A stretch of 64,000 nt of DNA. Origin: Streptomyces sp. NBC_01707. Lineage in GTDB: Bacteria > Actinomycetota > Actinomycetes > Streptomycetales > Streptomycetaceae. Positions within the stretch are counted from its first letter, which is position 1; the number at the start of each line of letters is the position of its first letter. The stretch covers positions 2,108,001-2,172,000 of the forward strand of contig NZ_CP109190.1 in the NCBI RefSeq assembly GCF_041438805.1, read 5' to 3'. Under the pieces are notes generated by a model. That model made no database searches. It was given only the letters and a program-made list of their open reading frames with translations, and was not told the origin of the DNA. Shown piece after piece: positions 1 through 64,000 of this stretch. A program made the position numbers and the translations under genes.

Positions 1-7
1 GGGACGG

Positions 8-1222
8 TCAGAGACGCTCGATGACGGTGGCGACGCCCATGCCGCCGCCGACGCAGAGGGTGGCGAGGCCGTACCGCTTGTCCTGGCGCTCCAGTTCGTC
101 GATGAGCGTGCCGAGGATCATCGCGCCGGTGGCGCCGAGCGGGTGTCCGAGCGCGATGGCGCCACCGTTGACGTTGATCTTGTCGAGGGAGAGCCCCATG
201 TCCCGGGCGAAGCGCAGGACGACACCGGCGAACGCCTCGTTGATCTCGACAAGGTCGATGTCGTCGATGGTGAGTCCGGCCTTGGCGAGGGCCTTGCGGG
301 TGGCGGGGGCGGGGCCGGTCAGCATGATGGTCGGCTCGGAGCCGGAGACCGCGGCGGAGACGATCCGGGCGCGCGGCGTGAGGCCGTACCGGTCGCCGGT
401 CTCCTTGTTGCCGATGGCGACGAGTGCGGCGCCGTCCACGATGCCGGAGGAGTTGCCCGCGTGGTGGACGTGGTCGATCTTCTCCACCCAGTGGTACTTC
501 TGCAGCGCCACGGCGTCGAAGCCGCCCAGCTCGCCGATGGTGGCGAAGGACGGCTTCAGGGCAGCCAGCGAGTCGGCGGTGGTGCCGGGGCGCATGTGCT
601 CGTCGTGGTCGAGGACGACGAGGCCGTTGCGGTCCTTGACCGGGACGACGGAGCGCGCGAAGCGGCCGTCCTTCCACGCCTCGGCGGCCCGCTCCTGGGA
701 GAGGGCGGCGAACTCGTCGACGTCGCGGCGCGAGAAGCCCTCGATGGTGGCGATGAGGTCGGCGCCGACGCCCTGCGGGGCGAATCCGGTCTCGTAGTTG
801 GTCATCGGGTCCATCGCCCAGGCGCCGCCGTCGGAGCCCATCGGCACCCGGGACATCGACTCGACACCGCCCGCGAGGATCAGGTCCTCCCAGCCGGAAC
901 GGACCTTTGCTGCGGCCAGGTTGACGGCTTCCAGACCGGAGGCACAGAACCGGTTCTCCTGGACGCCCGCCACCGAGTCCGGGAGTCCGGCGGCGATGGC
1001 GGCGATCCGGGCGATGTCGGAGCCCTGGTCACCGAGCGGGCTGACCACGCCGAGGACGATGTCGTCGATGGCGGCCGGGTCCAGCCCGGGGAAGCGGTTG
1101 CGGATTTCGTGGATGAGGCCGACGACGAGGTCGATCGGCTTGGTGCCGTGCAGGGCGCCATTGGCCTTGCCGCGGCCGCGCGGGGTGCGGATCGCGTCGT
1201 AGACAAATGCTTCGGTACTCAA
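8..1222 (-). CDS. acetyl-CoA acetyltransferase (thiolase family)
   Basis: Thiolase that cleaves 3-ketoacyl-CoA with CoA, or condenses two acyl-CoAs, in the cytosol. The acylated cysteine lies in [13 protein letters not shown] (about Cys93); the C-terminal part has [14 protein letters not shown] and the CVGGGMG loop with the second active cysteine. The length of 404 residues is normal for the family. The start is a TTG with GAAAGG about 8 nt upstream; the open frame runs further but the extension is arginine-rich shadow sequence. It is the last gene of a minus-strand operon after racemase, F420-type oxidoreductase and acyl-CoA dehydrogenase, so it most likely performs the final thiolytic step of that acyl-CoA degradation route. 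The exact substrate cannot be read from the sequence. Confidence 0.93.
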
Positions 1223-1257
1223 GACAGCAGCCTTTCGGGGGTGATCGTTCGTCGGGG

Positions 1258-2400
1258 TCAGGCGAGCAGCGAGCGGCCGATGATCTCCTTCATGATCTCG
1301 GTCGTTCCGCCGTAGATGGTCTGGATGCGGCCGTCGGTGAACGCCTTGGCGACCCGGTATTCCGCCATGTAGCCGTAGCCGCCGTGGAGCTGGAGGCAGC
1401 GGTCGGCGACGCGCTTCTGCAGTTCGGTGGCCCACCACTTGGCCATCGAGGCGTGCACGGCGTCCAGCTTCCCGTCCGAGTGGTCGACGATGCACCGGTC
1501 GACGAAGGTCCGGGTGACGGCGCACTCGGTGGCCATCTCGGCGATCTCGAAACGGATGTGCTGGAGCTTGGAGAGCGGCCGCCCGAAGGCCTCGCGCTCC
1601 TTGACGTACTCGGTGGTGATCTCCAGGAGGTACTCGGCGGCGGCGATCCCGGCGACCGCTATGCCCATCCGCTCCTGGGCCAGGTTGGTCATCAGGTGGA
1701 TGAACGCGCCGTCGCGCTCACCGAGCAGGTTCTCCTTGGGGACGCGGACGTCGTTGAAGAACAGCTCGGCCGTGTCCTGGGACTTCTGACCGATCTTGTC
1801 GAGGTTGCGGCCCCGCTCGAAGCCCTCCGTGCCGCGTTCGACGACGATCAGCGAGAGCCCCTTCGCGCCGCCCTCCGGGGTGGTCTTCGCCACGACGACC
1901 ACCAGGTCGGCGAGGATGCCGTTGGAGATGAACGTCTTGGAGCCGTTGAGCAGCCAGTGGTCGCCCCTGTCCTCGGCGGTGGTGCGGATGCCCTGGAGGT
2001 CGGAGCCCGCGCCGGGTTCGGTCATCGCGATGGCGGTGATGATCTCGCCGCTGCAGAAGCCCGGCAGCCAGCGCCGCTTCTGTTCGTCGGTGGCGAGCCC
2101 GGTCAGGTAGGGGCCGATGATGTCGTTGTGCAGGCCGAGCGCGAGTCCGGGGGCGCCGGCCCGGGTGAACTCCTCGGCGAGGACGGCGCTGTACCGGAAG
2201 TCGGTGGTGCCGCCGCCTCCGTACTCCTCGGGCACGGCGAAGCCGAGCAGTCCCTGCCGGCCGGCCGCGAGCCAGGCCTCGCGCGAGACGATGCCGTCCT
2301 TCTCCCACTGCTCGTAGTGCGGGAGGACTTCCTTGGTCAGGAAGGTCCGGACGGTCTCACGGAACGCGTCGTGCTCCTCGGTGAAGATCTGCCGCTGCAC
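1258..2400 (-). CDS. acyl-CoA dehydrogenase
   Basis: FAD-dependent alpha,beta-dehydrogenation of an acyl-CoA thioester. The 380-residue protein shows the N-terminal helical domain, the middle-domain signature [14 protein letters not shown], a C-terminal [16 protein letters not shown] segment and the [16 protein letters not shown] end, where the glutamate of GGTTEI is the usual catalytic base. GTG start with a GGGGG-type ribosome binding site. It ends 35 nt before the thiolase start and begins 10 nt after the upstream oxidoreductase stop, indicating cotranscription. Together with the racemase in the same operon it suits a 2-methyl-branched or sterol-side-chain-like substrate; that is inferred from context. 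Confidence 0.94.
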
Positions 2401-2410
2401 TGCGGGCCCC

Positions 2411-3436
2411 CTAGAGCCAGTTCTTGACGGTGGAGATCAGCCGGGCCGGATCGGGGCCGACCGGGATGACGTTGAGCATGGTGACGCCGGACTCGCGGAA
2501 CGCCTCGACGCGGTCGCGTACGTACCCTTCGGGTCCGCACAACGACATGAGCTCGCAGAATTCGTCCGGGACGGCGGCCTCGGCCTCCCTCTTCTTCCCG
2601 GAGAGGTAGAGCTCCTGGATGAGCGCGGCTTCCTTCTCGTACCCGTAGGCGACGGCGAGGTCGTTGTAGAAGTTCTTGCCCTTGGCACCCATTCCACCGA
2701 CGTACAGTGCGATCTGCGGGCGGGCGAGGTCCCTGAGCGCGGCCGCGTCGTCGCCGATGGCAAGGAGTCCGCCGGCGACGGTCTGCAGCGGGCCGCGCGC
2801 CGGGTCACGCTCGGCGGCGCCTTCGGCGAGGGCGGTGCCCCACACCTGCTGCGCCTTCTCGGGGAGGTAGAGGGTGGGCAGCCAGCCGTCGGCGATCTCG
2901 GCGGTCAGCCGGACGTTGGCGGGACCGAGCGAGGCGATGTAGAGCGGAATCTCCTCGCGCACCGGACGGGTGAGGATCTTCAGCGGCTTGCCGAGCCGGC
3001 CGCCCTTCTCCTTGGGCAGTGGCATGTCGGTGATGCCGTGGTGGTCGATGACCTCGCGGCGCCAGATCCGGCGGCACAGTTCGACGGTCTCGCGGGTCCG
3101 GCCGAGTGGCTTGTCGTACGCCTTTCCGTGCCAGCCCTCGACGACCTGCGGTCCGGACGCGCCGAGCCCGAGCAGCGCCCGGCCGCCGGAGATCGCGTCG
3201 AGTCCGGCGCCGGTCTGGGCGATCAGGGCGGGGGTGCGGGAGTAGACGTTGAGGATCGCCGCACCGATCTTCATGCGTTCGGTGCGGGCGGCCAGATAGC
3301 CCATGAGGGTGGGCGAGTCGAAGCCGTAGGCCTCCGCGACCCAGACGGCGTCGAGTCCGGCGGACTCCAGCGCGGCGACCTGGTCGCAGGCCTCGCGCGG
3401 GTCGCCCGCGTAGTTCAGCGGCAGGGAGAGTTCCAT
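2411..3436 (-). CDS. LLM class F420-dependent oxidoreductase
   Basis: A 341-residue luciferase-like (bacterial luciferase/F420 reductase superfamily) TIM-barrel enzyme. Typical features are the N-terminal MELSLPLNYAG strand, VWVAEAYGFDSPTLMGYLA, and GRALLGLGASGPQVVEGWHG followed by GRTRETVELCRRIW. Such enzymes use reduced F420 or flavin to reduce or oxidise small organic substrates. Its ATG overlaps the racemase stop codon by one base (TGATG), showing translational coupling. The presence of an F420-type oxidoreductase within an acyl-CoA operon is common in actinobacteria; its actual step here is unknown. Confidence 0.88.
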   Translation of the reverse strand: MELSLPLNYAGDPREACDQVAALESAGLDAVWVAEAYGFDSPTLMGYLAARTERMKIGAAILNVYSRTPALIAQTGAGLDAISGGRALLGLGASGPQVVEGWHGKAYDKPLGRTRETVELCRRIWRREVIDHHGITDMPLPKEKGGRLGKPLKILTRPVREEIPLYIASLGPANVRLTAEIADGWLPTLYLPEKAQQVWGTALAEGAAERDPARGPLQTVAGGLLAIGDDAAALRDLARPQIALYVGGMGAKGKNFYNDLAVAYGYEKEAALIQELYLSGKKREAEAAVPDEFCELMSLCGPEGYVRDRVEAFRESGVTMLNVIPVGPDPARLISTVKNWL

Positions 3437-4578
3437 CAGTCGGTGGTGTCCTTCCGGGGCCGGTGCATGCTCGGTACGTCCCAGTCGCGGGCGACGTCCT
3501 CGGTGTCCGCGCCGGGCCGCGCGGGTCCGCTGCGTACGGAGACGGGTGTGGCGGAGAAGCGGGGTGCGGGGGCGGGCTGGGTGAGGCCGCCGTGTTCGAC
3601 GAAGGTGGAGCGGGCGGCGAGGTGCGGGTGATGCGGGGCCTCGCGGAGCGAGAGGACGGGGGCCACACAGGCGTCCGTGGTTTCGAAGACCTCGGTCCAC
3701 TCCGCGCGCGTCCGGCTCCTGAACCGGCCGGCGACGACCGTGCGGAGCTCCTCCCAGCGGGTGACGTCCTTGCGGTCCGGGACCCGGTCCTCGATGCCGA
3801 GGAGCTTGACGAACTCGTCGTAGAACTGCTGCTCCAACGGGCCGACCGCCATGTACTGACCGTCGGCGGTCTCGTAGGAGCCGTAGAAAGGACAGCCGCC
3901 GTCCAGGAGGTTGGAGCCGCGCCGGTCCTGCCAGCCGCCGGCCGCCAGCATCCCGTGGATCATCGTCGCGAGATGGGCGGCGCCGTCGACGATCGCCGCG
4001 TCCACGACCTGGCCGGTGCCGCCGGGGGTGCGGGCGTGCTGGAGGGCGGCAAGGACGCCGACGACGAGATAGAGCGAGCCGCCCGCGTAGTCGCCGACCA
4101 GATTGGCGGGGACGATGGGCGGCTCGCCGGGCTTGCCGATCATGGAGAGCGTGCCGGTGAGGGCGATGTACGCGATGTCGTGTCCGGCCCGCTCGGCGAG
4201 CGGCCCGTCCTGGCCCCAGCCGGTCATCCGTCCGTAGACGAGCCCGGGATTGCGGGCGAGACAGGCGTCGGGGCCGACGCCGAGGCGTTCGGCGACGCCC
4301 GGCCGGTAACCCTCGATCAGGATGTCGGCGCGTTCGACCAGGTCGAGGACGCGGTCCGGGCCGTCCTCGGCCTTGAGGTCGACGAGCACGGAGCGCTTGT
4401 TGCGATTGGTGAGGTCGTACGCGGGATCGATGCCGAGCCCCGGGCCGGCGGGCCGGTCGACCCTGACGACATCGGCGCCGAGGTCGGCCAGGAGCATCGC
4501 GGCGAACGGGCCGGGACCGATGCCCGCCAGCTCCACCACGCGGACGCCCGCCAGTGGGCCGTGCTCTGTCGTTGCCAT
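3436..4578 (-). CDS. CaiB/BaiF CoA-transferase family, alpha-methylacyl-CoA racemase
   Basis: Interconverts (R)- and (S)-2-methylacyl-CoA so that the S-form can enter beta-oxidation. The N-terminus (VVELAGIGPGPFAAMLLADL) and the segments AGHDIAYIALTG and NLVGDYAGGSLYLVVG match the racemase branch; His133 and Asp163 correspond to the catalytic His/Asp pair known from mycobacterial MCR. 380 residues is slightly longer than the roughly 360 typical of bacterial racemases. ATG start. It is the first gene of the four-gene acyl-CoA operon, preceded by a 204-bp divergent promoter region with a palindrome at 4661-4674. A general CoA-transferase role is the alternative, but the His/Asp context favours the racemase. 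Confidence 0.88.
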   Translation of the reverse strand: MATTEHGPLAGVRVVELAGIGPGPFAAMLLADLGADVVRVDRPAGPGLGIDPAYDLTNRNKRSVLVDLKAEDGPDRVLDLVERADILIEGYRPGVAERLGVGPDACLARNPGLVYGRMTGWGQDGPLAERAGHDIAYIALTGTLSMIGKPGEPPIVPANLVGDYAGGSLYLVVGVLAALQHARTPGGTGQVVDAAIVDGAAHLATMIHGMLAAGGWQDRRGSNLLDGGCPFYGSYETADGQYMAVGPLEQQFYDEFVKLLGIEDRVPDRKDVTRWEELRTVVAGRFRSRTRAEWTEVFETTDACVAPVLSLREAPHHPHLAARSTFVEHGGLTQPAPAPRFSATPVSVRSGPARPGADTEDVARDWDVPSMHRPRKDTTD

Positions 4579-4660
4579 CAAGCCCCCAGCGGTGTGACAC
4601 AACTGATGTAACAGCGATGATGCTAAGAACGTGCTGCGCTCCGCACAACCCTTTGAGCCG

Positions 4661-4674
4661 AGCAAGCGCTTAGT
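4661..4674. promoter_or_regulatory. KstR2-like/TetR-type operator palindrome
   Basis: AGCAAGCGCTTAGT has a perfect AAGCGCTT core. It fits the published KstR2 motif AnCAAGnnCTTGnT with one mismatch (A for the second G). It lies 83 bases upstream of the racemase start, in the region shared with the divergent reductase gene. No TetR gene is adjacent, so the regulator would act in trans. Confidence 0.45.
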
Positions 4675-4782
4675 TCTTTCCCCTGGATCCTCCCTCACGA
4701 TCGCCGCCCGGCTGTACACCGCCACGGCCCCCTCCGCTAACCTCTGCCTGCTACATCGGCGCCGGCCCCTGCGGAGGCACTC

Positions 4783-5973
4783 GTGAACAGGCAGAACGGG
4801 GCACAACGCCCCTATGACATAGTCCTTTTCGGTGCCACCGGCTTCGTGGGTGCCCTCACCGCCGAATATCTCGCCGCCCACGCACCCGAGAGCTGCCGCT
4901 GGGCGCTGGCCGGCCGTAGCCCGGCCAAGCTGACCGAGCTGCGCGACCGCCTGACCGCGATCGATCCGCGCTGCGAGGACCTTCCGCTGCTGACCGCCGA
5001 CGCCGACGACCCCGACGCGCTGCGCGAACTCGCCGAATCGGCGCATGTGGTGGCCTCGACCGTGGGCCCGTACGTCTGGTACGGCGAGAAGCTGGTCGCC
5101 GCCTGCGCGGAGGCCGGGACGGATTACACGGACCTGACCGGCGAAGCCGAATTCGTCGACCGGATGTATCTGGAGCATGACGCGCGGGCCCGCGAGACCG
5201 GGGCCCGGCTCGTGCACGCCTGCGGCTTCGACTCCGTACCGCACGACCTCGGGGCGTACTTCACCGTTAAGCAACTGCCGCAGGACGTGCCGCTGACGAT
5301 CGACGGTTTCGTCCGCAGCAACGCCGTTTTCTCCGGCGGTACGTTCGCATCCGCACTCACCGCGATGGGCCGCGGCCCGCAGATGCTGCGCGCCGCCCAG
5401 GAGCGCCGGCTGCACGAACCACGCCTGGTCGGCCGCCGCGCCCGCGCATCGCTCGGCACTCCTCACTTCAGTGCGGAGACCGGCACCTGGGCGCTGCCCC
5501 TGCCGACACTGGACCCACAGGTCGTCGAGCGCTCGGCGCGGCGGCTGGCGCGGTACGGGCCGGACTTCCGCTACCGCCACTTCGCTTCGGTGAAGCATCT
5601 GCCGGTGGCGCTCGGCGGCACGGCCGCGATCGGCGCCCTCCTCGGCGCGGCTCAACTGCCGGCCGCACGGAACTGGCTGATGGGCCGGTACGAGCCGGGG
5701 GCGGGCCCGGACGGGGAGCGCCGCAGGCGGAGCTGGTTCACGGTGCGTTTCGTCGGCGAGGGCGGCGGCCGCCGGGTCTTCACGGAGGTGTCCGGCGGCG
5801 ACCCCGGCTACGACGAGACGGCGAAGATGCTCGCACAGGCGGCGCTCTGCCTCGCCCTGGACGAGCTTCCGCCGACATCGGGGCAGGTCACCACGGCCGT
5901 CGCGATGGGCGATGCGCTGCTCGAGCGGCTTCGTGGGGCCGGGCTGCGCTTCCGGGTCGCGGCGGTCCGCTGA
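4783..5973 (+). CDS. saccharopine dehydrogenase-like / trans-acting enoyl reductase family
   Basis: A 396-residue Rossmann-fold protein whose N-terminus carries the dinucleotide motif VLFGATGFVG (about residues 14-23), followed by WALAGRSPAKL and the family segment ACAEAGTDYTDLTGE, then HACGFDSVPHDLG. This is the saccharopine dehydrogenase NADP-binding family, which includes the mycobacterial trans-acting enoyl reductase of phthiocerol lipid synthesis. GTG start with GGAGG upstream. It diverges from the acyl-CoA operon, consistent with, but not proving, a role in lipid metabolism. A weak hairpin (GAGCGG/CCGCTC) overlaps its stop. Confidence 0.85.
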   Translation: MNRQNGAQRPYDIVLFGATGFVGALTAEYLAAHAPESCRWALAGRSPAKLTELRDRLTAIDPRCEDLPLLTADADDPDALRELAESAHVVASTVGPYVWYGEKLVAACAEAGTDYTDLTGEAEFVDRMYLEHDARARETGARLVHACGFDSVPHDLGAYFTVKQLPQDVPLTIDGFVRSNAVFSGGTFASALTAMGRGPQMLRAAQERRLHEPRLVGRRARASLGTPHFSAETGTWALPLPTLDPQVVERSARRLARYGPDFRYRHFASVKHLPVALGGTAAIGALLGAAQLPAARNWLMGRYEPGAGPDGERRRRSWFTVRFVGEGGGRRVFTEVSGGDPGYDETAKMLAQAALCLALDELPPTSGQVTTAVAMGDALLERLRGAGLRFRVAAVR

Positions 5974-6028
5974 GCGGACCCGGCCGCTCGGCCCGTCGCG
6001 GGAGGAGTCGGCAGGACGGAGCCGCCGG

Positions 6029-6172
6029 TCAGAACATCCAGGACACGAGCGTGCAGATCATCGCGACGGTCCATACGACGCCCGCGAGGACGCCGAGGGT
6101 CATTCCCACGGCGAGGCGCCGTTGGGCGACATAGATGGTGCCGGTACGTGCGGACGTTCGATGATCGTTCAT
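6029..6172 (-). CDS. small single-pass membrane protein, hypothetical
   Basis: A 47-residue protein with a short basic N-terminus (MNDHRTSARTG) and one hydrophobic helix of about 25 residues (LAVGMTLGVLAGVVWTVAMI), ending CTLVSWMF. An in-frame ATG 21 nt upstream would give 54 residues. There is no clear ribosome binding site for either start. The composition is clearly membrane-like rather than the arginine-rich pattern of shadow frames. Function unknown; it lies alone between the reductase and endonuclease V. Confidence 0.6.
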   Translation of the reverse strand: MNDHRTSARTGTIYVAQRRLAVGMTLGVLAGVVWTVAMICTLVSWMF

Positions 6173-6245
6173 GCGTACCAGGGTGCCGGTCATGATCGGC
6201 AGACGGTATCCGTACACATACTCAGGTGCGGGCGGTCGCGCGCAC

Positions 6246-6923
6246 TCAGGCCGTCGCTTCCCGGAGCGCCTGCCTGCACAGCGCGTCGGCCCTGCGGGTG
6301 GTCTCCGGCTGACGGAAGTCCCTGGCCAGCAGGAGCGTGTGCGCGCAGGCGTTGTCCAGGCCGGTCCGGTGTCCGACCGAGACGTACACCGGTTTGGTGC
6401 CGTCCTGGGTGCGCAGCGCCCGGCCCACCTCCTCGTCCCCGTCGAGGAGCGGCGAGGAGTCGCCGCGCCGGAGGCCCGGCTGTTCGTACGTGAAGGTGAA
6501 CGGGTTCTTGGCGACGCCGATGACAGGGAGTCCGGTGAGGACGCCCAGGTGACTGGCGAGCCCGAAGCGGCGCGGGTGCGCCCTGCCGTATCCGTCGCAG
6601 ACGACGAGACCGGGGTCGACCGGCAGGGCCTCCAGCGCGGCCAGCACGGTCGGGATCTCCCGGAAGGCGAGGAGTCCCGGGATGTAGGGGAAGGTGACCC
6701 GTCCGACGGCGGTGGTCTCCGCGACGACGTCCAGGGTCGCAGCGTCGAGCACGACCGCCGCCGCGACCACGACATCGCGTTCCTCGTCGTAGGCGACATC
6801 GACACCGGTCGCCCGTCCCGTCCCGGGCGGCGGCCCCGGCTCGTCGAGCACCACGCGGGCGCGGAGGGTGTCCTGAATGGCGCGGGCTTCGGCTGCGTCG
6901 GCGGGGGTGCGGAAGGTCGTCAT
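6246..6923 (-). CDS. nfi: deoxyribonuclease V (endonuclease V)
   Basis: Repairs deaminated bases by nicking DNA one phosphodiester 3' of deoxyinosine. The 225-residue protein has the family landmarks: GVDVAYDEE (metal-binding aspartate), FPYIPGLLAFREIPTVLAAL, and LVVCDGYGRAHPRRFGLASHLG with the second catalytic aspartate and conserved histidine, then VIGVAKNPF. The chosen ATG (MTTFRTP) gives the normal family N-terminus; an extension of 21 codons exists but lacks family character. Diverges from the YciI gene by 65 bp. Confidence 0.93.
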   Translation of the reverse strand: MTTFRTPADAAEARAIQDTLRARVVLDEPGPPPGTGRATGVDVAYDEERDVVVAAAVVLDAATLDVVAETTAVGRVTFPYIPGLLAFREIPTVLAALEALPVDPGLVVCDGYGRAHPRRFGLASHLGVLTGLPVIGVAKNPFTFTYEQPGLRRGDSSPLLDGDEEVGRALRTQDGTKPVYVSVGHRTGLDNACAHTLLLARDFRQPETTRRADALCRQALREATA

Positions 6924-6988
6924 GGTGCCGACCAGCTTAGAAGTCCCGTCCGGGCGGGCTCCGAAGCGGTGTCGATAAGGTGACATTC

Positions 6989-7285
6989 ATGTTCGTACTC
7001 GAGTTGACCTACACCGCCCCCGTCGAGCGTGTCGACAGGCTGATGGAGGCGCATGTCGCCTGGCTGGACACGCAGTACGCAGCCGGGGTCTTCATCGCGT
7101 CCGGCCGCAAGAACCCGCGCGACGGCGGTGTGATCCTCGCCGTGGGGGACGACCGCACGCAGATCGAGAAGATCGCGGCGGCCGACCCCTTCGCGGCCGA
7201 GGGTGTGTGCGCGTACCGGATCACGGAGTTCATCGCGACGAAGACGTCGGACGAACTCGCGCCGTACCGGCAGCAGTTGCCCTGA
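6989..7285 (+). CDS. YciI family protein
   Basis: A 98-residue dimeric alpha/beta-barrel (YCII) protein. It shows the typical LMEAHVAWLDTQYAAGVFIASG segment with the conserved His, then GGVILAVGDDRTQIEKIAAADPFAAEGVCAYRITEF. The ATG at 6989 is preferred to the GTG at 6980 because the family begins at MFVLEL and the ATAAGG site sits about 8 nt upstream of this ATG. Biochemical role poorly known for the family. It ends 9 bp before the convergent BNR-repeat gene. Confidence 0.88.
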   Translation: MFVLELTYTAPVERVDRLMEAHVAWLDTQYAAGVFIASGRKNPRDGGVILAVGDDRTQIEKIAAADPFAAEGVCAYRITEFIATKTSDELAPYRQQLP

Positions 7286-7294
7286 CTCCGGGCC

Positions 7295-8392
7295 CTAACC
7301 CCGCCGGGCTATCCGCCCCTTCTCTCCGGCCGCCCAACAGCCGCCGCCCGGTGTGCAGTCCACGGTGTCGTACGAACCGGTGTCGACCGTGCGCCAGGTG
7401 CGCCCACCGTCCGTCGTCAGGTCCGTCCCGGTCGGGCCGACCGCCAGTGCCGTCGAGCGGGTGTGCGGAATCCAGGCGACTCCGGAGCGGTAGGCGGGCG
7501 GCGGGGTGGTGGACTGCCGCCAGCTGCGGCCTCCGTCGCCCGTGACGGCAGCGGCGTTCGGTGAGGCCTGGTCGGCCCGGTAGTCACCACCGACCGCGAT
7601 GCCGTGCGTACGGTCACGGAACGCCAGGCCGAAGACGCCTCGGGCCGGGTCTCCCGCCGGGATCGTCGATTCGGTCGCCGTCCAGGTCCGCCCGCGGTCG
7701 GCGGAGTGCAGCACCCGGGCGGTGGCCGCGCCGCCCGTCGCCAGCCAGGCGTCCTTCGGCCCCGAGCTGACCAGGCACTGGCCGCCGGCGGCGAACCCCG
7801 CCTCGCCCGCCTGGGCGTCCGGCATTCCCGCCGTGGGCAGCAGCTTCCAGTTGCGGCCGCCGTCCGCGGTGGACAGGATGCGGAACTTTCCGTCCACCGG
7901 ATCGCTCATGGCGAGGCCGTGCCGGCTGTCGAAGAAGGTGAGGCAGTCGTAGAACGCACGGGCGTCGGTGTTGCGGAAGGACTCGGTCCAGGTGGCCCCG
8001 CCGTCGTCCGTCCGGAACACCCTGGAGGCGTCGCCCTCCCCGATGGCCAGCACCACCGCGCGCCGTGCGTCGAAGGCTTCGATGTCGCGGAACTCCAGCG
8101 CCGCCTCCGCCGCGCCGGGCGGCGCCACGTCGCGCCAGTGACGGCCTCCGTCGGTGGTACGCAGGACCGTGCCCTTCGAGCCCGCGGCCCAGGCGGTGCG
8201 GCTGCTGACGGCGGCGAGGCCGCGGAAGCGGGCGTCGGTTCCCGTCTCCGTGAGCGTCCAGGCAGGCCGGTGGCCGGGCCCGTGCCCCTCCCCCGGTGTC
8301 GCCTGCGCGGCCGGAGTGGCCAGTGCGGCGGTCAGCGCCGCCCCGCACACTCCCCATGACATCAGTCGTCTCGTCTTCCCCTTGAGCCTCAT
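7295..8392 (-). CDS. secreted BNR/YCF48-like repeat beta-propeller protein
   Basis: A 365-residue exported protein. The N-terminus has basic residues (MRLKGKTRRL), a hydrophobic stretch (GVCGAALTAALATPAAQA) and a likely signal peptidase site after AQA. The rest contains repeated Asp-box motifs such as TTDGGRHWRD, TDDGGATWTE, TADGGRNWK, SADRGRTWT, TGDGGRSW and TTDGGRTWR, spaced as in photosystem II assembly (Ycf48)/sialidase-like propellers. NCBI-style names for such proteins are 'oxidoreductase' or 'WD40/YVTN repeat protein', but no catalytic residues are visible. No strong ribosome binding site is visible. Function unknown; probably binds a ligand outside the membrane. Confidence 0.85.
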   Translation of the reverse strand: MRLKGKTRRLMSWGVCGAALTAALATPAAQATPGEGHGPGHRPAWTLTETGTDARFRGLAAVSSRTAWAAGSKGTVLRTTDGGRHWRDVAPPGAAEAALEFRDIEAFDARRAVVLAIGEGDASRVFRTDDGGATWTESFRNTDARAFYDCLTFFDSRHGLAMSDPVDGKFRILSTADGGRNWKLLPTAGMPDAQAGEAGFAAGGQCLVSSGPKDAWLATGGAATARVLHSADRGRTWTATESTIPAGDPARGVFGLAFRDRTHGIAVGGDYRADQASPNAAAVTGDGGRSWRQSTTPPPAYRSGVAWIPHTRSTALAVGPTGTDLTTDGGRTWRTVDTGSYDTVDCTPGGGCWAAGEKGRIARRG

Positions 8393-8574
8393 GGCGCAGG
8401 AAGCTAACCGACCGTCAGTGCGCCGTCCAGGGTGCGCCCCCTCGAAGGGGATATTCGATCGCTGCGGCATCGCACGGTGACGTAGCTCACGCTGTCGCCA
8501 GTGCACGATTCGGCGACTTCTGTCGTCTCTGTCGGTGCCGGTTACCGTTCATCCGGCCCGAGGGGGAGCAGGTC

Positions 8575-8991
8575 GTGTCCATCGTTATCGAGCAGTCCGT
8601 GCAGGCCCGCATGGTCGCGTCCGCGCCGCGTATGGAGACCCTTCCCGCCACGCTGCAGTACGACCGCAGAGACCCGTTCGCCGTACGCATGGCGTTCCCA
8701 GCCCCGGCGACGCTGGAAGGCACCGAGGTGGCCTGGGAGTTCTCCCGCGAACTGCTGTCGGCAGGCATGGACGCGCCGGCCGGTGTCGGGGACGTACGGA
8801 TCAGGCCGTTCGGTTACGACCGCACGGTTCTGGAATTCCATGCCGCCGAGGGCATCGCGATGGTGCATGTCCGCACGGGGGAGCTGCGCCGCTTCCTCCA
8901 GCGGGCGCAGGCGCTGGTCGCGCCGGGCGATGAGCACCGGTACCTGGATCTCGACCGCAGTCTGGCCGACCTGCTCGGCGGAACCTGCTGA
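8575..8991 (+). CDS. SsgA-like protein (sporulation/cell-division regulator)
   Basis: A 138-residue member of the SsgA-like (SALP) family, found only in morphologically complex actinomycetes and controlling septum placement, peptidoglycan maturation or spore-wall formation. The sequence shows the family layout: LPATLQYDRRDPFAVRMAFP near the N-terminus, TEVAWEFSRELLSAGM, and GDVRIRPFG followed by RTGELRRFLQRAQALVAPG. GTG start preceded by GGGGGAGCAGG. Its place beside an ABC-F gene resembles what I recall for ssgD in S. coelicolor, so SsgD is the likeliest paralogue, but family members cannot be separated safely by eye. Confidence 0.9.
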   Translation: MSIVIEQSVQARMVASAPRMETLPATLQYDRRDPFAVRMAFPAPATLEGTEVAWEFSRELLSAGMDAPAGVGDVRIRPFGYDRTVLEFHAAEGIAMVHVRTGELRRFLQRAQALVAPGDEHRYLDLDRSLADLLGGTC

Positions 8992-9352
8992 CCCGGACTC
9001 CCCCGCCGGTTCGATCGGCCGGGTTCCGCCGCGCGTCGGCGCGGCCGGGATCGACGTAAATCGCTTGCTGTGCCGCGAGGTCCGCTCGTACCGTTCGTGA
9101 CGTCCTTGTTGTCGTCGGATCGGAGAAGGACGTTGCTCGTCTGAGGTCGTGAGACACCGCGTTGCGCGCCGTGTCCGGACAGTTCATGCCCGTTCATGTC
9201 TGTCATTTCCGCGCGCCCGGGTGTGACCTCAGCTCTTCGAGCCGTCCTCCGCAACCGGGGCTCCTCCTTGGCCGTGTGCCATGTCCGTGGAACGCCCTGG
9301 ACCGGTGTCTCACCCGTTGCCTCCTTCCCTTCCTCGCAACCGGGAGATCCCT
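8992..9352 (+). promoter_or_regulatory. 361-bp leader region upstream of the ABC-F gene
   Basis: No conserved gene is seen. The region holds an inverted repeat ACGTCCTT (9100-9107) / AAGGACGT (9126-9133), a palindrome TGTCCGGACA (9172-9181) and the near-repeat GTTCATGCCC/GTTCATGTCT around 9181-9200. Several short frames begin in it, including ATG at 9187 and 9196 that run through or past the ABC-F start. A long leader with short frames and stem-loops is the arrangement seen upstream of some antibiotic-inducible ABC-F genes; regulation of that kind here is an inference. Confidence 0.35.
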
Positions 9353-10984
9353 ATGTCTGCCCCCATGACTCACATCGCCTGTTCGTCGCTCTCCTTCGCC
9401 TGGCCGGACGGCAGTGCCGTCTTCGACGACTTCCAGCTGGCCGTGGGCCCCGGAAGGACCGGCCTGATCGGTCTCAACGGCTGTGGAAAGTCGACGCTGT
9501 TGCGGCTGATCGCCGGTGAACTCACCCCCGCCGAAGGCCGTGTGCGAACGTCGGGCGAGATCGGCTACCTGCCGCAGAACCTGGTCCTCGACACGGCACT
9601 GCGGGTCGATGCCGCGCTCGGTGTCGCGGACACCCGGGCCGCACTGCGCGCCATCGAGGCGGGTGACGTCCGCGAGGGGTGGTTCGCGGCGGTGGGTGAC
9701 GACTGGGACGTGGAGGAGCGCGCCCGCGCCACCCTCGATCAGCTCGGCCTCGGTCACATCGGGCTCGACCGCACCATCGGCGAGCTGTCGGGCGGCGAGT
9801 GCGTGCTGCTGCGTCTCGCCGCGCTCCTGCTGGCCCGTCCGGGGGTGCTGCTGCTGGACGAGCCGACGAACAATCTGGATCTGTACGCCCGCCGCCGGCT
9901 GTACGAAGCGATCGATGCCTGGACCGGTGTACTGGTCGTCGTCAGTCACGACCGTGAACTCCTGGAGCGTGTCGACCAGATCGCGGATCTGCGGGACGGC
10001 CAGGTCACCTGGCACGGCGGGAACCTCACCGCGTACGAGAGGGCACTCGCCGTGGAGCAGGAGGCGGCCGAGCGCATGGTGCGGGTCGCCGAGGCCGACG
10101 TACAACGCCAGAAGCGCGAGCTGGCCGACGCCCAGTTCAAATTGGCCCGGCGAAAGCGTTACGGGCAGAAGATGTGGGACACCAAGCGCGAGCCGAAGGC
10201 GGTCATGGGCAACCGCAAGCGGGCTGCCCAGGTGTCGGCCGGCAAACACCGTGTCCTGCACACCGAGAAGCTCGCCGAGGCGAAGGAGCGACTCGGTGAG
10301 GCTGTCGAGGCAGTACGCGACGACGACGAGATCCGGATCGAACTGCCCCGCACGAAGGTCCATCCGGGCCAGGGGGTACTCGTACTGCGCGACCTGGAAC
10401 TCGCTCACGGGGCGCGGGTGCGCGGCGAGTTCGAGGTACGCGGCCCCGAGCGGATCGCCCTGGTGGGCCGCAACGGCGCGGGCAAAACGACTCTGCTGCG
10501 CACCCTGGCCGGCGAGCTGGCCCCGGTGTCCGGTGAGGCTACGGCCCATCTGCCGCTGCGTTTTCTTCCGCAGCGCCTGGACGTGCTCGACGACGGGCTG
10601 AGCGTCGTGGAGAACGTGGCGCGGTTCGCACCGGATGCGACGGAGAACCGGATCAGGGCGAAGCTGGCGCACTTTCTGTTCAAGGGAGCGCGGGCCGGCC
10701 GGCCCGTGGGAACACTGTCGGGCGGGGAACGCTTCCGTGCGGCGCTGGCAGCGCTGCTGCTCGCCGAGCCGTCGCCGCAACTGCTGTTGCTGGACGAACC
10801 GACGAACAACCTGGACATGGCGAGCGTGTGCCGGCTGACGGCGGCTCTGGAGTCGTACGAGGGGGCGCTGATCGTGGCGAGCCATGACGTACCGTTCCTG
10901 GAGTCGATCGGGATCACGCGCTGGCTGCTCCTCGACGGCGAACTGCGTGACACCACAGCCGAGGCGGTGCGCGCGGAGATGTGA
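9353..10984 (+). CDS. ABC-F family ATP-binding protein
   Basis: A soluble tandem ATPase of 543 residues with no membrane domain. ABC-F proteins act on ribosomes as translation factors or antibiotic-protection proteins. Both nucleotide domains are intact: Walker A GLNGCGKST and GRNGAGKTT, signatures LSGGECVLLRL and LSGGERFRAAL, and Walker B VLLLDEPTNNLD and LLLLDEPTNNLD. Between them is a charged interdomain linker (roughly residues 245-345) rich in Arg, Lys and Glu. The ATG at 9353 with GGGAGA upstream is chosen; a further in-frame ATG exists 24 codons upstream. Whether it is a resistance factor or a housekeeping type cannot be decided from sequence. Confidence 0.93.
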   Translation: MSAPMTHIACSSLSFAWPDGSAVFDDFQLAVGPGRTGLIGLNGCGKSTLLRLIAGELTPAEGRVRTSGEIGYLPQNLVLDTALRVDAALGVADTRAALRAIEAGDVREGWFAAVGDDWDVEERARATLDQLGLGHIGLDRTIGELSGGECVLLRLAALLLARPGVLLLDEPTNNLDLYARRRLYEAIDAWTGVLVVVSHDRELLERVDQIADLRDGQVTWHGGNLTAYERALAVEQEAAERMVRVAEADVQRQKRELADAQFKLARRKRYGQKMWDTKREPKAVMGNRKRAAQVSAGKHRVLHTEKLAEAKERLGEAVEAVRDDDEIRIELPRTKVHPGQGVLVLRDLELAHGARVRGEFEVRGPERIALVGRNGAGKTTLLRTLAGELAPVSGEATAHLPLRFLPQRLDVLDDGLSVVENVARFAPDATENRIRAKLAHFLFKGARAGRPVGTLSGGERFRAALAALLLAEPSPQLLLLDEPTNNLDMASVCRLTAALESYEGALIVASHDVPFLESIGITRWLLLDGELRDTTAEAVRAEM

Positions 10985-11139
10985 GGAACGTCGGCGGATC
11001 GGCGGACGGGTGAGGACCGCACGTGGGGTGGCAGTTCACGCCACGGGGGTGCGGTACCGGCCGCCGTACGCCCGCGTCGGTGAGTTCGCAACACTCGGCG
11101 ACTGCGTGATGTACCTCTCCGTGCACCCAGCGCGACCTG

Positions 11140-11159
11140 CGTACATAACGGTACGTAAG
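11140..11159. promoter_or_regulatory. imperfect palindrome upstream of the desaturase gene
   Basis: A 20-bp imperfect dyad with 14 of 20 positions symmetric; its right half contains GGTACGTAAG. It lies 105 bp before the desaturase start and about 50 bp upstream of a stronger dyad sharing the CGTA/TACG core. It could be a second operator site. Confidence 0.3.
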
Positions 11160-11210
11160 CGAACTTCGGGTGAGTGGGCTTGGCGGGGACCTTACTCCCG
11201 CCTTAACCTA

Positions 11211-11233
11211 CGGTTTCGTAACCTACGAGGCCG
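11211..11233. promoter_or_regulatory. 23-bp dyad, probable operator of the desaturase gene
   Basis: The dyad has arms CGG-nn-TCGTA and TACGA-nn-CCG around a 3-bp centre; 17 of 23 positions are symmetric. It ends 30 bp before the GTG of the desaturase, where a repressor would block transcription or the start of elongation. TetR-type lipid regulators are known to control acyl desaturases in several bacteria; which protein binds here is unknown. Confidence 0.5.
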
Positions 11234-11263
11234 TAAGTACTTCTCCCGTCCCCAGGAGCCCCC

Positions 11264-12238
11264 GTGACGATCACCTCTCCCCACCTCGGCAGTTCGCAGG
11301 CGTGGACAGACGCCCAGCTGCTGTATGCCTTGGAAGAGGTGGTGGAGAAGGAGCTCAACCGCCATCTCAAGGTCGCCAAGGACTGGATGCCCCACGAGTA
11401 CGTACCGTTCTCGGACGGCAGGAACTTCCCGGGCATCTTCGAGGACGGCGAGGCCTGGCAGGCCGAGCAGTCCAAGGTCTCCGACATCGGCAAGATCGCC
11501 CTGGTCGTGAACCTGCTGACCGAGGACAACCTCCCCAGCTACCACCACGAGATCGCCTCCCTCTTCGGCCGTGACGGCGCCTGGGGCACCTGGGTGCACC
11601 GCTGGACCGCCGAGGAGGGACGGCACGGCATCGTGATGCGCGACTACCTGCTCACCTCTCGCGCGGTCGACCCGGACAAGCTGGAGCAGTTCCGGATGGC
11701 GCACATGGCGGAGGGCTTCGAGTCCGACAACCGCCACTCGATGCTGCACTCGGTGGCGTACGTCGCCTTCCAGGAGCTCGCGACCCGCGTCTCGCACCGC
11801 AACACCGGTCACCAGTCGGGCGACCCGGTCTGCGACCGCATGCTGGCGCGCATCGCCACCGACGAGAACCTGCACATGGTCTTCTACCGCAACCTCCTCG
11901 GTGCGGCCTTCGAGCTCGCCCCGGACCTGACGATGCAGGCCGTGCGCGACGTCGTGGTCAACTTCCGGATGCCCGGCCACGGAATGCCCGGTTTCGAGCG
12001 GGCCGCCGCGCAGATGGCGATCGGTGAGATCTACAACATGCGGATCCACCACGACGACGTGATCCAGCCCGTGCTGCGCTACCTGAAGGTCCTGGACATC
12101 GACGGGCTGGGCCCGGACGGGCTCAAGGCGCAGGAGGAACTGGGTCTGTACATGGGCGGCCTGGACAGCGAGGCATCCAAGTTCGACGAGAAGCTGGCCG
12201 CGCGCAAGGCGCGGATGGCCGCCCGCGCGGGCGCCTGA
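11264..12238 (+). CDS. acyl-[acyl-carrier-protein] desaturase (diiron)
   Basis: Inserts a double bond into ACP-bound fatty acyl chains using O2 and ferredoxin electrons, in the cytosol. The 324-residue protein carries the ferritin-like diiron ligands: LLTEDNLPSYHHEIA, WTAEEGRHG and RIATDENLHMVFYRN provide the ExxH pairs and bridging glutamates. Length matches actinobacterial soluble desaturases (DesA type). GTG start. It stands alone, with two palindromes upstream and a strong terminator 30 bp downstream, so it is a monocistronic, individually regulated gene for membrane-lipid adjustment. Confidence 0.93.
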   Translation: MTITSPHLGSSQAWTDAQLLYALEEVVEKELNRHLKVAKDWMPHEYVPFSDGRNFPGIFEDGEAWQAEQSKVSDIGKIALVVNLLTEDNLPSYHHEIASLFGRDGAWGTWVHRWTAEEGRHGIVMRDYLLTSRAVDPDKLEQFRMAHMAEGFESDNRHSMLHSVAYVAFQELATRVSHRNTGHQSGDPVCDRMLARIATDENLHMVFYRNLLGAAFELAPDLTMQAVRDVVVNFRMPGHGMPGFERAAAQMAIGEIYNMRIHHDDVIQPVLRYLKVLDIDGLGPDGLKAQEELGLYMGGLDSEASKFDEKLAARKARMAARAGA

Positions 12239-12267
12239 CCCACGGCCCCGCGACCCCACGTCCCACC

Positions 12268-12301
12268 GACGGCCCACGAGCCCGCTCACTCGTGGGCCGT
12301 C
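12268..12301. terminator. terminator after the desaturase gene
   Basis: Perfect inverted repeat GACGGCCCACGAG / CTCGTGGGCCGTC, 13-bp stem with an 8-nt loop, starting 30 bp after the desaturase stop. There is no T-run, as is usual in streptomycetes. Confidence 0.8.
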
Positions 12302-12648
12302 ACCTCTGCGTAGGCGGCGTCGCGCACGTCGGGGACCGGATGCTGGCGCGCCAGCCGCAGCTGGGTCCGCCAGGGACGGCGACATCGGCATGCGGCGGGG
12401 ACTGCGTCGTGCGCAGCCACCACCCGTCACCAGTGCCATGAACGGCCCGGTGAACGCTGTCCACGTTTCCGCCCGGCCAGGCGGCACAGGGCTCTCCCGA
12501 AATCCCTGACGGGGCGCACGACGACGGCTACGGCATCTCGCCGCGTCGCCGGAACGCCCGAGTACGCCCCGTACGATGACGCCCCTCCGCCTTGCGATGC
12601 ACCGCATCCGACACCGGCGCCGATCCACCTTGGACTGCGAGGCGCCCC
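12302..12648. other. intergenic region without recognisable gene
   Basis: Lies between the desaturase terminator and the convergent GMC oxidoreductase stop. Frames crossing it on both strands are arginine/glycine/proline-rich shadows without start signals or family motifs. No repeat or RNA structure was recognised. Confidence 0.4.
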
Positions 12649-14268
12649 TCAGACAGCTGCCACCCGTGCGTCCTCACGAATTATTTCGGCCGCCCGCTCG
12701 GCGATGGCCACCGTGGGTGCATGGGTGTGGCCGCGGGTGATGCGAGGCATCACCGAGGCGTCGACCACGCGCAGCCCCGACACGCCGCGCACCCGCAGCC
12801 GGGGGTCGGTCACCGATTCGGGGTCCTCGCCCATCCTGCAGGTGCCGACGGGATGGTAGAGCGTCTCGGCTCCGGTACGGATCGCCTCGGCGAGGCGCGC
12901 GTCGTCGACCGGACCGGGGTACGGGCCCATCGGGCCCGAGCTGTGCGCGGCCAGGGGCGCGGCGGCGAACAGGGACTCGGCGCGGCGGACTCCGGCGATC
13001 ATGCGCTGCAGGTCCGAGTCGGCGGTCAGATAGCCGGGGTCGATTCGGATGTCCCGGGTGCCGTCCGCGTTCTCGCCGGTGTCCGGGTCCAGGGTGATGC
13101 GGCCGGCGCTCTCGGGCTGGAGCAGGACCACGCCGATGGTGATGCCGTGTTCGGTCGGGGCGGTCAGACCGTGGTTGATGAACGGAGCCGGGGCAAATAT
13201 CAGTTCCAGGTCCGGGGCGGCGAGTTCCGGGGTGGAGCGGATGAACGCCACCGCTTCGGCGAGGTTAGAGGTGAGTGGCCCGCGGCGCGCCAACAGGAAG
13301 CGGCCGACGTTGGCGAGACTGTCGGCGCCGGTCATGGTCACCGGCTGCGGGCAGTGCACGGTCACGGCGAAGGACAGATGGTCCTGGAGGTGCCGGCCCA
13401 CGTCCGGGGATGCCGCCCGCACCTCGATGCCGGACTCGCGCAGCTGGTCCGGGTCGCCGATGCCGGAGCGAAGGAGCAGATGCGGTGATCCGACGGCTCC
13501 GGCGCTGAGGATGACCTCGCGGCGTGCGGTGAGCGTGGCCGCCCCGTGGCCGCGTTCGGCGACGACGCCGGTGACGCGGGTGGAGTCGTCGGCGTCGAAG
13601 GCCAGGCTGCGGATGCGCGTTCCGGTGAGGATGTCGAGGTTGGCGCGGCGGCCGGCCGGCTTGAGGTAGCCGTCGGAGGCACTCCAGCGGCGGCCCCGGC
13701 GGACGCTCACCGGGGTGAGGGCACTGCCACTGTGGTCGGGAGCGTTCAGCTCGGGCAGGAAGGGCAGGCCTTCCAACGCGCAGGCGTCGAGGAAGGCGGC
13801 CGTCAGCGGGCTGGGGGCACGGGGCGGCGAGATGAAGAGGGGGCCCTCGGTGCCGTACACCGTGCCTTCGTCGGTCGGACCGGTCCACCGCTCCGCTCGG
13901 CGGAAGTACCGCACGAGCGCGTCGTGGGACCAGTCCGCGCCGGCGGACCCGGCCCAGGCGTCGTAGTCGTCGCGGTGCCCGCGTACCCACATCATGGCGT
14001 TGATCGACGAGCATCCGCCGAGGGTGTGACCCCGGGGCCAGTACAGCTCCCGGCCACCGAGGGCCGGCTGCTCCACCGTACTGAAGTCCCAGTCGTACGC
14101 GGTCTTGAAGAGCTTCGGGAAGGCGGCCGGAATCCGGATCTCAGGCTTTCGGTCGCGCCCGCCCGACTCGACGAGCGCGACCCGGACCGTGGGGTCCTCG
14201 GAGAGTCGTGCGGCCAGCACACAGCCGGCCGATCCCGCCCCGACGACGATGTAGTCGTACTCGCTCAA
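12649..14268 (-). CDS. GMC family FAD-dependent oxidoreductase
   Basis: Flavin alcohol oxidase/dehydrogenase of the glucose-methanol-choline family, 539 residues. The N-terminus [21 protein letters not shown] binds FAD; the family signatures follow in [20 protein letters not shown] and in [20 protein letters not shown]. The C-terminal region [10 protein letters not shown] carries the active-site histidine, and [27 protein letters not shown] is the usual end. TTG start with GGGGAG upstream. Substrate unknown; choline dehydrogenase-like enzymes are the closest general type. It is followed on the same strand by no gene, and the Wbl gene lies 67 bp upstream. Confidence 0.93.
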
Positions 14269-14335
14269 CTCGGCTCCCCGTGGACTGTGGATTCAGGAAC
14301 GCGCAGGGCCGAATTGTGGCATGTACAGGGAAGGT

Positions 14336-14590
14336 TCAGGCCTGCTTGCGCTCAACTCTGCGCAGTCGCTCCCGCTCCTTCTCCGAGAGGCCGCCCCAGA
14401 CGCCGAACCGCTCGTCGTTGTCGAGGGCGTACTCCAGGCAGGCCTCCCGGCCCTCACAGGCATTGCACAACTGCTTGGCCTCACGCGTGGAGCTGCCGGG
14501 GGCAGGGAAGAAGAATTCGGGTCCCGCTTGCGCGCACAGCGCTGTCTCCTGCCAGGCGAGTGCGGGGTCGGTCACGGTGTTGATCAGCAT
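14336..14590 (-). CDS. WhiB-like (Wbl) [4Fe-4S] transcription regulator
   Basis: An 84-residue Wbl protein. Four cysteines fit the cluster pattern: one in TALCAQ and three in LCNACEGREAC. These are followed by the family helix CLEYALDNDERFGVWGGLSEKERERLRR with the GVWGG turn, and a basic C-terminal tail. Wbl proteins bind the primary sigma factor region 4 and sense redox or NO through the cluster. The ATG at 14590 gives a standard length; an upstream in-frame ATG would add 13 residues. The subfamily cannot be assigned confidently; it is neither WhiB, WhiD nor WblA by N-terminus. Confidence 0.92.
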   Translation of the reverse strand: MLINTVTDPALAWQETALCAQAGPEFFFPAPGSSTREAKQLCNACEGREACLEYALDNDERFGVWGGLSEKERERLRRVERKQA

Positions 14591-14663
14591 GACGGATACA
14601 GTGCCCGGTCGCGATAAACGACTGATCAACGACGCATCAATGCGGCGCTCGCACGGCCTCCGG

Positions 14664-15464
14664 TCAGCTCCCCGGCGACTCGGCGCTCCTGATCACCGCG
14701 AAGTGCGCACCGTAGGGATCGGCGACATTGGCGAGCTCGCCCACGCCTTGCATGTCCATGGGTTCCATCGTCAGCTCGCCGCCCAGCCGCTCGACGTCGG
14801 CGACCGCGGCGTCGCAGTCGTCGACTTCGAAGTACGGCAGCCAGTGCGGCCCCAGAACGGCCTGGGTCGGAACGGTCTTGAGGGGTACGAGCCCGCCGAA
14901 GCCGGCCTCTTCACCGCCGCCCTCCGTGCGGATCACAGTGTAGGACCCGCCGCCGCCGGGGAACGGCGTCTGAGCGGTGTCCCACCCGAAGACAGCGCGA
15001 TAGAACGCGGCGGCCGCGGGCACGTCCGGGGTGTACAGCTCGGCCCAGCAGAGCGTGCGCGCGACGCCCACCGCGCCCAGGCCCGGGACCTTCTTCGGCT
15101 GCCAGGTCCCGAAGTACGCCCCACCCCGGTCGGTGAAGCCGCCCATCCGGCCGAAGTCGAGGATGTCCATCGGTGGGAACGGCACCGCGCCGCGGGCCTG
15201 CTCGACCGACTTCGCGGTGGCATCGACGTCAGGTGTCCGGAAGTAGACCGACCAGGACGACTTCGCCTGCTCCGGCGGGACGGTCATCGCTCCCGCGACC
15301 GACTTCCCGTCCAGCACGAACATCCCGTATCCGCCGGTCTCGGGACCGCCGGGCACGAATTCCCATCCGAAAAGGCCTCGGTAGAAGGCGGTGGCCCCAT
15401 CGAGGTCGGGCGTGCCGAGATCGAGCCAGTTCGGGGATCCAGTGACAAAATCGGTGGTGAGCAT
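14664..15464 (-). CDS. two-domain VOC (glyoxalase/bleomycin resistance-like) protein
   Basis: A 266-residue protein of two tandem VOC domains (about residues 8-125 and 138-262). Each begins with the same pattern: NWLDLGTPDLDGATAFYRGLFGW and CWAELYTPDVPAAAAFYRAVFGW, and each ends with a variant of the AVVADPTGA-type strand. This is the family of the mycobacterial 27/30-kDa antigen (Cfp30B-like) hydroxylase-named proteins; enzymatic activity is not established. ATG start. A second protein of the same architecture is at 53825-54589. Confidence 0.9.
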   Translation of the reverse strand: MLTTDFVTGSPNWLDLGTPDLDGATAFYRGLFGWEFVPGGPETGGYGMFVLDGKSVAGAMTVPPEQAKSSWSVYFRTPDVDATAKSVEQARGAVPFPPMDILDFGRMGGFTDRGGAYFGTWQPKKVPGLGAVGVARTLCWAELYTPDVPAAAAFYRAVFGWDTAQTPFPGGGGSYTVIRTEGGGEEAGFGGLVPLKTVPTQAVLGPHWLPYFEVDDCDAAVADVERLGGELTMEPMDMQGVGELANVADPYGAHFAVIRSAESPGS

Positions 15465-16004
15465 CGCACGGCTCCTTCAGCGAGTCCCGTACCTGTACTG
15501 CAGCGGTGTCTCCTGACCTCCCGAGTCTTGCATCGGGCACCGACAACCACGGTCCGCGCAACGCCGGAATCCGTTGCGCCGGGGCGCGACACTCTTGGTC
15601 GATCGGCACATGGCGACCAGAGGAACCGTGCCACGCGGGCCCGCTGCTGGGCCCCCTCGGCCCACGCACCGCCGGTCCCCGTTCCCATCCGCGGCCGACC
15701 GCACCGGCTTGGAAGGCGACCGGGTGTCATGGCCACCACCGGCTGCACGGCTGCCCCACCGCGAGCCGCACCGGAACCGGCCCCGAGATCGCTTACGGGA
15801 CTGCGGGGGCCGAGCGCCCGGGGGCCGGACCACACGCACGGCCTGGCCCGGTTCGCGCTGGACTGCAGCCGGCATACAAGTGACAGTTGGACCGAGGACG
15901 CCACGGCAGCCGAGCGGCTCGGTCGGCCGGCTGAGCGGGCGGTGACGGGATCCCGTGTCGGGCCTTGACCTGATCGTGGGGTCGTCGCACCGGAGAGGAG
16001 CAGG
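15465..16004. other. 540-bp region without convincing gene
   Basis: Separates the divergent VOC and kinase-like genes. Frames on both strands are arginine/proline-rich and show no family motif, signal peptide or good start. The divergent promoters must lie here; a GGAGAGGAG ribosome binding site for the downstream gene is at its end. A decayed gene cannot be excluded. Confidence 0.35.
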
Positions 16005-16667
16005 ATGCGACGACACGAGGAGGCTGCCGACGCCGGTGCGCTCCGTGCGGAGCTGCGGCACGTCTACTGGATCGGGGGCGGAAGCGGCGCAGGTAAGTCG
16101 ACCATCGCTCGCCGATTGGCGGATCGCCGCGGCTGGCACCTCTACGCGACGGACGATGTGATGGGGGATCACGCTCGGCGGACCACACCCGAAGACGCCC
16201 CGTTCCTGCACAAGTTCATCGCCATGGACATGGACGAGCGTTGGGTGAACCGGTCTCCGCAGACCATGCTCGAGACGTTCCATTGGTTTCGAGGTGAGGG
16301 CTTCGGTCTGATCGTGGAAGACCTGCTTCGACTGCCACGGGAACCTTGTGTCGTCGTCGAGGGCTTCCGGCTGCTGCCACACCTCGTGAAGCCGCTGCTC
16401 GCCGTGCCGGAGCACGCGGTGTGGCTCCTTCCGACGCCCGAGTTCCGCCAGGCCGCGATCCGCGGTCGGGAGACGCCGGGGGAAGGCTTCACCTGGAGGA
16501 CCGGTGATCCGGAGAGAGCCGACCGCAACCTGGCCGAACGAGACCGAATGTTCACGAACCACGTCCACGAGGAAGCGTCGCGGCTCGAGCTGCGTACCGT
16601 CGAGGTCGACACCACCATGACCGAGGAGGATCTGGCCGAGCAGGTCACCGCCGCGTTCGAGCTCTGA
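16005..16667 (+). CDS. P-loop nucleotide kinase-like protein
   Basis: A 220-residue cytosolic P-loop protein. Walker A is WIGGGSGAGKSTIARRLA (about residues 24-40), followed by LYATDDVMGDHARR, a Walker B-like strand PCVVVEGFRLLP and a lid-like basic segment AAIRGRETPGEGFTWR. The pattern fits small-molecule or nucleoside kinases used as stand-alone enzymes. Start chosen at ATG with GGAGAGGAG 6 nt upstream. Its substrate is unknown and no neighbour helps. Confidence 0.8.
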   Translation: MRRHEEAADAGALRAELRHVYWIGGGSGAGKSTIARRLADRRGWHLYATDDVMGDHARRTTPEDAPFLHKFIAMDMDERWVNRSPQTMLETFHWFRGEGFGLIVEDLLRLPREPCVVVEGFRLLPHLVKPLLAVPEHAVWLLPTPEFRQAAIRGRETPGEGFTWRTGDPERADRNLAERDRMFTNHVHEEASRLELRTVEVDTTMTEEDLAEQVTAAFEL

Positions 16668-16671
16668 CGAA

Positions 16672-16789
16672 GAACGCGCGCCGAGTACTCGGCGCCGGCA
16701 CAACTGCCGCCCGCACCGAAGTCGGCAGGGTCGTACTTGGTGATCTTGTGGCAGACGGCGTATTCGCTCGTGGCCGGAGCGTTGGGCAC
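16672..16789 (-). pseudogene. possible remnant of a streptomycete hypothetical gene (KYDPAD type)
   Basis: A GTG-started frame encodes MPNAPATSEYAVCHKITKY then DPADFGAGGSCAGAEYSA before running antisense into the kinase-like gene. The ITKYDPAD stretch resembles, from memory, the N-terminus of a widespread streptomycete hypothetical family. The rest of that family is absent, so this would be a fragment. A perfect palindrome GCGCCGAGTACTCGGCGC (16678-16695) overlaps it and could be the terminator of the kinase-like gene. Confidence 0.25.
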
Positions 16790-17107
16790 GGCCCCCGCCG
16801 GCCGCGCAGATTATTCGCCCCGGTGCCGCCGCACCCCCAGCACCGCCGTGCGGCCGGCCCGATGAGCTCGTGAGCGAGGATGCGGACCACAAGGACGCCA
16901 GTGTGGGCGCAGGTCTGCGTCCGTAACATCGGACAACCGTCCTGCGGTGGCGTCGCTCTCCTCGGTCACGGCCCGCTGTACCCGGTCCGACGTCGTCCAC
17001 CCGCGCCCCGCCCGGCCGTCCCTGTCATCGGCCCATGGCACGATATGTCTCACTCGGGCAGGTGTCGGGCTAGGCGGCAGCGGGGCTGCGCGGACAGAGG
17101 AACGTAC
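16790..17107 (+). other. intergenic region before the SNF2 helicase
   Basis: Together with the remnant before it, about 440 bp separate the kinase-like gene from the helicase ATG. The helicase frame stays open through it but the translation is not family-like. No repeats were recognised. Confidence 0.3.
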
Positions 17108-19300
17108 ATGACAGAGGCCGGGGAGACGGATACCGGGGCTCCGAGGGGGAAGGCCGCCCGGGAGTTGCTCGCGCACGCCGAGCAACTGCTCGGCGCGGCG
17201 CACGCGGTGCTGTCCGATCACGCCCGCGCCGTAGAGGCCATACACACCGAACTCACCCCGATCCTCGACTCCCTGATCCGCCGCGAGCTGGCCGCCATCC
17301 CGGTCTCCCGGCTCAAGGACGTCACCGAGGGCCGGTTGCGCATCGGCGCGGTCGAGCAGGCCGGTTACACCACCGTCGGCCAGGTCCACGAGGCCAACCG
17401 GTACGAGCTCCGTCAGATCCCCGGCGTCGGTGCGCAGACCGCCGACCAGGTGCTGGCCGCCGCCGGGCAGATCGCCCACGCGGTCCGGGACACCGTCGCC
17501 GTCCGGATCGATGTGGAAGCGCCGGACGAGTCCACCACCGCCCTGATCGCAGCCCTGCACCGGCTGGTCGAGGCCGGACCGGACGTCCGGCGGGCGGTGG
17601 ACGCGGCCCGACGGCTCGTCGGCCTGCTGGAGCCGCTGCTGGCGGAGGCCGGGCCGGCCCGTAGGCGGCTGCGCATGCTGTTCTCCGGCCGGCAGGCCCG
17701 AGCGACGGCGCTCGCCGCCGTCGCGTCCGTACGGACCGTCGTCGCGGACGCGGCGGAGCGCGGACTTCCACTGCTGTTCGGGCAGGTGTCGGTCGATCTG
17801 CTGCGGGCCCCGGAGTCGGACGTCGCGGCCTGGGTCGACTTCGAGCTGCGGTCCACCGAGTACTACAGCCTGCTCGCCGAGGTGTCGGGCACCGGGCCCG
17901 ACCGGCACGCCGCCGAGGGGTTCCTCCCCTCGAGGATCGCGGACCGGGTGCGCGGGGTGCGGCTCGACGACGCGCACCTGCGGGTCTCGCTGCGCGGCTA
18001 CCAGTCGTTCGGCGCCCGTTTCGCGCTCGCGCAGAAGCGGGTGATTCTCGGCGACGAGATGGGGCTCGGCAAGACGGTGCAGGCCATCGCCGCGCTCGCG
18101 CATCTCTCGGCGCGGGGCGAGACGCACTTCCTGGTGGTGTGCCCGGCGAGCGTGCTGATCAACTGGGCGCGGGAGGTCCGGGCCCGCTCCACCCTGCGGG
18201 TCCTGCCGGTGCACGGCCCCGAGCGGCAGGAGGCGTTCGCCGAGTGGCACGAGCGCGGCGGGGTCGCCCTCACCACGTTCGACGCTCTGCACACGCTGCC
18301 GGCCGCCCGGGACGGCGGGAAGCGGCCCGGCATGCTGGTCGTCGACGAGGCCCACTACGTCAAGAATCCGGCCACCCGCCGCTCGCGCGCGGTGTCCGGC
18401 TGGGCAGGACACACCGAACGGGTGCTCTTCCTGACCGGCACGCCGATGGAGAATCGCGTCGAGGAGTTCCGCAGCCTGGTCCGCCATCTCCAGCCGGAAC
18501 TGGCCCCGTCCATCAGCACCACCCATGGTGTCGCGGGTTCGCACGCCTTTCGCAGAGCTGTCGCGCCCGCCTATCTGCGCCGCAACCAGGAGGACGTGCT
18601 GACCGAACTCCCCGCGCTGGTACAGGTCGACGAGTGGGAGGAGTTCAGCGAGGCCGATCTCGCCGTCTACCGCGAGGCGGTCGCCGCCGGGCAGTTCACG
18701 CGCATGCGCCGGGCGGCGTACGCGCGCCCCGAGACCTCGGCGAAGCTGAACCGGCTGCGCGAGCTGGTCACCGAGGCCGCCGGCAACGGACTCAAGGTCG
18801 TCGTGTTCTCGTACTTCCGCGAGGTGCTCGCCACGGTCCAAGAGACCTTGGGCGAAGGGGCGTTCGGACCGGTCTCCGGGAAAGTCCCGGCCGCCCGGCG
18901 GCAGGAGCTGATCGACGGGTTCAGTGCGGTGGACGGCCACGCGGTCCTGCTGAGCCAGATCCAGGCAGGGGGCGTCGGACTGAACATGCAGGCCGCGTCG
19001 GTGGTCATCCTCTGCGAGCCGCAGATCAAGCCGACGATGGAGCACCAGGCCGTGGCCCGCGCCCACCGGATGGGGCAGATACGCACGGTCCAGGTGCACC
19101 GACTGCTCGCGACGGACAGTGTCGACCAGCGCATGCTGGACATCCTGGCCCGCAAGGAGCGGCTGTTCGACGCGTACGCACGGCGCAGCGATGTCGCCGA
19201 GACGACACCGGACGCCGTGGACGTGTCGGAGAGAAGCCTGGCCCGGCGCATCGTCGAGGAGGAGCAGCTGCGCCTCGCGACCGGCACGCCGGGAGGCTGA
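17108..19300 (+). CDS. SNF2-family DEAD/DEAH-box helicase with HhH motif
   Basis: A 730-residue SWI2/SNF2 ATPase that translocates on DNA. Residues 1-300 form a specific N-terminal region with a helix-hairpin-helix-like element (LRQIPGVGAQTADQVLAAA). The ATPase core begins LRGYQSFGARFALAQ with motif I GDEMGLGKTVQAIAAL, Ia VVCPASVLINWAREV, II VVDEAHYVKN, III FLTGTPMENRVEEF, V LLSQIQAGGVGLNMQAASVV and VI QAVARAHRMGQ. Start is the ATG preceded by GAGGAACGTAC; upstream frame is shadow. Likely role in DNA repair or nucleoprotein remodelling. It converges with the laccase gene with only 3 bp between stops. Confidence 0.93.
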   Translation: MTEAGETDTGAPRGKAARELLAHAEQLLGAAHAVLSDHARAVEAIHTELTPILDSLIRRELAAIPVSRLKDVTEGRLRIGAVEQAGYTTVGQVHEANRYELRQIPGVGAQTADQVLAAAGQIAHAVRDTVAVRIDVEAPDESTTALIAALHRLVEAGPDVRRAVDAARRLVGLLEPLLAEAGPARRRLRMLFSGRQARATALAAVASVRTVVADAAERGLPLLFGQVSVDLLRAPESDVAAWVDFELRSTEYYSLLAEVSGTGPDRHAAEGFLPSRIADRVRGVRLDDAHLRVSLRGYQSFGARFALAQKRVILGDEMGLGKTVQAIAALAHLSARGETHFLVVCPASVLINWAREVRARSTLRVLPVHGPERQEAFAEWHERGGVALTTFDALHTLPAARDGGKRPGMLVVDEAHYVKNPATRRSRAVSGWAGHTERVLFLTGTPMENRVEEFRSLVRHLQPELAPSISTTHGVAGSHAFRRAVAPAYLRRNQEDVLTELPALVQVDEWEEFSEADLAVYREAVAAGQFTRMRRAAYARPETSAKLNRLRELVTEAAGNGLKVVVFSYFREVLATVQETLGEGAFGPVSGKVPAARRQELIDGFSAVDGHAVLLSQIQAGGVGLNMQAASVVILCEPQIKPTMEHQAVARAHRMGQIRTVQVHRLLATDSVDQRMLDILARKERLFDAYARRSDVAETTPDAVDVSERSLARRIVEEEQLRLATGTPGG

Positions 19301-19303
19301 CCC

Positions 19304-20311
19304 TCAGGACTTCTCAGCCTTCGACGGGTCGGTCTTCATCCCGTGCATCTCATGCATGTCGTGCGGGTCGTAGCCCGGGACCGTGCCGTCCGCCTTGGCG
19401 ACCAACAGCAGCCCGGCCATGCCCATGTCGGAGTGGCTCTGCACATGGCAGTGGTACATCCAGGCGCCCGCGCCCACGTGCTCGCCCGCGATGACCTGGA
19501 AGCCGAAGGAATCCGCCGGGCCGACGATCTTCGTGTCGATGACCCGGCTGGGGTCGTCGGGGCCGGCGAGCAGGCCCGTGCGGTTGTCGGCCCAGCGGTG
19601 ACCGTGGACATGGAACGTGTGGTAGTACTCGCCATGCGTGATCATGACGACTTCGAGCCGATCCCCCACGGTGGCCTCGAAGTTGGGGCTCTCGGTCGCC
19701 GGCTTGTTGTTGATCGTCATGTCGTTGAAGACGATGGTGATCGTCTTGTCCGGCAGGATGTCGCCCTTACGCCGGACGATCACCGGACCGTACAGCCCCT
19801 TGCGGATGCCGCCCGAGCCGTGGTCCGTCCCGACGACATGGTCGTGGTAGTGCCAGTAGCCCGCGCTGCCCGGCTGCCAGGTGCCGTCCTTCCTGCGGCC
19901 CGGCGCATGGGTGCGCCAGGTGTACGTGCGTGTGCCACCAGGCTCGACGATGCTCTTGTTCATCCGGGTGCCGTCGCTCGCGATGTCGTAGTCGACGCCG
20001 TGCGCGTGGAGGCTGGCGGCCACATCCATGGTGTTCTCGAACTCGATGTGCAGGGTGTCGCCCTCGTTGATCTCGATGAGCGGCCCCGGGACCGTTGCCT
20101 TGCCCTTCTCGAATCCGTAGCCCATTCGACCGTCCGCCAACTTCTCCGCATACAGCTTGAGATGGCGGACCTCGCCGCCCGCCGGAGCGGTTTTCGGCGG
20201 GGGTTCCGCCGAGCTGGCCTCGATCGTTCCGACGGACAACGATGTCACTCCGGTCGCCGCCGCGACCCCGCCGCCCACCAGGAACCGGCGATTGAAGCTC
20301 CTTCGATCCAT
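19304..20311 (-). CDS. two-domain multicopper oxidase (small laccase, SLAC type)
   Basis: A 335-residue secreted laccase that oxidises phenols and other electron donors with reduction of O2 to water, probably as a trimer. A twin-arginine signal [15 protein letters not shown] precedes a hydrophobic stretch, so it is exported folded with copper. All copper sites are visible: [23 protein letters not shown] and [13 protein letters not shown] (the Cys-His pair plus axial Met of type 1 copper). The C-terminus is Met/His-rich ([14 protein letters not shown]). Length and two-domain layout match streptomycete SLAC. It diverges from the ThuA/PQQ gene across a 237-bp region, suggesting a shared extracellular oxidative function. 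Confidence 0.95.
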
Positions 20312-20460
20312 GTCGAACTCCCGACTGTCATAAGGGTATTTGCGGAGGTTTCCAGAGACCGGCGGGGCGCACGTGACCCCCGGGACGGGCCATACGGTAG
20401 CCCGGGGATCTTCGTTTATCCACACTAAGGACAAAGTTCGTGCCATTCCCGCCATAGCTA

Positions 20461-20489
20461 TTGGCGAGTCGCAAAAAGAGGTCTAGCTT
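20461..20489 (+). promoter_or_regulatory. candidate promoter for the ThuA/PQQ operon
   Basis: TTGGCG (20461-20466) and TAGCTT (20484-20489) are spaced by 17 bp, a good fit to the vegetative sigma factor. The predicted transcript would start about 20496, exactly where the 13-bp direct repeats begin. Confidence 0.45.
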
Positions 20490-20495
20490 CATCGG

Positions 20496-20527
20496 CTGTT
20501 GCAGTGACTCCATGCTGTTGCAGTGAC
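20496..20527 (+). repeat. two 13-bp direct repeats, candidate operator
   Basis: CTGTTGCAGTGAC occurs at 20496-20508 and again, identical, at 20515-20527, with a 19-bp period. They lie just downstream of the candidate promoter and 22 bp before the ThuA/PQQ ATG. A period near two helical turns suits binding of two regulator molecules to the same face of DNA. Confidence 0.6.
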
Positions 20528-20548
20528 CAAAGAGGGGTGGGTGACCAC

Positions 20549-23041
20549 ATGCAGCGCACACCACATCACCGGTCCAGATCACGACGAGGACTCGCGGCGG
20601 CCGTGGCGGCCGGCGCACTGACCGTCTCATTACTCGGCCAGAACGCAGCCGATGCGAAACCTCAGCCGGTGGACACGCAGTCGATGGCGACAACGTTGTC
20701 CCTGCCGTCTCCACCCGGCGGAGCCAACGTGAAGGTGCTCGTCTTCCACGCTTCGGCGACCGACGAGTCCCCGACCGTCGACGCGGGGATCGCGGCCATC
20801 GAGAAGATCGGACTCACCGGCCCGGAGGCGGGGCGGTTCAAGACTGTTGCGACCGACGACCCGGCCGTCTTCACCAACGGCAAACAGCTCGGCAAGTACA
20901 ACGCCGTCGTCTTCCTGACCGGCGGCGGCGATGTCCTCGACCCGGAGCAGGAGGCGGGTCTGGAGGCGTACATGGAGGCCGGTGGCGGCTTCCTCGGCAT
21001 CCATGACGCGGCACGTACCGAACCGTACTCGGACTGGTTCACCGGACTGGTCGGCGCCCGTCCGGCGGCGGGCAGCCCGACCGCCGTACAGCGGGCCACG
21101 GTTGAGATCGGGGACCGGCAGCACCCGGCGACGAAGAACCTGCCGCTGGAGTGGAAGCGCCCTGACAGATGGCTGAACTGGACGAAGAACCCGTCCGGCG
21201 ATGTGCACACCGTGGCCCGTGTCCGCGAGATCACGTACAAGCCGGGGGCCGGTGCCAACGGCTGGGACCACCCGGTGTCCTGGTGTCGTGACTACGACGG
21301 CGGCCGTTCCTTCTACACCGCGATGGGCGGCACGGTCGACAGCTTCGCGGAGACGGACTTCCGCGACCATCTGCGGGGCGCGCTCGCCTGGACGACCCGG
21401 ATCTCGCGGGCCGACTGCAAGGCGACGATCACCTCCAACTACAAGGCGGAACGGGTCACCCATCCCAATCAACCCGGTCAGAACGACCAGATCGGTGAGC
21501 CGCACGGACTCGTCGTCGCGCCCGACGGACGGGCGCTGTACATCGGGCGCGGTGGCGCCGACAGCAGCAAGCCGGTGGTCACCGACTGGAACGACCCGAA
21601 CGTCGGCAAGGGCCTGGGGCAGATCCATGTCTACGACCCGAAGACCAAGAAGGTCACCCTCGCCGGAGAGCTGACGGTGTTCGGCAACAAGGGTGGCGGC
21701 GACGAGCTGGTCAAGGTCGAGGAGGGGCTGCTCGGGATCGAGCTGGACCCGGACTTCGAGACCAACGGCTGGGTGTATCTGCACTACACGCCCCACTCGA
21801 AGATCGACCGCGACAAGCAGATGGCGGTACGTCAGGTCTCCCGGTTCACCCTGGACCTGGCCACGAACAAGCTGGATCTCTCGTCCGAGAAGGTGCTGCT
21901 GCACTGGCCGGTCCAGATCCACAGCTGCTGCCACGCGGGTGGCGGGATGGCCTGGGACTCCAAGGGCAACCTGTACATAGCGACCGGTGACAACAACTCC
22001 TCCGGTTTCAGCGACGGTTACTCCGGCAACAACCCGGCACCGAACTACAAGGGCATGTCGTTCGCCGACGCCCGGCGCACCGCGGGCAACACGAACAACC
22101 TCAACGGGAAGATCCTGCGGATCCACCCCGAGGACGACGGCACGTACACGCTGCCCGAGGGCAATCTCTTCACCGGCAAGGAACCGGACGAGGGCGGCGG
22201 CAAGACCCGCGGCGAGATCTATGTGATGGGCGTACGCAACCCGGCCCGGATCTCCGTCGACAGGACCACCGACACCCTGTACGCGGGCTGGGTCGGCCCC
22301 GACGCGGGCGCGCCGAGCACCACGTGGGGTCCGGCTAAGTACGACACGTTCGCCGCGATCACCAAGGCGGGCAACCACGGCTGGCCGTACTGCATGGGCA
22401 ACAAGCAGCCGTACCGGGACCGCAATCTGCCGGACCCGAGCAAGCCGCTCGGCTGGTACGACTGCGACCACCCCAGGAACGAGTCGCCGAACAACGACGG
22501 TCTGGTGAATCTGCCGCCGATCACGTCCAACACCATCTGGTACTCGCCGCAGGGCGGTGGCGTGGACTACCCGCGCGACGCGAACGGCATCCCGAGCTAC
22601 AAGGTGGAGGATCAGAAGCAGCTGCTGCCGTGGCTCAAGGGTGGTGGCCAGGCGACGATGAACGGGCCGGTGTACCGGTACGACGCGGCGAGCACCAGCG
22701 CCGACAAGTGGCCGTCGTACTGGGACGGCAAGTGGTTCGTCGGTGACTTCTACGACGACACGCAGCCGCGGCATGCCGTGCTCACCGACCCGAAGACGGT
22801 CGGCAAGGGCGGTCTGCCCACCCACGCCGAGTCCCTGAAGAAGATCATCCCGGTCGGCGCGGACGGCATCCGCAACCTGATGGACTGGAAGTTCGCTCCG
22901 GACGGTTCGCTGTACGTCCTGGACTACGGGCGCGGCTTCTTCACCTCCGACTCCAAGTCCGCGCTGTGGCGTGTGACGTACAAGGGCGGCGAGCCGACCC
23001 CGGCCGCCGCGGATCTGGCCAGGAAGGCGGCAGTGCAGTGA
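20549..23041 (+). CDS. secreted ThuA-domain / PQQ-dependent sugar dehydrogenase fusion
   Basis: An 830-residue exported protein. A basic N-terminus (MQRTPHHRSRSRRG) and hydrophobic LAAAVAAGALTVSLLGQ form a signal peptide. Residues about 55-275 are a ThuA-like (glutamine amidotransferase-fold) domain (VKVLVFHASA, FLTGGGDVLDPEQEAG, GGFLGIHDAARTEPYSDWF). Residues about 310-780 are a glucose/sorbosone dehydrogenase-like beta-propeller (QNDQIGEPHGLVVAPDGRALYIG, EEGLLGIELDPDF, HSCCHAGGGMAWDSKGNLYIATGDN, RGEIYVMGVRNPARI, HGWPYCMGN). The ATG is preferred over the earlier in-frame ATG. It overlaps the next gene by GTGA. Likely oxidises extracellular sugars or aldonates using PQQ; substrate unknown. 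Confidence 0.9.
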   Translation: MQRTPHHRSRSRRGLAAAVAAGALTVSLLGQNAADAKPQPVDTQSMATTLSLPSPPGGANVKVLVFHASATDESPTVDAGIAAIEKIGLTGPEAGRFKTVATDDPAVFTNGKQLGKYNAVVFLTGGGDVLDPEQEAGLEAYMEAGGGFLGIHDAARTEPYSDWFTGLVGARPAAGSPTAVQRATVEIGDRQHPATKNLPLEWKRPDRWLNWTKNPSGDVHTVARVREITYKPGAGANGWDHPVSWCRDYDGGRSFYTAMGGTVDSFAETDFRDHLRGALAWTTRISRADCKATITSNYKAERVTHPNQPGQNDQIGEPHGLVVAPDGRALYIGRGGADSSKPVVTDWNDPNVGKGLGQIHVYDPKTKKVTLAGELTVFGNKGGGDELVKVEEGLLGIELDPDFETNGWVYLHYTPHSKIDRDKQMAVRQVSRFTLDLATNKLDLSSEKVLLHWPVQIHSCCHAGGGMAWDSKGNLYIATGDNNSSGFSDGYSGNNPAPNYKGMSFADARRTAGNTNNLNGKILRIHPEDDGTYTLPEGNLFTGKEPDEGGGKTRGEIYVMGVRNPARISVDRTTDTLYAGWVGPDAGAPSTTWGPAKYDTFAAITKAGNHGWPYCMGNKQPYRDRNLPDPSKPLGWYDCDHPRNESPNNDGLVNLPPITSNTIWYSPQGGGVDYPRDANGIPSYKVEDQKQLLPWLKGGGQATMNGPVYRYDAASTSADKWPSYWDGKWFVGDFYDDTQPRHAVLTDPKTVGKGGLPTHAESLKKIIPVGADGIRNLMDWKFAPDGSLYVLDYGRGFFTSDSKSALWRVTYKGGEPTPAAADLARKAAVQ

Positions 23042-25272
23042 GACACCGTTCGCTCCTCGCTCAACCCCGGTACCGGCCCCTGCTGTTGTGGCTTGCGCTG
23101 CTCGGTTCGTTCCTGATGATGCTCGGGCTGACCTCCACGGCTGCATACGGCCGGGACGCCGGCCGGCAGGAAGCGGCGGCCGATCAGGTCCTCACCTGGA
23201 CCGCGGGCGACCCCATCGACCACTATCTGTCGGCTCCCACGACCGCGGTGGCCGGCAAGGCGACCATCGTCTTCGAGAACAGCACGGCGACCGGCAACAC
23301 GACGAGCATGCCGCACACTCTGACGTTCAGCGTCTCGGACCCGGAGTTCAACAACGACGTGCCGTTGAACATCCTGGCCAACCCGGGTGACGACCAGGGC
23401 GGCAAGCACACCGTCGAGGTCACGCTCACGCCCGGCCGCTACTTCTACCACTGCACCATGCCGGGGCATCAGGCGATGCAGGGCATTCTCACCGTGACCG
23501 ACGGCGGTGGCGGCGAGGACACCACCGCACCCGAGACATCGGCGAAGGTCGACGGCGACAAGAACGCCGACGGGGCGTACATCGGGCAGGCGGCGGTCAC
23601 CGTCTCGGCGACGGACGACAGTTCGGGCGTCGGCACCGTCGAGTACGCGGTCGGGGCCGACGGCGCCTGGCAGCCGTACACCACGCCGGTGGTGGTCGAC
23701 GAGGTCGGCACACACAGCATCCGTTACCGCGCCACCGACAAGGCGGGCAACACCGCCGCCGAGAAGTCCGTCGACTTCGCGGTCGCCGCGCCGCCGACCG
23801 ACGACAGCACGGCGCCGGAGACCTCGGCGACCGTCTCCGGTGAGAAGGACGCCCAGGGTGCGTACCTGGGTATGGCCACGGTCACCGTGACCGCGTCCGA
23901 CACCGGGTCCGGTGTCAACTCCATCGAGTACGCGGTCGGGGCCGACGGCGCCTGGCAGCCGTACACCGCACCGGTGATGGTCCACGAGGTGGGGACGCAC
24001 ACCGTCCGTTACCGCGCCACCGACAAGGCGGGCAACACCGCTGCCGAGAAGTCCGTCGACTTCACCGTCGTCGCGCCGCCGACGGACGACAAGACGGCGC
24101 CGGAGACGACGGCGAAGGTCGAGGGCGACAAGAACTCGGACAACGCCTACCTCACCAGCGCCAAGGTGACGGTGACGGCTACCGACGCCGAGTCGGGTGT
24201 GGACAGGATCGAGTACTCGCTCGACGGCGGCCCGTACCTCGCGTACACGGCCACGGTCATCGTCGACCGCGTCGGCTACCACACCGTCGCCCACCGGGCG
24301 ACGGACAAGGCGGGCAACACCTCCCAGGCGAAGCAGGTGTCGTTCACCATCGCGGAGAGCGGCGGCGTCCCCGCGCCGAACTGCCCGGAGTTCGACGAGC
24401 GGCTGACCGTCATCGTCGGCACGGTCGACACCGGCGTTCCCAACCGGATCACCGGCAACCGCTGCACGATCAATGAGCTGATCGAGGACGAGAAGGACTG
24501 GTCGTCGCACGCGCTGTTCCTCAAGCACGTCGACAAGGTCCTCGACAAGCTTCTCGCCGACGGGGTGATCGACGCCCGCGAGCACAAGAAGATCTACCGG
24601 GCGGCCAAGCAGTCGGGCATCGGCAAGCCGGGCCAGGACGAGGGGTACAAGAAGCTCTTCGACGGCACGGCGGCGTCGCTCGCCAAGTGGCAGCAGGTCG
24701 GCGGTGGCAAGTTCGGGCTCAACGCCGACGGCTCGATCACCAGCTCCACGACCGTGGACGGCATGGGGATGCTCTGGTTCCCCGGACGGCAGTACGGCGA
24801 CTTCTCGCTCAAGCTCCAGTGGCGCGACGACGCCCCCGGCACGGGCAACGCCAACGGAGGTGTCTTCGTCCGCTTCCCGAACGTCCACGACAACCCGGAG
24901 GAGTCCCGCCCGGAGTGGGTCGCCATCAAGTACGGCCATGAGGTGCAGATCCTCGACAAGCCGGACGGCGACATGTACAAGACGGGTTCGATCTACGGAT
25001 TCGACCGGATCGGTCTGGCCGGCGCCGGGGTCACGCCCAAGGGCACCTGGAACGACTACGAGATCCGGGTGGTGGACCAGCACTACTCGATCTACCGCAA
25101 CGGTGTCCTGCTGAACGAGTTCGACAACACCGGCGGCCAGGTCTTCGAGCCGCCGCGGGGCGACGACCCGGGCACCGACGGCAGGCGGTACTCGTCCGGC
25201 TACATCGGACTCCAGGTCCACAGCACCTCGGATGTGATCTCGTACCGCGACATCCGGATCAAGGAGCTGTAA
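23038..25272 (+). CDS. secreted cupredoxin / OmpL47-type repeats / DUF1080 protein
   Basis: A 744-residue exported protein, GTG start overlapping the previous stop. After the signal segment (YRPLLLWLALLGSFLMMLGL) comes a plastocyanin-like domain (about residues 45-155) with copper ligands in MPHTLTF and YHCTMPGHQAMQG (His, Cys, His, Met). Three Ig-like OmpL47-type repeats of about 95 residues follow (about 160-440). After a linker, the C-terminal 200 residues are a DUF1080 / 3-keto-disaccharide hydrolase lectin-like domain (YKKLFDGTAASLAKWQQVGG, GMGMLWFPGRQYGDFSLKLQ, GYIGLQVHS). The copper site could pass electrons to or from the partner PQQ enzyme or laccase, while the C-terminus binds or cleaves sugars; this linkage is inferred. 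Confidence 0.9.
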   Translation: MRHRSLLAQPRYRPLLLWLALLGSFLMMLGLTSTAAYGRDAGRQEAAADQVLTWTAGDPIDHYLSAPTTAVAGKATIVFENSTATGNTTSMPHTLTFSVSDPEFNNDVPLNILANPGDDQGGKHTVEVTLTPGRYFYHCTMPGHQAMQGILTVTDGGGGEDTTAPETSAKVDGDKNADGAYIGQAAVTVSATDDSSGVGTVEYAVGADGAWQPYTTPVVVDEVGTHSIRYRATDKAGNTAAEKSVDFAVAAPPTDDSTAPETSATVSGEKDAQGAYLGMATVTVTASDTGSGVNSIEYAVGADGAWQPYTAPVMVHEVGTHTVRYRATDKAGNTAAEKSVDFTVVAPPTDDKTAPETTAKVEGDKNSDNAYLTSAKVTVTATDAESGVDRIEYSLDGGPYLAYTATVIVDRVGYHTVAHRATDKAGNTSQAKQVSFTIAESGGVPAPNCPEFDERLTVIVGTVDTGVPNRITGNRCTINELIEDEKDWSSHALFLKHVDKVLDKLLADGVIDAREHKKIYRAAKQSGIGKPGQDEGYKKLFDGTAASLAKWQQVGGGKFGLNADGSITSSTTVDGMGMLWFPGRQYGDFSLKLQWRDDAPGTGNANGGVFVRFPNVHDNPEESRPEWVAIKYGHEVQILDKPDGDMYKTGSIYGFDRIGLAGAGVTPKGTWNDYEIRVVDQHYSIYRNGVLLNEFDNTGGQVFEPPRGDDPGTDGRRYSSGYIGLQVHSTSDVISYRDIRIKEL
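23521..24355 (+). repeat. three in-frame ~285-bp repeats encoding OmpL47-type domains
   Basis: Three tandem copies begin near 23521, 23806 and 24091. Copies 1 and 2 share a 42-nt identical stretch (23641-23682 and 23926-23967, exactly 285 bp apart) and another around the RYRATDKAGNTAAEKSVDF coding segment. The third copy is more diverged. This shows recent duplication or gene conversion between the first two. Confidence 0.85.
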
Positions 25273-25287
25273 CCGCTCAGGGATCTG

Positions 25288-26367
25288 TCAGGTGGCCGCG
25301 GCCGCATGCTCAGGCATGTGGTTGCGGCCTTCCGGGTGCCGGTAGCGCCACACGAGGAACACGGTGCAGGAGACCAACAGCCACCCGGCGAGCACCAGGT
25401 ACGGGAGGACCCGCTGGTGCCCCTGGTAGTAGACGGCGGCGTGCTGCGCGTTGACCGAGGCGCCCGGGGGGAGCCAGCGGCCGATGAACCCGAGGACCGA
25501 CGGGAGCAGCGGCCAGGACACCGCGCCGCCTGAGGACGGATTGCCCAGCAACACCATCAGTCCCCAGGTGGGAATCATCGCCCAGCGCCCCATCAGGGCG
25601 TTGAACATGGTGAAGACCATGCCCGTGGTGAACATGGTGAGGGAGAGGATCATCCACGACTGGAGGAACGGCAGCTTGACGGAGCTGAGCACCCAGTCGA
25701 CCACGGCGGCGATCACGAACCCGCCGAGCAGGGCGTAGGCGACGGTGAACCCGATCCGCTCCAGGGGGGTCAGCCCCTTGGCGTGCACACTCAGCTGGAT
25801 GGCGCCGACGAATCCGATGATCACCGCGGCGAGCGAGATGTAGAAGAGGGCGAGGCCGCGCGGGTCGCCCCGCTGCAACGGTTTCACGTCCGTGACCTTC
25901 ACCTGCACATGGGCCGCTTCCCCCGTCTTCAGGGTGGATTCGGCGAGCAGCTGGGCGACCGAGGCGCCGGACGCGCTCGCGACATCCAGGCCGACCCCGC
26001 CGTTCTCGGGCCGCAGGATGCCGAAGATCTTCTGCTCCTCCAGTGCGGTGCGGGCGTCGGCTTCGGTGGCGTACTCACGCAGCACCAGCGAGGTGTCGAG
26101 CGCGGCTTCCAACCGGTCGAGGAAGATCTTGTCGTGCACGGTGTCGAGGTCGCCGACCACGGCGGCCGGGATGTTGCGCGGGGTCGGGTTGGCCATCGCG
26201 TACGTGTAGGAGCCTGCGAAGAGACCGGCGGCGGCCGCGATGATGAACAGGAGTACGACGGCGGGCAGATACGGGGACGCCTTGAACGCCGCCCACCGGT
26301 CACCGCGGGCCGGGGGCCGGGCATGTTCCCCGTGCGGTGTGACGGGCTCCAGGTCGGGAGCGCTCAT
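25288..26367 (-). CDS. DUF3533/YhgE-like multi-pass membrane protein
   Basis: A 359-residue membrane protein. One helix near the N-terminus (YLPAVVLLFIIAAAAGLFAG) is followed by an extracytoplasmic domain of about 130 residues, then five or so helices from about residue 170 (ALFYISLAAVIIGFVGAI, VAYALLGGFVIAAVVDWVL, MILSLTMFTTGMVF, LVLAGWLLVSCTVFLVW). This one-plus-five layout is that of the SNG1/DUF3533 and YhgE/Pip or ABC-2 permease-like proteins. ATG start overlapping the stop of the LigD polymerase gene by 4 bp, so they are cotranscribed although functionally unrelated. Role unknown. Confidence 0.8.
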   Translation of the reverse strand: MSAPDLEPVTPHGEHARPPARGDRWAAFKASPYLPAVVLLFIIAAAAGLFAGSYTYAMANPTPRNIPAAVVGDLDTVHDKIFLDRLEAALDTSLVLREYATEADARTALEEQKIFGILRPENGGVGLDVASASGASVAQLLAESTLKTGEAAHVQVKVTDVKPLQRGDPRGLALFYISLAAVIIGFVGAIQLSVHAKGLTPLERIGFTVAYALLGGFVIAAVVDWVLSSVKLPFLQSWMILSLTMFTTGMVFTMFNALMGRWAMIPTWGLMVLLGNPSSGGAVSWPLLPSVLGFIGRWLPPGASVNAQHAAVYYQGHQRVLPYLVLAGWLLVSCTVFLVWRYRHPEGRNHMPEHAAAAT

Positions 26368-27395
26368 GCATCCCCGTCCTCGTCGTGCCGGGCGCGGCTC
26401 GGCTGGACCCGTTTGGGCTCGCCGGGCATCTTCGGGTACTCCGGTGGGTACGGCATGTCGCCGAGCCCGCGTTCCCGCTCGTCACGGTCCGCCAGTTCGA
26501 GCAGACCGTCGAGCCGGAAGGCGTGGTCGTCCATGTCCGCGTGCACATCGCCCACCTCCGCGTACCGCTTCGGCATCGTCCTGATGTCGAAGTCACGCGG
26601 CTCGGCGTCGTCGATCTCGTCCCAGCGCAGGGGTGCGGAGACCTGGGCGTGCGGATGGGGCCGTACGGAGTAGGCCGAGGCGATCGTCCGGTCGCGGGCG
26701 GTCTGGTTGAAGTCGACGAAGATGCGTTCGCCGCGTTCCTCCTTCCACCAGGCGGTGGTCACCCGGTCCGGCATCCGGCGTTCCAGTTCTCGTCCGGCCG
26801 CGATGGCGGCTCGGCGGACCTCGGTGAACGTCCAGCGGGGTTCGATCGGTACGAAGACATGGATGCCGCGTCCGCCGGAGGTCTTGGGCCAGCCGCGCAG
26901 CCCGTGGTCGTCGAGGACGGCCCGCAGTTCATGGGCGGCGCCGACCGCGTCGGCGTAGTCCGTGCCGGGCTGCGGGTCGAGGTCGATGCGCAGCTCGTCG
27001 GGGTGGTCGGTGTCGGCGCTCCGTACCGGCCAGGGGTGGAAGGTGAGCGTGCCGAGGTTGGCCGCCCACAGGACGGCCGCGAGTTCGGTGGGGCAGATCT
27101 CGTCGGCCGGCCGGCCGCTGGGGAAGGTGATCCGGGCGGTGGGGATCCAGTCGGGGAGGTTCTTCGGGGCCCGTTTCTGGTAGAAGAAGTCACCGTCGAC
27201 GCCGTCCACGAAGCGCTGGAGGGTGGTCGGTCTGTCCCGCAGGGCGCGGGTGATCCCGGCGCCCACGGAGAGGAAGTACTCGGCGACGTCCCTCTTCGTG
27301 TAGCCCTTCTCCGGGAAGTACACCTTGTCCGGGCTGGACAGCCGTACCGCCCGCCCGTCCGCATCCAGCTCCACCGCTGTTCCCGCTGCGCCCAT
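26364..27395 (-). CDS. LigD-type NHEJ polymerase/primase
   Basis: Stand-alone polymerase domain of bacterial non-homologous end joining, adding ribonucleotides to broken ends together with Ku and a ligase. The 343-residue protein has the archaeo-eukaryotic primase landmarks: LSSPDKVYFPEKGYTKRD at the start, the catalytic LRIDLDPQPGTDY (Asp-x-Asp), KTSGGRGIHVFVPI, and the third metal ligand in ERIFVDFNQ. The C-terminal ligase and phosphoesterase domains of mycobacterial LigD are absent; the ligase is encoded divergently 75 bp away. ATG start. As I recall, streptomycetes keep these as separate genes. Confidence 0.92.
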   Translation of the reverse strand: MGAAGTAVELDADGRAVRLSSPDKVYFPEKGYTKRDVAEYFLSVGAGITRALRDRPTTLQRFVDGVDGDFFYQKRAPKNLPDWIPTARITFPSGRPADEICPTELAAVLWAANLGTLTFHPWPVRSADTDHPDELRIDLDPQPGTDYADAVGAAHELRAVLDDHGLRGWPKTSGGRGIHVFVPIEPRWTFTEVRRAAIAAGRELERRMPDRVTTAWWKEERGERIFVDFNQTARDRTIASAYSVRPHPHAQVSAPLRWDEIDDAEPRDFDIRTMPKRYAEVGDVHADMDDHAFRLDGLLELADRDERERGLGDMPYPPEYPKMPGEPKRVQPSRARHDEDGDA

Positions 27396-27470
27396 GGGGC
27401 CACGCTAGGCCGGGCTCACATATGCCGCATATCGGGAGCCTGATCGAGGTATCCGGGTAAGAATCGCTCC

Positions 27471-28532
27471 ATGGATCTGCCGGTGATGCCACCCGTGAAA
27501 CCGATGCTCGCCAAGTCCGTGTCCAGGATCCCGCTCGGGATGCAGTACGAGGCCAAATGGGACGGCTTCCGGGCGATCGTGCACCGCGACGGTGACGAGG
27601 TGGTGATCGGCAGCCGCACCGGCAAGCAACTCACCCGCTACTTCCCCGAGGTGGTCACGGCGGTTCGGGAGAATCTGCCGCCGCGCTGTGTGATCGACGG
27701 GGAGATCGTCGTCGCGTACGACGGGCGGCTGGACTTCGACCGGCTCAGCGAGCGCATCCATCCGGCCGATTCACGGGTGCGGCTGCTGGCCGAACAGACC
27801 CCGGCCAGCCTTGTCGCCTTCGACATCCTCGCGGTGGGCGACGACTCCCTGCTGGACGCCCCGCAGGTGGACCGGCGAGCGGTGCTGGAGGCGGCGCTCT
27901 CCGGTGCCGCGGCCCCCGTCCATCTCGCCCCGGCGACCACGGACCCGGCCGTCGCCCAGGAGTGGTTCGAGCGGTACGAGGGGGCCGGGCTCGACGGTGT
28001 CGTCGCCAAGCCGCTCGATCTGCCGTACCGCCCCGACGTACGCGTCATGTACAAGATCAAACACGAGCGCACCGCCGACTGTGTGGTGGCGGGCTACCGC
28101 TTCCACAAGAGCGGCCCGATCGTCGGCTCGCTGCTGCTCGGACTGTACGACTCCGCGGGCGTCCTGCAGCACGTCGGGGTGTGCGCCGCCTTCCCGATGA
28201 AGCGCCGCGAGGAACTCGTGACGGAGCTGGAGCCGCTGCGCACGGACTTCGCCGACCATCCGTGGGCGGCCTGGGCCGACGCCACCGCGCACGAGAGCGC
28301 CCGGCTGCCCGGTGCGCAGAGCCGGTGGTCCGCGAAGAAGGACCTGTCATGGGTGGCCCTGCGACCGGAGCGGGTGTGCGAGGTGGCGTACGACCACATG
28401 GAGGGTGACCGGTTCCGGCACACCGCCCAGTTCCGCCGGTGGCGGCCGGACCGCACCCCCGGCGGCTGCACGTACGCACAGCTGGAGGAAGTGGTGGGAT
28501 ACGACCTGGCCGAGGTGCTGTCAGCCCACTGA
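27471..28532 (+). CDS. ligC: ATP-dependent DNA ligase (LigC type, NHEJ)
   Basis: Seals breaks using ATP. The 353-residue ligase shows motif I YEAKWDGFRAI with adenylated Lys29, motif III VAFDILAVG, motif IV GLDGVVAKPLD and motif V RVMYKIKHERTADCVV, then the OB-fold domain ending YAQLEEVVGYDLAEVLSAH. No N-terminal DNA-binding domain is present, as in LigC-type enzymes. ATG start. Divergent with the polymerase gene across 75 bp, so both can be driven from one control region. The LigC name rests on size and pairing. Confidence 0.92.
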   Translation: MDLPVMPPVKPMLAKSVSRIPLGMQYEAKWDGFRAIVHRDGDEVVIGSRTGKQLTRYFPEVVTAVRENLPPRCVIDGEIVVAYDGRLDFDRLSERIHPADSRVRLLAEQTPASLVAFDILAVGDDSLLDAPQVDRRAVLEAALSGAAAPVHLAPATTDPAVAQEWFERYEGAGLDGVVAKPLDLPYRPDVRVMYKIKHERTADCVVAGYRFHKSGPIVGSLLLGLYDSAGVLQHVGVCAAFPMKRREELVTELEPLRTDFADHPWAAWADATAHESARLPGAQSRWSAKKDLSWVALRPERVCEVAYDHMEGDRFRHTAQFRRWRPDRTPGGCTYAQLEEVVGYDLAEVLSAH

Positions 28533-28884
28533 TGTCGAGTCCGACGGTGTGGCCCGGAGTTCGCCGGGTCTCCGTTCCGGGCGGCGCTCCCGTCGCCGGC
28601 TCCGCGCCGGTCCCCGGAGACTGCTCGGCCAGATGTGCCCAGCTCCCCGGCGGGCTGCCCTCCGCCTCGGGCACCGACGACGTGGTCCTCGACAACACCC
28701 GGACGTACGACGATCAACGACCCCGGCAGCGTCGCCCCCGACGCGGGCAGGCCGCTGTCGCAGCACTGGGGCTCGGCCGCCCGTCAGCCACTGCGTGGTG
28801 GCGTGCGGAACGACCGGTGGGACAACTCTCCTGACGGAGGTGGCCCCACCGTGGCGTAAAAAGGCGCATCGCGGGACGGAGTTC
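28533..28884. other. 352-bp intergenic region without recognisable gene
   Basis: Lies between the ligase and the convergent MASE1 gene. It carries short GC-rich inverted segments that may serve as a two-way terminator, but no clear long stem. Frames through it lack family motifs. Confidence 0.35.
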
Positions 28885-29910
28885 TCAGGGCTGACCGTCG
28901 CCGGGCCGGCCGCCGGGGTCCTCAGGGTCGTCGGACGTCTGCCACTGATCGGTCACCGGGTGGTCCGGCATGGCCGCCACCATGTCCGTGAGCCGCGCAC
29001 AGAGCCGGTTGATCTCCTCTTGGGTGCGGTTCCGCTCGGTGATGACCGCGGCGAGCAGCAGCGCGGTCAGTGCCGTGGCGCCGTTGAAGGCCTGGAGCGT
29101 GACCATGTTGGTGAAGAGATCCTTGTGCGCGAACGGTCCGACCCCGTGGCCGGCGGCCAGAATCGCCAACGTGGAGACTCCCAGCGCACACGACGCGGCA
29201 CCGGCGCGCCCGAAGCGGAACGCGGCCCAGATCAGGAACGGGAAGACAAGGAAGAGCAAGGATGCGCTGCTGCTGCCCGTCGCCAGGAGCGTGACCGCAA
29301 GGGTGCCGAGCGACAGGGCCACTGCCTCCGCCCACCGCCGCAATGCCACACCCCGTGGCCACCGCGCCTCGCGAAGGACGAGCAAAAACGGTGCGACGAC
29401 CAGCACACCCATCGCGTCACCCGTCCACCACACCGACCAGGTGGGCCAGAAATCGCCGGCCGGCAGCGCGCCGGAGAGCACCAGGCCGCTGCTGCCCACG
29501 GTCGCGCTGATGAGCATCCCGCCCAGCGCACCCAGGAAGACCAGCGCCAGCGCGTCCCGCAGCCGGTCCAGTTCGTTGTGGAACCCGGCACGCCGCAGCA
29601 GCAGGTAGGAGCCGACCGGTGCGAGCGTGTTTCCCACCACGATGGCCAGAACGGTAAGAGGTGTCGGCCCGATCGCGACGTTCGCCAGAAAGGCGCCGAG
29701 CGCGACGCCCGGCCAGACCCGTAGTCCGAAGACGAGCAAACCGGCCACGGCGATACCCGTGGGCGGCCAGAGCGGCGTGACCTGCCCGCGCACCAGTTGT
29801 TCGAGAAGGCCCAGCCGGGCAGCCCCGTAGTAGACGGCGGCGACAGCGAGGACCAGCAGAGTCTCGGCGCCCCTGCGCCGGAGCTCCTGATTGGTCACCA
29901 CGCCAGTCAT
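28885..29910 (-). CDS. MASE1 domain membrane protein
   Basis: A 341-residue integral membrane protein. About eight to nine hydrophobic helices (for example LLVLAVAAVYYGAARLGLL, WPPTGIAVAGLLVFGLRVW, LTVLAIVVGNTLAPVGSYLL) form the MASE1 sensory domain; the LWPPTGIAVAGLL and WWTGDAMGVLVVAPFLL segments are typical. A short cytoplasmic helix (ITERNRTQEEINRLCARLTDMV) and acidic tail follow. In other bacteria MASE1 is fused to kinases or cyclases; here there is no output domain, so signalling could be through the SpoIIE phosphatase encoded 92 bp upstream. ATG at 29910 chosen over a shadow extension. Confidence 0.85.
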   Translation of the reverse strand: MTGVVTNQELRRRGAETLLVLAVAAVYYGAARLGLLEQLVRGQVTPLWPPTGIAVAGLLVFGLRVWPGVALGAFLANVAIGPTPLTVLAIVVGNTLAPVGSYLLLRRAGFHNELDRLRDALALVFLGALGGMLISATVGSSGLVLSGALPAGDFWPTWSVWWTGDAMGVLVVAPFLLVLREARWPRGVALRRWAEAVALSLGTLAVTLLATGSSSASLLFLVFPFLIWAAFRFGRAGAASCALGVSTLAILAAGHGVGPFAHKDLFTNMVTLQAFNGATALTALLLAAVITERNRTQEEINRLCARLTDMVAAMPDHPVTDQWQTSDDPEDPGGRPGDGQP

Positions 29911-30002
29911 CAGACACCACCCGGAACGGCCCTGCCGACCAGGACGCGCCGGAGGACATCTCCATCCTCGCAACACGGAACATGCGGGACGACCGCAGAC
30001 GG

Positions 30003-30851
30003 CTACCCCGCCGAAGGAATGCCGGCGTAGCGGACGACGAGGACTGCGGCATCGTCGCGGTGCCCCGTCAGGTCGGCCACCTTGATCACCTCACCGGCCA
30101 GCCGGTCGGGATCCCCGTCGTAACCACCGCGCACCAGCTGGACCACTTCGTCGAGCCCCTTTTCGAGCGGGCAGGACGGCCCTTCCACGACCCCGTCGGT
30201 GACCAGGACCAACGAACCCGGCTCCGTCAGCCGTCGTCGCGTCACCGGATAGGTCTCGCCGGGGAGAATCCCCAGGGGCGGGCCCCCGCGGTCGAGAACG
30301 ATGCCGGACGAACCGGTGGTGGTGTCGGTGTCGGTGTCGGTGGCCCAGACCATCGGGATGTGGCCCGCCCGGGACATGGCGAGCGCGCCGGTGACCGGGT
30401 CGAAGGTGAGGAAACAACACGTCGCGAAGAGGCCGCAGCTCATCGAGATGAGCAGGTCGTTGGTACCGCTCAATATCTCGCCCGGATCGGTCGTGGCACC
30501 GGCGAGGGCCCTCAGGCTGGTGCGGGCCTGCCCCATGAAGGCGATGGCCTCCACGTCGTGCCCCTGCACATCACCGATCGTGACCCCGACCGAACCGTTC
30601 GTCATCGGAAAGGCGTCGTACCAGTCGCCGCCGACATCGAGCCCGTCGCGCGAAGGGGTGTAACGGGCCGCGATGGCTATACGGGGCAGTTGAGGCAGCT
30701 GGGGCGGGAGCAGATGGCGCTGCAGCGCCTCGGCCAGTTCCACCCGGGCCCGCTGGATCCTGATCCGTTCCAGCGCCTGATCGACGAGACGACCTAGGGT
30801 GAGCAGGGCTTCCTGAGCGCTGTCGACGTGGGTGGTGCGGTGGTGACGCAT
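30003..30851 (-). CDS. SpoIIE-type PP2C protein phosphatase
   Basis: A 282-residue PPM-family serine phosphatase, typically dephosphorylating anti-anti-sigma factors. A short N-terminal coiled-coil (about residues 15-55) leads into HLLPPQLPQLPRIAIAARYTPS and the metal-binding motifs GGDWYDAFP and VTIGDVQGHD, then SLVLVTDGVVE and HRDDAAVLVVRY. A repeated TDTDTDTT stretch is encoded by a short GGTGTC microsatellite. Start ATG with GGAGGGGC upstream. It precedes the MASE1 gene on the same strand and may take its signal from it. The upstream open frame is not family-like. Confidence 0.92.
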   Translation of the reverse strand: MRHHRTTHVDSAQEALLTLGRLVDQALERIRIQRARVELAEALQRHLLPPQLPQLPRIAIAARYTPSRDGLDVGGDWYDAFPMTNGSVGVTIGDVQGHDVEAIAFMGQARTSLRALAGATTDPGEILSGTNDLLISMSCGLFATCCFLTFDPVTGALAMSRAGHIPMVWATDTDTDTTTGSSGIVLDRGGPPLGILPGETYPVTRRRLTEPGSLVLVTDGVVEGPSCPLEKGLDEVVQLVRGGYDGDPDRLAGEVIKVADLTGHRDDAAVLVVRYAGIPSAG

Positions 30852-31380
30852 GGCCCCTCCGAGCGGTCCGGCGTGAGGCGTATACCACCTTAGTTCTCTT
30901 CGTGGCGGAGGGCCGGACCTGCCCCGAGTCCGGTTCGTCCCGCTTCCCCGGACGTCGCGGAAGGATGAGCGGGGCAGACTCTCCGCGGCCCGGATGGGCG
31001 AAACTGCTCGATGTACACCCGCAGACGGTCCGCTGTCGGATGCGTAATCTGGAGTCCGTCTTCGGCGAGTGACTCGTGGCCCCCTGGTCACGGTTCTCGA
31101 CCGAGGCCGTGCCGTGTGCCGATGCAGTCGCGTGCCCGCGGCAGCACCGCGCCGCACTGGGCGACGCGGTGCGGATCACGACCCGAGCACGTACCTCACG
31201 TGGAGTCAACTTACTTACGGGTAAGGGGAAATAGCCGGTCACTCCCGAACGGTTGCCAGACGGAGACGTTCTCAACGAGAAAACCGGAACTGCGTCCCGT
31301 TACATAAGGAGGAGTCGACCGCCCATCCGGCGGCCGCGCAGCACCACCTCCTGGTCAACCATCCGAGAGGGAAACCCCCC
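30852..31380. other. 529-bp divergent region with regulatory elements and a gene fragment
   Basis: Contains a PucR-type fragment (see 30965-31072), a 12-bp palindrome CTTACGGGTAAG (31214-31225), an inverted pair GAACG/CGTTC around 31247-31275, and a perfect Shine-Dalgarno AGGAGG (31307-31312) without a start codon, matched by CCTCCT (31347-31352). It must hold promoters for both the SpoIIE and the small orphan gene. Confidence 0.4.
30965..31072 (+). pseudogene. fragment of a PucR/CdaR-type regulator (C-terminal HTH)
   Basis: A 35-codon frame reads MSGADSPRPGWAKLLDVHP then QTVRCRMRNLESVFGE and a stop. LDVHPQTVRxRMRNLE..FG is the conserved last helix-turn-helix of PucR-family regulators and always sits at the C-terminus of a much larger protein. 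Nothing upstream continues the family; the SpoIIE gene begins 114 bp away on the other strand. It is therefore a relic after deletion. Confidence 0.65.
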
Positions 31381-31644
31381 ATGACCGCCTCGCACCTCCT
31401 CGTCCCCGTTCCGATCCCGGACCGGGTCGCCGCACTGATCGGGTCCTGCATCCCGCCGCACATCGTGCAGGCGGAGTTCGACGCCGAGTGCGCCGCCCGC
31501 GAGGTCCGCAGGTTCCGCGGCCCCCGGCTCGGCATCGAGGACCAGGCCGATCGCGAGCAGGCCCTGTCCGAGCTGGCCTGGGCCAACAAGGTGCTCGCCG
31601 CCCACCACCCCGGCCTGCCGGTGCGCCCCGGCAGCTCCTGGTGA
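31381..31644 (+). CDS. small hypothetical protein
   Basis: An 87-residue protein, ATG start with GAGAGGGAAA upstream. The sequence is soluble and mixed: a hydrophobic N-terminal third (HLLVPVPIPDRVAALIG), one cysteine pair separated by 31 residues (SCIPP and ECAARE), and an acidic/basic helix (EDQADREQALSELAWANKVLAAHHPG). It does not match a family I know. It precedes the ATP-grasp gene by 126 bp on the same strand and might be cotranscribed. Confidence 0.65.
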   Translation: MTASHLLVPVPIPDRVAALIGSCIPPHIVQAEFDAECAAREVRRFRGPRLGIEDQADREQALSELAWANKVLAAHHPGLPVRPGSSW

Positions 31645-31770
31645 CTGCAGCGCCGACGACACCGGCAGCACATGGTCCACAGGACCACGGAGAACATCCG
31701 CACCCTCCTCGGCCGGCCTGACGGCCGCCGGTCGGACCGCGGTGACCAGGGTGAAGTGGACCGGGAGAGA

Positions 31771-32664
31771 ATGTCGGGCAGCAATGCCACCGATCCGCTG
31801 TTCGCACACCCCCTGGGAAACGCCATGCCCGCCGGTCCGCGCCCGTCCGTCCTCTTCGTCACCGATCTTGCCTACGAGGCACGCGGCCGGCGCTACTGCG
31901 ACGAGGACATATTTCTGACCTCGCGGCTCCGCGAGGAGTTCGACATAGCGCTCTGCCATCCGCGGGACGCGGCCTCACTCCTGGACGGCTTCGACGTCGT
32001 CGTCAAACGCAACAGCGGTCCGGTGCTGCACTACCAGGAGGCGTACGACGCGTTCCGCGCCCGCGCACGCGAGCGGAACGTGCCGGTGTACAACCCGTTG
32101 ACCGGCCGCGGGGACATGGCCGGCAAGCAGTACCTGGTCGATCTGAGCGCCGCGAAGCATCCGGTGATCGCGACGGTGGACCGGGCAGCCGATCTGGGGC
32201 TGCTGCCCGAGGCCGCGGAGTATGTGATCAAGCCGAAGCTGGGTGCGGACTCGGTCGGGCTGCGGTTCGTCGCACCGCAGCTGCTCGCCGCCGAGGTGGC
32301 CGCCGAGCCGGACGGAACCGTGCTCGTCCAGCCGAGGATCGACTTCAGCTACGAGGTGTCCTTCTACTTCATCGACCGGGACTTCCAGTACGCGCTGTAC
32401 GCACCGCACACCGACAGGCGCTGGGTGCTGGAGCCGTACGGGGCGACGGCGGCGGATCTGGAGTTCGCCCGGCGGTTCGTGGAGTGGAACGCACTCCCAC
32501 ACGGCATCCAGCGGGTCGACGCCTGCCGGACGGCCGACGGCGAGCTGCTGCTCGTCGAGCTGGAGGACCTCAATCCCTACCTCTCGCTGGACCGGGTCAC
32601 GGAGCCGGTGCGGGAGGCGTTCGTGGCCCGGATGAAGACGTCGGTGCGCGAGCTGATCGGCTGA
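31771..32664 (+). CDS. ATP-grasp fold protein, substrate unknown
   Basis: A 297-residue protein that probably ligates a carboxylate to an amine or thiol with ATP. The central segment [20 protein letters not shown] resembles the nucleotide-binding lysine strand and flexible loop, [18 protein letters not shown] the mid-domain strand, and [15 protein letters not shown] the metal-binding glutamate/asparagine motif of RimK-like ATP-grasp enzymes. The N-terminal third ([37 protein letters not shown]) is a pre-ATP-grasp domain. Start is ATG with GGGAGAG immediately upstream. It is 55 bp ahead of an MFS pump gene, suggesting its product is exported. Confidence 0.78.
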
Positions 32665-32719
32665 CCCGTCCGGCCGTCCCCCACATGCGGGCGACAGGGG
32701 CCGGTGTGAGGGTGCAAGC

Positions 32720-34807
32720 GTGACCACTGCCAGCGAGACCGTCCCCGCCGCGCAGAGTGCCGCCGCGCCGCCCGTGCTCGACCCGCGTCGCCGGAACATC
32801 GTCTTCATCACCATCGTGCTGGGGATTCTGCTGGCCGCCCTGGACCAGACGATCGTGGGCACGGCGCTACCCACGATCGTCGCGGATCTGGGCGGCGCCG
32901 CCCATATGTCCTGGGTGGTCACGGCGTATCTGCTCGCCGAGACGGTGGCGACGGTCCTGGTCGGCAAGTTCGGTGACCTCTTCGGCCGGAAGATCGTCTT
33001 CCAGGTCTCGGCGATCATCTTCATCACCGGCTCGTTCCTGTGCGGTCTTGCGACCAACATGTCCATGCTGATCATCTGGCGAGGGCTGCAGGGCATCGGT
33101 GCGGGCGGGCTGATGGTCACCTCCATGGCGCTGATCGCCGATGTGATCCCGCTGCGCGAACGCGGCAAGTACCAGGGCGCGATCGGCGCGGTCTTCGGGG
33201 TGGCCACAGTGGTCGGGCCGCTGCTCGGCGGGCTGTTCACCGACCATCTCTCGTGGCGCTGGGCGTTCTACGTCAATGTGCCGATCGCGATCGTGGTGGT
33301 GATCGCCGCCGCCCGGACGATCCCGGCGGTCAAGGCGGCCGGGCGGCCGGTCATCGATTATCTGGGCATCACCATGGTCACGATCGGTGCGAGCGCCCTG
33401 ATCCTGGCGACGAGCTGGGGCGGCAACCAGTACGCCTGGGGGTCGCCGACCATCATCGGTCTCTTCGTGGGTGGTGTCGTCGCGCTCGCGCTCTTCTGCC
33501 TCGTGGAGTTCCGGGCGAAGGAACCGATGCTGCCGATGCGGCTGTTCCGGAACCCGGTCTTCACGGTGTGCTCGGTCCTCAGCTTCATCGTGGGCTTCGC
33601 GATGCTCGGCGCGATGATCTTCCTGCCGACATATCTGCAGTTCGTGGACGGGAACTCGGCGACCCTGTCGGGCGTGCGGACGCTGCCGCTCGTGATCGGT
33701 CTGCTCGCGGCGTCGATCTTCAGCGGCAATGTGGTCAGCAAGACCGGCAAGTACCGGATCTTCCCCATCGTCGGTTCGCTGATCATGGCGGTCGGGCTGT
33801 ACCTGCTGTCCCGGATGGGTCCGGGCAGCGGGGTCTGGCTGGAGTCGCTGTACATGCTGGTGCTCGGTGTCGGCATCGGGCTGTCCATGCAGGTGCTGAC
33901 GATCGCGGTGCAGAACACGGTCGACTACGCGGATCTGGGCACGGCGACGTCGGGCGTGACGTTCTTCCGGACGCTCGGCAGCTCCTTCGGCACCGCGGTA
34001 TTCGGCACGATCTACGCCAACGCGCTGGGGCCGAACCTGACCCAGGGGGTCGAGGCCGCGGCGCGGGCGGGCGGCGACCCCCTGGCCGTGGCAAAGGCGG
34101 CGCAGAGCCCGCAGGGGCTGCACAGCCTGCCGCCCGGGCAGTCCGCGCCGCTGGTCCAGTCGTACGCGGACACGCTCCACACCGTGTTCCTGTGGACGGT
34201 GCCGGTCGCACTTCTCGGGTTCGTCGTGGCTCTCTTCCTGAAAGAGGTGAAACTGCGGGACACCGCGCGGGTCGCCTCGACCGACATGGGCGAAGGGTTT
34301 GCCTCCCCGGGCGACGGGGACTCGGCGAAGCTGCTCGAGTACTCGGTGGCGAAGATCCTTCGGGGCATGGGCCCGGACACGGCCCGGCGGATCGTCGCCG
34401 ACTCGGACACCCGGCTCGACATGGCGGGCGCCTGGGCGGTGATGCAGGTCGAGCTGTTCACGCGGATGGTCGGCCATGCGGGCCTCGGTCTGATCGCGAC
34501 GAGGCACCGGATTCCGCCGGAGGTGCTGGTGCCGGTCTTCGACCGGATGATCGAGGAGGGGTATCTCAGCGGGGACGGTCATCTCTTCACGCACACCGAG
34601 GCGGGCCGCCGGGAGGCGGCGACGATCTCCCGTGCCTGGGGTGCCTGGCTCAACGAACAGGTGGACCGCGACGGCGCCCGCCCCGACGACAAGCAGCTGC
34701 GGGCCGCGGTCCATGTCATCGCCAAGCGGCTGCTGGCGGAGGACCTGACGCAGGAGCTGTCCCCGGCGGACACGGCCGGTGCGTCACGGGTGCCCGCCCC
34801 TGCCTGA
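32720..34807 (+). CDS. DHA2-family MFS exporter with C-terminal winged-helix-like extension
   Basis: A 695-residue EmrB/QacA-type drug:H+ antiporter with 14 predicted helices in about the first 520 residues: motif A-like [32 protein letters not shown] in helix 1, and motif [17 protein letters not shown] in helix 5. The final 150 or so residues (from about 545) are soluble: an acidic helix region, then [32 protein letters not shown] and a long helix, which looks like a MarR/winged-helix fold. GTG start. It follows the ATP-grasp gene closely, so the pair may make and export a small molecule. Confidence 0.9.
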
Positions 34808-34914
34808 CACCGGCGCCGCCGTCTCCTCCTTCGACCGAGTCCGTCGCACTCCACGCCCGCAGAGTCGCGGTGCACTTTCGGCGTGATGCCACCACTCGGC
34901 GGACCTCAAAGTGA

Positions 34915-35370
34915 TCAGTCGGCGAAGACCGCTGTCGAGTAGACCCAGGCTCCTTGGTGCCGGACGAATCGGCTCTGTTCGTGCAGCGAGTCCGGCCGGC
35001 CGTCGTGCGTGTATTGGGCGCGGAAGGTGACCGTTCCCGTGGTGTGGAAGGCGCTGCCGTCCGTCGTCGCCAGGATCTCCAGGCGCACCCAGCGCATTGC
35101 GGGATCGAAGTCGATGACGGGCGGCCGGGTGTCCGGGTCCCAGGTGCGGAGCAGGTACGCCGCGTCCTGGACGACGAACGCGGCGTACCGCGAACGCATC
35201 AGGGCCTCACAGGTCGGCGCAGCGGAACCGGCGTGCAGTCGTCCGCAGCAGTCGGCGTACGTCGCGGAAAGGCCGCAGGGGCACGGCGAGGCCGGAGTGA
35301 TCGCGGTGGCCGGGGCGATGTGGGTCCTCGCGGCGGAGGTCTGCCGGGGGCGTGAGCTGCGTCGGGACAT
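34915..35370 (-). CDS. YchJ family protein with SEC-C motif
   Basis: A 151-residue UPF0225 protein. After a basic tail comes the zinc-binding SEC-C motif CPCGLSATYADCCGRLH, then LMRSRYAAFVVQDAAYLLRTW and the NTF2-like region ending QGAWVYSTAVFAD. Members have a SEC-C plus NTF2-like fold and unknown function. ATG start. It converges with the MFS gene across 107 bp and is the only gene of its unit. Confidence 0.9.
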   Translation of the reverse strand: MSRRSSRPRQTSAARTHIAPATAITPASPCPCGLSATYADCCGRLHAGSAAPTCEALMRSRYAAFVVQDAAYLLRTWDPDTRPPVIDFDPAMRWVRLEILATTDGSAFHTTGTVTFRAQYTHDGRPDSLHEQSRFVRHQGAWVYSTAVFAD

Positions 35371-35440
35371 GGCCCCATTGTGACCTGCGGCGGGACCGGA
35401 CAGGTGCGCCAGGGCGGCGCTGCCGTGCCCGACCGGTGCG

Positions 35441-36406
35441 TCACGGTGTCCCGGCGAATCGGCGGCGGTACTCGGTGGGGGTGAGCCCCGTGCGGCGGCG
35501 CAGCTGGGCCCGCAGGTTCGTCGCCGTACCGAGTCCGCTGGCGCGTGCGACCACGTCGAGACGCTCCTCGCCGCGCTCCATCAGCCGGCAGGCGAAGGTG
35601 ATCCGCCGCTCGGTCAGCCAGGCGAGCGGGGTGGTGGCGAGCTGGGAGCGGAAGCGGCGGTGCAGGGTCGCAGGACTGACGGCGGCGTGCGCGGCCAGGC
35701 CGGACACCGTGAGCTCCGTACCGAGCCGCTCCTCGGCCCAGGCGAGCAACGGCCCCAGCGAGGTGTCGGGCACGTCGGGCAGCGGGTGCTCGACGAACTG
35801 CCGCTGGCCACCGTCGCGGTGGACGGCGAAGACCAGCCGGCGGCTGACGGCTGCGGCGATCTCCGCGCCGTGGTCGCCTCGGACGATATGGAGGCCCGTG
35901 TCGAGGGCGGCGGCGCTGCCCGCCGCGGTGATGATCTGCCCGTCGTCGACGAACAGCACATCGGGGTCGAGGCGGACCTGCGGGAAGCGGGCGGCGAAGG
36001 CATCGGCCCAGCGCCAGTGGGTGGTGGCGCGGCGACCGTCCAGCACACCGGCCGCGGCCAGCGTGAAGGTGCCCGTGCAGAAGCTGACCAGACGGGCACC
36101 CCGGCCGGCGGCGCGACGGATCGCGTCGAGGACGGCCGGGTCCGGGTCGGTCTCCGGGTCGGGGCGGTTCGGCACGATGACGGTGTCGGCCCGGTCGACG
36201 GCGTCGAGTCCGGCGACCCCGGTGAGCTGGAAGAAGCCGTGATGCATGCGCACGGCCGGGGTCTCGGCGCAGAGCTCGAAGTCGTACCAGGGCACCGGCA
36301 GCTCGGGGCGGCGCAGCCCGAAGAGTTCGGTGGCCACGCCCAGCTCGAACGGGTTGGAGCCGGCGGAGACGATCATCACGACCCGGTGCGAGGATTCTTG
36401 CGCCAT
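35441..36406 (-). CDS. GlxA-type AraC family transcription regulator
   Basis: A 321-residue regulator with an N-terminal DJ-1/PfpI (glutamine amidotransferase-like) domain, residues about 5-190, and a C-terminal AraC DNA-binding domain. The first has VVMIVSAGSNPFELGVATELFG and LVSFCTGTFTLAAAGVLDG with the nucleophile-elbow cysteine; the second has LAAHAAVSPATLHRRFRSQLATTPLAW and the second HTH ending ATNLRAQLRRRTGLTPTEYRRRF. The chosen ATG gives the usual family start (MAQESSHRVVM). It diverges from the cupin gene over 53 bp and probably controls it and itself. Confidence 0.92.
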   Translation of the reverse strand: MAQESSHRVVMIVSAGSNPFELGVATELFGLRRPELPVPWYDFELCAETPAVRMHHGFFQLTGVAGLDAVDRADTVIVPNRPDPETDPDPAVLDAIRRAAGRGARLVSFCTGTFTLAAAGVLDGRRATTHWRWADAFAARFPQVRLDPDVLFVDDGQIITAAGSAAALDTGLHIVRGDHGAEIAAAVSRRLVFAVHRDGGQRQFVEHPLPDVPDTSLGPLLAWAEERLGTELTVSGLAAHAAVSPATLHRRFRSQLATTPLAWLTERRITFACRLMERGEERLDVVARASGLGTATNLRAQLRRRTGLTPTEYRRRFAGTP

Positions 36407-36459
36407 GTGCGATTCGTAGCACTCACCCGAAGCGGAGTCCACCGCCGAGGATGGAAGCC

Positions 36460-36876
36460 ATGAGCGATCACATGACGACGACCGGACCGGACCCCGTCCT
36501 GCTGAGCGATGCCCTGAAAACGTTCGAGGCGCTGTGGAGCCCCCGGATCGTGACCCGCGTCAACGACTACGACGTGCGGGTCGCCAAGGTCCGGGGCGAG
36601 CATGTCTGGCACGTCCATGAGGAGACCGACGAGTTCTTCCTCGTCCTCGACGGCGCCCTGGACATCGCACTGCGCGAGGCCGGCGGGGAGCGCACGGTCA
36701 CACTCGACCGGGGCGCGGTGTTCGTCGTCCCGCGGACCACCTGGCACCGGCCGTACTCGGCCGCCGGTGCGTCGCTCCTGCTGTTCGAGCCGTCCGGGAC
36801 GTCATCGGTGGGCGACCGGCACGACGAGGTGCCCGACCATGTCGAGGCGACGACCGGACACGTACTGGGGACCTGA
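36460..36876 (+). CDS. cupin domain protein
   Basis: A 138-residue single-domain cupin. Cupin motif 1 is seen as EHVWHVHEETDEFFLVLDGALDI (metal-binding His, His, Glu) and motif 2 as GAVFVVPRTTWHRP. ATG at 36460 is chosen because GAGG lies 9 nt upstream; an ATG three codons earlier is possible. The function is not known; the divergent GlxA regulator suggests inducible expression and perhaps small-molecule handling. Confidence 0.88.
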   Translation: MSDHMTTTGPDPVLLSDALKTFEALWSPRIVTRVNDYDVRVAKVRGEHVWHVHEETDEFFLVLDGALDIALREAGGERTVTLDRGAVFVVPRTTWHRPYSAAGASLLLFEPSGTSSVGDRHDEVPDHVEATTGHVLGT

Positions 36877-36886
36877 ACTCGGCGGG

Positions 36887-36912
36887 GACGGCAGGCGTTG
36901 TGCGCTGCCGTC
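36887..36912. terminator. two-way terminator between cupin and methyltransferase genes
   Basis: Inverted repeat GACGGCAG / CTGCCGTC with a 10-nt loop lies between the two convergent genes. Confidence 0.6.
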
Positions 36913-36949
36913 GGCCCGTTGCGCCGAAGGGTGTCATGCGGGTTCGGGG

Positions 36950-37759
36950 TCAGGGCTTGCGGGCCACACCCGCGTATCCCGGGATCGGCTCGTCGCCCGG
37001 CACGTCGATGACCTCGCCGAGCTCCGGGTGCCAGTCCGCGGAGAGGGTGACGCCCGGCTCGACGAGCTCCAGCCCGTCGAAGAACGCGCTGAGTTCGGCA
37101 TGCGAGCGCGGACGCAGCGTCATCCCGCGGGCCTTGTACATGGCGGAGGCCTGGGCGGCACCCTCGGGGTTGAAGTCCCCGGTGGTGTGCGAGAGCACCA
37201 GATAGCTGCCCGAGGGGAGCTGCGCCACCAGCCGGTCGACGAGCTCGGCCGCACCGTCCTCGTCGTCGAGGAAGTGCAGCAGGGCCAGCAGGGACAACGC
37301 TATGGGGCGGCTGAAGTCGAGGACCTTGCCCGCGTTCTCCAGGATGGCCTCCGGCCGACGGGCGTCGACCTGGATGTACTCGGTGGCGCCCTCGGGGGTG
37401 GAGCGCAGCAGGGCCGCCGCATGCGCGAGGACGATCGGATCGTTGTCGCAGTAGACGATGCGCGCATCCGGGGCGGTCTGCTGGGCGATCTGGTGAAGGT
37501 TGGGCTCGGTCGGGATGCCGGTGCCGATGTCGAGGAACTGGCGTACGCCCCGCTCGGCGAGCCAACGGGTGGCGCGGTGCATGAACGCGCGGTTGACCCG
37601 GGCCATGTCACGGCCCCGTGAGTCGAGCGCGAGGAGCTGCTGAGCCATCTGTTCGTCGACCGGGTAGTTGTCCTTGCCGCCGAGGAACCAGTCGTACATC
37701 CGGGCGGGATGCGGCTTGCTGGTGTCGATCTCGATGGGCTGAGGGTCGTGCCCGGTCAT
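36950..37759 (-). CDS. SAM-dependent methyltransferase, DUF574 family
   Basis: A 269-residue protein of the actinobacterial DUF574 (PF04672) family. It has the family start PARMYDWFLGGKDNYPVDE, motif I QFLDIGTGIPTEPNLHQIA, motif II ARIVYCDNDPIVLAHA, and LLALLHFLDDEDGAAELVDRL. Substrates are unknown for almost all members; many copies exist per streptomycete genome, often near XRE/DUF397 genes as here. ATG start. A stand-alone transcription unit on the minus strand. Confidence 0.92.
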   Translation of the reverse strand: MTGHDPQPIEIDTSKPHPARMYDWFLGGKDNYPVDEQMAQQLLALDSRGRDMARVNRAFMHRATRWLAERGVRQFLDIGTGIPTEPNLHQIAQQTAPDARIVYCDNDPIVLAHAAALLRSTPEGATEYIQVDARRPEAILENAGKVLDFSRPIALSLLALLHFLDDEDGAAELVDRLVAQLPSGSYLVLSHTTGDFNPEGAAQASAMYKARGMTLRPRSHAELSAFFDGLELVEPGVTLSADWHPELGEVIDVPGDEPIPGYAGVARKP

Positions 37760-37849
37760 AGCGCGCTCCTGGGGTCCGTGGATCGGCGAACAGAGACTGA
37801 CGTGTGGCGAGGAACGGTCGCCCGCTCCTCAGGGTCCGGTAGGCGCAAG

Positions 37850-38095
37850 TCAGGTTCCGGTCAGGAGGAAGTCCGCCTGACCCGCCTTGGCGCCCTGGAT
37901 GAATGCGGCGATCTCACGGGGGGTGTAGATGAGGGCGGGGCCGTCGGGATCCGCGGACTGGCGTACAGCGACTCTGCCGTCGGCCAGCCTCATGGCCTCG
38001 ACGCAGTTGCCCCCGTTGCCGCCGCTCCACGGCTTGTACCAGCCTTCGGAGCCGAGTTCGGCGGCCGGCATGCCGTTGTATATGGGGTCGATCAT
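37850..38095 (-). CDS. DUF397 domain protein
   Basis: An 81-residue DUF397 protein, with GWYKPWSGGNGGNCVEAMRLADGRVAVRQSADPDGPALIYTP split into its usual segments (Trp, GGNCVE, VAVRxS, DPxGPxL). Such proteins pair with an adjacent XRE regulator, sometimes like a toxin-antitoxin or anti-regulator couple in development. ATG overlaps the XRE stop by one base (TGATG), so the two are translationally coupled. Confidence 0.93.
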   Translation of the reverse strand: MIDPIYNGMPAAELGSEGWYKPWSGGNGGNCVEAMRLADGRVAVRQSADPDGPALIYTPREIAAFIQGAKAGQADFLLTGT

Positions 38096-38955
38096 CACAG
38101 CTCCTTGCGGAAGTCCCGGAGGATTTCCTTCGTGCGTTGTGCAGTTGCGGCCTGAGCCGCCATGCGGTCCATGACTTCGAGGTAGGAGGCCACCTCGGGA
38201 CGCGCGTCGAAGTAGACGGCGCCGGTCAGGTACTCGCTGTACACCATGTCGGGCAGTTCGGGGACGGCGAAGCGGAAGAGGACGAACGGGCCGTAGGTGC
38301 CGGGGTGGTGGCCGGTGGTGAACTCCGCGATCTGCAACGTCACGTTGGGCATCTCGGTCGCGTGGAGCAGCCGGTCGATCTGCTCGCGCATGGCTTCGGC
38401 ACTGCCGACGGGACGGCGCAGGACCGTCTCGTCCATCACCACCCAAAGCTTCGGGGCGTCCGGGCGGGTCAGCAGCCCCTGCCGCTCCATCCGCAGCGCC
38501 ACATGGCGCTCGATGTCCTCGGGCCGGGTCTGGCCGACGGCGCCGGTGCGCAACACCGAACGTGCGTAGTCCTCGGTCTGCAGGAGTCCCGGGACGAAGT
38601 GCGGTTCGTACATGCGCAGGAGGCTCGCGGCGCCCTCCAGGCTGACGTACATGCTGAACCAGTCGGGCAGGACGTCGTGGAACCGCTGCCACCAGCCGGG
38701 CTTGTTGGCCTCCTCGGCGAGCTCGACGAAGGAGTCGGCCTCACCGTCGGTGATCCCGTAGGCCTTCAGAAGCAGTTGCACATAGGGGATCTTGAGAGCG
38801 ACCTCTGCGGTCTCCATCCTGCGAATCGTCGCAGGAGCGACCCGCAACACCTTGGCAGCCTGGTCACGGCTCAGGCCGACACGCTCCCGCAGGTCCTGCA
38901 GGCGCTTGCCGAGAACGACCTGACCCACGGTCGGGGCGGACCGCGGTTCGCTCAC
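38095..38955 (-). CDS. XRE-type regulator with DUF5753
   Basis: A 286-residue WhiJ/Scr1-like regulator. The N-terminal HTH covers about residues 12-70 (LGKRLQDLRERVGLSRDQAAKVLRV split at the turn; PATIRRMETAEVALKIPYVQL), followed by the DUF5753 domain with WFSMYVSLEGAASLLRMYEP, FVPGLLQTEDYAR and a C-terminal helix. GTG start with GGGAGG at good spacing. Encoded with DUF397 and opposite an RsbW-like ATPase, a streptomycete module tied to development. A palindrome at 39019-39039 is a likely operator. Confidence 0.93.
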   Translation of the reverse strand: MSEPRSAPTVGQVVLGKRLQDLRERVGLSRDQAAKVLRVAPATIRRMETAEVALKIPYVQLLLKAYGITDGEADSFVELAEEANKPGWWQRFHDVLPDWFSMYVSLEGAASLLRMYEPHFVPGLLQTEDYARSVLRTGAVGQTRPEDIERHVALRMERQGLLTRPDAPKLWVVMDETVLRRPVGSAEAMREQIDRLLHATEMPNVTLQIAEFTTGHHPGTYGPFVLFRFAVPELPDMVYSEYLTGAVYFDARPEVASYLEVMDRMAAQAATAQRTKEILRDFRKEL

Positions 38956-39018
38956 TTCAGACCTCCCGATGCGGTGTTTGCGAGCAGTGTGCCATGCGTA
39001 TGCCTTCAAAGACACAGT

Positions 39019-39039
39019 CACTCTGGAATTTTCAGAGTG
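39019..39039. promoter_or_regulatory. palindromic operator between the XRE and ATPase genes
   Basis: Perfect 7-bp arms CACTCTG and CAGAGTG flank the AT-rich spacer gaatttt. It lies 63 bp upstream of the XRE start and 36 bp upstream of the ATPase start, so one regulator could control both. The XRE protein is the natural candidate to bind it. Confidence 0.55.
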
Positions 39040-39074
39040 CCCCTTGCCAAGTGTTCGCGACAGGGGGAGAGTTG

Positions 39075-39620
39075 GTGAGTGAACCAGTTCACTTAGTCAT
39101 GCCCGCTCCCTCCCCCGGGGATGCGAAGCGTGGCGCAGCCCCCCACTGTGAGGAATCGGTCGTGGCACCTGGCAGTGCGCTCATCCCCCGGCACGTCGAC
39201 CTCACCCCCGGGACGGAAGCGCTCCGGTACTGCTTCGCATTGCCCGCCCACCCGGAATCGGTGGCAGGTGCGCGGCGGCTGACAAGGGCCCGGCTGGACG
39301 AGTGGCGCCTGGACGCGGACGCACACGAAGCGGCGGTCCTGGTCGTCTCGGAACTGGTCACCAACGCGGTGGTGCACACCGCGAGCGCCCGCGTCGTGTG
39401 CGAATTGCACTGCCTCGACAGACGGCTGCGCATAGCCGTACAGGATCAAGGACACCAACCCGGTGGCCCGAAGCTGCGCCGCACCGCCGATGACGAACAC
39501 GGACGCGGCCTGCTGCTCGTCGACGCGATGAGCAGCGCCTGGGGATCCCGCGACGCCGGCGACGGCTCCGGCCGCATCGTCTGGGCAGAACTGCCGCACC
39601 GCACGGAGCCGTCATGTTGA
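39075..39620 (+). CDS. RsbW-like ATP-binding protein (HATPase)
   Basis: A 181-residue GHKL ATPase of the anti-sigma kinase type. It shows the N box AAVLVVSELVTNAVVHTASA, the G1 region LRIAVQDQGHQPG and G2 HGRGLLLVDAMSSAWG. It lacks a sensor domain. GTG start with GGGGGAGA upstream; TTG one codon before is possible. Members of this family next to XRE/DUF397 genes act as antagonists or partners in developmental control. Its stop overlaps the next gene's start by 7 bp. Confidence 0.9.
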   Translation: MSEPVHLVMPAPSPGDAKRGAAPHCEESVVAPGSALIPRHVDLTPGTEALRYCFALPAHPESVAGARRLTRARLDEWRLDADAHEAAVLVVSELVTNAVVHTASARVVCELHCLDRRLRIAVQDQGHQPGGPKLRRTADDEHGRGLLLVDAMSSAWGSRDAGDGSGRIVWAELPHRTEPSC

Positions 39621-40057
39621 GGAACGCAATGGCCCAGTTGCTCGGAACCCGCCGCTCCCGTGAGCCCCAGCCGCCCGGCGCCGGCGACAGCGGGGTACAG
39701 CTGCCGGTGCCGCCCGCGCTGTCGGCGAGTCTGGGCTGCGACGCGGTGGGGGTCCCGGCCGCCTACGGCTTCCGGCTGTTGTCCCATCTGCCACGCACCG
39801 GTTGCGTCTTCGCGGACGCCGACCGCTGGTGGTGGATCGTCCCGGCAGGTTCGGACCTCGAACTGGACTGGCCGGCGCAGGTCGCGTACGCCAGGGGTGC
39901 CTACGTCCCCGCGGTACGGCCGCGGCTGATCCACGCACCCGACAGCCGTACCCCCTACACCCCGCCCATTCCGCTCTTCCTGATGGTGTGCCAGGTCACC
40001 GGGGTGACACCGTCCTGGGCAGTGACCGATGGTCCCCGCGCGGTGCCCGCCGGCTGA
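39614..40057 (+). CDS. hypothetical protein, coupled to RsbW-like gene
   Basis: A 147-residue soluble protein whose ATG lies inside the end of the ATPase gene. The centre has a tryptophan-rich strand (CVFADADRWWWIVPAGSDL) followed by LDWPAQVAYARGAYVPAVRPRL and a proline-rich ending (YTPPIPLFLMVCQVTG). I recognise it as a pattern common in streptomycetes but know no function. Overlap implies joint translation with the ATPase, so a direct partner role is possible. Confidence 0.75.
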   Translation: MLRNAMAQLLGTRRSREPQPPGAGDSGVQLPVPPALSASLGCDAVGVPAAYGFRLLSHLPRTGCVFADADRWWWIVPAGSDLELDWPAQVAYARGAYVPAVRPRLIHAPDSRTPYTPPIPLFLMVCQVTGVTPSWAVTDGPRAVPAG

Positions 40058-40207
40058 CCCCTACCCCCCTTACCACTGCCCTGACCTGGGGTTTTCTCCG
40101 CTCGGCGCACCGTCACGCTGCGTTGTCAGTGGCGGGTTCTAGTGTGGTGGCACTGATCGAGAAGCCCGCCACCGAGCGGGCTGTCCAGGTGCCAAGGGGG
40201 CGGGCCG

Positions 40208-43200
40208 GTGCGGCGCTGGGAGTACGTCGAGGGCAGTGCATCGAAGTTCTGGGAGACCGGGGCCGACGGCGTCCTGGTGACGGTGCGGTACGGGCGGTGC
40301 GGAACCGACGGGCGCACGCAGAGCAAGGAGTACGCGTCGGCGGACGCCGCGCAGGAGCAGGTCCGCAGGACGGTCGCGGAGAAGGAGCGCAAGGGCTACC
40401 GGGAGGTGGGCGGGGCCACGGTGGCTGCCGAGGCGCCGCCCCGGGCCCTCACGCAAGCCGCCGACGCCGGCGCGACTGCGGGTGCGCTGCCCGACGAGGA
40501 CACCTTCGAGCTGCCGGCCGCCTGGCGGCGCCGGCTGCACCCACGGCGCGGGGGTGTGCGGCGCCCTGCGGGCAAGGCCTCGCAGGAAGCACTGGACACG
40601 GTGGAGCGCAGGCTCTCCGAGGAGCGGGGGTGGATCGCCGAGCTTCTGGCGGCTCCGCCCAGCGACGACCGCCTCGTCGAGTCCGCCCGGGCGCATCTGG
40701 CGGGCAGTCCCGATCCCGTCGGGGCGGCGGTCCTCGCCGCGGTGGTCGGCCTCCACCCGTTGACACCGGCGGCATGGGCGGACAGCTGGACCGAGGAGTA
40801 CGGGCTGCCGTTCGCCGCCCGGGCGGCCGTGGAGCTCTTCACGGTCGAGGCGCACTGGACCCAGGAAGGAACGCGGCGGTACGACCCGTGGCTCGAGGCC
40901 CTCACGGGCCCCCGTAACGGGTACTGGACGGCGGCGCGCCGGCCGGCCGCCGACCGGATCCGCGCCCTCCTCGCGAACGCCGACGAGGAGACCTACCGGT
41001 CCACGGTCGCCGCGCTCGCCCGCTGCCGCGACGATGCGGTGCGCCGGATCGTCGTGTCGTATCTGGTGCCGAGCGAGACGGTGTGGGTGGCCGAGCTCTG
41101 TGCGGACCCTCAGGTGATCGCCGAGAACGACACCACCCTGCGCTCCATGGTGTTCTGTTCGCTCAACTCTTCCGAGCAGCTCAGCGAGCTCGCGGAGCGG
41201 CCCGGCCTCGGCTGGTCGATCGCGGTGATCGGGACGGTCGCGGAGGGCATCGGACCGGCGGTCGCACCGCTGCTGGCCGGCGCCGTGAGCGACCGATACC
41301 GCACGGACCATCAGAAGTTGATCGCGAACGCCCTGGTGGAGCTCCCGTCGGACGAGGCCTTCGGGCTTCTCCTCGCCCACTCGGAGGCGAAGCACGTCCG
41401 GGCCGCGCTGTTCGAAGCGGCGCACCGCTATCCGGTACGCGCGCTGCGGCTGTTCGCCGCGGCCGTGCGCGACGGTTCCGGCCCGGGCTCCGCCGATTCC
41501 ACCCGGCTGCTGCTCGCCAGGCACATCGGCGCCCACCGCGAGCTGGTGTCGACGGTGCTCCCCACACTCGACGCCGGCCTCGCCGCGCTGGTCGATCCGC
41601 TGCTCGACCCGGCCGGCCGGGTCGCCGACGCCCTGTCGGAAGCGCTGCCGGAACTGCTGGTCTCCCCTCCGTGGTCGCGGCCGCGGAAGCCCACCCGCAC
41701 GACGGTCGTCGACGGGCTGACGGCCGAGGCGGAGCCGGGTATCGCCTGGCTGCCGGGCGAGAAGGAGGAGTGGGCTGCCTGCCGCACCTGGTACAACCGC
41801 GAGCCTGAGGACATGCGCGGCAACGCGAAGTACTGGGAGGAGCAGACGGCTTCGTACACGGCGGAGGAGACCCTGACCGACCTCCACCCTGCCTGGATGT
41901 TCCTGCACGGCCCCGAGGAGACGGTCCGGCCGTGGCTCGGCAAATGGGCCCCGGACGACCTGTGGCACGCCGCGGAGACGCTCAAACCGATCGCCGCCCG
42001 CTTCGGACTCGACGCACTGCCGGTGCTGCTCCGTGCGGCGCCCCACCAGCCGAGTTCGCTCGCCTCGCTGTTCCTGCCGTACGTGGACGTCACGGTCGCC
42101 CGGCTCATGGCGGACTGGTCGATGCGGCTCAAATCCACTGCGACGACGACCCGTTCCTGGTTCACCCGGCACGGCGCCACAGCGGCCGCGCATCTGGTGC
42201 CGGACGCGGTCGGCAAGGCCGGGGCCGGCCGTCGCGCCGCCGAGCAGGCACTGCTGCAGATCGCCGCGGTCCACGGGGACGCGGTGGTGCGGGAGGCCGC
42301 CGCCGGATACGGCGCCGGTGCGGCAGGCGTGATCGACGAGCTGCTGTCGGCCGACCCGCTGGAGCGGGCGCTGCCCGCCAGGATGCCGGTCGTGCCCGCG
42401 TGGGCGGAGCCGGCCCTGCTGCCGCAGATCCGTGTCAGGGCCGGCGGCGCGCTGCCGGAGGAGTCCGTCCGCCATGCTCTGATGCTGCTGGCGCTGTCCC
42501 GGCCCGGGGAGACCTGTCCGGGGGTGGCCGTCCTCAGGGAGACGGCGGAGCCGCAGTCGCTCGCCACGTTCGCCTGGGCGCTGTTCGAGCAGTGGCGGCT
42601 GTCCGGGATGCCCGCCAAGGAGTCCTGGGCACTGCACGCTCTCGGGCTGCTCGGTGACGACGGGACGGTACGCGGCCTCACACCGCTCATCAGGGCCTGG
42701 CCGGGCGAGGGCGCACATCACAGGGCGGTCGAGGGTCTCGATGTGCTGGCGGCCATCGGCACCGATGCGGCGCTGCTGCATCTGCACGGCATCTCGCAGC
42801 GCGTGAAGTTCAAGGCGCTGAAGGTCCGGGCCCAGGAGAAGATCGCCGAGGTGGCCTCGGGGCTCGGCCTGACCGGCGAACAGCTCTCCGACCGGCTGGT
42901 GCCCGACTTCGGACTGGACGCCGGGGGTTCGACGGTCGTCGACTACGGCACCCGCCGTTTCACCGTCGGCTTCGACGAGCAGCTGCGGCCGTACGTGCTG
43001 GACGGCGACGGCAGGCGCCGCAAGGATCTGCCGATGCCGGGTGCGCGGGACGACGCGGAGCTGGCCCCCGCGGAGCGCAAGCGGTTCATGGCGCTGAAGA
43101 AGGACGTGCGGACGGTCGCCTCCGACCAGGTGCGGCGGCTGGAGGCCGCGATGGTGGCACAGCGTTCCTGGACGATGGCGGAGTTCCGTGAGCTGTTCCT

Positions 43201-43831
43201 CCGCCACCCGCTGCTCCGGCACCTGGTGCGCCGGCTGGTGTGGCTGAGCGAGACCGACGGGGCGATCACCGCGTTCCGGGTGGCGGACGACCGTACGTTC
43301 GCGAATGTCGAGGACGACCCTTTCCGGCCGGCCGAGGGCGCGGCGGTACGGATCGCGCACCCGCTGGAGCTTGGCGAGGAGCTCGACGACTGGTCAAAGG
43401 TGTTCGCGGACCACGAGATCCGGCAGCCGTTCCCGCAGTTGGGGCGCGCCGTGTTCCGGCTGACGGACGAGGACGCAGGCGGCCACCGGCTGACCCGGTT
43501 CGAGGGGCTCAAGGTGCCGACGGGCAAGGTGCTCGGGCTGGAGCGGCGCGGCTGGGAGCGGGGTGTGCCGCAGGACGCCGGGGTCGAGCGGTGGATCTCC
43601 AAGCAGCTCGCCGACAACGTCTGTCTGGTGATCGCGCTGGACAGCGGCATCGCGGTCGGGGTCGTCGACATGTTCCCGGACCAGACCCTCGAAACGGTGT
43701 GGTTGGACGGTCGGCCCAACGACCATCATCCGCTGCGCACCTATCCGCTGCGGTTCGCCGATCTCGACCCGGTGACCGTCTCCGAACTGCTGGCCGATCT
43801 GACGGAGCTGACCGAGGGCGTCGCGTCATGA
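40208..43831 (+). CDS. giant WGR / DUF4132 domain protein (MolR-like)
   Basis: A 1207-residue cytosolic protein. The N-terminus is a WGR domain (MRRWEYVEGSASKFWE, VTVRYGRCGTDGRTQSKEY, residues about 1-70), a nucleic-acid or ADP-ribose-related module found in PARPs. A long alpha-helical HEAT-like middle follows, and the last roughly 200 residues form DUF4132 (WTMAEFRELFLRHPLLRHLVRRLVW split here, then FEGLKVPTGKVLGLERRGW and FPDQTLETVWLDG). E. coli MolR/YehI is the named relative; its function is unclear. GTG start. The next gene begins inside its stop codon (ATGA) but is broken. Confidence 0.9.
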   Translation: MRRWEYVEGSASKFWETGADGVLVTVRYGRCGTDGRTQSKEYASADAAQEQVRRTVAEKERKGYREVGGATVAAEAPPRALTQAADAGATAGALPDEDTFELPAAWRRRLHPRRGGVRRPAGKASQEALDTVERRLSEERGWIAELLAAPPSDDRLVESARAHLAGSPDPVGAAVLAAVVGLHPLTPAAWADSWTEEYGLPFAARAAVELFTVEAHWTQEGTRRYDPWLEALTGPRNGYWTAARRPAADRIRALLANADEETYRSTVAALARCRDDAVRRIVVSYLVPSETVWVAELCADPQVIAENDTTLRSMVFCSLNSSEQLSELAERPGLGWSIAVIGTVAEGIGPAVAPLLAGAVSDRYRTDHQKLIANALVELPSDEAFGLLLAHSEAKHVRAALFEAAHRYPVRALRLFAAAVRDGSGPGSADSTRLLLARHIGAHRELVSTVLPTLDAGLAALVDPLLDPAGRVADALSEALPELLVSPPWSRPRKPTRTTVVDGLTAEAEPGIAWLPGEKEEWAACRTWYNREPEDMRGNAKYWEEQTASYTAEETLTDLHPAWMFLHGPEETVRPWLGKWAPDDLWHAAETLKPIAARFGLDALPVLLRAAPHQPSSLASLFLPYVDVTVARLMADWSMRLKSTATTTRSWFTRHGATAAAHLVPDAVGKAGAGRRAAEQALLQIAAVHGDAVVREAAAGYGAGAAGVIDELLSADPLERALPARMPVVPAWAEPALLPQIRVRAGGALPEESVRHALMLLALSRPGETCPGVAVLRETAEPQSLATFAWALFEQWRLSGMPAKESWALHALGLLGDDGTVRGLTPLIRAWPGEGAHHRAVEGLDVLAAIGTDAALLHLHGISQRVKFKALKVRAQEKIAEVASGLGLTGEQLSDRLVPDFGLDAGGSTVVDYGTRRFTVGFDEQLRPYVLDGDGRRRKDLPMPGARDDAELAPAERKRFMALKKDVRTVASDQVRRLEAAMVAQRSWTMAEFRELFLRHPLLRHLVRRLVWLSETDGAITAFRVADDRTFANVEDDPFRPAEGAAVRIAHPLELGEELDDWSKVFADHEIRQPFPQLGRAVFRLTDEDAGGHRLTRFEGLKVPTGKVLGLERRGWERGVPQDAGVERWISKQLADNVCLVIALDSGIAVGVVDMFPDQTLETVWLDGRPNDHHPLRTYPLRFADLDPVTVSELLADLTELTEGVAS

Positions 43832-44177
43832 CCGTGAAGACGCATGCGGAGCCGGTGCCGGACGGCCGGGCCGTCGTACGGTGCGGCGGCCGGGCCGTGC
43901 GTGCAACGGTCCGCGGCCGAGGTCCGGTACACCCAGGAGCCGGCCGCGCTGCGCGCCGGCTACCGCGATCCGCGGCCGTCGGGCCGGGAGTTGATTCTGC
44001 GGGCGACGCGCAGGCTCGGCATCGGCGACGCGGAAGCGGGCCTGCCGCGCGGCGGCATTGCTGCGGTCGTTCCTGAACGCGCTGGACGGGCAGGCGGAGA
44101 GCGGGCGGACCGCCGCCTGGCTGAAGGCCCGGCTCCGTCTCCCGGTCAGCAGCGAGCTGCGCGGCGCCGAAGGCTGA
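43828..44177 (+). pseudogene. frameshifted gene downstream of DUF4132
   Basis: A coupled ATG (ATGA overlap) starts frame 1 (MTVKTHAEPVPDGRAVVRCGG). Protein-like sequence then continues in frame 2 (VRYTQEPAALRAGYRDPRP, SGRELILRATRRLGIGD) and in frame 3 (ALLRSFLNALDGQAESGR, TAAWLKARLRLPVSSELRG) ending at the stop 44175-44177. Two +1 shifts explain the pattern. The product is unrecognised and, at about 116 codons, may also be truncated. No single frame gives a convincing protein. Confidence 0.55.
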
Positions 44178-44210
44178 GGACACTCGCTCCGGGCGTGAGC
44201 GACGGTGTCC
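44178..44210. terminator. two-way terminator
   Basis: GGACAC and CGCTC pair with GAGCG and GTGTCC around a 7-nt loop, with a small internal bulge. It separates the plus-strand DUF4132 unit from the convergent GH4 gene. Confidence 0.6.
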
Positions 44211-44213
44211 CGG

Positions 44214-45560
44214 TCAGGCCCGGTTCAGATAGGCGAGTCCGGGATGGACCTTCGTGTACCCGTCGACGAGTCGACGGGCGACCGAGACCGAGTCGACGAG
44301 GGGGTGCAGTGCGAAGGCCTGAACGGCGCCGGCGCGTGAGCCGGTGGCCGCCGCGTCGAGGACCGCGCGCTCGACGGCTTTCACCGCCGTGACCAGGCCG
44401 ACGGCGTGATACGGGAGGGGGTCGACGGCGACGGGGTGGGCGCCGTTGGCGTCGACGAGGCAGGGCACCTCGATGACGGCGTCCGCGTCGAGCACGGAGA
44501 GCGTGGTGCGGTTGCGGACGTTGAGGATGAGCGACGTCCGCTCGTTGCGGGCGACGGCCCGCATGAGGGCGAGGGCGACCTGCTCGTACCCGCCGGACTC
44601 CAGATCGCTCTCGTCCCGCTCACCCGCTCCGGCGACCTCCCTGTTCTCCGACATGTAGGTGGCCTCGCGTTCGGCGCGGGTGCGGTCCCAGGTCGGCAGG
44701 GCGGGCGTGGCCGGGTCCTTCATCCGGGCGTAGAAGCCCTCCTGCTGGTCGCGGAGGAAGGCGCCGCGGGTCTGCTCGGCGTCCTGGTAGGCGCGGACGG
44801 CTTCCCGGTTGAAGTAGTAGTAGTGCAGGTACTCGTTGGGGATCGCACCGAGTGAACGCAGCCAATCGGTGCCGAAGAGCTTGCCTTCCTCGAACGAGCC
44901 CAGCAGCTCCGGGTCGGCGAGCAGACGCGGCAGTTCGTCGCGGCCGTCGATGTGCAGTCCGCGGACCCAGCCCAGGTGGTTGAGGCCGACGTAGTCGATC
45001 CAGGCGCGGTCGGGGTCCGCGCCCAGGGTCCGGGCGATGCGGCGGCCGAGGCCCACCGGCGAGTCGCAGATGCCGATGACCCGGTCGCCGAGGTGGCGCG
45101 ACATGGCTTCGGTGACCAGGCCTGCCGGGTTGGTGAAGTTGATGACCCAGGCGTGCGGGGCGAGCCGCGCGATGCGGCGGGCGAGTCCGTCCGCGACGGG
45201 GACGGTGCGCAGCCCGTAGGCGATGCCGCCCGCGCCGACCGTCTCCTGGCCGAGCACGCCTTCGTCGAGCGCGACCCGCTCGTCGGCGGCACGGCCTTCG
45301 AGGCCGCCGACCCGGATGGCGGAGAAGACGAAGTCGGCGCCCCGCAGTGCCTCGTCGAGCTCGGTGGTGGCGAGGACGGTGGGTGCGTCCGGCACCCCCT
45401 CGGCCTGATCGGCGAGGACGCGGGCGACGGCGGTGAGCCGGTCGGCGTCGGTGTCGTAGAGGGTGACTGCGGTGACGCGGCCTTCGGCGTGGTCGGCGAG
45501 CAGCGCCCCGTACACCAGGGGGACCCGGAATCCGCCGCCGCCCAGAATTGTCAGCTTCAC
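44214..45560 (-). CDS. glycoside hydrolase family 4, 6-phospho-beta-glucosidase-like
   Basis: A 448-residue NAD+/Mn2+-dependent glycosidase working by an oxidation-elimination mechanism in the cytosol. The N-terminus VKLTILGGGGFRVPLVYGAL binds NAD; GLEGRAADERVALDEGVLGQETVGAGG, WVINFTNPAGLVTEAM and GICDSPVGLGRR (Cys metal ligand) are GH4 hallmarks, and YVGLNHLGWVRG supplies the metal-binding His. GTG start. No PTS genes are nearby, so whether its substrate is phosphorylated is not clear. A strong terminator lies upstream, isolating it from the conservon. Confidence 0.92.
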   Translation of the reverse strand: MKLTILGGGGFRVPLVYGALLADHAEGRVTAVTLYDTDADRLTAVARVLADQAEGVPDAPTVLATTELDEALRGADFVFSAIRVGGLEGRAADERVALDEGVLGQETVGAGGIAYGLRTVPVADGLARRIARLAPHAWVINFTNPAGLVTEAMSRHLGDRVIGICDSPVGLGRRIARTLGADPDRAWIDYVGLNHLGWVRGLHIDGRDELPRLLADPELLGSFEEGKLFGTDWLRSLGAIPNEYLHYYYFNREAVRAYQDAEQTRGAFLRDQQEGFYARMKDPATPALPTWDRTRAEREATYMSENREVAGAGERDESDLESGGYEQVALALMRAVARNERTSLILNVRNRTTLSVLDADAVIEVPCLVDANGAHPVAVDPLPYHAVGLVTAVKAVERAVLDAAATGSRAGAVQAFALHPLVDSVSVARRLVDGYTKVHPGLAYLNRA

Positions 45561-45627
45561 GCTTCCGCATGGTACGGGCCCGAAGCTCCGTACCGGGCCC
45601 GCCACCGTCACCGCGGCAAGCGCGGGC

Positions 45628-45669
45628 GGGCCGGTGGCCCCGGACCTCCCGGTCCGGGGCCACCGGCCC
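45628..45669 (-). terminator. very strong terminator of the conservon operon
   Basis: A perfect 19-bp stem (arms 45628-45646 and 45651-45669) with a 4-nt loop TCCC. It lies 48 bp beyond the cvnE stop and upstream of the GH4 gene on the same strand, insulating the two units. Confidence 0.85.
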
Positions 45670-45717
45670 GTGACTGCGCTCGTGCCGATCGTGCCGCCCG
45701 TGGCGGGGACTGCCAGG

Positions 45718-47310
45718 TCAGTAGCCACTCCACCAGCGCGTCACCGCGCGCCACAGCCTCGTCGGCGCGGCCGGCCTGCGCTGACGCGGGATCCGGCCTG
45801 CTGCCGACTGGCCGGCGGCCGTACTGTCGGGCTCCGTCTCGGTCTGCACCCCGCCCCCCTGCACGGCACCGGCACCGCCGCGGGCGGCCTGCGCTCCCGC
45901 CCCGTCCGGTGCGTGGGCGGGATTGCGCACCCCCACAGGCGGCGTGTGCGGGACCGGCGACTGAACTTCCCAGTTCTCGCGCGCGGGGTTACGCCGGCCC
46001 GTCGACGGGGGTTCGTCGTCGTCCTGCGGCGGGCGGGCGGCGAAGTCCGCGGGCAGTTCCACGAGATGCCGGGACATGATGTTCCCGATCCACTTCAGCT
46101 CGCTCTCGTCGACGGCCAGTTCGAGGTCCGGAAGGCGCATCAGCAGGGCGTCGACACCGACGTCCGCGATCGCTCGCCCGATGTCCTGGCCGGGGCATTC
46201 GTGCGGGCCGCCACTGAACGCCAGGTGGGCGCGGTTGCCCTCCATGTTGGCGGTGAGATCGGGCCGTACCACCGGGTCCGTGTTGGCGGGTGCGATGCCG
46301 ACGATCAGCGCGTCGCCCTCCCTGATGCGCTGACCGCCGAGCTCCGTGTCGCCGACCGCCCAGCGGCCGAACACCGCGGTGAACGGCGGCTCGTCCCACA
46401 GCGTCTGCTCGACCGCCTCCGGCACGGTCATGTGGCCGCCGCTGAGCCGCGCCCGGAACCGCGGGTCGGTGAGCACCATACGGAGCACGTTGGCGATCAG
46501 GTTGGCGGTCGCCTCGTACGCGGCGATGAGGATCAGCCGCAGATGCTCGGTGACCTCGGTGTCGGTCATTCCCGCGGGATGCTCGACGAGCCAGGTGGCG
46601 AAGTCGGAGGCGGGTTCGGTCCGGCGCCGTTGGACCAGCCGGCTCAGCGCGGCGACGACATAGGCGTTGCTCGCGACAGCGGTCGCCGTGCCCCGCGTCA
46701 TGTCGCGGGCGGCCTGGACCATACGGTCGTTGTACTCCTCGGGCATGCCGAGGATCGCGCACATCACCATCATCGGCAGCTGCTCGGCGAACTGGCTGAC
46801 CAGGTCCACACGGCCTTCCTGGCAGAAGTCGTTGACGAGGCGGTTGCTGAAGCGGTTGATGTGCCGGCGCACGCCGCGGTGGTCGATGCGCGCCATGCTG
46901 TCGGTGACGGCGCCGCGCAGCCGTTCATGGGTGTCGCCGTCGGCGAACACGCACACCGGCTGCCAGGTGAAGATCGGGGCCAGCGGGTGGTCCGGCGCGA
47001 CACTGCCGTCCTGCAGGGCCCGCCAGCGCCGGGAGTCGCGGGAGAACTGCGAGGGGGTGCGGGTCAGGTGCAGGTTCTCGCTGTGCCCGAGCACCAGCCA
47101 GGCGGGCACGTCCCCGTGCAGCAGGATCGGTGCCACCGTGCCGTGTTCGGCGCGCAGCTTGTCGTACAGCCCTGCGGGGTCCCGCTCCGCCTCGGGGCCG
47201 TAGAACCGGCGCAGCCCGCCGGGTCCGACACCGAGGCCGTGGGCCGGGCACTCGGGTGGTGGAACCGGCCCCGTGGCGGCGCCGGGCTCGTAGTGGAAAG
47301 GGGTTGTCAC
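45718..47310 (-). CDS. cvnE: conservon cytochrome P450 (CYP157-like, ExxR-deficient)
   Basis: A 530-residue P450 closing the conservon. The heme ligand loop is FSGGPHECPG (Cys372), and the I-helix reads LIAAYEATANLIANVL. The K-helix, normally ExxR, reads EQTLWDEPP (301-309): the Glu and Arg positions are Gln and Trp. The same EQxLW substitution was described for CYP157C1 of S. coelicolor, so this is probably a CYP157. A proline/alanine-rich tail of about 90 residues with a WRAVTRWWSGY end follows the P450 fold. GTG start with GGAG. Substrate unknown; a non-classical or signalling role with CvnA-D is possible. Confidence 0.9.
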   Translation of the reverse strand: MTTPFHYEPGAATGPVPPPECPAHGLGVGPGGLRRFYGPEAERDPAGLYDKLRAEHGTVAPILLHGDVPAWLVLGHSENLHLTRTPSQFSRDSRRWRALQDGSVAPDHPLAPIFTWQPVCVFADGDTHERLRGAVTDSMARIDHRGVRRHINRFSNRLVNDFCQEGRVDLVSQFAEQLPMMVMCAILGMPEEYNDRMVQAARDMTRGTATAVASNAYVVAALSRLVQRRRTEPASDFATWLVEHPAGMTDTEVTEHLRLILIAAYEATANLIANVLRMVLTDPRFRARLSGGHMTVPEAVEQTLWDEPPFTAVFGRWAVGDTELGGQRIREGDALIVGIAPANTDPVVRPDLTANMEGNRAHLAFSGGPHECPGQDIGRAIADVGVDALLMRLPDLELAVDESELKWIGNIMSRHLVELPADFAARPPQDDDEPPSTGRRNPARENWEVQSPVPHTPPVGVRNPAHAPDGAGAQAARGGAGAVQGGGVQTETEPDSTAAGQSAAGRIPRQRRPAAPTRLWRAVTRWWSGY

Positions 47311-47438
47311 GATCGCTCCAGGGATGAGGCTGCCGAGATCGGATGTGTACGGGCGAGGGATCGAGCGGGTGCCAAGAGGGTGTCCAGCGGGGTGCGCGTG
47401 GGGGCGGGCACGGTGCGCTGCGGTGCGGTGCGGTGGGA

Positions 47439-48053
47439 TCAGCCGAGCGGGACGGCCAGGCTGTGCAGATAGCGCATCAGGGTCATCAGCACATCGCGGC
47501 TGGACGCGCGCAGTCTGGCGTCGCAGTCGATCATCGGAACCTCGTCCGGCAGGTCCAGGGCGCTGCGCAATGCCTCGACCGGGTGCTTCGGGGCGTCCGG
47601 GAAGGTGTTGACGGCGACGACGAACGGCACGCCGCGTTCCTCCAGACGCCCGATCACGTCGAAGCTGACTTCGAGGCGTCGGGTGTCGATGAGCACGACG
47701 GCGCCGAGCGCGCCCTCGAAGAGGCCGTTCCACAGGAACCAGAAGCGTTCCTGGCCCGGGGTGCCGAAGAGGTAGAGGATCAGCTCGTCGCTGATGCTGA
47801 TCCGGCCGAAGTCCATGGCGACGGTGGTGGCGGTCTTGCTCTCCACCCCGACGTTGTCGTCCACGCCGACGCCGGCCTGGGTCATGGTCTCTTCGGTGGT
47901 CAGGGGCCGGATCTCGCTGACGGATCCGACCATGGTCGTCTTGCCGACCCCGAACCCACCGACTATCACCACTTTCACGGCCGCTGTGGCCGTCGTGGGC
48001 AGGATGTCCTCCGTCCTGGGGCCGGTGATCGTGTCAGAGTTTCTGAAGTCCAT
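47439..48053 (-). CDS. cvnD: conservon small GTPase CvnD
   Basis: A 204-residue MglA/Ras-like GTP-binding protein (ATP/GTP-binding, DUF258-type conservon protein). P-loop VVIVGGFGVGKTTMVGSVSE, switch region TMTQAGVGVDD, and G3 YLFGTPGQERFWFLWNGLF; the base-recognition loop is AVNTFPDAP rather than canonical NKxD. It is thought to assemble with CvnA-C at the membrane in a G-protein-like complex. Its start lies inside cvnC (20-bp overlap). ATG start. Confidence 0.93.
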   Translation of the reverse strand: MDFRNSDTITGPRTEDILPTTATAAVKVVIVGGFGVGKTTMVGSVSEIRPLTTEETMTQAGVGVDDNVGVESKTATTVAMDFGRISISDELILYLFGTPGQERFWFLWNGLFEGALGAVVLIDTRRLEVSFDVIGRLEERGVPFVVAVNTFPDAPKHPVEALRSALDLPDEVPMIDCDARLRASSRDVLMTLMRYLHSLAVPLG

Positions 48054-48405
48054 GCATCACCGCTTCGAGAAGAGACCTGTCCGGGAGTGTGGCGCGGACG
48101 ATGGGCGCGCGCGATTCGATCAGTTCGGTCGTGAGGAGATCGGTGAGGAGCGAAGTCACCACGCTGAACGGCAGGCCGAGGTAGGCCGAGATCTCGGCGA
48201 CGGATAACGGCGCCTGGCATAGCCGCAGGATCACGGCCTGTTCGGGCTGGACCGTCGGCGTCGGTTCCACCTTCGCGACGATCATCGTGACCAGGTCGAG
48301 CGCAGCCCGCTCGCTGCCGTCGGGATCGCCGGTGATCACGTACAGCCGTTCCGGATCAATCTGTGCCGGATCGGCCTTTCGGCGTTCTCGTCGGGGAGAA
48401 CTCAT
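48034..48405 (-). CDS. cvnC: conservon DUF742 protein CvnC
   Basis: A 123-residue DUF742 protein. The signature runs from PERLYVITGDPDGS through VQPEQAVILRLCQAPLSVAEISAYL split by the turn, to LPFSVVTSLLTDLLTTELIE, a winged-helix-like fold. It bridges other conservon components. ATG start overlapping cvnB's stop by 4 bp; its own end overlaps cvnD. Confidence 0.93.
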   Translation of the reverse strand: MSSPRRERRKADPAQIDPERLYVITGDPDGSERAALDLVTMIVAKVEPTPTVQPEQAVILRLCQAPLSVAEISAYLGLPFSVVTSLLTDLLTTELIESRAPIVRATLPDRSLLEAVMHGLQKL

Positions 48406-48809
48406 CCGGCCTGCCCGTCATGACGCGGCGGGCTCGTGAGGTGCGCGCCGATCCTGACGACCATGTCGCGCATCCGTGCTCCGACAAGTCCCGCGTCCAC
48501 CGTCTCCCCGGCGAGGACCGCGAGGTACGCACCGGTCCCGGCGGCCATCAAGTAGAAGAAACCGCCGGTGACTTCGATGACGACCAGCCGCATCATCCCG
48601 TCGCTGTACGGGATTTCGGAGGCGACGGCGGCGGCCAGGCTCTGCAGTCCGGCGCAGGCGGCCGCCAGCCGGTCGGCGACATCGGGGTCGCCGCCGTGCC
48701 GGGCGATGCGCAAACCGTCCGCGGAGAGCACCACGATCTGATGGATGTCGGGAACGTCGTCGGCCAGTTCCTTGAGCATCCAGTCCATATTGCCCCGCTG
48801 CTGGATCAC
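48402..48809 (-). CDS. cvnB: conservon roadblock/LC7 protein CvnB
   Basis: A 135-residue Roadblock/LC7 domain protein, MglB-like, likely to regulate the GTPase CvnD. The core runs from MDWMLKELADDVPDIHQIVVL through ADGLRIARHGG (segments given separately) to GFFYLMAAGTGAYLAVLAG. GTG start (VIQQRGN) with AGGGAGATCTGAA upstream; it overlaps cvnA's stop by GTGA. Later Met starts would shorten the conserved IQQRG leader. Confidence 0.93.
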   Translation of the reverse strand: MIQQRGNMDWMLKELADDVPDIHQIVVLSADGLRIARHGGDPDVADRLAAACAGLQSLAAAVASEIPYSDGMMRLVVIEVTGGFFYLMAAGTGAYLAVLAGETVDAGLVGARMRDMVVRIGAHLTSPPRHDGQAG

Positions 48810-50398
48810 TTCAGATCTCCCTTGTCCCACGCATCGTCAGGGTCTTCGTCGGTCTTCGGCTCCTGCGGCACGCCGTTGACGGCGTTGGTGAATGCCTCCA
48901 GCCAGAGTCCGGGCGGCGGCTCCTTGGCGCTGTCGCTACCGTTGCGCTGCCCTGCGGCGGGTGCGGCCGACTGCGCGGGGAGATTGTGCGAGCCGAGCGG
49001 TGCGCGGCCGCGGCTGCGGCGCTGCGGGAGGCCGCCGGCGGTCCACTCGGTCACCACGGGGGCGTCGTCCCCCAGGGCGGACGCGGGGGCGGCCGGCCGG
49101 GGCTCGGAGGCGACCGGTCCGGTGGCCGGGCGGGATTCCACGGGGAGAGGCTGGCGGCGCTTGCTGCGCGGCGGAACGACGTGCTTCATGTTGGAGAGGT
49201 CGATGTCGCTGGTGGGTCGCGACGTGGCGCCGATGCCGTGCGCGATACCGGGTGCGGGGCCGGTGGTGATCATGGCGCGGGGCACGATGAGGACGGCGCG
49301 GACCCCGCCGTACGCGGACTGCCGCAGCGAGACCTGCAGGTCGTACATCCGGGAGAGCCGGCCGACGACGGCCATGCCGAGCCGCGGGGACTCGCCGAGG
49401 TCGTTCATATTGGATCCGGCCTGGGCCCTGGCGAGCATGTTCTCCGCCCGCGCGCGGGCCTCCTCGCTGAGGCTGACGCCGCCGTCCTCGATCTCGATGG
49501 CGATGCCGGACTGCACCTCGACCGCGGTGACGTGCACCCGGGTCTGCGGCGGCGAGTAGCGGGTCGCGTTGTCGAGGAGTTCGGCGCAGGCGTGGATGAG
49601 CGGCTCGACCGCGGTGCCGATGATGGCGACCTTGGCGATCGAGTGCAGATCGACGCGCGGGTACTCGAGGATCCGGGACATGGCGCCACGCAGCACGCTG
49701 AACAGCGGTACGGGCTTGGGCCATTGGCGGCTGGGACGGGCGCCACCGAGCACCGCGATGGAGTCGGCCAGACGGCCGATCAGCGCGGTGCCGTGGTCGA
49801 TGCGCAGCAGGTCGTCGAAGACGTCGGGGTTGCGACCGTGGTGCTCCTCCATCTCCCGCAGCTCGGAGGCCTGGCGGTGGACGATCGCCTGGACGCGTCG
49901 TGCGACGTTGACGAAGGCGCGCTGCCCGGAGTCGCGCATCGCCTCTTCGTTGTCGATGATGTCCAGCACCGTGCGGACGAGGGCGCGTTGGGCGTCGGGA
50001 AGATCGCGGTACGTCTCGTCGGTGTCGACGACGTCGCGCAGTACCTCGTCGGGCGAGTTGCCCACCCGGAGCCGGTGGATCGCTGCCGGCAGCAGCTCCT
50101 TGCTGATCCGGATGGCCTCTTCGTCATGGGTGGCGAGGCGACGTTCGAGGACGGTGAGGCGGCGTTCGTACTCGGCTCGCTGCCGGCGCATCGCGCGTCC
50201 GCGGCGGGCGAGCACGACGCCGAGCGAGGCGACCACGACGGTGGCGACGGCTCCGCACCAGACGACTGGGATCCGCGCGGGCTCGGAAACCAGTGCCACG
50301 GCGCCGGCGGTCGCGCCGGCCATCAGGAGCACGGGGAGCAACGCGGCGCGAGCGACGGAAATTTCTCTGTCGATCGGCGGTGATTCAACTCGAACCAT
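48806..50398 (-). CDS. cvnA: conservon sensor histidine-kinase-like protein CvnA
   Basis: A 530-residue membrane protein with two N-terminal helices (ALLPVLLMAGATAGAVALV; VVWCGAVATVVVASLGVVLA), a coiled cytoplasmic region and a GHKL ATPase domain (ACAELLDNATRYSPP, EIEDGGVSLSEEA, RLGMAVVGRLSRMYD). A canonical phospho-accepting H box is not evident, as usual for conservon kinases. The last 150 residues are proline/alanine-rich and disordered. ATG start. First gene of the cvnA-E operon; the region upstream is AT-richer and long (over 900 bp). Confidence 0.93.
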   Translation of the reverse strand: MVRVESPPIDREISVARAALLPVLLMAGATAGAVALVSEPARIPVVWCGAVATVVVASLGVVLARRGRAMRRQRAEYERRLTVLERRLATHDEEAIRISKELLPAAIHRLRVGNSPDEVLRDVVDTDETYRDLPDAQRALVRTVLDIIDNEEAMRDSGQRAFVNVARRVQAIVHRQASELREMEEHHGRNPDVFDDLLRIDHGTALIGRLADSIAVLGGARPSRQWPKPVPLFSVLRGAMSRILEYPRVDLHSIAKVAIIGTAVEPLIHACAELLDNATRYSPPQTRVHVTAVEVQSGIAIEIEDGGVSLSEEARARAENMLARAQAGSNMNDLGESPRLGMAVVGRLSRMYDLQVSLRQSAYGGVRAVLIVPRAMITTGPAPGIAHGIGATSRPTSDIDLSNMKHVVPPRSKRRQPLPVESRPATGPVASEPRPAAPASALGDDAPVVTEWTAGGLPQRRSRGRAPLGSHNLPAQSAAPAAGQRNGSDSAKEPPPGLWLEAFTNAVNGVPQEPKTDEDPDDAWDKGDLK

Positions 50399-51351
50399 CT
50401 AAGACCTCTGACGGTTGATTCGGGAGGTATGCGCGCATCCAGGGCGCGCAGGAACAAGTGCTCGAATTCATATCAACTCGACTTCACTGTGCGTGAGCTT
50501 AGCCAGATACAAACAGTGCTTCGGCATATTCACCCAACCCCCTGCGCGAGCGCTCCGGCGGTAATACACTCACGAGTTTTTGCACGCACCGCCTTCGACC
50601 GTGCGCGAGGAGTGACGAAGTGCCGGAACACGGGAGACCTGCCGCTTCACGCACCGCTGCGCGGACCGTCGTCAGGACTTACTTGCGGAGAGAGGTACGA
50701 CGGTAGAGGAGTTGACAGACCGCATCGAGTCCCGAGCGGGCCGCCCCGTCGTCCCCCTCCGAGGCACCCAGGCGCATGCCCCCGATCACGACCTCGGGCC
50801 GTGACCACGGGACGTACCGGCAGCAGGACCGCCGACCGAGGGAGAACGGGCACTTCGCGGGGCCGACGCGGGAGCGGGTCCGCTCGCTGCCCGGAGGTCA
50901 CCCCCCGCACCTTCAGGTCCAGCTCCGCGCTGGTCGTGGAACGGGACGTGGTCCGTGAGCGTGGCCGTGCGCTCAGCCGCGGCAAGTCGGTGTCGGCCAT
51001 GGACGCCGTCGCCGTACCGCCGGCCGGGTCCAGCCGGCCGGTCCGGCCGGTCCTGATCGCGCCCCGCGGCCCGAAGAGCTGCACCGGTTCGCCGCACTGT
51101 TGGACGCCGCCTGGCAGAAGCCCGACGAGGCTCGACCGGACGGGCCGCCGCACCCCACCCCCGACAACCGGCACGGTCGCACGCAGGACTGTGCACGGAG
51201 CCGGAGCACCGTGACCGCCCGAGGCACCCGGCCCGTGCGGCGGATTCGCCGTCATTTCCACGGCAGCGGACACGTCCTGACCGTTCTGCTCGTCGGCGCC
51301 GGCCTGCCGAGCACCCTCGACGGCCGGGCGGAGCAGGAGCCGGTGCGGGGG
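50399..51351. other. 953-bp decayed or regulatory region upstream of the conservon
   Basis: No intact gene found. The first 130 bp are AT-rich and should hold the conservon promoter. Further on there are short protein-like pieces in different frames: VEELTDRIESRAGRPVVPL near 50703-50770 and PEELHRFAALLDAAWQKPD near 51070-51130, both plus strand. This suggests one or more broken genes. Confidence 0.4.
50712..50804 (+). pseudogene. possible remnant of an ImmA/IrrE-like or related gene N-terminus
   Basis: A TTG frame behind GGAGAGAGG reads LTDRIESRAGRPVVPLRG and stops after 30 codons. The RIxxRxGRPIxLxP pattern is typical of the N-terminus of streptomycete ImmA/IrrE-like proteins that pair with XRE or MAB_1171c-type genes. 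No metallopeptidase HExxH follows in any frame. The identity is tentative. Confidence 0.25.
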
Positions 51352-51858
51352 TCAGCGCCGGGCCCCGCCGATGCGTCCCTCCAGCTGGACCAGCAATTCG
51401 CTGAGCTGCGTGCTGAGTTCGCCGCGGGTCCGCTCGTCGAGGCCGGAGAGCACGGCGCGTTCGTACGCCAACTGCCGGGGCAGCAGCTGGTCGACCAGGG
51501 TGCGCCCCTCCTCGGTGAGACGGACGTGTGTGACGCGCCGGTCGCGCTCGTCGCTGCGGCGGTCGACCAGGCCGCGCTCCTGGAGGATCCGGAGGCGCTT
51601 GGTGACGGCCGCACCCGAGGAGAACGTCTCCCTGGCCAGTTCACCGGGGGTGAGCTCGCGGTCGGTACGCCGTACGGCACCCAGCAGGTCGAATTCGGCG
51701 CGGGAGAGTCCGGCGGCGCGCAGCGGGGCGTCCTCCGCCTGCTGGAGCAGCGCGGCGCAGCGGTTGATGCGGCCGATGAGTTCCATGGGTCCGGTGTCCA
51801 GCTCCGGGTTGACGGCGTGCCACTGCCGTACCACCGAGGCGACGATGTCGTCGGTCAC
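51352..51858 (-). CDS. MarR family transcription regulator
   Basis: A 168-residue winged-helix regulator. It shows LRAAGLSRAEFDLLGAVRR, the recognition region LARETFSSGAAVTKRLRILQERGLVDR split at the wing, and the wing itself in DERDRRVTHVRLTEEGRTLVD, followed by a C-terminal dimer helix. GTG start overlapping the FUSC stop by GTGA, so it is the second gene of a two-gene operon and probably represses the exporter in a ligand-relieved manner. Confidence 0.93.
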   Translation of the reverse strand: MTDDIVASVVRQWHAVNPELDTGPMELIGRINRCAALLQQAEDAPLRAAGLSRAEFDLLGAVRRTDRELTPGELARETFSSGAAVTKRLRILQERGLVDRRSDERDRRVTHVRLTEEGRTLVDQLLPRQLAYERAVLSGLDERTRGELSTQLSELLVQLEGRIGGARR

Positions 51859-53681
51859 ACCGCTCCGTTCTCCGGGGCGGGGGCGATCAGCCCCTGCCGT
51901 GTTGCTGTCGCCGCGAGCGTACGGTGTCCGGCCTGCTCGGCCGCGAGAATGTGCTCCTCGGGCAGGGCGCGCTGCCACCATTCGCCTGCTGCCGTGTCGC
52001 CGGCCTCGCGCAGTTCGACGAGCGATCCGGTGAGCCCGCGGCGGGCGGCGTCGAGTGCGGCGGGCGCGGGCGCCGGGGCGGCGATGACATGCACGGCGTG
52101 GGCCCGGGCCCGGTCGGTGGCGGCGAGGGCCCGTTCCAGCCGCCCGGTGGCCCGTCGGTTGGTGACGGCCATGGCGGCGAGAATTCCGACGGCGGCGCCG
52201 ATGACGGTGTCCAGGACCCGGTCGCCGATGAGCTCGCCGGCCGGGTGCGTGCCGCCGAACTCCAGGACGAGGAGGGCCATCGGGGTCACGGCTATGGAAC
52301 CGAGCCAGTAGTTACGGGTGATCAGGGCCTCTGCGGCGAAGTTGAAGAAGAGGCAGCAGCCGATGAGTGCGAGCGAGCTCGTCCGGGAGACGGGGAGGAC
52401 GGCGGCGAATACGAGCACACCGAGCAGGTTGCCGAGCGTGCGCTGCAGGGCGCGGTTCCAGGAGAGCGTGACATTGGCCTGGTAGAGGGAGGCGGCGGTG
52501 ACGATCGCCCAGTAGGGGCGGCCGACGCCGACGGCCATCGAGACATATCCGGCGAGGGCGCAGCCGATGAGGGCGCGGGCGGCGATGGGCAGCAGCGGGG
52601 AGCCGGGGGCGAGTGCGCGCAGAACCGCCCGCCGGGCGTCGCGTCGGCCTGCGGTCCGGCGCGCGGCGCGCTCGGCGTCGATCCCGAAGAGCTCCTCGGC
52701 GGTGCCGGGGGCGGGCGGCGGGGTGGGGACGGGGCCGCGGGCCCGGGTCTGCCGGGCCCAGGCTCGGAGCCGGTCGGGGCCGGCGACGCGCGCTTCGAGC
52801 TCGTGGTCGCCGGTGCGGGTGACGACGGCGGTGAGGGCGCGCTCGCTGTCGCGGTCCGCCGTGCGGGCGTGGCCACCACCGTGGGCGTCACCGACCGGAC
52901 GCCCGTGGACGCCGGGGTGCGCACCGAGGGCTCCCCGGGCGAGCGCGGCTTCGGCGTGGACGACGAGTCGCTCCAGCTCCCTGCGTACGGGGGTGGGGCG
53001 TCCGGCGGCGAGCAGTGTCTGCCAGGCCGTGTGGACGGCGGCGGCCGCGGCGTGCCGGGTGCGGTGCCCCGGGTCGTCCGCGTACGCGGCGGCAGCGGCC
53101 AGGGCTCGGGCGGTCGCGCGCCGCTCCGGACCCTCCCGGCGCAGCAGCGCGGGCCCGACGGTGACCAGCCAGGAGACCGCGCCCGCGGCCACGGTCAGCG
53201 CCAGGTGTCCGGGGACCTGGCCGAGGTGCTGCGGGGCGAACAGTGCGGCCGAGGTGACAAAGGTGAAGATCACCGGCCCGGGCGGTCCGATGCGGGTGGC
53301 GTCGCAGAGCACCTTCTGCCCGGCCGCGAGAAGCGCGCCTACGGCGATCAGTACGGCTGTCGAGTCGGTGAGTGAGGCCGTGACCAGGGATATCGCCATA
53401 CCGATGAGCATGCCGACGACGACTCCGGCGACGGTACGGGCGCGGCGGGCGTACGGGAGGCTGTGCCCGTAGAGCGCACAGAGGGAGCCGGCCATCGTGT
53501 ACATCACGAGGTCGAGCCGGCCGAAGGCGAAGAGCGCGAGATTCGGTACGGCGGAGGCGACGACCACGCTCAGCGCCGGCTTGAACCACATGTCCGAGGG
53601 GCGGGCCAGGCGCAACGGGCCGACCAGGGGAAGTCTGCGGACGGAGGAGGGCTGCCGGGTACGAATGGTTGAATCACTCAC
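51855..53681 (-). CDS. FUSC family aromatic-acid/fusaric-acid exporter-like protein
   Basis: A 608-residue membrane protein with two halves of about five to six helices each (about residues 35-185 and 365-490), separated by a long cytoplasmic region, as in AaeB/FUSC proteins. Examples are LDLVMYTMAGSLCALYGHSL, VVVGMLIGMAISLVTASL, and the second-half signature PYWAIVTAASLYQANVTLSW then RTLGNLLGVLVFAAVL. GTG start. Together with MarR it forms a compact efflux unit, probably for aromatic acids or phenolic compounds. Confidence 0.9.
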   Translation of the reverse strand: MSDSTIRTRQPSSVRRLPLVGPLRLARPSDMWFKPALSVVVASAVPNLALFAFGRLDLVMYTMAGSLCALYGHSLPYARRARTVAGVVVGMLIGMAISLVTASLTDSTAVLIAVGALLAAGQKVLCDATRIGPPGPVIFTFVTSAALFAPQHLGQVPGHLALTVAAGAVSWLVTVGPALLRREGPERRATARALAAAAAYADDPGHRTRHAAAAAVHTAWQTLLAAGRPTPVRRELERLVVHAEAALARGALGAHPGVHGRPVGDAHGGGHARTADRDSERALTAVVTRTGDHELEARVAGPDRLRAWARQTRARGPVPTPPPAPGTAEELFGIDAERAARRTAGRRDARRAVLRALAPGSPLLPIAARALIGCALAGYVSMAVGVGRPYWAIVTAASLYQANVTLSWNRALQRTLGNLLGVLVFAAVLPVSRTSSLALIGCCLFFNFAAEALITRNYWLGSIAVTPMALLVLEFGGTHPAGELIGDRVLDTVIGAAVGILAAMAVTNRRATGRLERALAATDRARAHAVHVIAAPAPAPAALDAARRGLTGSLVELREAGDTAAGEWWQRALPEEHILAAEQAGHRTLAATATRQGLIAPAPENGAV

Positions 53682-53700
53682 CCAAACACTTTAGCAGATA

Positions 53701-53712
53701 TTACACTCGTAA
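53701..53712. promoter_or_regulatory. candidate MarR operator
   Basis: TTACACTCGTAA (arms TTAC/GTAA) lies in a locally AT-rich stretch 20 bp upstream of the FUSC GTG, with ACACTT copies on each side. This position suits autoregulation by the MarR protein encoded downstream. Confidence 0.45.
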
Positions 53713-53824
53713 AACACTTCCTTCATCAGGCGGCGCGCTGGCCCCGCTCCCCGACCCGCCATAGCGTGCGAGACCACGGACCTCCACGCGTCCACGCAGT
53801 GACAGAGGGAACAGAGGAAACGCA

Positions 53825-54589
53825 ATGAAGCTCACCGAACCGGTGTCCGGTGGCCCCTGCTGGGTCGAGCTCAGCACGCCCGACATCGCGGCAGCCAAGG
53901 CGTTCTACGGGGCGCTCTTCGGCTGGCGGTCCGAGACCGACCCGCGCGAGGAGGCCGGCGGCTACACGTTGGCGCACCTCGGTGACGAGCGCGTCGCCGC
54001 ACTCAGCCCCGTCTATCAGCCGGGCCAGCCGCCGGCCTGGACGGTCTCGTTCGCGACCGAGGACACGGACGCCACGGTCGACAAGGTGACGGCGACAGGC
54101 GGCTCGCAGCTGGTCGGCCCGATGGACGTCTTCGACCAGGGGAGGTTCGCGGTGGTCGCGGACCCGACCGGCGCGGTGTTCTCGCTGTGGCAGGGCCGCG
54201 CCTTCGCGGGCGCCGACCTGCTGAACGAGCCGGGCGCGCTCGGCTGGGTCGAACTCGTCACCCGAGAGGCCGATACCGCCCTCACCTTCTACCCTGCGGT
54301 CTTCGGCTGGACGGTCACCGCGTCGGAGACATACCCGCAGTGGGGCGTGGACGGCGCCGATTTCGGCGGGATGCTGGTGATGGACGACAAGTTCCCGCCC
54401 GAGGCACCGCCGAACTGGCTGCCCTACTTCGCAGTGACCGACGTCGACGCGACCGCGGCTACCGCGCAGGGCGCGGGCGGCGAGCTGATGATGCCGCCGA
54501 CGAGCGTCCCGGGCGGCCCACGTATCGCGGTGGTACGTGACCCGCAGGGCGCGGTCTTCGGCATCTATCTGGCGGGCGAGGAAGGCTGA
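53825..54589 (+). CDS. two-domain VOC protein (paralogue of 14664-15464)
   Basis: A 254-residue tandem VOC protein. Domain 1 begins CWVELSTPDIAAAKAFYGALFGW and domain 2 GWVELVTREADTALTFYPAVFGW, each ending in an AVVxDPxGAVF strand. ATG start with GAGGAAACG upstream. It shares architecture with the other VOC gene in this window. Not linked by operon to pcaB downstream; the repeat element lies between them. Activity unknown. Confidence 0.9.
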   Translation: MKLTEPVSGGPCWVELSTPDIAAAKAFYGALFGWRSETDPREEAGGYTLAHLGDERVAALSPVYQPGQPPAWTVSFATEDTDATVDKVTATGGSQLVGPMDVFDQGRFAVVADPTGAVFSLWQGRAFAGADLLNEPGALGWVELVTREADTALTFYPAVFGWTVTASETYPQWGVDGADFGGMLVMDDKFPPEAPPNWLPYFAVTDVDATAATAQGAGGELMMPPTSVPGGPRIAVVRDPQGAVFGIYLAGEEG

Positions 54590-54828
54590 GGGCTGTCACG
54601 TAATCCCAGGTGGATCAGCGCGGCGTCGGCTGCGGTGCATCGCAAGGCGGGGGGCGTCCTCGTAGCGGGCGTGTTCGGACGTTCCGGCAACGCAGCGAGG
54701 GTGCCGTAGCTGTCGTCGCGCACCCGCCGGGGAATGTCGTCGCGCGGGGGAATGTCGTCGCGCGCCCGCCGGGGAATTGGGGACAGCCCACGGGGCGTCC
54801 GGCGGATCACGGCCGGGGCCGTCACCCC
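54590..54828. repeat. candidate dispersed intergenic repeat element with tandem 18-mers
   Basis: The sequence from about 54601 to 54730 (with GGTGCATCGCAAGGCGGGGG-type core) resembles, from memory, a repeat seen between genes in many streptomycetes; in antisense it encodes the recurrent peptide RCTAADAALIHLGLRDS. It is followed by a perfect tandem 18-mer GGGGAATGTCGTCGCGCG (54729-54746, 54747-54764) with a partial third flank CCCGCCGGGGAAT. It borders the PcaG relic. Confidence 0.5.
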
Positions 54829-54999
54829 GACCTGTCACCGGTCGCCGACAGCACCGTCCATGCCGCGCGCCCGCTGCTGGAGTCGCTGGACGCGGAGCGC
54901 CGGGCCACACTGATCGCGACGCCCACGGACCGGCGCAGCCACCGGTTCGACATCCGTCCGCACGGTGCCGGCCAAACGGTCCTCCTGGAGTTCAGCTGA
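54829..54999 (+). pseudogene. pcaG: C-terminal fragment of PcaG (protocatechuate 3,4-dioxygenase alpha)
   Basis: In frame up to a TGA that overlaps the pcaB ATG, the sequence reads LLESLDAERRATLIATPTD then RRSHRFDIRPHGAGQTVLLEF. PcaG proteins end with DPVL..LP..RRATL.A.......YRFDIRLQG..ETVFF.F, and pcaG directly precedes pcaB in actinobacterial pca operons. The rest of pcaG, and pcaH, pcaIJ and pcaF, are absent; the region upstream is the repeat element. Only about 45-57 codons remain, without the catalytic part. Confidence 0.72.
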
Positions 55000-56396
55000 T
55001 GTACGAGAGCGATGCCGGCCTGCTCGCCCCCGGGCGGGCCGGCTCCCCCGCCGAGGCCACCACCGGCGACAGCGCCTTCCTTCAGGCGATGCTCGACGCC
55101 GAGGCCGCGCTGACCCGCGCCCAGTCCGCCTGCGGACTCGCCCCGGCCGAGGCGGGGCGTGCGGTGACTCGGACGGCGGACGCCGACCGCTTCGACGTAC
55201 GTGATCTCGCGCTGCGCGCCCGCTCCGGCGGCAACCCGGTCATCCCCCTGGTCGTGGACCTCACGGCGGCTGTTCCCGAGGACGCCCGGCCGTATGTGCA
55301 CCGGGGTGCGACCAGCCAGGACATCCTCGACACGGCCGCGATGCTGGTCGCCTCGCGGACGCTGACAACGGTGCTCGACGATCTGGAGCGGGCGGCGGGC
55401 GAGGTGGCACGGCACGCGGCCACGCACCGCGACACACAGATGGCGGGGCGCACGCTCACCCAGCACGCCGTGCCGACCACGTTCGGACTGAAGGCTGCGG
55501 GGTGGCGTGCGCTGATCCTCGACGCCCGGGACCGGCTGAGTGCGGTACGGGCGTCGCTGCCCGCCCAGCTCGGTGGCGCAGCAGGCACATTGGCGGCCTT
55601 CTCCGCCTTCTCCGCCCCCTCCCCCATCGCCCAGGAGGACACCCCCGGGCAGGAGGGCGACGACGGGCAGGGGGAGGTCGACCTGCTCGCTCTGGTCGCC
55701 GCTTATGCGCATGAACTAGGCCTGGCGGAACCGGTGTTGCCCTGGCACACCCTGCGTACCCCGATCGCCGATCTCGCCGGTGCGCTCGCCTTCACCGCGG
55801 GCGCTCTCGGCAAGATGGCCGCTGATGTGCTCACGCTCTCCCGCACCGAGATCGGTGAGGTCGAGGAGGAGGAGGGTGGCGATTCGTCGGCCTTGCCGCA
55901 CAAGGCGAATCCGGTGCACGCCACGCTGATCGCGGCGGCCGCCCGCCGCGCACCGGGCCTGGCGGCCACCCTGTACGGCTCGCTGACTGCCGAGGACGAG
56001 CGGCCCGCCGGGGCATGGCACGCCGAATGGGAGCCGCTGCGCGATCTGCTGCGGCTCGTCGGTGGCGCGGCGCACGACGGCGCCGCACTCGCGGCCGGAC
56101 TGCGGGTCGTCCCGTACACCATGCGGGAGAACCTCCAGCTCACCGACGGTCTGATCGTCGCGGAGCGACTGGCTGCCGTGTTCGCCGACCGGATCGGCCG
56201 GGCGCGGGCCAGGGAGGTGCTCGCTGCCGCGGCGGAGCGGGCTCACTCCGAGACGACGGACCTCGCCGATGTGCTCTTCGACGTCCTGCGCGAGGAACCC
56301 GAGCTCGCCGGCCTCGATCTGGCGGAACTGACCGACCCCACCCGGTACACCGGGTGCGCGGGCCCCCTCACCGACCGGGCACTGGAACGCCGATGA
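54999..56396 (+). CDS. pcaB: 3-carboxy-cis,cis-muconate cycloisomerase
   Basis: A 465-residue fumarase/aspartase-superfamily enzyme that lactonises 3-carboxymuconate, the second step of protocatechuate breakdown. It has PYVHRGATSQDILDTAAMLV, AGRTLTQHAVPTTFGLKAAG and the family signature DSSALPHKANPVHATLI, then MRENLQLTDGLIVAERLA. There is a Gly/Glu/Asp-rich insertion near residue 215 (QEDTPGQEGDDGQGE). ATG overlaps the PcaG-fragment stop by one base. Without pcaHG its substrate would not be made by neighbours. An ATG overlapping its stop (56393) marks where the next operon gene once began. Confidence 0.88.
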   Translation: MYESDAGLLAPGRAGSPAEATTGDSAFLQAMLDAEAALTRAQSACGLAPAEAGRAVTRTADADRFDVRDLALRARSGGNPVIPLVVDLTAAVPEDARPYVHRGATSQDILDTAAMLVASRTLTTVLDDLERAAGEVARHAATHRDTQMAGRTLTQHAVPTTFGLKAAGWRALILDARDRLSAVRASLPAQLGGAAGTLAAFSAFSAPSPIAQEDTPGQEGDDGQGEVDLLALVAAYAHELGLAEPVLPWHTLRTPIADLAGALAFTAGALGKMAADVLTLSRTEIGEVEEEEGGDSSALPHKANPVHATLIAAAARRAPGLAATLYGSLTAEDERPAGAWHAEWEPLRDLLRLVGGAAHDGAALAAGLRVVPYTMRENLQLTDGLIVAERLAAVFADRIGRARAREVLAAAAERAHSETTDLADVLFDVLREEPELAGLDLAELTDPTRYTGCAGPLTDRALERR

Positions 56397-56465
56397 CTCC
56401 TCCGCTCGGCCCTGCCGCCTCTCGGTGTCGGCACACCGGTCCGGGCGGTCACCAGGCCGGAACCG

Positions 56466-57119
56466 CTAACGGCTGTCAGGACGGGCACCCCGACCGGCGG
56501 CCGTGCTCGCCCCCTCGCCCCGGATCCGGGCGTGGATGTGCATGTCGTGCCAGCCGTCGGCATGCAGATGTCCCCGCCGCCGGGTGCCCTCCAGCGCGAA
56601 ACCCGACTTGGTCGCGACGCGGCAGGACGCCTCGTTCATGACGGAGTGGGCGAGTTCCAGACGCTCGAAGCCGACCTCGTCGAACGCCCAGCGCGCCACG
56701 GCGGCCACGGATCTGGGTGCGACCCCCTGCCCACGGGCGGCGGGCAGGGTCCAGTAGGCGCATTCGGCCTGTCCGATGCCCAGCATCAGCGAGCGGAGCG
56801 AGATCCGTCCGAGCAGTTCCTCGGCTCGGTCCGGTGCGCCGTTCGTCGGGCGGACGACCGCCCAGTGGACACCGGTCTCGGCGTGCCAGGCGTCCTGCCA
56901 CTGCTCGATCCAGTCGCGGGCCTCGTCCCGGGAGTCGGCCCGCCGCAGGTGCCAGCGCTGGATCGCCGGGTCCGAGAAGGCGGCGAGAACGGCGGGGGCG
57001 TCGGTGCCCTCCCACGGTCGCAGGAGCAGATCGCCGGCGACCGGCAGGGCGGGCTGCGGACCTTCCGCGAGACGGCCGGAAGGGATGTGGGGCGGCACCA
57101 GGTAGGGCATGTCCGTCAT
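56466..57119 (-). CDS. GNAT family N-acetyltransferase
   Basis: A 217-residue RimJ/RimL-type acetyltransferase. It shows LLLRPWEGTDAPAVLAAFSD at the start, then ECAYWTLPAARGQGVAPRSV with the acetyl-CoA-binding loop (R/QxxGxG/A variant ARGQGVA), and GFERLELAHSVMNEASCRVATKSGF with the terminal conserved N..S..V..K.GF pattern. ATG at 57119 follows GGTGGGACG. It converges with pcaB. Substrate unknown; could be a ribosomal protein or a small amine. Confidence 0.9.
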   Translation of the reverse strand: MTDMPYLVPPHIPSGRLAEGPQPALPVAGDLLLRPWEGTDAPAVLAAFSDPAIQRWHLRRADSRDEARDWIEQWQDAWHAETGVHWAVVRPTNGAPDRAEELLGRISLRSLMLGIGQAECAYWTLPAARGQGVAPRSVAAVARWAFDEVGFERLELAHSVMNEASCRVATKSGFALEGTRRRGHLHADGWHDMHIHARIRGEGASTAAGRGARPDSR

Positions 57120-57244
57120 CGTCCCACCGAGGGGTGCCCGTCCCGGGCAGCGGCCGTGCGGCCGTCCTGGGGACAGATCTCCGCCCGCGCATCCGTACAC
57201 CGTGTACGGATGTGCGGGCGGTGCATGCCGTGCGGAAGGGGTCG

Positions 57245-58111
57245 TCAGCCGAGGCCGCGGGCATCCTGCTTGAGGGCGGTGTCCACGGTCAGTGCCGTCG
57301 CCACGACGAGGCTCAGCAGCGGTTCGGGCAGCTGGTAGTGGATCTGCAGCACGTAGTTGTCCGCCGTCGTGAACAGCGTCTTCGCGAGGCCTTCCCAGGT
57401 CTTGGTGATCCGGGCGATCTCCGCGTCGTTGTGGTCGACGATCGCGAAGTTCCAGGCGCGCCAGTTCTCCGCCTTGATGGCACCGATCTTCTGACCGTCG
57501 ACCATGATGGCGAAGTTGATCTTGCCGATGGCGTTCTGCTGGACGATCTCGCCGACGGCGCTGCCGTCCGGGCGCTGCACGACGACCCGGGACTTGATGA
57601 ATTTCGCCGGGCGGGTCAGAAGCAGCTGCGGCTGACCGTACGCGTCACGGATCTCGAGCTTGTGGGTGAGGTACTGGTCGATGCTGGAGACGAACCGCAG
57701 TACCTTGCGCAGCGCGCTCTGACCGACCTGGATGACCGAGCCGATCGTGTTGCCGTTCTGGTCGAAGACGCTGTACTCGTTCGTCACCTCGATCAGCTTG
57801 GCCTTCTGGTTCACGACCAGGACCTGCTGGTTGAAGAGCGAGGCGCCACCCGGGACGCCGCCCTGCTGCGGCTGCGCCATCTGCTGAGGAGCGAACTGCT
57901 GCGGCGCGGCCTGCGGCTGGGCGGCTGCCTGCTGGTACTGAGGGGCGGCCTGCTGCTGGGGCACCTGCCCCTGGCCCGGCGCCTGGGGCTGCTGTCCGCC
58001 CGCCGGGTTGGTGTGCTCGGTCCACTGGGAGCCGTCCCAGTAGCGCAGCAGCTGGGGCGCGCCATGAGGATCCGGATACCAGCCCGCAGATACGTTCGAG
58101 TGCGTTGTCAC
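57245..58111 (-). CDS. DUF2510 plus phospholipid-scramblase/LURP-one-like protein
   Basis: A 288-residue protein. Residues about 8-35 form a DUF2510 motif (AGWYPDPHGAPQLLRYWDGSQWTEHT read in pieces), followed by a Gln/Pro/Ala-rich linker (35-90) and a C-terminal LURP-one-related (scramblase-like) beta-barrel domain (SLFNQQVLVVNQKAKLIEV, NEYSVFDQNGNTIGSV, FVSSIDQYLTHKLEIRDAYG). Members are thought to associate with membranes. GTG start. Stand-alone gene of unknown role. Confidence 0.88.
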   Translation of the reverse strand: MTTHSNVSAGWYPDPHGAPQLLRYWDGSQWTEHTNPAGGQQPQAPGQGQVPQQQAAPQYQQAAAQPQAAPQQFAPQQMAQPQQGGVPGGASLFNQQVLVVNQKAKLIEVTNEYSVFDQNGNTIGSVIQVGQSALRKVLRFVSSIDQYLTHKLEIRDAYGQPQLLLTRPAKFIKSRVVVQRPDGSAVGEIVQQNAIGKINFAIMVDGQKIGAIKAENWRAWNFAIVDHNDAEIARITKTWEGLAKTLFTTADNYVLQIHYQLPEPLLSLVVATALTVDTALKQDARGLG

Positions 58112-58204
58112 CGGGGCACACTATCCCGCCGGTCCGACAGTGGAACCCTCAACGGCCGCATCCACAGGCTCCCCATACTTCTTGAAAATTCACACACCGC
58201 TACG

Positions 58205-58657
58205 ATGTCGGCGATGACCAGGTTCGGAGAACGGCCCTACGCACGGCGCGGTGACGTGCGTGTGTCTGCCGTTCTCGGCTGGCTGTTCGCCGTGCTCGCC
58301 GTGGTCTCGTGCTGTTCGCTCGTCGAGACCGGCGCGGCCGCGCACCACGCCACGACCGCGACGGTGACCGCGACTCCCACTCCGGTCACGGCTCCCGGCG
58401 CGACTCCCCCGTCGACCGCGCGCGTAGTCGTCGTGGCCGAGCCTCCGGGCGGCCGGGGCGCCGGCAGTTCCTGCCACGGCGCCTCGGAGCACGCGACACC
58501 CGTCGTCCTGTCCCCCCAGGCCGCCCCCGCCGCACTCCCCACCTCCACTGTCGCCGCACCGGAGGGCCGGCTCACCGGCGCCGCCGGTATCCGCGGCCCC
58601 TCCAACGATGCCGCGGGCGCCGTCGACCGCCTCCGTCTCCAGGTTCAACGGACCTAG
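58205..58657 (+). CDS. hypothetical membrane-anchored protein
   Basis: A 150-residue protein with one hydrophobic helix near the N-terminus (VSAVLGWLFAVLAVVSCCSLV) followed by an Ala/Thr/Pro-rich, low-complexity extracytoplasmic region (ATVTATPTPVTAPGATPP). A second ATG 9 nt downstream is an equally good start. No ribosome binding site is obvious. It precedes the DUF3105/DUF305 pair on the same strand by 63 bp. Function unknown. Confidence 0.6.
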   Translation: MSAMTRFGERPYARRGDVRVSAVLGWLFAVLAVVSCCSLVETGAAAHHATTATVTATPTPVTAPGATPPSTARVVVVAEPPGGRGAGSSCHGASEHATPVVLSPQAAPAALPTSTVAAPEGRLTGAAGIRGPSNDAAGAVDRLRLQVQRT

Positions 58658-58720
58658 AAGCAGGCCCGGTTCCTCCGCCTGCCCACTTTCCGTACATCGT
58701 GTTGAACCCGAGGACTCCCC

Positions 58721-59371
58721 ATGGCTTCCGCCAAGAAGCAGCACAACCCTGCCGCCGCGCGCCGCGCCAAGCTGGAGGAGGCCCGCCGCAAGGAGCGGGC
58801 CCGCGAGCGCCGTAGCCGCATCATCACCATCGCCGCGTCCATCGCCGTCGTCGCCGGACTCGTCGCCGGCGGCGGCTATCTGATGTCCGCCGCCGACAAG
58901 CAGGACGCGGCGGCGGAGCAGGCCAAGTCGTCCCCCGTCCGAGGCGAACGGAGCTGGGACAAGCTCACCCAGAACCATGTCGAGAAGAAGGTCGACTACC
59001 CGATGAACCCGCCGGTCGGCGGCGACCACAACCCGGTGTGGATGAACTGCGACGCCGACGTCTACACCGCGCCGATCCCGAACGAGAACGCCGTCCACTC
59101 GCTGGAGCACGGCGCCGTCTGGGTCACGTACAACGAGAAGGCGAAGCCCGCCGACATCGAGAAGTTCACCGAACGCGTCGCCAGGACGCCGTACTCCCTC
59201 ATGAGCCCGGTGAAGGACCAGGACGCCCCGCTGATCCTCAGCGCCTGGGGCAAGCAGGTCACGGTGAAGAGCGCGACCGACGCACGCGTCGCGCAGTTCT
59301 TCACCAAGTACGTCCAGGGGCCGCAGACTCCGGAGCCGGGCGCCGCCTGCACCGGCGGGATCGCCCGGTGA
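58721..59371 (+). CDS. DUF3105 membrane-anchored protein
   Basis: A 216-residue protein with a strongly basic N-terminus (AARRAKLEEARRKERARERR), one helix (IITIAASIAVVAGLVAGGGYL) and an extracytoplasmic DUF3105 domain (DYPMNPPVGGDHNPVWMNCD, SLEHGAVWVTY with conserved His/Glu, and PYSLMSPVKDQDAPLILSAWG). Overlaps the DUF305 gene by GTGA. The two families occur together across actinobacteria; a metal-related or envelope role is suggested by conserved His residues, but unproven. Confidence 0.9.
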   Translation: MASAKKQHNPAAARRAKLEEARRKERARERRSRIITIAASIAVVAGLVAGGGYLMSAADKQDAAAEQAKSSPVRGERSWDKLTQNHVEKKVDYPMNPPVGGDHNPVWMNCDADVYTAPIPNENAVHSLEHGAVWVTYNEKAKPADIEKFTERVARTPYSLMSPVKDQDAPLILSAWGKQVTVKSATDARVAQFFTKYVQGPQTPEPGAACTGGIAR

Positions 59372-60021
59372 CGTCCTCGGTACGCACTCCGTGGCGGATG
59401 GGTGCGGCGGGAGCCGCGGTGCTGCTGCTGGCGCTGGGGCTGGTCGCGCTGATGCTCGTACGTCCGACCTCGTCGTCCACCACCCCGCAGAAAGCGAACC
59501 GGACGGCCGTGCCCGCGGACACCTCGGTCGATGTGGGGTTCGCGCGTGACATGTCGATCCACCACCAGCAGGCGGTCGAGATGTCGTTCGTCGTCCGTGA
59601 CCGGACGGCCGACGAGGACGTGCGGCGGCTCGCGTACGACATCATCAACACCCAGGCCAATCAGCGCGGAATGATGCTCGGCTGGCTGGATGTGTGGGGC
59701 CGCGCCAAGAGCTCGAGCCGCCCGCCCATGGTGTGGATGGACCACCAGGTCGAGCCGAGGGGCGACGGTTCGCTGATGCCGGGCATGGCGACCGACACCG
59801 AGCTGGACGCGCTGCGAGCGGCGAAGGGCAAGGACGCCGAGGTGATGTACCTCCGGCTGATGACCGTGCACCACCGGGCCGGTGCGGAGATGGCACGGGC
59901 GGCGGCCACCGGAGCGGACACCGACGAGATCAGGAACCTGGCGGCGGGCATGGTCCGTGGCCAGCAGTCGGAGATCGCGCTGATGACCGACATGATCGAG
60001 GAGCGCGGCGCCACGGTGTGA
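59368..60021 (+). CDS. DUF305 protein, secreted or membrane anchored
   Basis: A 217-residue protein with a signal or anchor helix (AAGAAVLLLALGLVALMLV) and a DUF305 ferritin-like four-helix domain. Two HHxxAxxM motifs are typical: SIHHQQAVEMS and TVHHRAGAEMA. The family includes copper-binding CopM-like proteins. GTG start coupled to DUF3105. The double terminator follows at once, so the unit ends here. Confidence 0.92.
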   Translation: MTSSVRTPWRMGAAGAAVLLLALGLVALMLVRPTSSSTTPQKANRTAVPADTSVDVGFARDMSIHHQQAVEMSFVVRDRTADEDVRRLAYDIINTQANQRGMMLGWLDVWGRAKSSSRPPMVWMDHQVEPRGDGSLMPGMATDTELDALRAAKGKDAEVMYLRLMTVHHRAGAEMARAAATGADTDEIRNLAAGMVRGQQSEIALMTDMIEERGATV

Positions 60022-60034
60022 GCCGGACGGTCCG

Positions 60035-60093
60035 GGCTCGGTGGTCCCGCGCGCAGGGGACCACCGAGCCGGGTCCGGAGCAGGCTCCGGACC
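60035..60093. terminator. tandem terminator hairpins after DUF305
   Basis: First stem GGCTCGGTGGTCCC / GGGACCACCGAGCC (60035-60048, 60057-60070; 8-nt loop). Second stem GGTCCGGAG / CTCCGGACC (60072-60080, 60085-60093). Both perfect. Confidence 0.8.
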
Positions 60094-60130
60094 GTACTGA
60101 CGTACGGCATCGCATAGGCTCATCAGCGAT

Positions 60131-61375
60131 ATGAAGAGCAACCTCACGACCTTGGGGCCCAAGGCCGACAAGGACACCGTGCGACGGAGCAACCTCAGCC
60201 TGGTGCTGCGCGCCGTCCGTGACGAGGGCGACCGCGAGGCGACCAGGGCCGGGGTGGCCGCGCGCGTGGGGCTGACCCGTGCCGCCGTGTCCTCGCTGGT
60301 CGAGCAGCTGCTCGACAGCGGGTTCCTGACCGAGTCGGGCAAGACGTTCAGCGGGCAGGCCGGGCGCCCCGGCACCGCACTCAAGGTGGCGCGCACCGGC
60401 CCCGCCGGGCTCGGTGTGGAGGTCAACATCGACTATGTGTCGGTGTGCGTCGTCGATCTGGCCGGCACCGGCCGGGTCCGGCTGACGGAGCACCTCGACA
60501 ACCGGGGCGCACCGCCCGCCGAGGTGCTGGCGCGGGCCGCCGGGATCGCGGCGCGCACCCTGGAATCGGCGGCCGAGCAGGAGCTGTTCCCGGTCGGGGT
60601 GGCGCTCGCACTGCCCGGTCTGGTGTCCGGCGGCGCGGTGCGCCAGGCACCCAACCTGGGCTGGAACCAGGTTCCGGCAGAGGAACTCTTCGCAGCCTCG
60701 CTGGCCGCCCTGCGGCCCGGCCGCCCGGAACTGCCGGTGAGTTCGGAGAACGAGGCCAATCTGGCGGCGCTGGCCGAGCTCTGGTTCGGCGGCCTCGACG
60801 AGGTCCGCAGCTTTCTGTACCTGACGGGTGAGATCGGCGTCGGCGGCGCCCTGGTCATCGACGGCGAACTGCTGCGCGGCGCGCACGGTTTCGCCGGGGA
60901 GATCGGGCATGTGGTGGTCGACGCGGACGGGCCGGAGTGCCGGTGCGGATCGCGTGGCTGCCTGGAGCAGTACGCGGGACAGTCGGCACTCCTGCGGGCG
61001 GCCGGGATCGAGGAGACCGGCCGCGGCAGCGGGGTGGCCGAGCTGGAGCGGCGCAGCCGGGCCGGGGACGAGCGGGCGGTGGCCGCGGTGGCCGAGGCCG
61101 GCCGGATGCTGGGCCGGGTGCTGTCCGGGGCGGTGAATCTGCTGGACCCGGACGCGGTGGTGCTCGGCGGGATCTACCGGGGCCTGATGCCCTGGCTGTC
61201 GGCGCCCGCCGACGATGAGCTCACGGGCAGGGTGGTGTCCGGGCTGTGGTCCACGAGCTGCGGGCGGCTGCGTGCCTCGTCGGTCGCGGGCGACGCCGCG
61301 CGGGGTGCGGCGGCGCTGGTGATGCAGGACGTGCTGGCCGACCCGGCGGCCTACGCGGCGAAGGCGACGGGCTGA
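60131..61375 (+). CDS. ROK family transcription regulator (XylR-like)
   Basis: A 414-residue regulator with an N-terminal winged helix (about residues 18-75: VRRSNLSLVLRAVRDEGD, ARVGLTRAAVSSLVEQLLDSG) and a ROK sugar-kinase-like ligand domain. Zn motif CRCGSRGCLEQYAG and GEIGHVVVDADGPEC are visible; the ATP-site start is GLGVEVNIDYVSVCVVDL. ATG start. It converges with xylA and is the natural repressor of xylA/xylB responding to xylose. No binding site is seen directly before its own start. Confidence 0.9.
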   Translation: MKSNLTTLGPKADKDTVRRSNLSLVLRAVRDEGDREATRAGVAARVGLTRAAVSSLVEQLLDSGFLTESGKTFSGQAGRPGTALKVARTGPAGLGVEVNIDYVSVCVVDLAGTGRVRLTEHLDNRGAPPAEVLARAAGIAARTLESAAEQELFPVGVALALPGLVSGGAVRQAPNLGWNQVPAEELFAASLAALRPGRPELPVSSENEANLAALAELWFGGLDEVRSFLYLTGEIGVGGALVIDGELLRGAHGFAGEIGHVVVDADGPECRCGSRGCLEQYAGQSALLRAAGIEETGRGSGVAELERRSRAGDERAVAAVAEAGRMLGRVLSGAVNLLDPDAVVLGGIYRGLMPWLSAPADDELTGRVVSGLWSTSCGRLRASSVAGDAARGAAALVMQDVLADPAAYAAKATG

Positions 61376-61410
61376 CCACGGGGAATGTGCGGGCTGCGGG
61401 CCGGACCGTG

Positions 61411-61446
61411 GGGCGCGGCCGCCGGGCCTGTCCGGCAGCCGCGCCC
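61411..61446. terminator. two-way terminator between the ROK gene and xylA
   Basis: Nested inverted repeat GGGCGCGGC (61411-61419) / GCCGCGCCC (61438-61446) with inner GCCGG/CCGGC arms. It serves both convergent genes. Confidence 0.75.
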
Positions 61447-61451
61447 GGACG

Positions 61452-62621
61452 TCAGCGGACCCCGAGCAGGTGGTCCAGCGCCAGCTGGTCCAATGCCTCG
61501 AACGCCATGCTGCGCTCCGCCGCCGCGGTCACGTCGAAGTCCTCGTACGCCGATCGGTCGGCAAGCAGCCCCGCCACGCCGTCCTCGGCGGTGGGCAGAG
61601 CCAGTTCGTCGAGCCGGGACGCACGCAGTGCCTCCTGGACGGCGGGGTCGGCGCGGAAGGCGGCGGCGCGCTCCTTGAGGATCAGGTAGTTGCGCATGCA
61701 GCCGGCGGCCGACGCCCAGACCCCGTCGTAACCCTCGGTCCGCGGCGGCTTGAAGTCGAAGTGGCGCGGGCCCTCGTATCCGCCCGTCTCGAGGAGGTCG
61801 ACGAGCCAGAAGGCCTGGCGCAGGTCGCCGGCGCCGAAGCGGAGGTCCTGGTCGTACTTGATGCCGGACTGGCCGTTGAGGTCGATGTGGTAGAGCTTGC
61901 CGGCCCACAGGGCCTGCGCGATGCCGTGCGGGAAGTTCAGCCCGGCCATCTGCTCGTGGCCGACCTCGGGGTTGACCCCGTACATCTGCGGGCGTTCCAG
62001 GCGCTCGATGAACGCGAGGGCGTGGCCGACGGTGGGCAGCAGGATGTCGCCGCGCGGCTCGTTCGGCTTGGGCTCGATCGCGAACCGCAGGTCGTAGCCC
62101 TGCTCGACGACGTACTCACCGAGCAGGTCGAAGGCCTCCTTCATCCGGTCCAGCGCGACCCGTACGTCCTTGGCGCCGCCGGACTCCGCGCCCTCGCGGC
62201 CGCCCCAGGCCACATACGTGGTGGCGCCGAGCTCGACGGCGAGGTCGATGTTGCGGATGACCTTGCGCAGCGCGTAGCGGCGCACGTCGCGGTCGTTGGA
62301 GGTGAAGCCGCCGTCCTTGAACACCGGGTGGGTGAACAGGTTCGTCGTCGCCATGGGTACGACGAGACCGGCCGCGTCCAGCGCCTGCCGGAACCGCTTC
62401 ACGAGGCCTTCGCGCTCGGTGTCCGTGGAGCCGAACGGGATCAGGTCGTCGTCATGGAAGGTCACACCGTACGCACCGAGCTCCGCGAGCCGCTGGACGG
62501 ACTCGACCGGGTCGAGCGCCGCGCGGGTCGCGTCGCCGAACGGGTCGCGTCCCTGCCAGCCCACCGTCCACAGACCGAACGTGAATCGGTCTCCCGGGGT
62601 GGGCGTGAAGCGTTCCGTCAT
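61452..62621 (-). CDS. xylA: xylose isomerase
   Basis: Converts D-xylose to D-xylulose (and glucose to fructose in vitro) in the cytosol. The 389-residue sequence is the actinobacterial type-I enzyme: [30 protein letters not shown] with the active-site His, [51 protein letters not shown] (metal-binding Glu/Lys) and [17 protein letters not shown] start. Divergent from xylB across 280 bp holding two related operator-like dyads. Confidence 0.97.
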
Positions 62622-62678
62622 CGTCTGACCACCTTCGGTGCAGTCGGGTCCGCAACCGATCGAGGCCGTCGAACCCCT

Positions 62679-62701
62679 ATTTGTTCAGTGTCATGACTAA
62701 T
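62679..62701. promoter_or_regulatory. ROK/XylR operator candidate, xylA side
   Basis: A 23-bp imperfect dyad with ends ATTTGTT and GACTAAT (pattern ATTnGTn...ACnAAT), 57 bp upstream of xylA. It matches the second dyad at 62795-62817 in its first seven bases and last three. Confidence 0.5.
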
Positions 62702-62794
62702 CTTGCACGGCACCCCTCCGCACCGTAACCCCCTGTCACGCATCGCGTTCGCGAATCGGGGGACACCCCTGGTCCGAACGCATGCGATCGCGTA

Positions 62795-62817
62795 ATTTGT
62801 TTTCAGCACGACCAAAT
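62795..62817. promoter_or_regulatory. ROK/XylR operator candidate, xylB side
   Basis: A 23-bp imperfect dyad with ends ATTTGTT and ACCAAAT (outer ATTTG/CAAAT arms perfect), 84 bp upstream of xylB. Equal length and shared ends with the xylA-side dyad suggest one regulator binds both. Confidence 0.5.
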
Positions 62818-62850
62818 CGTTCGCACCTGTGCCCACCAGCACACCGGTGC

Positions 62851-62880
62851 ACCCGCACACCCGCACACCCGCACACCCGC
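62851..62880 (+). repeat. short tandem repeat in the xylB leader
   Basis: Three perfect copies of the 8-mer ACACCCGC (62857-62880) preceded by a partial ACCCGC. It lies just upstream of the GAGG ribosome binding site of xylB. Confidence 0.8.
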
Positions 62881-62901
62881 ACCGCGAGAATGAGGTAACC
62901 C

Positions 62902-64000
62902 ATGCCGCCGCGTACCGTCGTCATCGGCGTGGACAGCTCCACCCAGTCCACCAAGGCGGCCTTCGTCGACGCCGCCACCGGTCAGCTGCTCGCCGTCGGA
63001 CGTTCCCCGCACGTCGTCACGGGTGAGGCGGGGGCCCGCGAGACCGACCCCGAGGTGTGGTGGCAGGCGCTGCGCGACGCCGTCGCCGCCGGGCTGAAGG
63101 AGTCCGGCGTCCCCGCCGAGGACGTCACCGGTATCGCGGTGGCCGGTCAGCAGCACGGCCTGGTCGTCCTCGACCGTGAGGGCCGGCCGCTGCGGCCCGC
63201 CCTGTTGTGGAACGACACCCGCTCCGCCCCGCAGGCCGCCGCCCTCACCGCCGCACTGGGCGGTCCGGCCGCCTGGACCGCCCGCACCGGATCGGTGCCG
63301 GTGGCCTCCATGACCGCGTCGAAGTGGCAGTGGCTGCGCGAGAACGAGCCGGAGACCGCCTCCGCGACCGCGGCGATCCGCCTCCCGCACGACTTCCTCA
63401 CCGAACGACTGACGGGCGTGGCCGTCACCGACCCCGGCGACGCGTCGGGCACCTGCTGGTACTCCACCGCCACCGGTGCGTACGACCCCGAGCTTCTCGA
63501 ACTGCTGGGTCTGGACCCCACGTTGCTGCCCGAGGTGGCCACGACCGGAGCGGCCCTGGCCGGTTCGCTGACCGCCGAGGCGGCACGGACGCTGGGACTG
63601 CCGGCCGGGATCGCCGTGGCGGCGGGCACCGGGGACAACATGAGCGCCGCGGTCGGCCTGGGTCTCGGCGGCGCCGGACTGCTGGACCACCCCGTACTGA
63701 GCCTCGGTACCTCGGGTACGGTCTTCGCCGCCTCCGGGACCCGGCCCGCATCGGCGGCGCTCTCCGGTTTCGCCGCGGCGGACGGTACGTACCTCCCGCT
63801 GGCCTGCACGCTCAACTGCACACTCGCCGTGGACAAGGTCGCCGCCCTGCTCGGCCTGGACCGCAACGACACGGCACCCGGTGGAGAGGCGGTGCTCCTC
63901 CCCTACCTCGACGGAGAACGCACCCCTGACCTGCCCACGGCCTCCGGCCTGCTCACCGGCCTCCGGCACGACACCACCCCGCAGCAACTCCTCGGCGCCG
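62902..64000 (+). CDS. xylB: xylulokinase (5' part, cut by window end)
   Basis: Phosphorylates D-xylulose to xylulose 5-phosphate, feeding the pentose phosphate pathway. The visible 366 residues belong to the FGGY kinase family: N-terminal phosphate loop VIGVDSSTQSTKAAFVDAAT, AVAGQQHGLVVLDREGRPL, LLWNDTRSAPQ, and the second domain LSLGTSGTVFAASG. ATG start with GAGG upstream. The gene continues beyond the window. Divergent from xylA, with common operator-like dyads. Confidence 0.96.
   Translation, partial: MPPRTVVIGVDSSTQSTKAAFVDAATGQLLAVGRSPHVVTGEAGARETDPEVWWQALRDAVAAGLKESGVPAEDVTGIAVAGQQHGLVVLDREGRPLRPALLWNDTRSAPQAAALTAALGGPAAWTARTGSVPVASMTASKWQWLRENEPETASATAAIRLPHDFLTERLTGVAVTDPGDASGTCWYSTATGAYDPELLELLGLDPTLLPEVATTGAALAGSLTAEAARTLGLPAGIAVAAGTGDNMSAAVGLGLGGAGLLDHPVLSLGTSGTVFAASGTRPASAALSGFAAADGTYLPLACTLNCTLAVDKVAALLGLDRNDTAPGGEAVLLPYLDGERTPDLPTASGLLTGLRHDTTPQQLLGA

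Follow-up and report, generated by a model that had tools for sequence, protein, structure and literature searches.

Genes left over when an operon decays are normally expected to die. Streptomyces sp. NBC_01707 has kept one gene of a pca operon for the breakdown of aromatic acids, pcaB, on its own, within a 64,000-nucleotide stretch of DNA that was analysed as a whole and is called the window here. Why has this gene stayed when its partners are gone? In relatives of the strain, the chemistry of the protein appears to be lost stepwise, and because the steps are visible across species, the birth of a pseudoenzyme becomes directly testable. We favor, with moderate confidence, the reading that the orphan pcaB was retained by selection after an operon deletion and that the PcaB of its clade has a further role that does not depend on its chemistry.

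The window pcaB is an uninterrupted frame, and its product scores 384.8 bits against the PcaB (CMLE) model TIGR02426, which has a cut-off of 355.75 (Table 1). The TGA of an upstream frame (54997–54999) shares a base with the pcaB ATG (54999–55001). The preliminary description had recognized this TGATG overlap and had taken the upstream frame for the C-terminal end of PcaG, which the alignments confirm. The fragment alone matches positions 145–192 of the 193 in the PcaG model TIGR02423 (E 4.8e-6), is likewise picked up by a six-frame search of the genome, and is 60% identical to residues 131–190 of 190 in the intact PcaG of a relative (E 5e-14). About 45 codons from the end of the deleted pcaG remain, overlapped by pcaB. 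All eight orphan loci described below retain GGAGTTCAG directly 5′ of pcaB, a sequence that contains a good ribosome-binding site.

The repeat-like stretch with tandem 18-mers that had been noted upstream of pcaB consists of two elements, one copy of a dispersed repeat and a tandem array of short units. A second copy of the dispersed repeat is located in the window at 12634–12512 (85% identity, blastn E 3e-30), and the two copies have an exact 17-mer in common, against 0.05 expected. Deletion driven by this repeat found no support, since the repeat sits in the gap of the window locus, yet was found in none of the seven other orphan loci. Weaker copies of the approximately 120 bp intergenic repeat occur in loci L103 and L128. 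Rfam gave no match at gathering thresholds in 53600–57300, and no promoter or terminator consensus was found at 54500–56600.

Table 1 Features of the orphan pcaB locus, in window positions.
Feature	Positions	Strand	Basis
VOC/glyoxalase-superfamily gene, upstream neighbor of pcaB	53825..54589	+	Pfam PF00903
Dispersed repeat of ~120 bp, one copy	54604..54725		blastn, alignment, exact 17-mer
Short tandem array, 18-mer x2.2 / 24-mer x3	54711..54777		Tandem Repeats Finder
C-terminal pcaG remnant, its TGA overlapping the pcaB start	54853..54999	+	TIGR02423 positions 145–192; alignment with intact relatives
GGAG within the pcaG remnant, probable ribosome-binding site of pcaB	54987..54990	+	Putative function
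Orphan pcaB, 3-carboxy-cis,cis-muconate cycloisomerase family, 465 codons (465 aa)	54999..56396	+	TIGR02426 above cut-off; purifying selection
Putative remains of the pcaDC (pcaL) start; its ATG overlaps the stop of pcaB	56393..56417	+	Position

The origin of the locus is seen in related Streptomyces. A search of the genus with PcaB gave a match in 171 of 246 genomes and was complemented by a scan of named genomes (best 80). The genes pcaH-pcaG-pcaB-pcaDC occupy the same site in seven genomes (G065, G053, G170, G029 and G052, loci L043–L047; S. silvae For3, L064; G362, L231). Eight others carry pcaB there without pcaH, pcaG, and pcaDC: Streptomyces sp. NBC_01707, G075, NBC_00154 (locus L058), S. 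atratus OK807, CB01580, DvalAA-43, JH14, and Ncost-T10-10d. Both kinds of locus are flanked by HK, MarR, FUSC, and mostly VOC genes, and on the other side by GNAT, scramblase-like or DUF3105 genes; each of the flanking genes is missing in some loci. The same-site operons of the seven relatives identify the window locus as an operon remnant and bear out the earlier proposal of a deletion on both sides of pcaB. No complete pca operon is present at the window site: of the genes of the source operon only pcaB is left, and otherwise the C-terminal PcaG remnant is all that remains. At the non-orphan loci examined, pcaH, pcaG, and pcaDC adjoin pcaB in 86 of 86 cases.

The borders of the deletions were delimited by blastn. 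Similarity to the intact locus begins 14–136 nt upstream of pcaB in the eight orphan loci and stops 1–23 nt past its stop codon; window DNA is homologous over 54863–56397, which ends 1 nt past the stop. The ATG at 56393–56395 overlaps the pcaB stop in the manner of the pcaDC starts in the aligned intact relatives. The sequence MTPPLGPAASRCRHTGPGGH, earlier suggested to hold the first codons of the lost next gene, is therefore placed right for a pcaDC start and is a possible vestige of it, but it is unrecognizable as PcaDC by sequence. Because homology does not extend beyond that 1 nt, the assignment is one of position.

The orphan pcaB is full-length in all eight loci (449–465 aa), and the pcaG remnants vary in length, with single-base gaps relative to intact pcaG in those of L062 and L063. 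The ATG of pcaB has been lost in L060, where a TTG start would serve. At L059, L061, and L042, the TGA stop of pcaG before pcaB reads CGA, so that the relic frame continues into pcaB, out of frame. The VOC stop codon lies 36 nt upstream of pcaB in L059 and 20 nt in L061, and a VOC-pcaB transcription unit may thus have arisen there by deletion. No VOC gene was found at L058, and in L060 and L062 it is reduced to half.

Orphans that are found by pcaB searches are survivors by selection of the sample, and a search with the neighboring FUSC gene served as a control. It covered 392 genomes, 204 of which had a match, and 20 loci were taken from the top of the list, leaving aside loci already in the set and the high scorers G126, G147, G178, G056, G245, and G320. 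One of the 20 has a complete operon (G362), and the site is devoid of pca genes in the other 19. In the locus tree, six of the latter cluster with the orphans, as one subclade, with a support of 0.565 for all orphans together with the six and of 1.000 for the six with the branch of L059–L063 and L042. Their position indicates that pcaB can be lost.

The preliminary description read the locus as direct evidence for pathway loss, and named a complete pca operon elsewhere, with its own pcaB, as one finding that would speak against it. Such an operon lies at 4.01 Mb: its pcaI, pcaH, pcaG, pcaB, and pcaDC each score above the model cut-off, and pcaJ, a transporter gene, pobA, and an IclR-type regulator were read from translations. 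Its PcaB is 70% identical to the orphan PcaB. The operon is a fuller version of the one that left the remnant, and its presence refutes the claim of pathway loss for NBC_01707. An internal deletion has reduced the second-operon pcaF to an in-frame ORF of 87 codons (C1:4011782-4012042; L012:6783-7043), roughly 70 from the N-terminal end and 15 from the C-terminal end; the corresponding operons of NBC_00154 and JH14 have a spacing and matches to the gene ends consistent with a complete pcaF. A pcaF-like gene at 8.616 Mb could stand in for the deleted one; it scores 468.6 bits, below a cut-off of 597 that none of 14 control genomes reaches. That pathway loss is still under way in NBC_01707 would agree with this deletion, as well as with the PcaG remnant and the missing pcaDC at the window site; set against the four second-operon genes pcaH, pcaG, pcaB, and pcaDC above their cut-offs and the pcaF-like gene, it appears very improbable.

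The pcaF-like gene belongs to a cluster (L160, C1:8608000-8627000) that also contains a pcaJ-like gene and a weak match to intradiol dioxygenase, with an apparent peptide-synthetase gene, identified by eye, nearby; a hydroxyquinol-type route is possible there. G000 and G075 each have a PcaDC-like fusion above cut-off that is not part of a pca operon (L158, C1:2530193-2531428, and L159) and adjoins apparent exonuclease III and metallo-hydrolase genes, by eye. In each of the seven genomes searched, a PcaDC match above cut-off occurs elsewhere than at the orphan pcaB site. PcaH scores above cut-off in four of the eight orphan genomes (NBC_01707, NBC_00154, CB01580, and JH14). No such match was found in the assemblies, several of them in many contigs, of G075, S. 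atratus OK807, DvalAA-43, and Ncost-T10-10d; the PcaH matches of G075 and DvalAA-43 are weak (47–48 bits). The four genomes without PcaH are thus G075 and those of loci L059, L061, and L063.

The selection acting on pcaB was estimated with IQ-TREE (GY+F3X4), with high GC3 making dS rough. Omega is 0.109 for the eight orphan genes, compared with 0.085 for six pcaB genes of intact operons at the site and 0.077 for eight other operon pcaB genes, and six neighbor genes of the orphans range from 0.063 to 0.145. Omega of 1 is rejected for the eight orphans (2ΔlnL 805.6), for the four orphan genes from genomes without PcaH (omega 0.113, 2ΔlnL 311.4), and for three catalytically broken genes, whose omega is 0.088 at 7–9% nucleotide divergence (2ΔlnL 217.7). 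The trio of window, L058, and L062 gives 0.105. Between the window and NBC_00154, pcaB differs at 11, 14, and 51 first, second, and third codon positions over 448 codons, and the pcaG relic at 2, 5, and 4 positions in 120 nt, a small count. The pcaG relics shrink and acquire frameshifts while pcaB stays under purifying selection. We rejected a pseudogene on the grounds of the full-length frame in 8/8 loci, the omega of the orphans, the codon-position pattern, and the pcaG relic as control. The earlier supposition that pcaB may be in decay or reused therefore does not hold in its first part for the window gene, which also keeps its catalytic residues.

These residues were compared in an alignment of the 120 proteins listed of 4783 matches to an S. 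atratus PcaB query with 94 DNA-derived sequences. The orphan clade (support 0.958) contains 116 rows, 8 from DNA loci and 108 proteins placed by the tree, some of them fragments; the 98 rows outside comprise 86 DNA loci and 12 proteins placed by the tree. Gene context and PcaH status were established for the eight orphan genomes, and the other rows of the clade belong to it by the tree. Rows shorter than 400 aa, including 2 of the 37 broken-class rows, were omitted from per-column counts. As a reference we used CreD, in which the variants S302A, S303A, K308A, N310A, H253N, and R341A are inactive in hydronitration (PMC13411527). The residues were mapped by alignment and loop sequence, with the offset set by hand, to S296, S297, K302, N304, H250, and R335; CreD is a lyase, and essentiality in it is thus no proof for CMLE.

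Among the matches listed, 46 of the 112 distinct proteins in the orphan clade deviate at one or more of the six CreD-essential residues, and none of the 96 outside it does. By group, the counts are 0/50 in clade A, 9/14 in clade B, 35/35 in the broken class, and 2/13 in the rest. Residues R335 and W340 are constant in every row. Within the broken class (35 rows of at least 400 aa), 7 of 14 CreD-tested positions are changed in more than 10% of rows, compared to 9 of 156 other near-invariant columns, with a p of 3.8e-5 that is a guide, since the rows are related. The same test in clade B was not significant (2/14 versus 11/156). Four loop segments were picked after the substitutions had been seen; the test on CreD residues uses positions derived from the paper and is the more trustworthy one. 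The position of CreD N310 is altered in distinct subclades (P0104, P0106, P0043, and the broken class), and more than one episode of erosion is therefore probable.

The window copy retains every one of the 14 residues mapped from CreD, and with them the catalytic SS-loop and pocket of PcaB. Its peculiarities are M299L, present in 51/51 clade A rows, and L136V, present in all eight orphans. An essential residue has been lost in 4/4 genomes without PcaH and in 1/4 with PcaH (JH14, N304I), too few for significance. The four PcaH-bearing orphan genomes retain more catalytic residues than the four PcaH-less ones. This difference, and the complete set of mapped residues in the window and L058 copies, both from genomes with PcaH elsewhere, is what plain redundancy leads one to expect: the orphan PcaB would be only a cycloisomerase, providing dosage or backup for a second operon, and the broken relatives would be dying slowly, too recently for it to show. 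For NBC_01707, simple redundancy explains everything, and the argument for re-tasking rests on the relatives. The broken class, however, consists of 35 distinct proteins, purifying selection is still evident in three of its genes after their divergence, and the changes are concentrated in active-site columns rather than scattered. As an account of the whole clade, we regard redundancy as unlikely. Catalytic residues missing from a protein that is still selected would mark a pseudoenzyme: none is missing from the window copy, and the three broken-class genes of relatives meet with continued selection in spite of such losses.

The orphan of NBC_01707 is best read as a retained second PcaB and probably an active cycloisomerase. 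A protein that is conserved despite lost catalytic residues in relatives suggests a job other than the known one. In the sister lineages, where protein-level constraint outlasts the loss of catalytic residues, the second half of the earlier supposition, reuse, is the better reading, and the protein is best described there as a pseudoenzyme derived from PcaB and conserved, or as one re-tasked to a putative function. The re-tasked protein could be a new enzyme, with the altered SS-loop and substrate pocket running a different reaction, perhaps together with a VOC partner. The broken class does have recurrent substitutions (K302R in 32/37 rows, D or G at 304 in 32/37, N79D in 35 of 36 scored), and the VOC gene lies close upstream of pcaB in L059 and L061. 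Close relatives in this class nevertheless differ at S296, the proposed general base (S 16, P 14, T 6, R 1), and the VOC gene was not found or is halved in the three orphan loci named above. A new reaction is quite improbable in our judgment, more so than redundancy.

We propose that the site once held an ancestral pcaH-pcaG-pcaB-pcaDC operon, flanked by the VOC gene on one side and the GNAT and scramblase-like genes on the other, and that the second pca operon, in the likeliest course, made this older one redundant. Deletions would then have taken pcaH, nearly all of pcaG, and pcaDC, and selection would have kept pcaB with its ribosome-binding site because its protein was doing something more. 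The orphan of NBC_01707 may supplement the PcaB of the second operon as an active cycloisomerase. Where protocatechuate dioxygenase is present, catalysis would be mostly kept; where it is gone, the SS-loop would erode and the rest of the protein stay. The extra role is likeliest that of a structural or ligand-binding tetramer, a pseudoenzyme, and less likely a new reaction. Superfamily members are homotetramers (PMC13411527), which makes a scaffold or ligand-binding role reasonable.

Several known systems can be compared with the orphan. CMLE PcaB (PDB 1RE5, 1Q5N) has the SSxMPxKxNP-type loop, in which the window copy has M replaced by L (M299L). The window orphan differs from it also in having no operon partners at its site, and part of the orphan clade differs in having lost catalytic residues. 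The solved structure that scores best by sequence for orphan PcaB is CreD (nitrosuccinate lyase, PDB 5XNY), whose loop and pocket residues are the same as in the window protein. A nitrosuccinate lyase was nonetheless rejected: the window PcaB scores 559.5 bits against NF052556, with a cut-off of 650, and the PcaB of the second operon is also below it (591.9 bits). PMC13411527 proposes SSxMPxKRNP as the loop consensus of nitrating enzymes, and the window loop reads SSALPHKANP, without the Arg.

Like PcaB, delta-crystallin/argininosuccinate lyase belongs to the aspartase/fumarase superfamily; delta-crystallin is an animal protein. One form of delta-crystallin is enzymatically inactive, according to a title cited in PMC2779060. 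PMC10211241 describes delta-crystallin as serving a structural purpose in the lens while being argininosuccinate lyase as well, and it provides a precedent within the superfamily. We tentatively suggest that a non-catalytic second function of PcaB in this clade outlived both the operon and its own chemistry, as a bacterial counterpart of delta-crystallin. With the same reserve, stages of PcaB that correspond to the intact enzyme, a half-eroded form, and a catalytically dead form may persist in living species.

No published report of an orphan or inactive Streptomyces PcaB was found among the matches listed, with subscription journals mostly outside the scope of the search, and PMC6904314 gave no hits for pca terms. 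Databases call proteins of the broken class cycloisomerases, for example P0001 from S. atratus; if the proteins are inactive, these names would mislead pathway prediction in Streptomyces.
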